This document shows positions 1 through 50,000 of a stretch of 50,000 nucleotides of DNA, one piece after another. The notes under the pieces were generated by a model that saw only the letters and a program-made list of their open reading frames with translations, did no database searches and was not told where the DNA came from. Positions within the stretch are counted from its first letter, which is position 1. Each line of letters begins with the position of its first letter. Origin of the DNA: Acanthamoeba sp. SK_2022b (Eukaryota; Discosea; Longamoebia; Acanthamoebidae); NCBI GenBank assembly GCA_027943245.1, contig JANDJZ010001713.1, forward strand, positions 1 to 50,000, read 5' to 3'. Made by a program: the position numbers and the translations under genes.

Positions 1-240
1 CACTGAGCAGAAGAAGTTCTCCATGCTGGCATCCACCGTCGGGTCGTAGCCGACTCGCATACAAACATCCGCCAACAGACCGTAAGGTCAGCCTCACTCC
101 ACAAAACCCACCGACACGCCACAGCAGTACCCTGGCTGTAATAGGTCGAGTTGAGGGGGACACCCATGTCCGCCGCCAGCCATTCTCTCGTCGTGATCTT
201 TTGCAGGAATGCGATGATCCTTGTGTGGGTGTGGGTGTGT

Positions 241-305
<65 letters not shown>

Positions 306-2040
306 CCATATGATCAAACACATCCGCCAGCGCGCAAGCCCAACAAAAAAAGGAGGACAAGTCAGGCGACATTGCTGCGGTAGATGCGAGTGACTCAAGT
401 TGTCAGACGGCGCCTCTTTGCGCAAAGAGGCTGTACCACTTGCGAGCCTCCTCGAAGAGGCGCTCCTGGGTCCAGTCCGGGTGGGCGGCCTCGAACTCGT
501 CGCACAGACGATTGTGCTCGAGACCGAACACCTCGGTGAGGGCGATGAGATCGGGCGTCTTGTTGGTGCGGAGGTCGCCCCGCATCTTCCAGATGGGTTT
601 GTTTTGCGTCGTCTCGGGAATGAACGTCAGCTCGAGCTGCGCAATCAAAGCGCGTGGGTATCGTATGAGTGACCGATAACTATTGCTTGCGATTGCGTCT
701 TGGATGTACCTCGGCGGGGAGGAACCAGTTGGAGTTGTTGAGCTTGCACGTGTAGCCACCCGCGCCTGTTTGAGTAACATATGCAGCCATGAGGCAAAGC
801 GTGCTAGGGTCTCCCGGTTCCAGAGTCGTACCGTCCTTTGCACGAACGTCGTAGTAGGAGAACTTGGCATGCGGGTCCCAACCAAATGGACTGCAAACAT
901 TCCGAGAAAGAGGGGATGCGCGTGTGGATGAGACTGGGCCCAGGGGAAAAGGGGCGCGTGGCACGTACCCGTAGAGCCAGGAGGCATCGAGCCACCCAGT
1001 GATGTCCATGAACTGGTTACGCGTCGCGTTGGGATCGAAATAGGTCGATGGATGCGGCGCCGACCGAGTCACCGGACACTCGAGCGAGGCGTTGGCCGTG
1101 GGGTTGTAGAACAGATCGTCTGATAAATTACCATCCAACGCCATCAAAAACAACCGGGGCATTTCGGTCAGAACACAACCCTGAGGTGAACCCACAATAC
1201 TGGGACCGTACCCACAGGAATGGGAATGCCAAACTGTTCGAGCTCGTACGAGGCGTTGCCGAGCAAGAACGTGTAGGCATCGCGTAGTTGGATGCCTGTC
1301 AGACCGACAGAGCAAATGCTCAGAACAAGATAGGGGGGGGGGCAAGGTCCATCACGCGTTGATGGGGTACCTCGCACGGTGTTGCAGATGTCTAGCACGG
1401 TGAGCTGGCCCCAAATTGTTTGCAGGTCGTTGGTGAGAAGCGGGTTGCTCACTATCGGAGATGAGGTGGGGTGAGCATTTTTCGCTTTTCCTCAACGATG
1501 GCGCGATACCTGGAAGGCGGGCGAAGAGCTCGTTGCTGATCACTCTAGCGCTAGGGCCGTCGCTCCGGAGCGGGGCGCTTCGTTCGTCCGTGTACGCATG
1601 GGGAATCAGCTCTGTGTGTGGCCGTTGTGTGCACAGAGTGATTTAGGCGGAGAGTTCCGATCGTGGGGTTCTCCGGAGGGCAGAAACGTACTGGTGCGGT
1701 AGGGCGCGAAGACAGAGTTGATGCTACCGCTCAGCTCGCTCACGTTCACACCTGGAGCATTAATAAATGGCCACACAACGTTCACCACTCTTAGCGACAC
1801 GCATTGTTATTTATTTGTTTGTTTGTTATTTGTTCTTAGTTATTTGTTTATTCATAATTCACTGTTCTTTGTGGATAAGGAATGGCAAGTACCGGTGGGT
1901 TGACGGATGAGATCGTCTGAAGAGCCATATTGGCCTTGTAGTCCAGGGTCGACCGACTGCACGTCGGCTCGGCAAGCAGAAAGAAGAGCACCGATGAATA
2001 TGATGCAAAGCAGTGGTCCTCCTCTTAAGGGAACCTGCAT
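1..2040 (-). CDS. Peroxidase-ectodomain receptor kinase, copy A (5' part; runs off the left edge)
   Basis: Minus-strand paralogue of the gene at 3090-9901; only its leader and the first part of its peroxidase domain are in the window. The start at 2040 opens a hydrophobic leader (core LLCIIFIGALLSA). Exon 1 is 1893-2040 and exon 2 is 1692-1751, the same 60-nt length as exon 2 of copy B. Later exons encode a block ending ISNELFARLP (about 1509-1560), the distal-heme block WGQLTVLDICNT (about 1374-1443), DITGWLDASWLYG (about 970-1010) and GLEHNRLCDEFEAAHPDW (about 450-510). The intron at about 96-437 carries a GT microsatellite. As in copy B, the Asp and His of the canonical WGQ..DHD motif are Val and Leu. 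The proximal His region, DOMON, membrane helix and kinase would lie left of base 1, so their presence in this copy is inferred from the paralogues. Exon borders before 1690 are certain; the others are good to a few bases. Confidence 0.85.
243..304. repeat. GT dinucleotide microsatellite in an intron of copy A
   Basis: Nearly pure GT run inside the intron after the exon ending in the RKW codon. Read on the gene's strand it is a CA run and is the positional equivalent of the CA run at 4999-5092 in copy B, with the same flanking bases (GATCATATGGAAC upstream, AAGGATCATCGC at the next exon). Confidence 0.95.
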
Positions 2041-3089
2041 GTCTGGGGTGGGCTGTCGATCGAAGCCAAGAAGAGTGGACCGATGTGGTCCGGCCAGGGC
2101 TTGTTCGTAGGGAAGCTTGTTTTTCTGATGTTTGCGGTTGCGTGTCTTAATTAATGTGTTATGTGTTCATTGTACGATTGGCGGAAACTTGTAAACCGCG
2201 GTAGCACTACCCAATGGCAGGGCTGTCATACCTGTCGGTCGGTTCCCACTCCGCGGAGCCAAGCTGTGTTTTTTCTCCATCACCTGGCGCGCACCAGTCT
2301 GCTCGCTCTGAACAACAAAGGCTCACTCACACCGAGTCCGTAAGCTCTGGCCTGGCGTGGAGGGCGCCGGCCCCTGATCCCACGCCAAACTTTGTTGAGT
2401 CACAAGGAGCAGAAGCCCCTGCTGCCTGCTGCTGGTGCTGCATCTCTTGCGAAGTGTTCAGGCCAACTACAGCCGCCGCAACTTTGTGCTCTTTCCGGCC
2501 TTTTTTCTGTGCGCCAAGGTTGGATCGTTCAGGGGCGGTTGTGGATGGTCTGCCGTCTGTCAGTTGATTGGTCTATTGGACGGCCGGCACTCGGCTGTCG
2601 GTAGGACGCCACGCGAGCGACCGAGCCCAACTGCCCCCAGCCACCAGGCGCTCACTGACAAAGCGTCAGCTAGCCTTCTTACACCAACTTTCAGAGGATG
2701 TTGGTCCGAGTGTTTTCGCGGTGCAAGCGGCTGCCTACCCGACATGCCTGTGGTCGCTGTACAAGTCACTTTCGTCAGCTGTGACCACCCCGCAAAGTCT
2801 CCCCCAACCGTTATGGTGCGTGCTCCTCAACTCCGTCACTTCAAGGCCATTGGTCGAACAGAGGCACCAAACTGGGATAAAGGGCGGTTTCAAGATGGTC
2901 AAATCGAATGAGCTGCTTATGTGCGCTTCGTAGTTGTTTGTTTGCTTTGTCTCCACGCACTGCGCCCTTCCCCTATCGAAAAGCGCTTCGATACCACCAC
3001 CCCTGTGAGTCCCAGGTTTGACTTACACCCCTGCGTAGTCCCTACGTTCAAGAGGGAAGAGGAGTAACCACAACACGGCCAGCACCAAG
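2041..3089. promoter_or_regulatory. Divergent intergenic region between receptor-kinase copies A and B
   Basis: The two start codons face away from each other across about 1.05 kb, so this stretch should hold both promoters and 5' leaders. I see no convincing TATA box or other named element. A reading frame at 2214-2933 is open except for one TGA at 2565, but the translation resembles no family I know and lacks plausible splice-site structure. I treat it as noncoding. Confidence 0.45.
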
Positions 3090-4997
3090 ATGGGAAGTCG
3101 CTTCGTTCTTTGGTCGCACGTGGTAGTCTTCGTTCTTTTCGCTCTGGCTCGCCTGAGCGACGCCGCCGACCCTGGACTTGGGGGTGAGTACGGAAGCTCC
3201 TCAACTCTTACCCGCCAAGCGAACGGTGCGCTCCCCTCTTCCTCTTTCGTGTAGGAGGAACTCCTTTCCCTTTCTGTGCACACTTAAAAAATGGATAATA
3301 TTTGCGGAGATGATATGTTTACATTCTTGAAATAATTATTCTATTAAATCTGGTCGCTGAGGTTTCCCCTTTTGCGTTTTAGTCGGGTCCGCCCGCCAGA
3401 AAGGTGATCGTTCACTCACGCGTTCGCTTTCTTCTTTCCTCTATGCATGGCCTCCCTCCACCCAGGAACCGACAACAACTTGAGCAACCCCACGATGGGA
3501 GCGGCGTTCTCGATCTTCACCCACCGTACGGCTTCCCCCGAAGTCAAAGATCGGCCCTCTCCGGCGGCGCTCAATAGGCTGACGGTTGCTTCTTTCCGCT
3601 TCCACAGACCTGATCCCGCAAGAGTGGGATGGTCCCAACCACCTCCCGGCCAGGTACAACGGCACCAGCGCGAGGAAAATCAGCAACAAGCTCTTCGCTC
3701 GTCTGCCCGGTACGCGCGTTGTCGCCGCTTCCACTCCCACCGCCCACACGCTGTTGTCGCTCACTCCCCGGCGCCGTATGCAGGAGCCAGTAACCTTCTC
3801 ACCAACGACCTGCAAACCATTTGGGGCCAGCTCACCGTGCTCGACATTTGTAACACCGTGCGAGGTACCCCATCACATCGACACCCACTCCCTGGCCGCC
3901 TGATCTCCACGCATTTGGTATCTCTCTCTCTCCGGCTTCCTGACATACTCGGCGCGCTGGCAGGACTTCAACTGAACGAGTCGTTCCCGTTCCTGCTGCC
4001 GCCCAACACCACCTACGAGAGGGAGAAATACGACATCCCCATCCCCGTGGGTACGGGAGCGCCAACGGCTGCTTCGTCGTTGTCCGCCTGTGGTCAGCCG
4101 GCGTGCTAACGCGGGAAGCCGTGTTCTGCGCGTGGGGGCGACAGACGATCTGTACTATAACCCCAACGCCGACCCGAACCTGGGCTGTCCCCTGGATCGG
4201 TCACCGGGCTTCCCCCACATCGTCGGTCCCCGGTTTCAGTTCCACGACATCACCGGCTGGATAGATGGCTCGTGGCTCTATGGGTACGCACGGCCTTCCT
4301 CTTTTCATTTTTTTCTTTTCTTTTTCTTTTTATTGGGCCACAATAAAAGCAACACCAGCGGCTGGCGACCTGACGTGTCTGGCTCCTCCTGCAGTTCTAC
4401 TGGGTCGAACCCGCACGCCAAGTTCGTCTACGAGGAGATTCGCCAGGGTACGCAGAGTCACCTCCTTCGACTGCTCCCGTCCATGCGTGCGTCTCACCCC
4501 AACGAACTCGATAGATGGGGGCGCTGCGTGCAAGCTCAACAACTCCTACTGGTTCCCGCCCACTGAGGTAGGGCTCCCTCTCTCCTACGTTCAGCTTTAC
4601 CAGCTTTAGCACACGTGACAGTCGTGACTGACCTCCCCCCCCTCTTTGCTTTCCGCAGCTTGGTCTGACGTTCATTCCCGAGACCCTCGACGGCACTCCC
4701 ATCTGGAAGCGGCGGGGCGACCTCCGCACCAACAAGACGCCCGATCTCATCGCCCTCACCGAGGTGTTCGGTCTCGAGCACAATCGTCTGTGCGACGAGT
4801 TCGAGGCCGCCCACCCGGACTGGACCCAGGAGCGACTCTTCGAGGAGGCTCGCAAGTGGTACAGTCTCTTTGCGCAAAGAGGCGCCGTCTGACAACTTGA
4901 GTCACTCGCATCTACCGCAGCAATGTCGCCTGACTTCTTCCTTTTTTGTGGGTATCGGGCTTGCGCTTTGGCGTGGTGGCTGTGTTTGATCATATGG

Positions 4998-5064
<67 letters not shown>

Positions 5065-8000
5065 CCACACACACACACACACATCCACACACAAGGATCA
5101 TCGCATTCCTGCAGAAGATCACGACGAGAGAATGGCTGGCGGCGGACATGGGTGTCCCCCTCAACTCGACCTATTACGGCCAAAGTGCGTGTGCCCTCCT
5201 ACGCTCTCGAGTGTTGGGCTGGACTAACGTTCCCTTGGCTTTTTGCGCGCACAGACGGCTACGACCCGACGGTGGACGCGGGCCTGGAGAACTTCTTCTG
5301 CTCAGTGGCCATGCGCTACGGCCATTCCATGGTGAACTCGCAGGTGTTCCTGGCCGACGACGACTATAAGCAGAGCGCTATTGGCAACATTCTCGTGCGC
5401 GATTGGTATTTGTACGTGAGTCCTGCTCTCCTGCACCCTGCTCGCTGCTTGATTGTGTCGCGCGCTCATGCTGGTGTGTCGCGTGGGCAGCCAAACGAAG
5501 AGGATCGACGATACGCCAGGCATGATCGAGGACCTTCTGCGCGGTCTCACCGTTCAGAGGCAAGGCATGGTCGACACTTCGTTCGTCGACGATCTGTACG
5601 TGGAACACTTCTCCCCCGCTCTTCGTGTTGCTCTCTCTCACACCACCCGCGTCCGTGCACAGGCGAAACTACATGTTCTCCACCCCCACCTGGAACCAGT
5701 TCACCAACCCTGGCCATGAAGTCATTTGCGGCGACCTGCCCGCCACCAACATCCAGCGCGCTCGGTAAGCCAGCTGCCGCCAGTTCAATGTTTTATTTTA
5801 TTTTATTCTTTGTTGCAGGCGTCTCACGTGATGATGTGTCCACACCACAACCGCCATACAGCGACCACGGCATGCCGCACTACAACAGGGCGCGTGAGCT
5901 ACTGGGCCTGCCGCAGATCAGCAGCTGGGCCGATCTCACCCCCGATACTGATATTCAGGCACGTGCCCTTGCCGACCTCTCGTGTGACGTGGGACAGGCC
6001 ATCCTCATCGAGCGCTTCCCGTGTGCCCCCTTTACCTACGGCAGGCTCTTCTCGAGGAGCTCTACCCCGACGGCGTGAACTCCCTGGACCCCTATGTCGG
6101 AGGACTGCTGGAGAGCCACGTGATCGGAGCCAGCGTCGGTCAGCTGTTCCACACGGTCATCATGGACCAGGTGCCTCACGCCACATGCCGTCATCTCTGT
6201 AGGTCTTGTGTGCGACCCACGCACAGCGGCGACTCACTCCCGGCTGGCGTATGCAGTTCGAGCGGCTGCGCAACGGCGATCGGTTCTGGTATGAGCGCAA
6301 GGGCATGTTCTCCGATGCCGAGCTCGCCCTCATCCACAACACCGTACGTTTCCACGCTTCATACTTCTCTCTTACTCTCTCTCTCTCTCTCTTGTTAAGC
6401 GTTGCGTTTCTTGCTGACCGCTATGCATGGTTACCAACTATCAGACCATCATGGACATCATCGCGCGAAACATGAACGTGACCAAGTGGGGCTCCACTCC
6501 CGGTGAGACGTTCTTCCTCCAGCAGCGCTACCTCGCCAACATCGGTTCGTTGCCACCGTCTCCTCTACCAAGATATGATCACCTGATCAACGACGATGGC
6601 GGGTGGTGATGGGTGGTCGGTGGGGGGGGGAGACAGGCGGAGACCAGTTCTTCGAGAACACGGGCGAGTACGACAACTACGTCGACCTCTCGCCGGCCTA
6701 TCGCCTGTCGTGGACCCCCGACAAGTCCAACAACGCCATCCGCATGATGATCCAGGTCTCGCTCTTGCGCCCCTTCATTAAAATATAATATTATATCATA
6801 TTATATTATTATGATGATGATGCTTATTATTATTATTATTTGTTGGAGAGTTGGTGGCTGACTGGGTGGAAACGTACGGACATGTGTACGCCACCAAACA
6901 TGCAGTGCCGGAACAGCGGATGGGTGGGAGTGGGGTTCCACGCCGACGAGGCGACGATGAAGAACGCCGACATCCACATCTGCCGGCGGTGGAGCAACGA
7001 GACGTGGGAGTTCATCGACGCATACGCGCTCGACGTGGGTCCGCCGACGCGCGACCAGACGCTGGCAGGCGGGAGCAACAACCTGTTCGACACGTCGGCC
7101 AAGTACGAGAACGGCGTCGTCACCTGCAAGTTCTCCAAGTACACCTCCTCCTCCTCCTCCTCCTCCAATTGGGCATTCGTGGAGCGTGCCAGGAACACTC
7201 ACCACCACCACCACCACCACCACCACCACCACCACCACCACCACCACCACCACCACTACCACTACCACCACCACCACCACCACCACGACGGCCGACAGGC
7301 GAATCTCGACGTCAGATCCGTGGGACAAGACGATCACAGAGGGACTCAACAAGGTGATCTTCGCGTTCAACCCGACGGAGAACGAGCTGGTCTACCACGG
7401 GCCCACGCGCTCGTCGGCGGCGCGGCTCAACCTGCTCAACTCGTGCATAGGGTCGGGCTGCTCGTCGGACGACACGGCGGCGATCGTGGGTGGAGTGGTG
7501 GGCGGAGTGGGCGGAGCGCTGCTGCTGTGCCTGATCGCACTGGTGGCGGTGGCGATCGTGCTGCTGGCGGTGGCGCGGCGGAAGAAGAAGGAGGCTGAGC
7601 TGCTGCTGGCCGAGGAGTGGTCGGACGACGAGGCATCGATCGAGATGGACGACATGTCCGAGTCCTCCGCCTCGTCCAGCTCGTCCGTGCGCACTTCTGC
7701 GCTGCTGGGCAAGCAGCTGTCGCTGATGGACCTGGAGTCGGTGAACATCAGCTTCGAACCCAAGGTCTTGACGTTCGGGCTGGGGTCGAACGACAAGTGC
7801 CCGGTGGACGAGGAGGTGAGCGATGAGATCGTGCTCACCAACCACGGGCCGGCGCGGCGGTTCACGTTCTTCGTGCCGACGGAGAACGAGAAGTTCGCGT
7901 GCCGGCTGCATCCGGGCTCGGGCGTGATCAAGTCGGGCAAGAGCGTGACGGTGCACGTGCACGTGACCCTGCTCATGACGACCAACATCGAGCGCAAGAT

Positions 8001-9901
8001 CAAGTTCGACGTGGAGGGCCTCGGGTCGCATCTGATCACAATCAAGCTCGTGGGCGAGCTGTCGACCAAGCTCGATCCCGACGACATCATCACCACCAAC
8101 CCGCCCATCGGTGCTCCCCTCGCCCATCTAATCTCTCTCCCCATCACTGCTCACACACAGCGCGCCTCTCCCCCCTCTCTCTAACAACCACGAATGAAAT
8201 GGAACGGAACGGAACGGAACGAACAGGGCAGGGATCGTTCGGAACGGTGTACAAGGCCAACTATCGGGGACAGGAGGTGGCGGCCAAGGTGCTCAACTCG
8301 CAGATGGACAGGCGCCAGCTGGCCGAGTTCCAAAAGTTCGTTTCCTTCTTCGCTCACCCCCACCCTGCCAACCAAAACCAACGAATGGAAATGAATGTGG
8401 TGGTGGTTTGGGGGGGGGGCGAGCAGGGAGGTGGACATCATGACTCGGCTGAGGTGTCCATACGTGCTCAACTTCGTGGGCGCATCGTTCGTGCCCGGCA
8501 AGACCTGCCTCGTCACCGAGATTTGCACCCAGGGTTCCGTGTCCGACGTCGTGTTCTCCGACAAAAACTTCAACTACTTGCTGATGCTGAAGGTGGCGCT
8601 GGACATGGCCAAGGGCATCTCCTTCCTCCACACGTACACCTCCTTCTCGCCCTTTCATTGGTGGTGGTGGTGGTGGTGGTGGTGGTGGTGGTGGTGGTGG
8701 TGGTGGTGGTGGTGGTGGTGGTGGTGGTGGTGGTGGGTGGATCCACCGACGACTATGCTGACGATTAATAACCAATATAAACAACCATCAACCAACCACC
8801 AACAGGAACGGAGTGCTGCACAGGGACATCAAGCCGGACAACTTCCTCATCATCTCGCTGTCGGCCAAGGCGCCCGTCTCGTGCAAGATCGCTGACTTTG
8901 GCACCTCCAGGTCCCCCCCCCTCCTCCCCTTTCCTCCTCTCTCCCCCCCCCCCCCCGGTGACGGCCTCCGTTGTTTGTCAACTGTGTTGCCTGTCTTGAC
9001 CAAACTATGCAAACAACACAAATGCGGCGCAAACTACGTGCAGGTCGATCACGCAGGCGCAGGAGGCGTTCAACCACACGGCAGCGCTGGGCACGCCGAT
9101 CTACATGGCGCCAGAGATCCTCGAGCACAAGCCCTACTCGGCCAAGATCGACGTGTACTCGTTCGGCATCATGCTGTGGGTGCTCTACACGCGGAGGGAG
9201 CCTTACACGGAGCTCAAGCGCCAGTGGGACATTCCCAAGTACGTGATCAAGGGCAACCGTCCGGCCGTGCCCGACCACTGCCCCGACGCCTTCAGCGGCC
9301 TCATCAGCCAATGCTGGGCCCACGATCCCGAGGACAGGTACACCCACCACACCACACCGCACCACACCACACCACACCACACCACACCACACCACACCAC
9401 ACCACACCACACCACACCACACCACACAACACCACACAACACAACACCGCATATTTCATCATCGATGCGCAGGCCGTGCCTCCTGACAAAGCTGCGGTCG
9501 CATGCACCTGCTCGCACCATAGGTTGACGATGGCCGAGGTGGTGAACGTGCTGGAGAAGCTGTTCGAGGAGGAGAAGGCGCTCAAGGGCCAGCGCGACGA
9601 CGCCGACCGCGGCGGCAAGCGCGCCAAGCCCTCCGACCGCGCGCAAACCGCCCGCGGGTTCGAGGAAGAGGAGGAACAGGAGAGGCTCGGCGCACGAACC
9701 TGGGAGGGCGGCAGGAAGGGCCTCGTTGAGGACGATGGGGCCGAACAGGCCAAAAAGGTACCTGATGCATCCCACGCCCCACACCCTCGCTCGAGTTACT
9801 TACTTTCTTTTTATCAGATCGACTTCAGCTCCGATTCGGACTCGGATTCGGGCAAGGGCAAGCGCAAGAAGGACAAGCGCAACCTTACCGGGGGCGTCTA
9901 A
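3090..9901 (+). CDS. Receptor kinase with peroxidase-like and DOMON ectodomain, copy B (complete, 26 exons)
   Basis: Probable type I membrane kinase. Manual splicing gives 26 exons (3090-3183, 3466-3525, 3608-3709, 3784-3864, 3964-4050, 4145-4283, 4395-4447, 4515-4567, 4659-4858, 5096-5184, 5255-5405, 5491-5595, 5663-5764, 5862-5958, 6045-6170, 6257-6343, 6445-6544, 6637-6755, 6906-7138, 7299-8110, 8227-8335, 8427-8633, 8806-8910, 9044-9337, 9523-9757, 9818-9901), in frame for about 1307 residues. Order: signal peptide 1-25; heme-peroxidase domain to about 600, with WGQLTVLDICNT (distal Asp and His lost), GDLRTNKTP (catalytic Arg kept), RYGHS (proximal His kept) and NIQRARDHG; DOMON about 600-745 (SGWVGVGF...MKNADIHICRR); membrane helix 754-784 followed by RRKKK; MSP/ASH-like domain about 840-955; TKL-type kinase about 963-1220 with GQGSFGTVYK, AAK, HRDIKPDN, ADFG and MAPE intact; acidic Ser-rich tail. 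Peroxidase activity is unlikely and kinase activity likely. Ligand unknown. Confidence 0.93.
4999..5092. repeat. CA dinucleotide microsatellite in intron 9 of copy B
   Basis: Long CA run interrupted by two ATCC insertions, occupying most of the 3' half of the intron 4859-5095. It ends three bases before the acceptor AG, so the usual pyrimidine tract is replaced by the repeat. Confidence 0.95.
7198..7287. repeat. ACC trinucleotide repeat in intron 19 of copy B
   Basis: About 30 ACC units with two TACC interruptions, preceded by a short TCC run (7144-7166). The repeat lies in intron 7139-7298, which separates the two halves of the DOMON domain. The intron is 160 nt and has no stop in the incoming frame, so retaining it would read through a His-rich run and then shift frame. 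Copy C has no intron at this position. Confidence 0.92.
8660..8737. repeat. TGG trinucleotide repeat in a kinase-domain intron of copy B
   Basis: About 25 TGG units inside intron 8634-8805, between the helix-E segment of the kinase and the catalytic loop. The incoming frame is open across it (poly-Trp), but the 172-nt intron would shift the frame if retained. Confidence 0.92.
9338..9445. repeat. CACAC-type pentanucleotide repeat in a late kinase intron of copy B
   Basis: Tandem ACACC/ACACCACC units begin immediately at the donor site of intron 9338-9522 and fill its first 100 bases. The intron separates the exon ending CWAHDPEDR from the exon starting LTMAEVV. Confidence 0.9.
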
Positions 9902-10235
9902 TGGCTGTTTAGCATTTGGTCATTTTCGCTGTGGCTTTTCGCTCCTCTCGTGTATTTGTACTGGTCAGCTGTTCCTGTTGTTTGCTCTTGTTACAAATGA
10001 GTTCAGCCCCCCAAGCTTGGCCAAGACACAAAGAGCACCTGAAACAAGCCAGGTAGTTATTACAGGTAGCCACGATGGCAACGATTATTCTGTGTGGCCT
10101 TTGATGCGAGGTTGTTGTGCCCTGCGCACTCCACCAAAACGAATCTTGAACTCAGTGCGCTTTTCTCTGCGTAGTTTTCACTCAGGCTCACTACAATGAC
10201 GATGATAACTTACCTTTCTCTCATACACACAAGGC
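9902..10235. other. 3' flank of copy B, no gene seen
   Basis: About 330 bases after the copy B stop. No coding potential or structured element is evident; it presumably holds the 3' UTR and terminator of copy B. It leads directly into the relic of another family member. Confidence 0.5.
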
Positions 10236-10545
10236 AAGTCCATCAGGATCAACGTCAACGTCACGCAGCAGATGACCCAGCGTGGATGAACGATCAAATT
10301 GCAAGGAGAAGGTGTAATCTCTTTCTGTCTTCTGCACCTCAGGTCTGGGCAGCTTCCTCAATCAGATCAAACTCAGTGGCGAGGTTCTGTACCGCTACTT
10401 GTTGTGCTTGTATTGCCGTTCTTGCTCCACCAATTCCACCAGACCGACCATGGGTCAGATTGTCACGAAGCTGGAGTCGCTGTTTGAAGAGAAGTGGCTC
10501 AACACGGCAGAAGAGGACAACGACAAGAGGCGCGAAGGCCTTCAA
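10236..10545 (+). pseudogene. Relic of a fourth receptor-kinase copy, kinase core deleted
   Basis: Three pieces match the paralogues in order. Bases 10236-10287 encode GKSIRINVNVTQQMTQRG, the counterpart of the GKSVTVHVHVTLLMTT strand of the MSP/ASH-like domain, followed by an in-frame TGA. After a probable 31-bp intron (10311-10341) comes GLGSFLNQIKLSGE, matching GLGSHLITIKLVGE. The next recognisable piece is RPTMGQIVTKLESLFEEK (about 10441-10494), matching kinase subdomain XI of copy B. Everything between, from the glycine loop to the activation segment, is missing. A gta-free intron (10402-10441) could join the last two parts. I read it as a decayed tandem copy that suffered an internal deletion. 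A tiny expressed gene made of these parts cannot be excluded. Confidence 0.75.
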
Positions 10546-10880
10546 GCAGGGAGGTTATGCATGCCATCCCCAAGATGTGTTGGCGGTCTTGGGTACTCCC
10601 GGATAGGTATCGGCCACGACAAAACGAGGACGACGACCCACAGCGACAGGCCTGTCGAGAACAGCAGTAGCGACATCTGGGACACTAAGATCACACAAAG
10701 ACACAGGCCGCTCAGTTTTCCCGGTCTGACCGACCAGTTTACGCCAGGCAATTTCGCTTGTTTTAATGCTTTTTTTTACGACTTCTTTTCAAAATAAGAC
10801 TTGAAGTCGTAATCATTTGCATTCTGCAGTCCGCACTTCGATTTTGTAATCAGCACAAATCGACGGGCCGCTGCCTGGGC

Positions 10881-12300
10881 ATGGACAACGCGTGGAGGTG
10901 CGTGCTGGTTGCGGCGGCGCGAGCGAGTGGCCGGGCGTTTGTGGTGGGGTGCGGCGGGCACGTCCTCGTCCGCGCCGTCCTGCACCACTTCCTGCCCCTC
11001 CTCCGCCGCCACATGCGTCTTCTCTGCCACAAACAGCAGCAACAGCCACAGCCGCGACCACCCCCCTCGCCCACGTTGCCGTTCGCTTCCGTCCAACGGC
11101 CAACAGCGCCGCTGCGCGAGGTCGACAAAGGGCCACACGAAACATACGGAGAAGAGGAGGACGGGCTCCAGGAGACAGACGGGCCAGCGACGCCGCTTCT
11201 CGGCACGGACTTGGACGTCGAGTACGATGACGAGCAAGCAGGGACGACGTCGCCGCGTGGGCCCGGATTGCTCGGGTGGTGGCTGTGGGACGGCAGTCAG
11301 AACCGCGAGTCGCTGCGGCTGGGCGCCTTCCTCTCCTCCAGTGCGGCCGCGCTCCCTCCCTTCCTCCCCCCTTTCTATTGAGCTGGTTTGGGGCACTTCT
11401 CACCGCGAGTTGTGTCACAGTGACGGGAGGCTTCCGCGTGGTCGAGTTTGCCCTGCGGCGGCTGCGCGGCACGGATGACGGCTGGAACTCGTTCCTGGCG
11501 GGCGCCGTCGCGGGCCTATCGATCGCCATCGATACCAGGCTCCCGCGACAGCAGGCCGTTGCTCTCTACGTCTTTTTCAAGTACGTCTACGCACTACATA
11601 CACCCAGCTTGGGCATTGTTGAAACCAAACGAACCAAACAGAGCGTGCGGCATGGTGTGGAGCTCGCTCGCCACGCGCGGACTGCTTCCGCGAGGGGGTA
11701 CCGCCGTCTGCTCCGCTGCGCCGCTCTTTTGGTCTGACACAGAGAGGGATTGACCCACGGTCGCTTCCTCGTGCGCGGCAGCCGCGGCGGGGGGTCGGTG
11801 GACCGTCGCGCAGCACGGCATCTGGTGCCTGCTCTGCGGGGTCATCATGTACTGCTTCTTTTGCGAAGGCGAGGTACACCGCCACACCTCTCCCCCGAAC
11901 CTCGCCTGCCCTAATGTGCGGTGGTGTGGGGGGGGGCACGGTGTTGTTGTAGTTGTTGGATAGCTTCGTGTATCGCTTCCTGTACAATTGCACGTCGCCA
12001 GTCGACCAATACGCCATGAGCTACGTGCGCAAGTACGCGCTGGGCATGGTACAGGGCGATATTCGGTGTGGCGTGGCGCGATGTGAGTCGTAGGTCTGTG
12101 CGTGCAGTGCATGTGTTCACGTGGCCGCGCAGGCGGACGAGGAGCCAGAGGCCAAGGCACAGGAGCGGCGGGACTACGCCAGCGGGAAGCTGCGGGCCGT
12201 GCCCCCGCCCGTCGTCGTCAAGCGACGGGAACACTTTGCGCTCATGCGCTCGACCGGCGCCTCCACCAGCACCGCAAGAGCCGGCGAGCGCGTCGAGTAG
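10881..12300 (+). CDS. TMEM135: TMEM135-like multipass membrane protein
   Basis: Six exons splice in frame to about 340 codons: 10881-11340, 11430-11580, 11642-11697, 11782-11873, 11953-12048 and 12133-12300. Hydrophobic stretches and the blocks SLRLGAFLSSSFRVVEFALRRLRG, DGWNSFLAGAVAGLSIAID and IWCLLCGVIMYCFF follow the arrangement of the TMEM135 family, whose members act in peroxisome/mitochondrial and lipid-droplet biology. After the first hydrophobic segment there is a long Gln/Pro-rich and acidic insert (about residues 50-130), unlike animal TMEM135. The C-terminus is polar. It converges with the next gene, with only 66 bp between stop codons. The family assignment rests on recalled motif order, so function is tentative. 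Confidence 0.7.
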
Positions 12301-12366
12301 CGGCCACCAGACGGATAAATCCATATTCTTGTGTAAGAGGGGCCACACCAGGGGAGAGCGAGAGAC

Positions 12367-13380
12367 TCAGTTGGCGAGCAGAGGGTCGAGAAGCTCGCGC
12401 CACTGCTCCAGAGTCCAGGCGGACGAGGCCTGCCCGACCACGAGTCCGTTCACCAGGAACGTGGGCGACGAGTGGATTCCGTTCTGGCGTCCATACTGCG
12501 ACCGGATTGGGAGGGGGAGGACAGTGAGTTGAAAGTCTAATGATTGGAAGGGGAGTGGGCGCCTCCCTACCCTCTGCTCCCACTTGATGAGCTGCACGAC
12601 GTCGTTGCTGGCCAGGTTCTTGCGGAACTGCGCCTCGTCGATGCCCACCGACTGTGCAATCCGAGGTATGGCCTCAATGAGTCGTCGGCGAACTCCTTGG
12701 TCCAGAGAGGAGAACAAAGCTGGGAAAGGAGCGCACCTTGGCGTGAGCGGTCATGAGGTCATAGAACTCCAACTTGCTCACCTTCTCCACCTTCTCGTCC
12801 CTGACTGTTCACGATAAACATTCGCTCCGCTGAGTGCATGGATAAATGTGCATTGGGGAAGGAGTGTAGTACACTCATCCTGCTCGTTGTAGAGCAGGTC
12901 GGTAAGCTTCCAGAAGAGCGACTTGTCCTCAAAGAGCGACGCGGCGAGCACGGCCGAGTGGAGCCACGAGGCCTGTGGGTGCCACGGCTGGATCCAGTTG
13001 ATGAAGACTAGGTCGAGCTTGTCCTTGCCGTAGTGTTCCACCAGTTCCTTCAGCTTGAAGTAAGCCTTCTTCGAGAAAGGACACTGCGCTCACCATCAGT
13101 GAGACCGTCGGTCAGCTAGACACGTCTAACAACAGGGCCACCCCTCTTGCGAAAGCCTCCCGAGATAGAGGAAAAGAGAGGGAGGGGGGCAAGCGTACGT
13201 GGAGGTCGAGAAAGACTTCGAGGGTGACGCCCTTGGCTGGGTTGAAGGCAGCATCGTGGCTGTAATGGTGCCCTAGGAACTAGATTGAGCGCGAGGCCCA
13301 CAAATCTCGGACTAATTTACGACTCATGAAGCGCTAGCAAGCCAGGGCAGCGAACCAATGTAACGTGGAGGAAGAGCCAT
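12367..13380 (-). CDS. DsbA-fold thioredoxin-like protein with CPFS active site
   Basis: Minus-strand gene with a small first exon (13356-13380, coding MALPPRYI), exon 2 at 13199-13272 (VTLEVFLDLH) and exon 3 starting at 13083 with CPFSKKAYFKLKELVEHYG. The following exons give a helical insertion (LVFINWIQPWHPQASWLHSA, LFWKLTDLLYNEQDEDEKV) and the C-terminal thioredoxin part (YGRQNGIHSSPTFLVNGLVV, with the cis-Pro in SPT). Beta strand, CxxS, helical insert and cis-Pro define the DSBA-like thioredoxin family. The second Cys is Ser, so a dithiol oxidase cycle is impossible; glutathione-linked or monothiol chemistry, or a non-catalytic role, is more likely. No secretion signal is visible. The junction near 12717 is the one I could not resolve cleanly. 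Confidence 0.82.
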
Positions 13381-13554
13381 TGTTGTGCGTTGGAAGACAC
13401 AAGTGTCAGCTGGTACAGGTAATGTTCGGCTCTAGAACAAGGACAAGCCTCACCCTTGAATACGGGCTGCGCTCCCACCAAAACTCTATGAATTATCCCT
13501 ACTGGGCTGGGCCCACTTCGCTCCCTATGTACAGAGGCTTGGCAGCGTGAGAGA

Positions 13555-15545
13555 TCACGTGCCAGTAGTGCCCACGCCCAAGCTCAGGTAGACGCCCCGG
13601 GTGGCCTGGGCTGCCTCTTCATCGGCCCGACCGGTTGTCGCGTGCAGTGGTGGACGTGTGGAGATGGGACTCCAGTAGAGTGAGGCCGACATGATGGTCG
13701 TGTAGAGAGTGGCCGGGTTGAGCACGGGTGGAGTCGTCAACACCCGCATCCACCGTGCAAGCTCCGCTTCGTCGACCACTTTCGGCCGTGCTTCGCTTCG
13801 CTCTTCCTCAGCCTCCTCTTCGCCGTCGGCCTCCTCTGCACTCTGTCCGATATCAGGAGGGCTGATCGCTGGTCGAGTTGCCGCAGCCTCGACATCGCGG
13901 CCTTCGAGTACCACGATTCCCTCACTCACGTCTTCTGCGTTCTCGCTCTGCGCCGACGACGACAGCTCGTTCCGCCAGGAGGCCAGCAGCTCGCCCATCC
14001 TGTTAACAAAAAACCTGGGGCTGAGCAGCTTTGGGGGGGGGAGAGGGATACGGAGGCATGGCGTACAGTTCGGAGGCGGCGTTGCGCCGCTCGATGGAGC
14101 TCAGGAGGAGGGCGTCTTGGCCTGCCCACGCCGGATCCACAGCGTCGAGCCAGTGGTCGAGGTTCGTTTGCACGAGCAGCCCGCAACTGCACTCGAGAGC
14201 ATCGTCTTGCGGCTGAGCTCCAAGGTCGAGAAAGGGTCATGGGGCGTGAAGTTGGACGTGCCTGTCATTGAGTTCCTTACGATGTACCTCGCCGGCGCGG
14301 TTTCGTGTAATCAAGGCTCCCTCATTTCTGACCACGCGGCGATGAGCCACATAGTATGTATGCGCTGAGTACGATCGCCAAGAGATCACGATACCGATTG
14401 ATGCCAGCGATGATGAGGTAGCATGGCGCGACGACGCGCGACGAGGTGAAGAAGTCCCGCGCCTCTCGATAGGAGGGGTGATACTGGAGGGTGTGGCGCA
14501 GCATGGGGCCGAGGGGCCAGGCCTGGGTAAGCAGGCCCCACGCGTTCCAAGCCACCGCGCCCGAGGCGGCCGTAACTTGCCTGTAGTTGAGGGAGACGCT
14601 GTAGCCACCTGTCGCGACCGCACATGGGTTTAGCAGTCGCCGGCCTACACCACCAGGCACGCTTTGGGACAAAGACAAAGTGGGCATGCTGGGCGAGGCT
14701 TGCACCATCTTTGTCGTCCGCAAAGCGCATGCCGGTGAAGAGCCCCACAAAGCCTGTACGGAGGAGTGTGAGATGTCTGGGCCTGTGACGAGCTGCACCC
14801 GAGGGCAATGGAATGGTGGTTCAGGTGTGAGGAGTGGGTGCTACTTGCCCGCCTGAGTAGTTGCGCGGAAGATGTTGGTGCCTCCCCTCGTGAAAATGGC
14901 GTCAAACGTGAGTTCGCGCAGAATGCAGTCCTCCTCGCCCCAGTCTAGGGTTCGCAGATGGAATGGCCGACCGTCTAAACAGGCGGTAGTTTCGCCAACA
15001 GGATGTCCTTCTCAGCCCTCTCACTACACTACCCCGCACATCTGAGGAAGCCATGTACCAGCAGTTTGCGATACGATGGAGGTGCAGCGAGCGAGCAGGT
15101 CGTAGCCAATATTGAGTAGGAGCAGCTTTGCCATTGACAGACCAGAATACCTGATGTGGGCACATGTCATGAGCTGCCTCTTGCTTGCTCATGCATCGAT
15201 GGGCCGCACCTGGAAATGCCCTCAAGCTCTTGGTGCAGCTCGAGCGTAAGTCCACTCTTGCCAGTCGAAGAGAGTGTCCATGAGACCATGCTCAGCAGTG
15301 ACTTGCCAAACGTCTTGCATTGGTACCAGATGGTGAGCGTGGTGCTAATTGTGGACCAGAAAAACGTACGAACCTCACCAAAGTCCTCGATGGCTGAGTC
15401 ATCCACGTACTGCCTATGGCAATGTGTGAGCACCATGATGGCGCGGTGGCTATATGTGCTATGGGGGCCAGTACCCGAGCTTGTGGAAAAGATGCTGATA
15501 GTCCTCGCAAACCACCCGCCACCTCTCTTGAGGGGGCCTATATAA
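13555..15545 (-). CDS. Acid ceramidase / N-acylethanolamine acid amidase-like hydrolase
   Basis: Ntn-type amidase that should cleave the amide bond of ceramides or N-acylethanolamines. Exons on the minus strand give, in order, a helical N-terminal part ending LHQELEGIS (about 15238), LLLLNIGYDLLARCTSIVSQ with the presumed nucleophile Cys (codon 15084-15086), PFHLRTLDWGEEDCILREL, FVGLFTGMRFADDK, YSVSLNYRQV, YHPSYREARDFF, ITRNRAGEV, TNLDHWLDAVDP and the C-terminal LYTTIMSASLYWSP. The Cys, the Arg and Asp of RTLD, the Asn of TNLDHW and the Arg of IERR correspond to the catalytic network of acid ceramidase and NAAA. In this family the Cys becomes N-terminal by self-cleavage. A low-complexity Glu-rich segment is inserted near the C-terminus (13780-13860). 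The 5' end and any signal peptide are uncertain; substrate cannot be told from sequence. Confidence 0.8.
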
Positions 15546-15761
15546 AAAACCAATAGCGGTTAAGTTCTTCTACATCATGAAAGACTACTCTGGGCAACAG
15601 TACTGATCAAGATTGATGTGATAAACAGGCAGCTCCCGTGTGGTCACCTCCATTTGGGCTGGTTTTGCATTTCCATCACTTTTCTTTAGAAGAAAAAGAA
15701 TATCAATATGTTAAACACGCAAAGTCGAATTTCGGTTCCATCGCAAGCCACAACAGCAGAA

Positions 15762-16344
15762 ATGGTGATTTACTCTCGATTGCTATTGAGAGCGTGCCAT
15801 TTACTCACAATTCTGATCGAATCGTAGGACTACAAAGGTCAGTTGCTCGCGGAGGAGATCTACCAGTGGATGCTTATAATCTTTGGTGTACGACATTGGC
15901 CTCACCTTTTCCCTGGGTCTTGTGCGCATATGTTTAATTTGACACAAGTATCATTGATTCAGGTGATCGCCTTTGTTGCTGGCTTAGTAGCACAAAGCTT
16001 TCAGGTGAGTGATACACCACAAACACAAAGAGAAACTTTGTCGCGCAGCTCTGTGTCTCACACGGGTTATCTCCAATTGCAGGTGACGGTGTACATCATG
16101 GGGGCTGGTTCCCTTCTGACCTCCGCGGTACGCGAGCGCTCCACTCTCTTCACTGACGCCCAACCCAAGGCCTCATACTTTGGGCACTGGAAAAAAGCGT
16201 TGAAGATGGTCGGTCAGCGCCCTCACCATCCACTGCATGTCTCGTGCGGAGCAGGTGTGCCTCGTCGACTGGCCGTTTTTCAACAAGCACCCGATCAACT
16301 TCAACGCCAGCAAAAAGGGCCAGCTGCGTGTGGTTACAGAGTGA
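15762..16344 (+). CDS. SPCS1: Signal peptidase complex subunit 1 (SPC12 family)
   Basis: Encodes a 79-residue ER membrane protein with two membrane helices, the length and layout of SPC12/SPCS1, which associates with the signal peptidase complex. Exons are 15762-15764, 15828-15887, 15963-16004, 16083-16127 and 16255-16344, all joined in frame. The product begins MDYKGQLLAEEIYQW; helix 1 is around LIIFGVIAFVAGLVAQSF, helix 2 around VTVYIMGAGSLLTSAV, followed by DWPFFNKHPINF, the typical SPC12 ending. Exon 1 contributes only the ATG, which sits in good context (AGAAATGG) directly before a GT donor. The start is supported because the family's conserved MD-x-KGQ terminus is restored exactly by that splice. 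Confidence 0.9.
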
Positions 16345-16664
16345 CCGGCCCACATGCAGTCGACCCGAACACATTTGAGGGCCATTGTTTGACGTGTGGG
16401 TGACATGTTCTTTTTCCCAGCTTCCGATTGGTGCTTCTGCTCCGCTATCTGTTGCACATAAACTCATATGGCAAACGTGTCATGGGCTGAGTGGCTGAGA
16501 AGTTACCTCATGCGCCTTGTCCATTTCCTCTAACTCCAATCACTGTACCCTCCTGTGTCGTTGTTCATTTTGGCCGCCAACCGCCTCGCATCCAGTCTGT
16601 GCTGTAGCCACCAGGTACTCCTACCCCACCCATCACTCTTGCGGGCTTACCCGACACTAACAAA
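16345..16664. other. Intergenic, no feature seen
   Basis: About 320 bases between the SPCS1 stop and the start of receptor-kinase copy C. It should hold the SPCS1 3' end and the copy C promoter; I see no open frame with recognisable content or structured element. Confidence 0.45.
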
Positions 16665-19600
16665 ATGGTTACTTGTTGTCTGAGAAGGATGTATCTTACC
16701 CAAACTAAAGGCCTCCTCTATTTTTTCATCTTCGCGGTGGTCACCTCCGGTGCCCGACAAGGTACAGTCGCTGCTCGGTCAGACTTGATCACTTGGTCAA
16801 CGGGCTCGGCAGTAACCGCCTCCGTAGTCCACCAACGGGTGCTCTGGACAGATTGCTTACTTTTGTGAGGGATGGTTATGGACTTGACTCGGATGCAGTG
16901 TGGGGACAAGAACACGGAGGTGCTCCTCTTGGTTGTGTTTATGGGACCTCTCCCGAGTGCACGCGGAGCATCAGCGGCCACGGCAATAACCTGCTTCACC
17001 CTGAGTGGGGTGCCTCCTACAGGCCCTATACACGCTGTACTGCCCCCTCTCTTCGGACTTTGTAGCAACCGTCTACTGCCCCGGTTGCATCCGATCACTT
17101 ATTAACCGAGTGCCCCACAGTGGACTTGCCCGCAGCCTATGATGATGGATGGAGCCAGCCCGCAAGGTATGTCCGCACCGCTCTGGGCTGGGTTCCCGCA
17201 TCCTCTCATCTTCTCGCTGCTCCACTGTTGTGATCGCAACAGATCAAATGGAACCAGCGGTCGCATCATCAGCAACAAACTGTTCTCCCGACGCGCGAGT
17301 ACGCTCTAAGTGCGCTCTCGGCGTGCTCAAGCATCTCCAATCTAAGCTTGCCCCCCCCCCAATATCTCCAGAGATCAACACGCGCCAAACAAGCCAATTG
17401 CAGACCAACTTCGGCCAGGTGCTCGTGACAGATCTCTGCAATACCATACGAGGTACCTCGCCTGGCGCTTAGATCCCCAATGGTCCGATACCAACGTCGA
17501 TACCCTCTCCCCTGATCTCTTTGCAGGTGAAGCAGCGCAGTATATCCCAGCCACCCAACCCTATCCTGCAGCCATCGAGAACCTGGACATTCCAGTGCCC
17601 AAGGGAGATCTCTTCTACGATCCGACCCTGTCTGGAACTGAGGTGTGCTACTGCCGCCGATCGTATCCCTTCGAGGGCAACACCGCCCCCAATGTACGTG
17701 CAACTCCCACTTCACCTTCGTTGCGCTGATGAACTGACCTGAGTGTTGGCTGGTTGGATTTACGTGATTCAAGGTCCTAAGGGAGCAGATGCATGATACC
17801 ACGTCGTTCATCGATGCCTCGTTCCTTTACGGGTTGGTTCATCATATCTCCCTCCTCTCCTTTGGATTTAGTATTAATTGGCGCACGTGACAGGCCTACG
17901 GACAACCTCACACTATGGTTCCCCATGCGCGAGATGACCAGCAGCGGCCCACGCTGCGAGATCAATAATGAATTCTGGCTTAACTTTACTGAAGTGGTAC
18001 GCGCAGCGTTGGCCTCGTGTGCAACCGCTCAGGCGTATGATTTATTGACTTGGTTGCTGGTTTCAGTTTTTCTTCAAGGTCAACCCCAACGTGGATATCA
18101 TGAAAATACGCGGAGACCAGCGGACCAACAAGACACCTTACATGGTGGCACTCACCGACGTACGTACGAACGGTTGACCATTGCTTGCGCTTCCAATGCT
18201 AACGCTACTGCCTACTGACCCTTTGGGTATATCTGCACCAGGTAATGGGGAGGGAGCACAACCGGTTGTGCGTTGAGTTTAGGAGCGCCAATCCGGACTG
18301 GACCGAGGAACAGCTTTTCATTCAGGCGCGCAAGTGGTATGTCCGCCTTACTTAACAGCTCATTGTCTCATAGACACTCAACTGTATCTCTCGGTAGGTT
18401 GGTGGCCTTTTGGCAGAAGATCTCTACCAGAGAGTGGCTGGCTGCTGAACTAGGGACATACCTGTCGCCCTACCAAGGTTCATACCCAACTTTTATTACT
18501 GGTGAGCAACAGGTGCCTGACGTGATGGTCACTATAAATTGGTCCGTGGGCAGGCTACAATCCCGACGTGGACCCGTCCGTCGACAACTTTTTTTGTGCT
18601 GCAGCCCTGCGGTACGGCCACTCCGAGGCCAACAGCGTCATCTCGCTGCTGGATGAGCAGTTCCACGAAACTGGCTTCGGCAACCTGCTGTTGCGCGAAG
18701 TGTTCTAGTACGGGCCCTTCTACTTTTCACTTTCCCCCTTCTCTGGCGCTCTTATGACGTTTCTCTTTTCTGAACAAACAGCGACCCAGCTCTTACCGAG
18801 ACCAACCAGCTGCACGACTATGTTATTCGTGGCTCTCTCGTGCAACCGCAGGGCGCTGTCGATGAGTCGTTCGTCTCCGACGTGTATGTAACCCGCTTAT
18901 CGACTATATACAGGGGTGTACAGAACCTTACTTTAGCCACAGGCGCAACTTCATGTTCAACACGCCCATCTACAACCAGAACCAGTGGCCGGTCGGGATC
19001 TGTGGTGATCTGGCTGCAACAAACATCCAACGAGGCCGCGACCATGGCTTGCCCAGCTACCCCACCTGCCTCAGAGTGCGTCGCCATCTCCTCCATTGAA
19101 ATAACTCCGTGCAGACCAGTGTCTCAGGCTAGTTGTCTTATTTTATTTGTTTGATGCGCTAGGCGCTCAACCTCACGAGCACTCCTCCAGCCACCTTTGC
19201 TGAGTTCACCAGTGATGCTGAGATAAGGGCACGTTGGCTGTAGTCCAAGTGCAGAGCGCCTTGTTGAAATCTCATTCTTGTCCTTTCCCCCCTTCGCTAG
19301 GGTCTGCTCGAGGATCTCTACCCCGATGGCATCGATTCGCTTGATGCTTATGTGGCCGGGCTTCTGGAGGGTGAGCTCTGCTTACTCGCCCGTGGGCATT
19401 CTTTTCCAGTGTAGTGTGCTTGCTTATCATCATTTCCTGTTCTGCAGAGAAAGTCTCCTACTCAAACCTTGGCCCGCTGTTCCAGACCTCAATCATTCGT
19501 CAGGTACCGGACCGAGTCAGTTCGGTTGGCGGTGTTCTTTGGCGTTGGCTAACGCTCTGAGTATCAGCTGGAACGTATGCGCGATGGCGACCGTTTCTGG

Positions 19601-22600
19601 TATGAGCGACCGGGAATGTTCACTCCCGACGAGCTTGCCCTCATCTACAACACGGTACGCTCGCTCATATCGCGGATGGCTCCTATTGTATCTCACTGCG
19701 AATGACCGTCTCCTGCCTTTCTTTGACGGCAGACACTGATGGACATCATTGCTCGCAACACCGGAGTCAAGCCTTGGGCCACCTTTGCCGGAGAGACCTT
19801 CTGGCTGCAGTCTCGCTATCTCTCGCAAGTCGGTACGTGCCAGGCTACCTCATGCACCGTAGTGTGGTGGATCTGTGGTCTCAAACATACGTCGTTATCA
19901 GGGGCTGGCGATCAGTTCTTCCCATACGCGGGAGAGTATGCCCATTTCATGGATCTCTCACCTGCCTACCGATTCTCCTGGACCGTTGAACGCAGCAGCA
20001 ACCAACTTCACATCATGCTTCAGGTTCCTGTCCATTAAGCAAACGCTTGCCGCTTCGCTTCCGAGGTTCTCATTAATTGTCTATTAGTGCCGCAACTCGG
20101 GTTGGGTAGGCATCGGGTTTAAGGCTGATCCCAACACCATGAAGAACGCTGACATCCACATGTGCCGTCGGTACAGCTGTCTCCTCTCCTCCAGAAGCGC
20201 TTTTGCTGATGGTGGCTAAAAAATGTTTCAGGCTGGAAAATGGGACATACATAGTCACCGACATGTTCGCTCTCGATGTGGGTCCGCCTAAGAGGTAAGC
20301 ACACTCACGCACGCCATGACGGAGGTGAGAGCCGAATTGACTGATCCCATCCCCTGCACTGCAGTGATGTCGAACTGGGTGGCAAACAAGATGTGTTCGG
20401 CATATCGAGCGAGCACGTGGATGGCGTAACGACCTGCCGCTTCACTCGGCGCCTTGAGACTACAGATCGCTATGATCACTCGATCGATCCCGGGCTGACA
20501 AAGGTTTCTGCCTTGGCCTACGAGAGCGCTCAACGAGCTCAACTTGAATCTGATACGGTCTATCTCCGCAACGTTGTCGCACAGGTGATCTTTGCGTTCA
20601 ATCCGTCAGAGAACGACCTCGTCTACCACGGTCCCACGCGCTCGTCGCTTTTCCGGATCAACATCCTTGGAGCTGGTACCTTCCCGACACCGTGTTATTG
20701 TCTCCCGCCTCGCGCTCACCTCTGGCCAATCGGCTTGCAGATTGCAAGAGCGGAATGTACACTGCGCAGGGCGACTGCGTTTCGGATGACTCGCAGACAG
20801 GTACCCTCTCCCCACAGCACCCTCGATTTCAAAGTCACTTATCGCTCTGCCCCTGCGGGTGCTAGGCGCCATTGTGGCTGGAGTTGTAGGCGGGGTGGGC
20901 GGCCTGCTGTTGTTGATGCTCATGTGCGTCATCCTGCTTGCCGCGGTCCTCTTCTACCTGGCCAAGCGAAAGAAGAAGGAGCAGCAGCTCCTCCTCGCAC
21001 AGCAGTGGTCGGAGGACGACATGGACGAATCGACGGAGATGAGCGACATGTCTTCCTCCTCTTCGTCGTCCTACGCCAGCTCGTAGGTTTCCCTCACTTT
21101 ATGAATACGCGTGGGGAGTTCATCTAACTTACAAATCTACTGCATCTCGGCAGGAGGATGTCGCGAGAGGTGTCGTTGAACGAGTTGGAGACGGCCCATA
21201 TCTCGTTCACGCCCAAGGTGCTCACCTTCGGGCTCGGACCGAACGACCGATCGCCGGTAGATCAAGAGCTGCACGACATTCTCACCCTCACCAACTACGG
21301 TACGCATTTCTCGTGGCTGTTCCTTTCCACATACTCTCTCACGCTCATTGCCGTCGGCATCTGCAGGTCCTGCACGAAAGTTCACGTTCTTCGTGCCGGC
21401 AGAAAATGAGAAGTTTAGTTGCCGCCTCCATCCGGGCGCTGGCATCATCAAAACGGTTCCGCTCCTCTCCTCTCCTCTTGGCTCCGCTCGGCAGTAGTGG
21501 CTTATTCGCGACTCTCTCTTTAAATCAGGGCAAGAGCGTGCTGGTGCACGTCTATGTGACTCTCCACATGACAACCAACATCGAGCGCAAAATCAAATTC
21601 GAAGTAGAGGGCCTCGGCATGCATCTGTTCACCATCAAGCTCGTGGGTGAGCTCTCGCACAAGCTCGATCCTGAAGACATCATCACCAAGCCTCCCGCCA
21701 TCGGTATTCTCGCGTTTCGGATCCTCAATGTCCGCCCGTCCGCTGAAGTTGCTTCTGCAGGTCGAGGCTCGTTCGGCACGGTGTACAGGGCCACCTATAG
21801 AGGGCAGGAGGTGGCTGCTAAGATCATCAACTCCCAGGAGGACCCTCGAGAGATCGAGGAGTTCCAAAGGCAATATTTACATTTCCCGCGCGGTCATGAG
21901 CTCTCCCTCTTCATTCTGACGATGTGCGTTGCTTGCCCCCCTTCTAAATGATACAGGGAAGTGGACTTGATGATGCGCCTGCGTTGCCCGTACGTTCTGC
22001 ACTTTATAGGCGCGTCGGTCGTCCCCTCCAAGGCCTGCCTGGTCACCGAGCTGTGCGTGAACGGTACCGCTGACACAGCAGCAGCCAAAGCCCCGACGCA
22101 GCGCCGGGTGTGTTGATTGCTGATTGGCTCCCCCGCGACAGGCAGCGTCGGGGACCTCGTACTATCCGACCGCCCGTTCAACTACTTGGTGATGCTCAAG
22201 TTTTCTGTGGACATGGCCAAAGCGCTCAGCTTCCTTCACACGTGCGTGCCCCTCCGCCAGTCAACCAAACACTACCCAATCGTGCAAGCTCAAGTCCTCA
22301 ACCGCTCTTGCCAACGGCTGTGTGGCAATAGGAACGGAGTGCTGCACAGGGACGTCAAGCCGGACAACTTCCTGGTCATCTCTCTCTCCTCAAAGGCGCC
22401 CGTCTCGTGCAAGATCGCCGACTTTGGCACCTCGAGGTAAGGCATGCACGAGAAGGCAACTCGAAGCGCAGTCTTACTTGGGCACAAACGCAGGTCGATC
22501 ACGCAGGCGCAGCAGCCCTACAATCACACGGCGGCGCTGGGCACGCCCGTCTATATGGCGCCAGAGATCCTTGAGCGGACGCCCTACTCGGCCAAGGTTG

Positions 22601-23307
22601 ACGTGTACTCGTTTGGCATCATGCTGTGGGTGCTCTACACGCGTAGGGAGCCCTACACGGAAATTGATCGCGTGTGGGACATCCCGCCCTTTGTCCTCAA
22701 GGGCGGTCGCCCCGCCGTCCCCGGGCACTGCCCTCGCGTACGTTCACCACTATCTTACTTCACGGTAGCCGCTGCGGTCTCGCTCACGTGTGCGTCGCAG
22801 GCGTTCGGTGAGCTCATGACTAAGTGCTGGGCCCACAGACCTGATGAGAGGCCGGACATGGCAGAGGTCGCCGACACGCTCGAGGCTCTCTTCGAGGCTG
22901 AACGCAGCTTGAAGGGTGCGCACACGGCAAAGCAGAACAAACAACGAGGCCGCGCGGCCACGCGACTCGGCGCTGTACAGACAGCACGCCCCTACGATGA
23001 AGACGTCGACGGCGCTGACGACCAACAAGTGGATGGCAGCGACGACGAGTATGAAGGCGAGTCAACGAGCGAAAAAGAAGAAGGCGCCAGGGAGGGCGTG
23101 AAGAAGAGCGGGAACAACGGGTCGCCTCAGGAGAAGAAGAGCTACACGTGGGCCGCCAGCCGACAGGACGTCCGCGAGCACTATCTCGGCCAAGACTATG
23201 ACGATGCTACGGTGGTCGTAGACGAAGTGGGTCGCAGCCAGAAAGGGAAGACCAAGGGCAAGGGCAAAGAGCCCGCTGCATCCGCCTATACCAAGTTCGA
23301 CAGCTAA
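16665..23307 (+). CDS. Receptor kinase with peroxidase-like and DOMON ectodomain, copy C (complete)
   Basis: Third family member, same strand as copy B but much diverged. The leader contains LLYFFIFAVVTSG; start at 16665, or the internal Met at 16689. Peroxidase blocks follow: HGNNLLHPEWGA (16977-17012), FGQVLVTDLCNT (17413-17448; distal Asp and His are Val and Thr), FIDASFLYG, GDQRTNKTP (catalytic Arg kept), REHNRLCVEF, RYGHSEANS (proximal His kept, about 18610) and ATNIQRGRDHG. DOMON (SGWVGIGF...MKNADIHMCRR) starts near 20095. The membrane helix is around 20868-20965, followed by KRKKK, then the MSP/ASH-like domain (about 21190-21700) and an intact TKL-type kinase (GRGSFGTVYR at 21763, AAK, HRDVKPDN, ADFG, MAPE). 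The tail is acidic and Ser-rich. It has six introns between DOMON and the end of the MSP-like domain that copy B lacks. The leader-to-peroxidase junction (16760-16960) is the least certain part. Confidence 0.9.
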
Positions 23308-23975
23308 AACCACCGTCCCTGCCTGAAGCGCATGCAACAAGCCTTGTTGGAAATGTCTGGCTGGCAGATAGAGGAAGTCTCACTTGCCCGGGCTTGCAAC
23401 TGTGGAATAACGGCGTGGGTATGGGTTGCCATTTTATGCCCTTCCTCAATCGAAGCTCCAGGTCCTTGAACGTACCACGACGCGTCGACGTAGTTCGGCA
23501 ATGCGCACGACTTGCATCTGCAATGTCAGCCAAACCACCGTACGTCGTGATGTGCCGACACCGCGATATGGATACCTCATTCTAATTTTGTCCTGGTCGA
23601 ACACGCTGGCGTTGACAGGAAACAGACTGCGATTGTTGTCGTCGGCTGTTGCAGTGGGCCCTCGCAGGGCTTCCGAATCACGCGAGCCAGAGATGGTGAG
23701 ACCATTGCTTCGGTGCCCCCTTGTTGCCTTATTGAGCTTTTCTTTTCCTTTGCCGTACGAGCAGTTGTTGCGTTCCCAAGTTGTCCGGCATATTGTTTGT
23801 TACCTTGAGCTGGTGGTTGTGGAGGGCATGGTGATTGTCACCTCGAGCAGTTGCGCTGCTGAAGGGACAACCAGCTACTGAGCAACGAACGCAAGTACAA
23901 AAGGCTGGCAACATCCACGATCAGATGACTTACACCATACAAGACAACATTACATCTACCTGATTATCGTCAACA
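23308..23975. other. Intergenic, no gene recognised
   Basis: About 670 bases after copy C. Short frames exist on both strands (for example minus 23304-23501 and plus 23426-23881), but none has a recognisable domain or a persuasive exon structure. Confidence 0.4.
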
Positions 23976-24542
23976 ATGGGCAAGTACACAGGCCATGCTT
24001 GTTCTCCCAAGCAGATGAAGCAAAGGTGGGCACGCTGTCCTCCTGGTGACCATATGGATGACATTCCTGAGCCTGGATCAAGGAGCAGGAATCAGTACAG
24101 TTTGATGGAACCTGAGGATGCTTTAATACATTCCTACATCTTCCTGATTAAGAGTACAATTATCACTCCAACTGTTGTGAGCAGCCCATGCTGGGTACTT
24201 CCCACTTGTAAGGGCATTACAATTACAAAGTCTGGTTATGCTAGGTTTAGCCATATGGGCAAGAGGATCTTATGCCATGTGTTTATATATCTGTTTCACA
24301 ATGTTGGACATCAAGATCTTGATGAAGAAGATATGGATGTCTCTCATTTGTGTGGCAATCCTGCCTGTGTACAACCTGCACATCTGGTCAGAGAAACCAG
24401 GGTGGAGAATATAGCAAGGATCAACTGTGTAGGTACAGCAGTACCAGCTGGTGTGGATGGGCCTGTCATTTGCTTTTGCCATCATCAACCTAAATGTGTG
24501 AAGAGGACTGCCTACAATTCCAAGATGATTCAAGCATCGTAA
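23976..24542 (+). CDS. His-Me finger (zf-His_Me_endon, I-PpoI-like) endonuclease
   Basis: Single-exon gene of 188 codons. The C-terminal half carries the His-Cys box: GYARFSHMGKRI then SHLCGNPACVQPAHL and ENIARINC. This matches the zinc-binding, catalytic region of the I-PpoI type of His-Me (beta-beta-alpha-metal) endonucleases. The His of SHLC is the expected general base, the Asn of VEN the expected metal ligand, and the Cys/His residues around NPACVQPAH the zinc ligands. The N-terminal half is not recognised. The gene lacks introns and is visibly AT-richer than its neighbours (many aat, tta and gat codons), in an otherwise gene-poor stretch, suggesting acquisition from a mobile or foreign source. 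Whether it is a homing enzyme, a domesticated nuclease or a transcription-factor-like DNA binder is open. Confidence 0.82.
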   Translation: MGKYTGHACSPKQMKQRWARCPPGDHMDDIPEPGSRSRNQYSLMEPEDALIHSYIFLIKSTIITPTVVSSPCWVLPTCKGITITKSGYARFSHMGKRILCHVFIYLFHNVGHQDLDEEDMDVSHLCGNPACVQPAHLVRETRVENIARINCVGTAVPAGVDGPVICFCHHQPKCVKRTAYNSKMIQAS

Positions 24543-25962
24543 TCATGCTACATGTAGAGTTGTCACCACATACAATAAACACCAGGCAATACAGCCTGAC
24601 TGGCGCAGCAGCCCCAAGTGCGGGACGATAGCTGCCGCGACCTGGTCGCGCAAAGGAAAGAAAGCGAAGCGACCCAAATGACGAACGTAGCGAGAGGAGC
24701 GCAAATGTCGTCGCGACCCCGCAGCAAAACGCAGAACGAGCTGGTGTTCAGATGCTTCACCGACACCTCGGCTCGTGTGCGAGGTGAGCCACATGATCAA
24801 ACATATCAGTACCGCTGATTTACAATAGCTCGGACATACCATGGCTAGCACGCTTCTCCCCTATCTACTTTGGTTGTGATGTCACTGTGGAAGACCGCAC
24901 ATGCGCCACAAAGCTCCAAAGGCACCAAGACGACGAGGAAATCGGAAGAGGACAATGGTGACGGCCGAAGAACGAGGTTGAAGTAGTCTTTGAACAGCAA
25001 AGCGGTTCACGTTTGCAAACCAGAAAAGGTGGATGACCAAGGGCACCATTACTGCTCGCCTATCCACACCACAGGTTCAAGAAGCTCAATATGGTGGTAA
25101 ACCAACCTTACTGATCTTCCTTCTTCCACGCCACACCATTGTGCAGGATGAACCACATTCAGCCGAGAAAGACTCCGAGGGAAAGAGAGCAGATCATCAC
25201 GTACGCTTTGTAGCCTCTCGAACGAGCTTACCCGACCTCCTCAACTAACCACCACAGATCTCGACTCGCTAGCGACGTACCAGCTACGACGCCTACCGCT
25301 GGCGGCCGAGTAAGAGAGCCGATTGCAAAGAGGATACGAACCAAAGGCGACGTCACTCACATATGCTCTCTGGTTGTGCTTCTCTCTCTCTCGCACGCTC
25401 CTGCTGCGCGGATAAGCCTTGGGCTGTGTTTGTGGGATTGGGCGGGCATGTCGGAGGAGGTAAATCGGGCGATACCAATCCAACCTGTTTCCGAGAGCAG
25501 GGCATGAACCCAGGTCTCCCTCGAGTCCCTGACTCGAGCCCGCCCGACGACCAGCTGGCCTTACCGCGGAGTGGCGCTACGCCTGTGCCAGCAGCACCCC
25601 GAGCTGACCGACGAGAAGCAGCGACAGCTGTGCGCGTCGTGGCCGACCGATACCGGCACAAAGCCCTCCTCTCGACGAAGCCAAACCCACACCCAAGAGC
25701 TTAAACGTGCATCAACGTAGACGAGTGGCCTTAAACACGGTGTGTTGGCCGACCATAACTTTGGTGGCGCTGCCTCGCACGGAGTTAAGAAATTCTACGG
25801 CTTTTAAGGCTTGGGCACAATAGGATTGCCGATCGAACGGAATAAGCTGTCACGTCGTTTGCACTTTGTGGAGACCTAGGTCACCAACTTGCAACCAGAA
25901 GAAGATCTTTAAGAAGCCTGGCGGATAAAACTGCTCACGTAATAAAACTGCTCATTACCGAT
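24543..25962. other. Gene-poor stretch, no gene recognised
   Basis: About 1.4 kb with only short frames. Bases 25558-25680 read as a polar peptide (LCQQHPELTDEKQRQLCASW) that could be a gene fragment, but I cannot name it. A perfect hairpin lies at 25520-25538. Nothing else is supportable. Confidence 0.4.
25520..25538. repeat. Perfect hairpin, 8-bp arms and 3-nt loop
   Basis: CTCGAGTC and GACTCGAG are exact reverse complements separated by CCT. On the minus strand the hairpin lies between an A-box-like GGCCAGCTGG (25552-25561) and a B-box-like GGTTCATGCC, so the region vaguely recalls a tRNA-derived element. No acceptor stem or proper anticodon loop can be built. Confidence 0.35.
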
Positions 25963-26556
25963 ATGAAGGTCGCGTTTCTCGCTGTAGTTGCTTTCGCCCT
26001 CCTCCTGGCCCTCGACGTTACCTCGGCCAACCGACCCAGAAGGGATAGGGACTGGACTCACCACCAGCTTTCTGTTCTGGAGAAATTCGTCACCGACGTC
26101 TACAACCCCAGCGAACTCTTCTTCGGCACCGCACCCCTCCAGCAAGGCACGTTCCAACCTCTTGATACTGGTGATGGAGTGTTTGGTGTTCTCACCAACG
26201 GGCGGTGGGTAACAGACGTGTTTGCCAATTTGTTGTACACTGTTGACGGCACCGAGGTGGTTGGCTTCAACTCGGGCCTATGCACGATAACACCCGCCGT
26301 TAACAACACGGGCTCGTTCTACGATATGTGCAACATTGTCCTCTTCTTCAACAACGGAACCGACCAACTCTCCCTCCTGTCCGCCCTTAACTTCGACGAT
26401 CCGGTGTCACCCCTTGCCGTTACCGGCGGCGTTGGAGCGTTCCTGGGAGCCTCTGGCAGCTGCCTCACCACCGAGAGCACTTCTAGCTCCGGCGTTGGCA
26501 CTTTCTTGTATGAATGTGACTTCTGGACACCCAACTTCAGGCCTAAGTGCATGTAA
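25963..26556 (+). CDS. Secreted dirigent / allene-oxide-cyclase-like beta-barrel protein
   Basis: Intronless gene of 197 codons. Residues 1-21 form a clear signal peptide (core VAFALLLALDVTS). The mature part has the pattern of the dirigent/allene oxide cyclase superfamily: FANLLYTVDGTEVVGFNSGLCT, a central CNIVLFF strand, then PLAVTGGVGAFLGASGS, matching the AITGGTGxYxGAxG signature. That fold binds small hydrophobic molecules; dirigent proteins steer phenoxy-radical coupling and AOC cyclises an epoxide. Three N-x-S/T sites are visible (NNT and NGT among them). The catalytic residues of either family cannot be assigned here, so the role (secreted or cell-wall/cyst protein) is inference only. 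Confidence 0.65.
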   Translation: MKVAFLAVVAFALLLALDVTSANRPRRDRDWTHHQLSVLEKFVTDVYNPSELFFGTAPLQQGTFQPLDTGDGVFGVLTNGRWVTDVFANLLYTVDGTEVVGFNSGLCTITPAVNNTGSFYDMCNIVLFFNNGTDQLSLLSALNFDDPVSPLAVTGGVGAFLGASGSCLTTESTSSSGVGTFLYECDFWTPNFRPKCM

Positions 26557-26731
26557 GCAAGCTGCCTGTCTGGCACTTACCAGTAAACCATTCCCATCTC
26601 TCCCAGGTGCCTTCCACCGCTGCCGCTACTACTTCATAGCATCGCAATTTGGACGTTGTTTTGTCCGCCGTCGTTACGTGCAAGGCCTATCAGTGCTTAG
26701 GCAGATACATACACCTGGCTCGGCAGATGGG

Positions 26732-29149
26732 CTACAACTTGGCAGCGACGCCGCCGGGGAACGGGTGGTGATGGTGATGCTGCGCAGCCGACACCTCCTC
26801 GCGGTGGAGCTGTTTGACCAGGCGACGCAGGATCTTGCCGCTGGCCGACTTGGGGATGGCTCCCACGAACTGCACTCCACCGCGAAGTCTCTTGGATGGA
26901 GCCACCTTCTTGTTGAGCCATTCCGCCACGTCCTTTTCCAGCAACTCTCCGGCATCGGCCTTCTTCACAACAAACGCCTTTGGCAGCTGCACATTACATG
27001 TGTAGGCAGGATTTCTCATCAATCGGCTGAGGGCGCACACGAGGTGTAGAGTAACAAGAGGAGGTAACCTCGCCAGCATAAGCGTCCGGAATGCCCACCA
27101 CGGCCACGTCAGCAATGGCCGGATGGTCCAGCAGCTTGGCCTCCAACTCTGCGGGCGGCACCTGAAAGCCTGCCAGGCAAATGATAGAGAAAGACGACTC
27201 TTAAAGCTACCACCACGTGTGAGAAACAGGTCATTGTGGTGCTACCCTTGTACTTGATGAGCTCCTTGGCGCGGTCAATAATGAAGTAGTAGCCCTCGCG
27301 GTCTACCTTGGCAATATCGCCCGTGTGAAGGAAGCCTTCAGCGTCAATGGTCTCTTTGGTGGCATCCGGCCGGTTCAAGTAACCTTTGCAAAAAAAAAAA
27401 CGGCATGTCAATACCTCCTTAGCTTCAAAAAGGGCGTGGTTAGGAGAACCTTGCATAATATTGGGACCGCGCACGCAAAGCTCACCTTCTTCGTCGTAGG
27501 AATGGAGTGGTTTGCCTGTTTCCAAGTGCACCAATTTGGCCTCACAATTGGGGATAAGTCTGTTGCAAGTCAGAATTTCCGAATGAAACGATAAGAGGGG
27601 CAAGAAATGGAAGCGTAACTGGCCGCATGATCCGGGAGGGACGCGAGAGTCGGTGAGGAGGCACACGTGGGAAAGAGGCGACATCTCCGTCATGCCATAG
27701 CCCTGTATGATGCGCACCTTGGGCAGCCGCTGTCGCAGCTGGTCCTCAACCTCGCCTGCATATGCGTTGGCATTGGTTGATGAGTCACTGCGGTGCGTCC
27801 CCGCCCAGGTGGCAGTCAGTGTGTACGCGAAAGCGGAGCCGCGCCCGAGAAAATGCCTCGGAGTGATGACACATCATAATGTGCTACGCTAGGGTGCTTG
27901 GCGAGCAGAAGCGCAATTGGAGGCACGATGTGCGCCACCGTCACCTTGTGCTCCTGTACGCAACACACCGCTGACGTTAAATATATAAAAATAAATTCTA
28001 AATAAACGTTTCACGCATTACAGGAGTGAGGTGGGGCCGCACCTGTACAAGCCCGAGGTACGAGGTGAGGTCGAAGGAAGATAGCGCTACCAGCTTGACA
28101 CCCCGGTAGAGGCCCGCATGCATAACAACCACCATGCCGTAGATGTGGAACCAGGGCAGCGTGGCCAGGAACACATCTCCGGGTCCCACGGTGCTTTCCA
28201 TCCCCACGTACTGTCAAGTGAGCAACGAATAATCAAGAGCGGTGAGACGGATCCGTAGAGAAGAAGAGAGTGGGAACTAAGTACTTGCGAGATGTTGGCG
28301 ACGAGGTTGAAGTGGGTCAGAGCCACACCCTTGCTGAGGCCGGTGGTGCCGCTTGAGTACGGCAGGGCGACGAGGTCCGTCTTGGGGTTGATCTTCACTT
28401 GGGGCGGGGCGTTGGGGCAGGCCAGTAGCTGAGCAAACGACTTCGCGTCGCCCGATGCGGCCTTACCGATGACGTAGAGCTGCTTGATCGACGGGCCCAC
28501 GGCCTTAACTGCAGTTTCTGCCTGTATTGCCAGCCAGCGTCAAACCACTGAGCATGTAAAGAGGCCTACACGCAACGACAACAATAGCAACCTTATCGAG
28601 GTATTGGGAAAAGGTGATGAGGTAGGCGGCGCCGGCGTCCTTGAGTTGCCGTGCTAGCTCGTCGGCCGTGTACTGCGGACTGCAAGTGGTGCACACCGCA
28701 CCTGAACGATACGGAAGGCGCAAGGGGTGAGCGGGGCACATGATGCACGAGCTGAACGCGTATGTACCAAGGGAAGCAATGGCGTAGATGGCGATCGGGT
28801 ACTCGATGACATTGGGCGCAAACAAGCACACGACATCTCCCTTCCGCACCCCATCCTCGTGCAAACCCGCAGCCACCTAAAATAAATGCATTTTTAATTT
28901 TCTTAAACACGACAATGATTAATTTTGAAACAATATAAGAAAATAGTATGTATAAATGACGCGCACCGCACGAACAGCAGCACGCAGTTGTCGGGGAGTG
29001 AGGGTGCGCCCTTGCGGGTCGGCCAGGATGGCGCGGTCAGGCGCTGAACCAAAGGCAGTCGAACTCAGGACGAACTCGGAGAGGGACACATCAGTGGGCA
29101 ACTTTACTGGCGGATACCTGCTTTGATGCACTTGCGGAGGCACCTCCAT
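26732..29149 (-). CDS. 4-coumarate:CoA ligase-like acyl-CoA synthetase with peroxisomal C-terminus
   Basis: ANL-superfamily adenylating enzyme that should activate a carboxylic acid with ATP and join it to CoA. From the start at 29149 the exons give [40 protein letters not shown], the P-loop [77 protein letters not shown] with [10 protein letters not shown], and the C-terminal [14 protein letters not shown] containing the catalytic Lys. All core motifs (A3, A5, A7, A8, A10) are present. The protein ends -AKL, a type 1 peroxisomal targeting signal, and has no leader. A His-rich stretch precedes the end. The natural substrate (aromatic or fatty acid) cannot be told. Its start lies 98 bp downstream of the NAA35 stop on the same strand. 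Confidence 0.9.
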
Positions 29150-29247
29150 CTTGAAGATAACCGCAACAAGTCAAGAAAAGTTGGCGTTTCGTTTCTTTTC
29201 TCTGCGATAAATTTGTTTTTTTCTTTTGGCTGTCCGCCGAAGAGACA

Positions 29248-30798
29248 TCAGCTTGTCTTGTCAACGCTGCCGTCGGTGGTGACTTCGTCGTCTTTCTTGT
29301 TGGCCCCTCCTTTCTTCTTCTTTCGCCTGTTGGCCTTCTTCTTCTCGCCGTCATTGGTGGCAGCACCTGTACCCCGGATTGCTTAGCTCCAGTGACATCA
29401 GCGCAGACATATGAAAATAGCAACGCAAGAGAGTCAAGCGTCCGTACTCTGCTTGTCCTTGAGAGATACGACTGGGTAGTGCTTGTTGAGACGGAAGTCG
29501 TAATCCACCTCCTTGGTAGCGATGGCCTTCGGAGCCTTGGCCGTCTCTATGTCCTTCAGCAGCTCGGCGACAGTGGCCAGGTTGGCCTCGACCACCTGGG
29601 TGAGGGACTTGAGCTCCTGCGGAAGCGGAAGAGACGTACACGTCAGGCCAACAACAAATGAAATAAATTGAAAACTCTTGCGGGCATACTTGGGCGACCA
29701 CGGGAGGAGGAGGGTAGGCGTGGGCGACGGCCATGCCGAGCGCGGCCTTTGCCTCCTTGAAAGCATCAGAAGCCGACTTGTAGATGCCCTCCGCGCTCCG
29801 GTGATGCTTCTCGATGAGTTCGTTGGTGAGGTTGATATAGTGGTCCGGGTGCAGGGCGGGCGGATTGACCAGACGCTGAAACCCTCCAAAGCGACTGGGT
29901 TTCCACAACAGTAGGCCACATCAGCAGCTGCTCCAGCATCGCTCTAAGCTGCGGAGTGGGGGAGGGGAGTGCTGACCTGAAGAAGCGGTTCTCCAGGGAC
30001 CCATACTCGGAGCCATCGGTCTTGTCGGTGAGCGAACGGCCTTGGTGCACGCCCAGCCCCACCAGGAACTGATTGATTGTAGGTTTTTAAGAGAGTGAGC
30101 ACACGGTCTTTCCACCGGATGAACAAAGGAAGGCTCATGTACGCGATAGAGGCCCTGCGCAAGCTGATGGTGGGCGTAGGTCGTCAGCTGACGGGAGGAG
30201 AAGTCGAGAGTGGCCAGCGTGCTGCCCGGCCCCGTCGATTCTACCTCTTGAGCCGCTTTACCGGCCGGCTGGTCGTCGGATCGTTGAGTGAGTCGCGCGA
30301 GGGTAACAAATGACCAAAAGGCAAAATGCGCGTGCGCGTGTCAGGAGTACAAGGCACCTTACGGCCACCAGGTTTGCCTCTGCCGGCAGTCCGCCGCTCG
30401 GCCACAGGCCGCCTGGCGCCGCCTGAGAGGGAGAGAGGAAAATTGTTTCAGTGAGCGCACGTGGGGGGAGGCAACGATCAATGAAAAGCGAGAAATGCGC
30501 GTACTGGACATGGTGGTGCCGGTCTGCTGCTTGGTGGCATCCCGCATCTGGACCTGCGTGCGGATGTGCATTCCGAGCAGGTAGTCCAGGTACCAGTAGA
30601 TCATCGGGTACTCGATGGGCTGGTAGAGTCCCAAGTCGAAGCCGGAGAGCAGGTATTGCCGCAGCACCGGGAACGTTTGGCTCACCACCTGACCCAACAT
30701 TCAAGTGGAGGCAATTTAAGTCGCACGTACACGCCCACTTTCAAAACAACGTGTCCATGAAGGGAACGCACAACCACACCCACCAATCCACCCACGTA

Positions 30799-30880
<82 letters not shown>

Positions 30881-33800
30881 CGCACCCAAGAGCTCCACCA
30901 GTACGTCACGCCGTCAGGCATGCCTCGCTTCATCCGCTCTCTCTGCCGATAGTCGTAAGTGTTTGAGAAAAATTCAAATTGTGAGGCTTGAGAAGAGGCG
31001 ACACAAACCTGCTTCTGGTCGATGAGGGCATCAACCATGTCGGCGTCGTGAACGAGCACAGACCAATCGTCGAGCGACCTGAGCAACTATGGAGGCGCAA
31101 GCCCAGAGACACAGTTTGTTTAAGAAGACATGATTGTGGTCGCGCACGCAGTAACAGGAACAGTACCTTTCGTCTTTGACGTGCCTGATTATAGGACAGA
31201 ATGCGGAACTGATGGGCAAGCACCTGTAGTTAACGGCAGGTGAGTGAAGGCCAGAGGCAGCTCCTCACGCATCGAACGTACCCGAGCGATCTTGTCCAGC
31301 GTAGACGCGCCCAGAGCATGCTCCACGACTCCAGTAGGGAGAGGGAAGGACTGCGCTCATCGGCCGTGAGTTGAAAAGCTGGGCATTCGCTAAAGTAGGA
31401 AGTTACCTTCATACTCTCCCGAATGACGTCGTGCATGTCGCGCTGACCCAAGAACTTGCGACTGTGGTAGCAGAGAAGCTGCAGATGGGGGCAACACCAC
31501 GCGTGAGCTGTATTCGCTCCGCCAAGCCGTGAGTTATGGTGTGGGCACATACTCGCATTCGAGATCGCGTGAGGATATCCGGATCACGCGCCGAGACCGT
31601 GATAACGAAGTCCTGCAGGGCCGAAAGCTCGTCCCTGCCCATGAGACCTTTTCCCGAACTCCTACAAAATTGGAATCACCCACAGGCGCCAACGACGGCA
31701 ACAGATGGTAAGTCATCGAGTGGACACACAAAAAGGCCACAGGGCAGAGGGTTAGGTGTCGTACGCATTGACCTCCTCCACTGCGTCGCACAAGCGAAGG
31801 TGGTTGTTGAAAATTGTCTGGAGGTAGGCGACTCCATCAGGTACCGAGAGGATGTCGATCACTCGCGGAGGTACTGACACTGGCATTCTGAACATTTTCA
31901 CCGCATGTCAAAAGGTAGAACCGACTCAGCATTGTACGTCCACTAGGCACATCGTCAAGGAGAAAGGTGGGGCACCTTCGGCCAGCACGAGGGTCAAAAA
32001 TGTGCTCGGGGATGTCGCCAGCAAGGCTGCGCGATATAATGGGGACCATAGTTAGCTTTCGTTGCCCTTGTGCAAGAGCCACACGCTGACTTTAAACTCG
32101 AGATAACGCGAGAGAGAAAGAGATCCAGTACCCTTGAGATTTAAGAATGAGCGGTAGATAGGAGAGAGCAGCCTCGATAGCGCGTTTCGCGCCCGGCAGG
32201 CCTTCTCCGGCGTTCTGATCCATGAGTTGCAGCATCACCAGGAAGGACTGAAAACCATATAGAAATTGACCGAGGTGAGCTGGTCTCCGTGGAGTGGGGC
32301 TACAAGCTTCTGTGCAGGGGCTGCGGGACACGGGAAGGGTTTGCACGACACCTTACGGAGTCTGAACCGGGCAAGAAGTGCTTCACAGTACTGCAGCTCT
32401 TTGGAGGCATCGCTCTGCAGCGGGACCGTCGCTGCGGGAGGGAAGACGTGACAGGTCAGTCGTTACATAGTCGGTTACTTAAGTACAAACATGGGATCGT
32501 ACTCTTGGGAAGTCCTTTCGTTTGGCCTTTGCGAAGCTTGATTTTGTTCTGGAGGTCCTCCTCGATTTCCTGTCAACGGGATCCGCGAACAAGTGCGTAA
32601 GTGTTGTTCGTTGGCGTTGGCTATTTTTTGCAGGTCTGTCCACGAATGCAGTACCTTGAGCTCGGTGAGCAGCTTGCTTCGATCAATGTCTTGCCCAAGT
32701 GCAAACCCAAATGTACTGGTCAGGAAATCGCCTTCTTCGTAGACATCGGCGTTCATGACCTTAACGCGAAAACCCAAAGACAATCGCAATTGAGCTACGG
32801 CACCATTCAGATAGGCATCAGGCTAGCATACCATAGTGCGAACTTCGTCACATGTCTTTGTAACCGAGCAGGCATAGGTTTTGAGCCACCTGTGGTTGTG
32901 AATGAGAACTCGATGCGAACCTCTTGGCGAGGAGGTGAGAGAGGAGGCATAAACTACCGGTTGGGTACCGCCTGAGGCTTGTGTGCGAACAGGCACGTCA
33001 GCACCGTTTGGGCAAGGTTGTAGCCGGTGTACCACGAGAGCTGGCGGAGCGAACAAAGTGCGCGTTAGCTCATGTTTGAGTCTTGTTCACGAGTGAATAG
33101 TCACAGTAGGTGTGTAGTGGGTGGTGAATTACCTCACAGCAGAGCATCTTGTCCATGATGGCAATCACCTGCGGAATAGTAAGCTCGGTGGGCAGGAGAT
33201 TGGCCTTTTGGGCCTCCTCAAAAGTGTAGACGCCCTCGGCGTCTATGCCGCTGTCCATCTTAGGATCCATGATCTAATAGAAAGCGAGAGAGAGACCCGA
33301 AAGAGAGTTAAAGTACATTCAGAGGCAGGAAATATGAGAAAAATAATGGAACTGAGCAGCGGGTGGTGGTAGAGCAGGCTACCTCGATCGCTGACATGGC
33401 CTCGAGCAGGCCAAACCCGGACGCTTGCAACAGCTGGCCCAGCTCCATGTCTGACGGTAAGGCAAAACAACGCCGGCGTCAGTGCGGCGGCCTCGAAGGA
33501 GCACCCCTGTGGTGAAGGAAAGTGAAAAGTAGTACAAGATACCTTCCGCGGCAGCCGATAGGTCATCGTCAACGACCACCCACTCGGTGTAGGCATCTGG
33601 TGGTTGATCGCTCTCAAAACTGACCACTTCCTTCTCCTGCTCCACACTGTGCGTGCAGCCGGCGGTCAATTGAAATTGTGGCCCACCATCGGAGCGAATT
33701 GGTTAAAATATAATTTTAGAATTCAAGCCTGGCGCATCAGCTCGATCACAAGCTGCTAGGCGAAGTGAGTAGCCTTAGAGGCCGAAGAAGATAATTATTA

Positions 33801-33928
33801 ATCGCCATGTGATTTGCCAATGCTCGAGTGAAACAAAACCGGAACACGGTGCAACTGGAAGAAGAAGGAGATATATACGCGATGGGAGTGCTGGTCTCGC
33901 CTGTTGTTGCCTTGGCCGCAGCCTCCAT
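29248..33928 (-). CDS. NAA35: NatC N-terminal acetyltransferase auxiliary subunit (MAK10/NAA35)
   Basis: Large multi-exon gene. The diagnostic N-terminal block is split by an intron: FGLLEAMSAIE then IMDPKMDSGID (about 33250-33440), followed by LSWYTGYNLAQTVLTCLFAH (about 33000). Later parts include IEYPMIYWYLDYLLG (about 30600) and FGGFQRLVNPPALHPDHYIN (about 29830-29890). These match MAK10/NAA35, the scaffold that anchors NatC (with NAA30 and NAA38) to ribosomes for acetylating Met-hydrophobic N-termini. The C-terminus ends in a Lys-rich run (KKKANRRKKKKGGANKK), plausible for ribosome or RNA contact. I chose the start at 33928 (MEAAAKATTGE, purine at -3) because it opens the first frame ahead of the recognised exons; exon 1-2 joining is uncertain. 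One intron carries a CA/GT microsatellite at 30800-30879. Confidence 0.88.
30800..30879. repeat. CA/GT microsatellite in a NAA35 intron
   Basis: Uninterrupted CA run on the plus strand (GT on the gene's strand), lying within an intron of NAA35 after the exon that contains MKRGMPDGVTYW. Confidence 0.95.
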
Positions 33929-34080
33929 TTTCTTCGGCGTAAATGCTCGCTGAGGAACACAAAATCACAAGATCTTTAAGAAAAGAAAAATGGCAAGAAA
34001 TTGTTTTTTTGGCTGGGGACAAAAAAGGGCTTGCGCAGCTTAACGGACGGTCTGCGAAACAAGCAAAGAACCACAAAAAG
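33929..34080. promoter_or_regulatory. Divergent promoter between NAA35 and the small secreted-protein gene
   Basis: Only 152 bp separate the two oppositely oriented start codons, so both promoters must overlap here or extend into genes. The stretch is AT-richer than the flanking exons. No specific motif is assigned. Confidence 0.45.
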
Positions 34081-34506
34081 ATGCGGCTAGTGTTCAGCGT
34101 TCTGCTTCTGGTGGCTGCCTTTAGCGCCGCTACGGAGGGTTATTCAGGCTGTAACGCAACCCCGATGAGTATCTCCCCTCCGATCTGCATTGGCTGCCAG
34201 GCCCCCAACGTGACTGTCAACTGGCCGAGCGGTAAGGAATATGGGTGGCTTCCGCTGCGCTTCAGCTACAACGAACGTCAGTACGGCGTCACGCTGCGTG
34301 CTGTGGACGATAAGGGACAAAACCGGACGCTGGAACTTCCCTCCCGCTTTCTCAGGCTGGAATATGTCCAGGGCCGTACCGAGGGTGCCCAAGTGGTGGG
34401 CGCGAATATCAACGAGTTCTTCCACTGGCCCATTGTTGTGCTCAACTCATGGAGACCTGGCTCCTTTTTCAACGCGACCTGCTGGGCGATGGGCTCTCGT
34501 TGGTAA
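34081..34506 (+). CDS. Small secreted protein, unrecognised
   Basis: Single-exon frame of 141 codons, beginning with a clear signal peptide (MRLVFSVLLLVAAFSAATEG). The mature region has six Cys, several N-x-S/T glycosylation sites (NAT, NVT, NRT, NAT) and a beta-rich pattern (VTVNW, LPLRFSYNERQYGVTLRAV). I do not recognise a family. The start at 34081 is preferred over upstream Met codons because it opens directly into the leader. It could be a lectin-like or cyst-wall protein, but nothing in the sequence shows this. Confidence 0.7.
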   Translation: MRLVFSVLLLVAAFSAATEGYSGCNATPMSISPPICIGCQAPNVTVNWPSGKEYGWLPLRFSYNERQYGVTLRAVDDKGQNRTLELPSRFLRLEYVQGRTEGAQVVGANINEFFHWPIVVLNSWRPGSFFNATCWAMGSRW

Positions 34507-34578
34507 GGTAATAAAGCGTGGCAACAAGCGAACGACGTTTCACACCAAGTCTGAGCTGCTTGTTGGCTGCTGCACCAC

Positions 34579-36018
34579 TATTTTACATTCTCCTTGCCCT
34601 CCTTCATCTTCTTGGAGCAGTACTGCAGTTTTCCCACTATCTCACATGCCTCCTCGGCCGTTCGCGCTTCAAACGTGTACACCTTGAGCTCGCTCTGTGG
34701 AGAAGCACCAGCACCAGCACCAGCACCACAACGAGGTCGTGGCATCAGCCATCACGTGCTTGAGGAAAGAGGCTCACCATCGGTTACCCACTAGCAGTAC
34801 CTTGTCGGTCCGCATCGTGGCGCGGAACTGGCAGGGTTTCATGGACGATATGAGCTCCACGCTTTCCAGGCTACGCAACGGCCACGAGAACTATTGCCAT
34901 AGATTGAACGGATCGTCAATATATGCTGTGCGTTGCCTCTGTGTGGAAGAGATGGGGGAGGGAGGATTTGGGAGGAGAGAGAAGAGAGGACGACGGTGTG
35001 CCATCGTACGTGTTCGCGAAGGCTTTTCCCATGATAAGAAGAAGACGTGAGCTTGTCGTGATGTACACCCAGCATGCGCTCCTTCACCTATTATTCGCAA
35101 GAAGGAATCGACTGTTAGGGGCGAATGAGTGCGGGAAGAAGAGGGTAGTACGCACCATGCCGAACCGCAAGAGTTTGTTGACCGTGTAGTTCTTGTAGGC
35201 CATCGCCTCGGCCTCACTCCAGAATTCCTTGGGCGCGTGGATATAGCTCTGATGCTCTCGCTGTTTGAAAGTACATGCGATGTGAGCCAATGGGGTTACC
35301 TTGCGCCAAACAGGAAAGCGTGTAAACGAGCCTCTACCTTTGTTCGAACTGAGATCTCAAAGTTGTCGGACTTGATGACGGCGTCGAGGGAAATGTGTAG
35401 ACTGATTGGACCCTACAATATACGAACAAAGGTCAACCAAATGGGCTGGGATATACGCTCGTTGTGAAATATGAAAGTGGAAGAGATAACGTTGTTTTTG
35501 TTCGCCATACCTCGCTGTCGGTGGACTTAAGATGTAGGTAATGATCCGACATTTCGATCGCTCCTGCTCTCTTGCACACTTTGCTGAGCAGCTCCTTGGC
35601 TTGCATGCCTGGCGTGATCTTGACCGTCTATATGAAGAAAAGCAAGTTAGTCGGATTGGCCAATTCGTTCTTTGAAAGCTGAGGCAAGTGTGATGTTATC
35701 AATGAGGCTTGTCAAGGCCCGCTCGGCTTACTCACACAATCAAACAATAAACATAGAAAGCGAACCTGGTATTCGTGGTTCGGAAGGTGCACTCGGGTCA
35801 CCTTTCCAATGCCCTCGACTCCACCACCGCCTCCGCCTTCGTTTCTGTTGTGCCCCCAAATAATGAAGGCGAAGAGGAGGTCGTCATCTTTGCGCGTCAC
35901 ACAACCCGCCAGAATTCCAGTTATATGCGTACCGGATGAAGAAGCAGGAGCCAAAGTTTTTGATGAATTGAGTGCTCTTTAGCACCTCCTCAAAGTCGCT
36001 GTCTATACTTCCGTCATC

Positions 36019-36088
<70 letters not shown>

Positions 36089-37077
36089 AAAGCACGTGAT
36101 GAGAAAGCGTGGAGGAGAGAGCAGCAATTCGCAGGCATGAATGGCGAGACAGGAGATAAGGCTGGGAACGAGAAAGCACCTCCGCAATAAGAAGGGAGTA
36201 CGCCTCCCTGCCAGGCAATCCGATGCTGGAGCTGGACGAGTTCAGAGCCGTGCTGGCATTCCGTCGGACCTTAATGTACTCCTCCACGACTTGCCCCACC
36301 GTCGCGGTGTTGGGCACCCGCAGTTCCAGCGGCGGTCCTGTGCGGACGCACATAACGCATAAATAACGACGATAACCGAAAGTTAGAGCCAGAGCAGAAG
36401 AGGACATGTCTCATTTCGTATCTTCTCGAGAGGGGAGTTGGAAACAGAAGGGTAGAGGCCGCACCTTCGTTGGAAAAAATCTTGATGGCCACGTTGTTAG
36501 ATTTGAGGCCCGCAAGACCACTGGCAGGCTTCGCCGCTGCGGCTCCGCCACCAGCCGCGAGAGGAGGCTTCTCTTTGACGAAGGCCGATCCAGCACCCCC
36601 GAGCGACCGTTGCGCGCCGGTTGCATCGTTCCCCTTCTTCAGTTCGGCGAAAGTTATCACCTTCATGGTTGGATTCTTAGAATCGTTGTTGCCTCCCAGG
36701 ATCTGCGCGTTGTTGGATTTGCTGCTGGCGGCGTTGGCTGCCCCTCTTTCGCCGTCCATAACGTCCATTGCTTCGATTTCATCTTCTGTGCGATTGGTGA
36801 TCCCCTCAGCTTCGAGCTTTGCCTTACGTTCTCTCAGTCGCCTCTCACGTTCGCGACGCGCAGCCAGTTGTTTCTTCTCTTCCTCGAACGACGTACACGG
36901 GTAGACGGGGTGTGACAGATAAAGGGTGCCCCCTCCCCCGTTTGCGTTCGTTTGATTTTCGCTGGCGTCTCCATCTTTCTTGAGCACTCCGGCAAAGAGC
37001 GCATCCGAAGCCACCAGCTTTTCGCGCTGGTCGCCCAAGAAGGACAGAATCTTTGCTAACTCGCCTATGTGCAGCAT
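34579..37077 (-). CDS. SIN1: TORC2 subunit Sin1 (MAPKAP1/AVO1 family)
   Basis: Scaffold subunit of TOR complex 2, which presents AGC kinases such as Akt/PKB to TOR. From the start at 37077 an N-terminal region of charged helix (EEEKKQLAARRERERRLRERKAK) and Gly/Ala-rich linker precedes the CRIM-type block (LELRVPNTATVGQVVEEYI then DDGSIDSDFEEVLKSTQFIKNFG). A Ras-binding-like part follows (TVKITPGMQAKELLSKVCKRAG, YLHLKSTDSE). The C-terminal PH domain starts near YKNYTVNKLLRFG with KERMLGVHHDKL and ends with the helix TAEEACEIVGKLQYCSKKMK. That order is the Sin1 order. A GT microsatellite fills the intron before the DDGSID exon. The start codon faces the RhoGEF gene across 227 bp. Confidence 0.87.
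36021..36086. repeat. CA/GT microsatellite abutting a 3' splice site of SIN1
   Basis: On the gene's strand this is a GT run that ends directly in the acceptor GTGTGCAG, followed by exon codons GATGACGGAAGT. The repeat takes the place of the polypyrimidine tract. Confidence 0.93.
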
Positions 37078-37304
37078 CGTGTGTTTTCCTGTGCTCGAGG
37101 TGTCCCTCCAACAGCCCCCTCCACAAATGAATTGAAGTCGACACAAATTTCGCATGCGTGCTGGGCCGGTTTGGGGATTCCGGCAACGTTTCTTCGGGGT
37201 CGGCAGAAAAGCCGTGGTTTTTGATTAAGTATAAAATCAACAACAAACAAATTTTATCGTTCAAAAAACTCAAGTGATTGCGGGCGAGGAGAGAAGACGC
37301 GAGC
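37078..37304. promoter_or_regulatory. Bidirectional promoter between SIN1 and the RhoGEF gene
   Basis: The start codons of the divergent genes are 227 bp apart. The sequence includes an AT-rich tract (about 37200-37270). Shared regulation of the two signalling genes is plausible but only inferred from spacing. Confidence 0.5.
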
Positions 37305-40300
37305 ATGGCTGGCTACCCTCCTTACGGTGCGTTTCTGACGCGACAAAAACGATCACGATTGAGCATGTTTTTTCCGTTTTCTCGTGCAAGGTGCGCGCTG
37401 ACTTGGGCGGCTTAACACAGATCCTTATGCGCCCTTGCATTTTCCTGGTGGCAGCCCGAGTGGAGACTACAACTCCTCCTGGGGGCAACCCGTGCCCCCT
37501 CCCTCAGGCACGTTTGCCACTCCTCCCGCACAGGTTATTTGGGCGCCACCGTGCCTGCTCGGGCCTTAACACTTCTGTGACAGTGCTGCGCACAGCAGAC
37601 GAAATAACGAATATCTTCCAAATTACACCCACTATCCTTCTATTGTTGTCATGGCGTGCTGTATTTGCTTGTCACATAAGCTCAAGACGTGCGACTTACG
37701 CTCGGGGACTTGCTTTCGCATAGGTTACTTTGGGCAACAACCGCCGGGCACCTATGGGGGGCCTCCACCTACGTCATTCCTCGCGCCATCGGGATCGACA
37801 TACGGAGAAGCGCCGCCAGGCTCCTATGGAGCCCCTCCACCGGGCTCGGTCTACGGCGCACCGCCATCTGGTTATGGCCAAACGTTTGAGCAGCCGATCC
37901 CTTACGGCTCCACCACGGGTGGTGCTGTCTGGGGGCAGCCCGCACCACATTCGGGAGCGATCGCGTTTGATCCGTCCGCGTACAGGCCCACGAATGAGCC
38001 CATCCCATTCGATCCCTCTTCCTACACCGGGCCCTACCCCTCTTCGGGTGGTGGTTGGAGTCAGCCACAGCCGCCGCCATCGCAGGCCCCCGCTTCCTAT
38101 TACGGCGGTGGTACTCCATACCAACAGCCTCTCCCGACGCAAATGGTGCACACTCCGCCTTCTCCTCTTTTAACCTATTTTTGTTTCATGTCGTTAATGC
38201 ACTAACGCACGTGCAGCCGCAGTCATTCTATGGTAGTGGAGCCCCGCCGCAGGGAGGTCCTCCTGCGTATCAACAGCAGGCTGCACCTCCCCCAGCCTAT
38301 ACTCAACAGCCAGTTGCCCCCAGCCCCCAGATCTATGGAGCACCTGCTATTCAAGTCGTTGCACCTCAGCAGCAGCCTCAGCCTCAGCCCCAAGTGGTAC
38401 CTCATGTGATCACATCGCGCGCCACTCTTTAGTGCTTGTGGAAGGGAATACTCAGACTCGTTTGTATATACTCAGCCGCCGCCAGCGTACCAGCAGCAGC
38501 CCGTTCAGTTGCAAGACAACCAGCCGTCACAACAGCAGATCGCGCAGCAGCAGCTCGCCGCGAAGCAAGCCCAAGTACGTCTGTTTTAATTTTGGAATGG
38601 CGCGAACAGTCGAGTTTCTGTGCACAATAACTCACAGGCCTTGGTTCCCCTTGCGAAGACGGAAGAGCAGCTGCAGCGCTTGAAGCTCTCCCAACCACCA
38701 GTGGTACTACTGCATTTTTTGTTGCCTCTGTTATTAGTATGACGTGGTAAAGGCTGACGAGAGGTATCCTTTTCGCAGGAGCCGGCCAAAAACGCGCCAT
38801 CAAAGAGCCTTTCGTCTGCGTCTGTGCAGGTCAGGCCGCAGGTAACCGGCCCTGTAAGGACTGAGGGTTCTTCGCACGTTGCTAAGCATTCAGCTGCCCA
38901 ACAAACAGAAAGTGCAGTCAGATGAGTCGTTGCAGCCCGGGCCTACCAAAGCGGAGCACGACAGCGCGGAGAAGGGCCGAACTCAGCCAACGCCCGCACT
39001 GAACAGGACACAGACGATGGAAATGCCCATGCGCCGGAAAAAGGCCGAGGAACCCGCCTATACATTCACTTTCGAATTCAAGGATAAGGTATGCCACTGC
39101 ATCATGTTGCCATCGTACGTGCTCCGTCGCACACACTGATCTTGTGAGTAGCCTGCATTTGTCGGCGAGCTGGTCAGCACGGCTAAACAGCTGCTCCTCG
39201 ATACGGGCAAGCTGGTGGACACCCTTTCGCAGGACTTCATGGAAGTCCAAGGCACGAGCGGTGGTGCCATCAAACAAACTCTTCTGTTTACTGTAGGTAC
39301 GGTTGGAGCCGAGCTTTTTCTCGTGAACTATTACAGCTCTACACACTGAAACTGTTCTCGCTACAGAAAATGTGCGCAAGATGGTAGCTCAGCTTGTTGC
39401 GATGATCAAGTATGGCGTGCAGCAAAACATTGTGCAAAACCCAACGCAGGTATGCAGTTCCCTTCTCAGCACTCGCTGTCAAGAGGGCTCACTATTCATG
39501 TGTTATAGGCCAAGTTCCTGCAAGGCGGCGCCACAAGCATGCAGTCATCCGCCAATGCCATGCTCAATGCCGCTACTTCCACTCTCGCCAACGTATTACC
39601 TCCACTGACTTTCGGAAGTGCCTGGGCGCCCTTCCTGGCCATACGTCTCATCTGAATCTCTCCCTCCTCATCGCTGCATCTTCAGATGGGCGGTACCAGC
39701 GAGGAGAAGGTCAAGCGTACGATGCAGCAGTACTACACTGCTGTCACTCTCTCGGTAAAGAACATCCTGCAGGCCGCCGAATTCCTCAACGCCAGTACCG
39801 CCGTCGAGGAAGCGGAGGTACCCTTTACCTCACCCGTGCTGGCTGTTGAGTTCTACGGCCAGCCGACTAAAATGGCTCGGACACAATGTCTCCTACCCAG
39901 CCGGAGGCATCGCCATCGGAGCCAGAAAAGCCTATTTCGAGCCAAGTAGTGCCACAGGAAAAGGTAGCCGTGGCAAGGGGCACTCTGAGTCCTGGTTTCA
40001 ATCTAAAGGTATCCCCCCCGGGTACCCTTCCCCTCCCAATCTTAGTGGATCCTGATGTAGGAGCCTCGTCGTTATGGTCGTTGAATCGTGTGCTGTAGGA
40101 TTACGACCCCAAGAAGGTCGCGGAGGTGCAGGCACTCTACAGAAAGGGTCATCTCAAGTGCCGACTTCGCTCGCTCGGTACACACAAATCAGCACACACA
40201 CGCCGCGATTCTACGCTTTGCCTGCTGTGTGCTTTTCCTCACCAAAATGCCTCGCGTCTTACCACACAGTAATCGAGTACAAGGACAGCAAGTTGTCACA

Positions 40301-42430
40301 GGAGCAGAAACAAAGAGCGCGCGTGTTGCGAGAGATCGTGGCCACAGAGCAGACCTACGTGCAGACTTTGTACCAGTGCATCAAGTTCTTCCTCGTGCCA
40401 TTGAGGGAGAAAGCCAAGGACAACCGGTGGGTGATGACTCTTGAGGACGTGCATCGGCTATTCAGCACGATCGAGGTAATTCATCAGTTCAACGCTGAAT
40501 TCAGCCAGCAGCTGGATAAGCGAATGGCCGAGTGGCCTAATGTCAACACCTTTGGCGACATCTTCCTTCAAATGGTACGTGCTCCTACATTCATTTACTT
40601 CCACTACTACTGTTACTACTACGGTCTGCTCTCATTCTCAAATATCAATTTCAGGTCCCTATGATGAAGATGTACACGACCTATATCAACGAGTATGACG
40701 GCTCTACTGCTGTCTGGACCAAGTACAATGCCAAGCCTGAGTTTGCCGATTATATCGCGGTATGGGGATCTCGCTCGCCCTTAGCGGGGGCCAAGTTGGA
40801 GGCTGTCGTGTGGTTACTTATATTCACTCCTACCACCAACACAGCAACTGAGGAAGAATTCCGGTGGGAGGCTTGACCTTGTCTCCATGCTCATCCAGCC
40901 CGTACAGCGATTGCCGCGCTACGAGGTACGAGCCAGTGTGTTGCGGTGTGGTCTTCGCTCCTTTCTGATGTTCCTCTGTGCTCTCCGTGCAGATGCTGCT
41001 GAAGGAACTCCTCAAGCACACACCAGCGACGCATGTCGACTATGAAAATCTGGTAGAGGCCAGTGAACGTATCAAGGTTCGTTGCCCTCTCTCCTCCAAT
41101 CTTCAGCACCGATGCCTTGTGCTCCCTGTTAAGATTCATTTCTCAATCCAGGAACTGAACGAGTATGTCAACGAGAGGAAGAGGCAGACCGACAACCGGA
41201 ACTTCATCCTCAAGCTGCAAGATCAAATCACCGAAATGCCGCTGGTATGAGCCACCTATATTCTTTACCTGCAACCTGCTTCCGGTCAAGGCAGATGCAA
41301 TAATAGCATTGTACTGGTTACAGGTGCTCGTTACGCCCTCTAGAATGTTTATCAAGCACGGCGAGCTTACCGGCAGCTCGGAGAAGCTCCCCAAGAAGCG
41401 GAAGTCGATGGTACTCGCCCATCGCCCTCTCTATGTTGATCGTGTCTCATTGTGTCGTTGGGTATCATGCCGTCAGGTGTTTCTGTTCAACGATCTTGTA
41501 ATCCGCGCTAAAGTGGTGAAATCCAACGAAAAGTACATCTACGAGGAATCTGCTGGGTATGTTTGTCCATCACGGTCGCAATAGATTCGTTCAACGACTT
41601 CCTAACAACAGCAATAACAACAGTATATCAGGCGTGACGCTTGGAGCGCTTCAAGGCCTCAACTTTGCTCTCAAGCGTGCAGAAGGCCACTGGGAGTTCA
41701 ACTGTGCCTCAGAAGCCGAGGTTGCCCCACCCCACTGCTTCCCTGCATCACCCTTTTCACTGCTGTCGCAAGCTTATACCTTGAGTCGCCTCTTGTCAAC
41801 TTGCTCGTCGTGTAGGCCAAGGTATGGTACGGCGAATTCAAGAACGTAACCGAAGCGCGACAACTACAGGACATGTGCAATGAAAAACTGGAGCGCTCCA
41901 AGGCCAAGGAAAAAAGTATGTTCCCCGCGGTGGTGCTCGTTTAGCTTCGTGTGCTGAACGCTGTTTTTTCCCTTGCAGCGTTGCACATTCTGAGTGCCAC
42001 CTACGGTGATCTCTCTGAGCCCAAGTACACGCTGGAGGTCACCCAGCAGCTTCAGGACATGTGTGACGCGCAGGTACGAAGGAGATCCACTTATGTAGCG
42101 TCTTTGCTTACTTGCTGCTTCGTTGCTGTGATGATTGCTTACGCGGTTCTAATCTTCTCAGGGTGGTGAGCTGATCATCCCGGGCGGCACCCCTAAGTCG
42201 AAGCTGCCAGGATTTGTGGATCCCACAGCCAGGTCCTCACTACCCTCGTTCTTCTCTTCGTTCAAGTACAAGAAGCAGCTCCTCGTGGTGTGGTCCGACA
42301 GGTGGGCAGAACTGCTATCCTCCCAAAGTGGGCAGTATTGCTTCTAACACCCCTCTTTCCTCCTTGCAGCAAGGGCGCCCACACCCGCACATACGGCGAT
42401 ACTGAACCCGTGTTCATCCAGTATTCCTAG
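37305..42430 (+). CDS. DH-PH RhoGEF with Pro/Gln-rich N-terminus and DNAJC11-type C-terminal domain
   Basis: Multi-exon gene starting MAGYPPYDPYAP. The N-terminal third is Pro/Gly/Gln/Tyr-rich (repeated PPGSYGAPPPGS-type units, 37720-38560). A helical segment follows (ELVSTAKQLLLDTGKLVDTL, 39160-39830), recalling talin/vinculin-type bundles. The DH domain runs from about 40270: RVLREIVATEQTYVQTLYQ (CR1) to LIQPVQRLPRYEMLLKELL (CR3, about 40890-41010), then a PH domain (SMVFLFNDLVIRAKVV, ending WEFNCASEAEAKVWYGEF). DH-PH proteins exchange GDP for GTP on Rho GTPases. The C-terminus (LHILSATYGDLSEPKYTLEVT, LPGFVDPTARSS, KKQLLVVWSDSKG) resembles the DUF3395 domain at the end of DNAJC11. The GTPase partner is unknown. 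Many exon borders are clear (gtacg donors); I did not resolve all of them. Confidence 0.88.
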
Positions 42431-42581
42431 AGAGGGGCCAAGAACATGTGTGGGTTTGGTGGCTGGTGGCGGGCGGCAGCTGTGGTTGGCTAGTACGCAG
42501 TAGTAGTGTGCCTGTACTCTGAGAAAACAAGTTTCTTCAAAGGGCAAAGAAGCTTTTTTTTTATTTTGTTCAGTTTATGTA

Positions 42582-44188
42582 ATGGAGAAGATGTCCCGGG
42601 CAGTGAGATTCCCGCTGCTGCTGCCGGAAGGGGAAGGCCAGTACCACTATGAGGTGGAGAACTTGACTCATTGCTACAGCAATGCGGAGGATCTCCAGTA
42701 TTGGGTGGACCACTTTCTCCGCCAATTGCCCTCAGTCACGCGCTACGCCCTCGACGCCAACCGCTTTCTCCTCACTACCGGCGGCGGCGTGGCCGCGCTG
42801 CTGGAGGACGCCGCCCAACAAGCTTCTGCTCGGTTTGAGCAAGAGTGGGCACGATGGTCGGCTGCACTTCCGGTTCGTGTTGCCCCTCAAAATAATAAAT
42901 CAAATTATTGTTCGAAATATTTTAATCTGCAGTGTTTTATTTCTACGCGATTAGCTTATCGTAGATTGGTTGCTTGACTAATGTTAATGTTTTTAAAAAT
43001 GGATCCACTTTATAATATAGGGCCCTGTGTCGGTGTGGGAGTTATGCGTGAAACGAGAGCTACTGCTGCGCGAGGTTGGATTCACCGACGCGTACGCTCA
43101 CGTCAAGTACAAGGAGAACAAAGCAGCTCTACGCCTTCTGCCTGCTCTTCTGAGGGTACGAATGCCTCCATCCGTCATCCTCAGCAGCTTATACTTATCC
43201 AACAGGAATTGGATGCCATGGCCGACTTCGATCGGCTGCGGACATTGTTTGAAGGCGTGTTTGCGGGCAATATATTCGATCTCGTACCTGTCTCTCATTT
43301 CTTTTTTCCCTCGTCCCTTCTCTCTTTTGCTCACACCGGGTGGCTGCAGGGCTCGATTGACACCCGGGAACTGTTCGAGCAAGTATGTATCACATTTGTC
43401 CCGTCCAATGGGGTGATGAGGATGCTGCCTCTCTCTTTCTCTGATCCACGTGAATCAGGGGGACGGCGGAGGTGCCGCAGACTTTCTGAGTTGCCGAGCA
43501 AAACTGCCACCCAGGCCGTGGTTTACGGATGACTTGACGGCGATCCAGCAGCGCTTCTCCGACAAGTCAAGAGGGGCCTATCAGAAAGCCATCCTTTTTG
43601 TTGGTATACTGCCTTGGTCTCCTCGTTACCTCAAACTTTTGCTCACTTATAACGCATTTACCAGATAATGCGGGAACGGATATTGTGTTGGGAATGGTGC
43701 CCCTCGCAAGAGAGTTGCTGCGGCGTGGGACCAAGGTGGTGCTGAGCGCCAACTCAACTCCTGCACTCAATGATATCACGCACTCAGAACTGGTATTTTT
43801 TAGTTTTGTTGATGACGAACACCAAACCCGAGACCTCATTTTGCTTTTCGTTGATATGATCCAGGTTTGTCTCATGCAGCAGGCAGCACTAATCGACCGC
43901 GAGCTTAGTGACGCCCTTAGTGACAATCGGCTAAAGTTGATCGCCAGTGGGAACGGATGTCCGCTGATCGATCTGAGCCAGGTCAGTGTTGAGCTTGCGG
44001 AAGAAGCCGAGAGTGCAGACCTGGTAATCCTCGAGGGCATGGGTCGTGCACTCCAGTCCAATCACAGCGCGCGGTTCACATGCGATGCGATGAAACTGGC
44101 CATGGTCAAGGACGCTCACGTTGCCAAGAAGCTCGGCTGCCCACTCATGGCGTGCTTCTGTCGATTCGAAGAGAGAAACAGCCCATAG
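42582..44188 (+). CDS. DUF89-family metal-dependent phosphatase (PANK4 C-terminal / plant type II-like)
   Basis: Starts at 42582 (MEKMSRAVRFPLLLPEG) or at the second Met. The helical N-terminal half (YALDANRFLL, WELCVKRELLLREVGFTDAY, YKENKAALRLLP) leads into the core [45 protein letters not shown], then LIASGNGCPLIDLSQVS and DLVILEGMGRALQSNHSA. The DN-x-G-x-D metal site and the NSTPALND block are those of DUF89 damage-control phosphatases, particularly the type joined to PANK4 in animals and free-standing in plants. They are thought to remove damaged phosphometabolites, such as oxidised phosphopantetheine. Here the domain stands alone without a pantothenate kinase part. The gene lies 151 bp after the RhoGEF and 83 bp before the next gene. 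Confidence 0.87.
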
Positions 44189-44271
44189 CAAGATTTAAAA
44201 TGTTTTCCTGCTTTTTCTTCACACATGTTTGTTCTTCTGTTACCGCCGAAAAGCTGTGCAGTACACGCGAG

Positions 44272-46364
44272 ATGCACAAGCCTGGCGGGCCATCTTCAGC
44301 GGGGGGACTCCCTTCTCTAGGGCTATGCAGCACGAACACGGGCGGAGGCGGAGGAAGTATTCCTTTACTCTCAGGAGGAGCAAGTGCTGCATCTTCTTCG
44401 GTGCACTATCAAGGCGAAATCAAAGATGGCAAGTATCACGGGAGCGGTACTAAGATTTGGCCAGGTACCTACCATCACTCGCTCTGTTCTAGTAGTTGGT
44501 GCCCTCCTCGTAATAATACTGCCGCAGACGGGGATCGTTATGAGGGTGAGTGGCGTGATGGCAAGCGGAATGGCATTGGCACCTTCACCTGGGCCTCTGG
44601 TGCTCGCTATCATGGTACCAACTGACTCTCTCTTCCCTTACTTCGGAGAGTCGACGTATCACTCACCTGTATGCATGTAGGAGAGTGGAAGGATGACAAG
44701 AGGAACGGCTCAGGGACGTACTTCTGGCTCGATGGCCGCAAGTACGAGGGCAAGTGGCGGAATGGCGACTATCACGGGTGGGGCGTTTACAGCTGGCCTG
44801 ACGGTCGCAGATACGAGGTATGCCCTGACTGCGCTTCCTCTATTTGCTCACTACTGCTAAGAGCGCTCTCTTCTTGGCCGGTGACCTCACAGGGAGAATG
44901 GAAAGAGGACAAGAAAAACGGCAAAGGTGTGTTCATCTGGGCCAACGGTGATCGGTACATGTTGACTACAGCATGCCGTGTATGTGTTAAGTGCGCTGAT
45001 GCCTGTGTTGGGTACAGCTATGAAGGCGAGTGGCGAGATGACAAACCCAACGGTAGAGGCGCCAAGACGTGGGCTAAAGGCGATCGGTACATCATGCTTC
45101 TTCTAGGCCTTTGCCTTCATCGCTCATACGCAATATGTTGCCACAGGTACGAAGGGGAGTGGAAGGACGGAAAGCAATCGGGGCGGGGCATACTGCTCCA
45201 CCCCGATGGACGCAGCGAAGATGGCACGTGGGAAAACGATCTCCCACACGGAGGTACGCGTCATTTGCTCTCAAGCATGTCTGGGACCTCCTTCCCTGGA
45301 TTGAGATTTGTCTGCGCATGGTAGAAATTGTTTACACGGACGAGGAGGGTCATCGGTACGTGCAAAACTACCGATACGGCAAGATACTGTCGACGACGCC
45401 CATGAGTTCCACCAAGTCGCTGGAGCACAATAGCGTACGGGAATTCCGTCAGTTCATAGACAGAGCCAGCGATTGGTGTCGCTCCTTTGGTTTACTCCCT
45501 TCCTCCCTGCTGTTCCCCACACGTATAGTTATCTGATGAATCCAATGCTGTGGATTGGACTTTATGATGCAGAGCTGATGGCGCACGAAGCAACTGAAGC
45601 GAAGCGGCGCATGGAAGAGCTTGCACTTAAGGCGGAGGAGGCGGTCAAGGAGCGGGAGCGGGAAATGCGACAACATGCGCAAGACCATAAGGAATGGCAA
45701 CAAGTCATCCAGGACAAGGCCAGAGAAGCCGAAGAGGCGGACAAGGTCAACCAGGAACTGGCCAGACGAGTTGTTAAACTGAAAGCACGCTGTCAAGGTC
45801 TGGAACAAGAAACCCGGTAGGTTACATCTATCTCCCATGGTTGGGACCAGTGGGACTTGGATCCTGATTGGTGCAAGAGTACAGGAGTCTGCTGGAAGGT
45901 GGACGAGACGACCTGAGCCTGGAAGAGCTCATGTCACTCGAAGTTGCTTTGGAAAGGTGATCCCTCTCTAGATTACCCAACATTCGTGCCGGCTGGAAGG
46001 CTGATTCTGGTGGACGCAGGTCGCGTGCGCTGGTGATGAAAAAGATTGCAACGCTCTCGTTGAAGAAAGAGATAGAGGAAAAGAACAAGTGCTCCGTACG
46101 CAAGAAATATCCTTACTCTTTGAATCGGCACTGTGCCTCATAACACAATGCTGACAGGTATGCATGGAACGCGAGAAGGAGATGGCCTTCATTCCCTGCG
46201 GTCACCGCACTTGCTGCAAAGTACGCTGGTCCCTGCATAGGAGAAGGGTAGTACGCAGGGTTATCTCATCACGTGACTTGCCTCTATAGACATGCAGTGA
46301 TATGCTTGAACTGTGCCCGCTTTGTCGTGAACGTATCGCAAGCAAGCTGGTCATCTACGATTAA
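44272..46364 (+). CDS. MORN-repeat, coiled-coil, RING-finger protein (putative E3 ubiquitin ligase)
   Basis: Begins MHKPGGPSSAGG with a Gly/Ser-rich head. About six MORN units follow (YQGEIKDGKYHGSGT, YEGEWRDGKRNGIGT, GEWKDDKRNGSGTYFW, YEGKWRNGDYHGWGV, GEWKEDKKNGKGV, YEGEWRDDKPNGRGA, YEGEWKDGKQSGRGI), mostly one or two per exon. A long charged coiled coil runs from about 45570 to 45820. A short segment (DDLSLEELMSLEVALERS, about 45907-45960) precedes the C-terminal C3HC4 RING: CSVCMEREKEMAFIP, CGHRTCCKTCSDML, CPLC (46090-46340), with all eight ligands present. MORN units usually bind membranes or partners, and a terminal RING of this type recruits E2 enzymes. The RING is split by two introns. 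Substrate and location are unknown. Confidence 0.9.
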
Positions 46365-48149
46365 TGAAGAAATAAAAATGTTTGTCTCTCATGTCAGACA
46401 TCACTGGCGTGGACAATTAAGCTGCACACAGTAGGTCGGGGAGCATGCAGTTACCTCAGCACAGATGTCTCGCACCAGGCCAGGTGCTCAACAGCTCACT
46501 ATGCACAACTACACGTGCCGGCAGAAACCGGTGGGCCTGGACAGAATACCGCCAGATATGCACCTGTCTCTTTTTGAGAACGTTGTCGTGACAAGCACCG
46601 TTGCTTCCACTTTGTTCTATTTTTGAGTTGGCTTCAGGTCCGGTGCAAGCATACATGAAGTACTGCCTTCCCAAGGACAGGTGGATGACCGTGCCAGAAC
46701 AGTCATGCGCTCTCCTCTGACACCTCTCAGAAGATTCAAGGCCTTATAGGCAGGTGCCACCTACCATTAGCCTTAGTGTTGAATATCTTCCAGAAGTACC
46801 TCGCCATTGATTAAGGTAAGGAAGGAGAGAGAATCCCTCTCGGGCTACCAAATCTTAAACTTATCCATTGGCTTGTCGGTGCGCATAGCCATGACCTGTA
46901 CCCACAAGCTCACCAGCCACGGGAAATGTGCGCTGTCAAGCCCCCCTGTACATATGGCCAAGTACACAAGGAGAATTGAATGCATGTGCGTATACCATAT
47001 GGGATATCCTTGGAACGTTCACATGGTCGTACTAGAGGATTCCTCTCCTCATCCTCGATGTCGTCTCAATTGCCTCACCTACAACGCCTGCGGTCCATCT
47101 CCCTTCCTCTTGACATCGCCGTTGGCTAGATCTTTGGGGCCCTCGTTATTGTCCTTAACGCCCCTAGTGTCTTCTTCTACTCTCCTTTTTCGTTTGGTAG
47201 TGCCTCTGCCAGCTGATCGCCGACCTGCTTGGCCTCGCCCCTGGCCTTATCGTTGACCACGACTGTGTTTACACTTGCCAGCTGCGCCTTCAACTTGCCT
47301 ACACCTGTGCCTTCGGCGCCAGTTAGCCTGTTTGGCAGCATGATACATTCCTTCTGGAAAGTCAGGCAGTCATAGCAACCACCAAAGCTAAAGAACTAGG
47401 TGCGGTGTCGCTAGTGAGAAGTTGATATTACTAACATCCTGAGCAGGGAGCGTCTCGAGGGCAGGAGCATTGGATAGGCTTCAGTCTGTGCAACTTTGCT
47501 GCCGGCGATACGACTGTGCAAGGTTCTCCTTCAGCAATCTACACACGATCAACTGAACTCATCTCTCACCGTGGTCCACGGTACGTCTCTTCCACCGATC
47601 CTCACCTTCGTCAACGGCCCTCATCTTCTAATTGACGTGGTCCTCTACGTCTTCTTTTTGCATTGATATAAGCACTCACTCTTTGTAAGACATGCCTTTT
47701 ATGCCTGCGCTGGCTGGTTCCATGTGGAGTTCACCATCGGCTGCTGAAGCGCTCGCCACACCAACGTGTAAGTGAACAGCCTTGCTTTCATAGTCCCCGA
47801 CCATCTCACTGAGCTTTACTTTGGGGTGACCGTGGATGCCGACGCCAACAGCTTTGTTTGGGCACGCGACTACGATATCAATTGTTGATAATCGCTTCCA
47901 GGCATGTCGCGTACTCTCCGCTACTCTGCATCTGACATCTGAAAGGTGGGCAGATATGCGCATGGGCAAGGCCGGCATTCTTTTTGATAGCTGGAGTAGG
48001 ATTTATGTTACCATTGCTACTCGACGCTTGTCGCCGCTGCGATCTCTCAAGAGGCTAATGGCGAGGCCTGTTCATATGCACAGGAGATAAGGGAGAAGGG
48101 CTATGACACCTCGCATGCTGTCCACCATCAGGTGCGTAGATCACTCTCC
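46365..48149. other. No intact gene recognised
   Basis: About 1.8 kb after the RING-protein gene. Short frames occur on both strands (plus 46807-47256, minus 47676-47978) but with stops and no domain I can name. One piece (VTVDADANSFVWARDYDIN, 47824-47880) looks protein-like and may belong to the decayed gene to the right. Confidence 0.4.
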
Positions 48150-49800
48150 GCCAAGGTAAGCTGTTCATCATTTGGGGTCCGTAACATGCTTGGATACATC
48201 AGGGTGGCCTTGCCTCCGACACGTTGGTGCAACTACATACGGAAGCGGGAAAGGATGGCCTCGGCGGTCGACGTCGAGGGCACCTTTACGACCGGCGCCT
48301 TGTCGACCGTGGTGCTTGTGGGGAGATCAACAGAGGCGGCGTCATTTCCATCAGCGGCTCGTGCGGCTGAGAGGGCTCGCATGAGCAGCTCGACCATCAT
48401 CAGCGGCCTCGGCGACAAGCAGCGCAGTGGGCCAACGCTCACAAAAACCGGCACCGTGGAGTGGCGGGAGGGCACCATCGTCCTCATGAGAGCTCGCGGC
48501 TAGACCTGCTAAGAACAACGGCATGGCCCTGAGCCGCAGCGCAAGCGTGACTGGTGGCTAACGCTCGTGGACTCGACACACGTGACCAGCAACGGCGCAG
48601 GCTGCCTAACCGTGAGCAGAACTATGCCACCGTGACCATGAAGTGCCGCGTCGGATGCAACGGGCGTATCGACGATCGATGGCTGCAGCACGTTCGTCGT
48701 CAAACGTGCGCGCTTGCCACTATCCGCGGCACTTGGCTCGTCGTCAAGTGTGGTCACCTGATCAACCAGGGCACCCTCGCCTGGGTGGGCGGCGTGATCG
48801 ACCTCCAGGCCAACTCCACAATCACCAACGCCGCCACCGGTGTGAACCGTGCCCGACGCGGCGCAGGCCGTCACCTGCGGCTGCCGGGGCTCGCCAGCGA
48901 CGTAGCTCTGCTCAACGTGGGACGCATCGTGCAGACGACCACCACTACGGTCTCGTTCGAGGTGGTAGCAATCGCCTCGTGCAGGTCTAGCGTGGTAACG
49001 TCGCGCTCAAGATAATCGTGGGCCAGGAGACGGCGAAGGGGTGTGCTCGATATCGGCCGCGGCGCGCCCATGGTCGACTACAACGTGATCGCGTGCAGGC
49101 TGGATCCAGGTCATGCTGGTCAACGGCTACGTGACGAGCACGCACTTCTACATGGTGATCACCATGACCGGCTCGGTGGGCTCCCACTCCGGTATAGGGT
49201 GGCCCAGGGCTTCCAGGGCTCATTCACGGTCATCAACAACACCACCAGCACCTCCATCCAGCGGAGCCCATGGTGTGTCCCACAATCTGCTCGCTCAGAA
49301 GCACCTGTAGCCCCCAGCACACGTGCCTGTGCTCTGTGGGCTTCAGGGGATGCTCGACGCCCGTCCTGTCGTGCCCCAACTCGTGCTCCGGCCACAGCAC
49401 CTGCTTAAACGGCGGGTGTGCATGCGCCGGCGGCTGGTTGGGCATGGACTGCTCGATAGCGCCCGAACTTCCCCAACGGCTGCTTGGGCCACGGCACCTG
49501 CGCCGCCAGCGGCGTGTGCATGTGCTGCCTCGTCTACACCGGCAGAGCGCGCGACCAGGAGACCAGCAACAACGTGCACTGACTTCAGGGGCAATGGTGT
49601 GCTGCGACGATGGCATGTGCGTTGGCTGGAGCTGCCTCCCGTGCGGGTCTGCACCGTGTGCCCAATGGCCGTGTTTAAGTACAACCATTTCTTCTTCTTC
49701 AAGCTCGTCATCTACACCCCTCGACTGCGATACCCTGCTCGAGGTTAACCGCCCTTGCCCCTGCTCCCCGCCCAGTCCCTGAGCGGCCCACCAGCACACA
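48150..49800 (+). pseudogene. Frame-broken remains of an adhesin-like protein with beta-helix-type repeats and EGF-like modules
   Basis: Coding-like stretches appear in changing plus-strand frames. INRGGVISISGSCG (about 48328-48369), GTVEWREGTIVL (48452-48487) and LINQGTLAWVGGVIDLQANSTITNAA (48759-48836) look like successive rungs of a right-handed beta-helix adhesin. FTVINNTTSTS follows (49226-49258), then Cys-rich EGF/tenascin-like pieces (CPNSCSGHSTCLNGGCACAG, 49375-49434; CLGHGTCAASGVCMC in another frame). The jumps between frames and the interspersed stops do not look like introns with clear GT/AG borders, so I call it a pseudogene. Assembly errors could also cause the shifts. Confidence 0.55.
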
Positions 49801-50000
49801 CTGACATTCTGCCCGTCGCCGCGCAAGGTCCAGTTCGACATGGCATTCCCTTTCTTGCTCTGCGCTGGAAGCTGGCTGGCTCGCACAAGCAGGTGTTCTC
49901 CACGTGGCAGCCGATAGTGGACGCGGTCCGCCAGCGCAATCGGTCGACCAAGTAGCAGGGCCAGCAAATCCAACGCTGAAGTGCCTCCTTTCTGGGAGCA

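Follow-up and report, generated by a model that had tools for sequence, protein, structure and literature searches.

The distal histidine is the acid-base catalyst in the peroxidase-cyclooxygenase superfamily, whose peroxidases are familiar as enzymes or, within the dual oxidases (DUOX), as part of an oxidase; extracellular heme-based sensors are, to our knowledge, rare in eukaryotes. The peroxidase homology domain of human DUOX1 is reported to contain no heme and to lack the heme-ligand histidine (PMC7794343). A Met/His pair coordinates heme b in the cytochrome domain of cellobiose dehydrogenase (PMC11112829) and has been modelled as the heme b ligands of CYBDOM proteins (PMC10784544, PMC10691727), and a further report describes the dopamine beta-hydroxylase (DBH) DOMON as lacking the typical heme ligands and some DOMON relatives as binding sugars (PMC4846438). 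Acanthamoeba castellanii is described as having 67 nucleotidyl cyclases with a receptor-type layout (PMC4053784).

Gene B lies at 3090..9901 on the forward strand of the 50,000-nucleotide stretch of Acanthamoeba sp. SK_2022b DNA analysed here (the window). Its 26 exons, taken from a dynamic-programming splice model with hand correction and from Pfam matches, encode 1309 aa in a single reading frame across all parts (1309 codons, no internal stops), in the order leader, peroxidase fold, DOMON, membrane helix, ASH domain, kinase and tail. Twenty-four of the 25 introns are GT-AG; the other, after 5958, is GC-AG and is backed by homology and by a counterpart intron in copy C (after 19228). On this strand a predicted signal peptide (aa 1-25, 3090..3164; hydropathy peak at 5-23, end approximate) is followed by an animal heme-peroxidase domain (aa 32-558, exons 1-17, 3183..6486; PF03098 An_peroxidase, 369.3 bits, cut-off 25) and a DOMON domain (exons 18-20, 6696..7434; PF03351, 77.2 bits, cut-off 32.7), whose Pfam match covers aa 598-718 and which we draw to aa 740 for the conserved YHG strand. 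Next come a single predicted membrane helix with its flanks (aa 753-791, 7471..7587; hydropathy 3.36 over 19 residues) and then RRKKK, the helix, like the leader, being called from hydropathy alone. The remainder consists of an ASH/MSP-type Ig domain (aa 845-947, 7747..8055), a TKL-type kinase (aa 961-1214, 8095..9553; PK_Tyr_Ser-Thr PF07714, 185.4 bits, cut-off 23.1) and a tail motif, PSDRAQTARGF / E-rich / ARTWEGG (9617..9709), that spliced alignments find kept in paralogues D and E. The order of leader, ectodomain, single helix and cytoplasmic kinase is that of the amoebozoan TMK-like receptor kinases.

A sequence-only reading of this DNA had proposed the same succession of domains in one frame through 26 exons, and the splice model, Pfam and hydropathy bear it out. 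It had also suggested profile searches and structure prediction: An_peroxidase, DOMON and PK_Tyr_Ser-Thr score above their cut-offs, and the Ig match (HYDIN/CFA65-type Ig, PF22544) falls just short in gene B (23.7 bits against 25.5), as it does in the environmental protein P0121 (25.0 bits). Folded alone, the Ig region is a PapD-like beta-sandwich with structural matches to HYDIN, CEP192-ASH, OCRL-ASH and VAP-MSP, in agreement with an ASH/MSP-type assignment. Among structure chains the kinase best matches an EGFR tandem construct (in two stretches), CTR1 and TAK1, with B-RAF lower; it is assigned to the TKL type without a kinase tree and, by its residues, is predicted to be catalytically complete (Lys986, Glu1003, HRD Asp1078, DFG Asp1101 and APE Glu1130 are all present).

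Since splice models are predictions, such a layout might instead reflect two adjacent genes, one for a kinase and the other for a peroxidase-DOMON protein that is secreted, fused by over-eager splicing or misassembly, and one A. castellanii Neff member, P0122, is indeed annotated as a 646-aa "peroxidase" only. The tail of P0122, however, looks by eye like the following exon translated out of frame, which makes a truncated gene model likely. In gene B one exon (7299..8110, forward strand) runs from the end of the DOMON through the membrane helix and takes in the complete ASH domain, there being no intron between residues 694 and 965. The joined layout is moreover found in B and in copies C, D and E, in A. 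castellanii P0001, in Stereomyxa P0239 and in P0121, whose 1332 codons make up most of a 4850-base contig. Within the window, copy A (1..2040, reverse strand) stands head-to-head with B and is cut by the contig start, so that spliced alignment, to B residues 15-337, recovers its leader and peroxidase part only (start codon by eye); copy C (16665..23307, forward strand) shows, by spliced alignment, every part of the layout, with uncertain first exons and a start placed by eye. The earlier reading had placed the layout in C and partly in A. Spliced alignment finds two more copies on other contigs of this genome, D on C907 and E on C628, with the layout from peroxidase domain to tail; their leader exons were looked for and not found. 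D shares the position and phase of 22 of the 23 B introns in range, E those of 22 out of 24, C those of 16 out of 25 and A those of 8 out of 10, which is not a matter of chance. Fusion of two genes is scarcely credible in the face of the bridging exon, the paralogues, P0001, P0121, P0239 and the shared intron positions, and we ruled it out; that the layout of gene B is an artefact is very unlikely, as had been claimed from its recurrence.

Substitutions were compared between B and copies D and E, copy C being left out because its hand model carries frame errors (six stops), which also discounts the peroxidase value of 0.75 that it gave. Against D, pN/pS is 0.37 in the peroxidase domain, 0.17 in the DOMON, 0.53 in the helix and juxtamembrane part, 0.15 in the ASH domain and 0.22 in the kinase; against E the corresponding values are 0.45, 0.34, 0.60, 0.21 and 0.28. 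Thus pN is below pS in both halves of the receptor.

A survey of other genomes for the same order of domains, also proposed earlier, found it in A. castellanii Neff and in Stereomyxa, as well as in environmental proteins. A. castellanii P0001 (1346 aa) has the same layout at 81% identity over 97% of the protein, and P0239, listed under the MMETSP name Stereomyxa, has it in 950 aa that start inside the peroxidase domain. Two JGI environmental proteins, known here from their protein sequences, are P0121 (1332 aa, with the layout) and P0002 (943 aa on a 3672-base contig, its kinase cut); their small contigs leave little room for introns.

A further feature of the ectodomain lies at the peroxidase active site. 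Alignment with 108 control peroxidases places Leu105 (3840..3842) where the catalytic distal histidine should be (MPO His95), and His343 (5323..5325) is kept at the position of the proximal heme-iron ligand (MPO His336). The controls come from 114 candidate peroxidases (P0125-P0238), of which the 108 under 900 aa were used and the six longer ones dropped. All 108 have the distal histidine, and it is missing from all nine readable rows among ten receptors (8/8 without P0122), in which the position is Leu, Thr, Ala or Val; the proximal histidine is present in 10/10. In these counts P0122, although annotated as a peroxidase only, is treated as a receptor since it is the apparent orthologue of E; P0002, without a distal region, is left out of the distal-histidine count, and P0239, which is missing the N-terminal part of the domain, is left out of the residue table. 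Both residues that form heme ester bonds in MPO are replaced in the receptors, the Ca2+-site aspartates are kept, and the Asn beside the proximal histidine is replaced in two of ten rows, those of the GPCR and the cyclase. Thirteen further non-DUOX rows have the distal histidine in 11 cases and a gap in two, one of the latter being the degenerate first domain of P0124, where the proximal histidine is missing too. The pattern is not clean in the wider family: in P0007, which has peroxidase and DOMON but no signalling domain, the distal histidine is still there and the distal arginine is gone.

The ectodomain could still work as an enzyme, either as an active peroxidase or in electron transfer, and be coupled to the kinase by its product or its turnover: the distal arginine is kept in 10/10 receptor rows and the distal glutamine in 8/9 readable ones, and in the fungal relatives P0012 and P0018 the same peroxidase-DOMON pair is joined to FAD/NAD-binding domains and to the cytochromes b561 and b5. 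The survey of the distal residue makes an active peroxidase unlikely, however, and no b561 or reductase domain that might supply electrons was matched in the receptors; we regard this reading as improbable. The receptor peroxidase domain looks instead like a pseudo-enzyme that has lost its distal histidine and kept the proximal one, and this we believe to be new.

Against solved structures, the best sequence matches of the peroxidase domain are a cyanobacterial peroxidase (8s6c, 231 bits) and Dictyostelium peroxidase A (6erc, 193), followed by myeloperoxidase (153) and DUOX1 (144 bits). Past the peroxidase domain of gene B, Pfam matches none of the features expected of a DUOX (EF hands and an NADPH oxidase core). 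In a quick tree a branch splits 12 rows from 29 others with an SH-aLRT of 91, below the starred level; of the 12, 11 contain a DOMON and the other is P0122, annotated with a model that ends before it. The three DUOX rows fall outside the DOMON-linked peroxidases, P0007 and P0012 are long branches, and P0005 and P0014, at over 900 aa, are not in the alignment or the tree. The label "DUOX-type" given earlier to this domain is therefore dropped, DUOX having no DOMON and standing apart in the tree; kinship with DUOX was ruled out by domain content and tree together.

Comparison of the DOMON as a single sequence with solved structures gave nothing useful. A profile matched, among solved structures, only the DBH DOMON, which by our reading of the alignment has Leu at the position equivalent to Met635; the cellobiose dehydrogenase domain was not reached from the DOMON by sequence comparison. 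Met635 (6957..6959) and His728 (7396..7398), both invariant in 8/8 aligned DOMONs, are the predicted heme b ligands. Gene B is thus predicted, from conservation among these DOMONs, to carry a DOMON of the cytochrome type with Met/His axial ligands, and the invariant pair favours heme over sugar binding.

It is nevertheless conceivable that the whole ectodomain is a heme-free scaffold, recognising a protein, a sugar or the surface of a microbe and using the kinase to signal. The fold and its cation sites are reported to persist in human DUOX1 without heme (PMC7794343), and the receptors, too, keep the Ca2+-site aspartates and have replaced both heme-ester residues along with the distal histidine. 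DUOX rows of other animals have a proximal histidine (3/3, with distal Glu 3/3), so that this residue alone is weak evidence, and no proof, of heme. Some DOMON relatives, moreover, bind sugars, as cited above. Against this, a sugar binder would have no obvious use for the invariant Met/His pair, and the receptors have the proximal histidine and distal arginine in every row, the heme-ligand histidine being the very residue reported missing from human DUOX1. We judge a heme-free scaffold unlikely, if appreciably less so than an active enzyme.

Support for a sensing role comes from the proteins in which the two halves of the receptor occur apart. The same ectodomain is found on two other outputs, in proteins examined through their protein sequences alone. 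P0004 has a peroxidase domain (29-519), a DOMON (562-668), a helix (about 738-765) and a guanylate cyclase (776-977), with no leader at the hydropathy threshold used; in its structure model (mean pLDDT 67.7) the peroxidase part is good (most blocks 80-98, some 63-78), the DOMON fair (blocks about 57-93) and the cyclase part poor, so that nothing is drawn from the last. P0123 joins a peroxidase domain (51-615) and a DOMON (656-779) to a class C seven-helix domain (7tm_3, 813-1050). The ASH-kinase half in turn occurs under other ectodomains: Peripla_BP_6/ANF in P0240, various ones in Entamoeba, and, in Pelomyxa P0243 and P0241, TIG repeats or a CUB-like stretch just below cut-off. In the SK_2022b genome itself, contig C896 has the TM-ASH-kinase half after a PBP_like_2 ectodomain (ab initio model). 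Because the protein searches scored only the candidates with most shared words (7993 and 7997) and we considered the best 120, this census of outputs is a lower bound. The receptors are, on their predicted architectures, built on a modular logic in which ectodomain and output are swapped separately. The module swapping upholds that part of the earlier proposal that saw a single-gene receptor-like kinase with a sensing role; what cue it senses (heme, redox state, peroxide or a bacterial ligand had been named) we can still only infer.

Other loci bear partial resemblance. On contig C630 of this genome a whole-genome DOMON match lies below cut-off in an ab initio model that probably merges several genes and that, by eye, has a DOMON without peroxidase or kinase. 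The An_peroxidase locus on C478 resembles the receptor weakly and in scattered fashion (score 267.5), with the kinase half absent within 9.9 kb. Viral contigs hold 31 loci with a relative of the peroxidase; none matches beyond query residue 530, so that no DOMON is seen by that comparison.

Heme-based redox or small-molecule sensing is the candidate function with the most support, and we give a little better than an even chance to gene B being a receptor kinase that senses an extracellular redox or small-molecule cue through predicted heme in its peroxidase fold and DOMON. Both domains would hold heme b. With Leu, Thr, Ala or Val on the distal side, the peroxidase pocket would use its heme as a ligand-binding or redox-reporting group and not for turnover, and electrons could pass between the DOMON heme and either that group or the medium. 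If heme state or ligand then changed, the kinase might be activated through a shift in how the parts above the single helix pack or dimerise, with the ASH domain a likely docking or spacing element. Candidate ligands include hydrogen peroxide, NO, O2 and redox-active bacterial products. More tentatively, and with somewhat less than even confidence, we suggest that pseudo-peroxidase and cytochrome-type DOMON form a new class of heme-based sensor, a two-heme extracellular detector of redox state or small molecules placed on at least three outputs (TKL kinase, nucleotide cyclase and class C seven-helix receptor) in eukaryotic microbes and derived from a peroxidase-DOMON electron-transfer pair such as the one a fungus joins to cytochrome b561 and a reductase.

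What is at hand is a peroxidase fold without its catalytic histidine, heme ligand kept, that forms the outermost part of predicted receptors with three kinds of signalling output. If these receptors do hold heme, they would be a family of extracellular heme-based sensors; if the proposal is correct, they would be candidates for the means by which free-living amoebae detect peroxide, NO, oxygen or bacterial products that are redox-active, and would clearly exemplify an enzyme become a sensor by loss of one catalytic residue. We found no description of the layout of gene B in the open-access papers searched, although it may be mentioned in supplementary material to the genome paper on A. castellanii. 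The earlier statement that no characterised protein has this layout holds within the literature searched, with the qualification that an uncharacterised one with the same Pfam domains, P0001, was already in NCBI; indeed two A. castellanii members are public, under an uninformative (P0001) or truncated (P0122) entry.

Among the closest known systems is A. castellanii P0001, which like gene B has peroxidase, DOMON and kinase Pfam domains, and which is named in NCBI only "protein kinase domain containing protein". The residues NGVLHR that should precede the catalytic Asp are missing from its model, probably through an error of annotation, and its leader region is by eye closer to copy A than to B. 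DUOX differs in having EF hands and an NADPH oxidase, a distal Glu and a separate place in the tree, with no DOMON or kinase. Dictyostelium peroxidase A and the cyanobacterial TDX16 peroxidase likewise have no DOMON or kinase, and in the alignments have a His either in the distal position or next to it. CYBDOM proteins and the cellobiose dehydrogenase cytochrome domain share with gene B the DOMON Met/His pair for heme b, as cited above, but their partner is cytochrome b561 or a flavin dehydrogenase in place of a receptor kinase. The amoebal nucleotidyl cyclases and PBP-type receptor kinases resemble gene B in having an extracellular receptor domain, one helix and a cytoplasmic kinase or cyclase, the C896 ectodomain being PBP-like, unlike the peroxidase-DOMON of gene B. 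The Entamoeba EhTMK families A-F are described as having a signal peptide, an ectodomain, a single helix and a tyrosine-kinase-like kinase, as gene B does, and CXXC-rich ectodomains (PMC2880585). The ectodomain of gene B has 11 scattered cysteines and is not CXXC-rich, and no peroxidase or DOMON occurs among the Entamoeba matches listed; the Entamoeba kinases align with B residues 835-1220 over up to 100% at 33-37% identity.

The splice model places gene B at 3090-9901 on the forward strand, a single gene whose 26 exons hold 1309 codons, and Pfam assigns its protein an animal heme-peroxidase domain (residues 32-558), a DOMON domain (598-718), a HYDIN/CFA65-type Ig domain (845-947, scoring slightly under the cut-off) and a kinase domain (961-1214). 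These results bear out the claim of the sequence-only reading that all parts lie in one frame through 26 exons. Hydropathy adds a leader and a single strong helix (about 753-791) followed by RRKKK; ten N-glycosylation sequons lie N-terminal of this helix and three C-terminal. A single exon, 7299-8110, runs unbroken through the last part of the DOMON, where the invariant YHG lies, the helix and the entire ASH (MSP-type Ig) domain. Because the three share an exon, loss of the helix by splicing would take out both neighbors, and its removal alone, which that reading had offered as a refutation, is not possible.

Spliced alignment of protein B to DNA recovered the same layout in copy C (16665-23307, forward strand) and at two unlinked loci of the same genome, D on contig C907 and E on contig C628; a search for leader exons turned up none at D or E. 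Counted over the B introns in range, intron positions and phases are common to B and D at 22 of 23, to B and E at 22 of 24 and to B and C at 16 of 25. The pN/pS values for B versus D are 0.37 (peroxidase), 0.17 (DOMON), 0.53 (helix and juxtamembrane), 0.15 (ASH) and 0.22 (kinase), and those for B versus E are, in the same order, 0.45, 0.34, 0.60, 0.21 and 0.28; between B and D synonymous difference exceeds non-synonymous in the peroxidase-side and kinase-side halves alike. Copy A (1-2040, reverse strand) is a gene of B's kind, inverted head to head with B and broken off by the contig end. The earlier argument that recurrence in A (partly) and C makes the layout no artefact therefore holds, and D, E, the shared introns, the pN/pS values and relatives outside this genome agree with it.

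An A-B block (1-658 reverse, 4636-5307 forward; 686 columns), within which lies an intron bearing a GT/CA microsatellite, has 85% DNA identity; identity in the other aligned A-B pieces runs between 67% and 95%, and the two inverted copies may have undergone gene conversion. B (5958/6045) and C (19228/19301) have a GC-AG intron at an equivalent place. Elsewhere in the window, neighboring open frames at 43538-44185 and 44626-45321 (forward) encode an ARMT1-like phosphatase domain and MORN repeats.

Acanthamoeba castellanii Neff protein P0001 has the same layout with 81% identity to B, as does JGI protein P0121 (1332 aa), known here as a protein entry, whose contig of 4850 bases has room for no more than about 850 non-coding bases. 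P0002 (JGI) is a 943-aa piece with the layout, and Stereomyxa P0239 has it in 950 aa that start within the peroxidase domain; the name of the latter bears an MMETSP code, MMETSP being a transcriptome project. Identities of this order point to an Acanthamoeba relative as the source of the window. In P0001 the catalytic loop is missing NGVLHR. The annotation of the second Neff member, P0122, stops at a 646-aa "peroxidase", and by eye its tail resembles the next exon read out of frame. Both Neff annotations look like gene-model errors, with the P0122 tail apparently mis-spliced. Sequences with this layout are already deposited under generic names; we found no description of peroxidase-DOMON-kinase receptors among 5.39 million open full-text papers, and the paper on the A. 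castellanii genome uses neither "peroxidase" nor "DOMON" in its main text.

Three outputs carry the peroxidase-DOMON ectodomain. Besides the ASH-kinase, predicted JGI proteins have it ahead of a guanylate-cyclase domain with one predicted helix between (P0004) or joined to a class C seven-helix domain (P0123). In an ab initio model from the same genome as B (L030, C896:115052-117486) the TM-ASH-kinase half follows a phosphate-binding-like ectodomain (PBP_like_2), and it is found elsewhere with Peripla_BP_6/ANF (P0240), TIG repeats (Pelomyxa) and Entamoeba ectodomains. Since each half swaps partners, as receptors do, this is the main evidence for the sensing role proposed in the sequence-only reading, of which the ligand and the heme remain putative parts. 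Fungal Entrophospora proteins P0012 and P0018 carry peroxidase, DOMON, cytochrome b561, cytochrome b5 and FAD/NAD-binding domains in one chain, which suggests an electron-transfer ancestry for the peroxidase-DOMON pair; such a chain may form an electron route from NAD(P)H to the outside peroxidase fold, which has Tyr at the distal His site. In JGI proteins P0252, P0254 and P0246 flavodoxin and FAD domains are fused to a kinase that aligns to the ASH-kinase half (38-39% identity), and these proteins may represent a second redox-coupled kinase family; P0252 (Fer2, Fer4, Fe_hyd_lg_C, flavodoxin, FAD, kinase) and P0254 additionally carry an [FeFe]-hydrogenase domain. Thirty-one IMG/VR viral contigs (L033-L063) encode an animal-type peroxidase relative, and no match on them reaches the DOMON.

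Met635 and His728 are invariant in all eight aligned DOMONs (kinase, cyclase, GPCR, unattached P0007 and fungal proteins). The same pair coordinates heme b in cellobiose dehydrogenase (PMC11112829) and is the modeled heme b pair of CYBDOM proteins (PMC10784544, PMC10691727). This invariance and these precedents make heme binding by the receptor DOMON the stronger prediction. The sole solved-structure profile match, the dopamine beta-hydroxylase DOMON (E 6.9e-06), differs: our reading of the profile alignment puts Leu at the position of the invariant Met, and its authors describe the typical heme ligands as missing (PMC4846438).

The peroxidase domains of the receptors, including P0122 as the apparent orthologue of E, were compared with 108 control peroxidases, in columns whose names and presumed roles follow myeloperoxidase. 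The distal His, present in 108/108 controls, is replaced by Leu, Thr, Ala or Val in all nine readable receptor rows. The heme-ester sites are likewise changed, Asp in 9/9 readable rows (Asp in 107/108 controls) and Glu in 10/10 (Glu in 105/108). Retained are the proximal His, the distal Arg and the Ca2+-loop Asp (each 10/10), the distal-side Ca2+ Asp (9/9 readable) and, in 8/10, the Asn adjoining the proximal His. From this residue survey the pocket looks built for heme b that has no ester links, with the acid-base catalyst absent.

DUOX also lacks the distal His, but has Glu there in 3/3 rows, and it retains the proximal His in 3/3; yet the cryo-EM study of human DUOX1 (PMC7794343) reports a peroxidase homology domain free of heme, with a ligand His missing. 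Retention of the proximal His in the receptors is therefore suggestive of heme and no proof of it, and the same report lends weight to the main rival account, a less likely one in our judgment, in which the ectodomain is a heme-free recognition scaffold like that of DUOX1. We lean towards B being a heme-based receptor. Heme would be held in two places, the pseudo-peroxidase pocket and the cytochrome-type DOMON; both would sense the outside redox state or a small ligand, and the single helix would relay this to switch a presumably active kinase. The non-polar distal heme pockets of Acanthamoeba H-NOX proteins, discussed as suited to NO signaling (PMC4053784), offer a useful parallel, though no proof, for such a receptor pocket.
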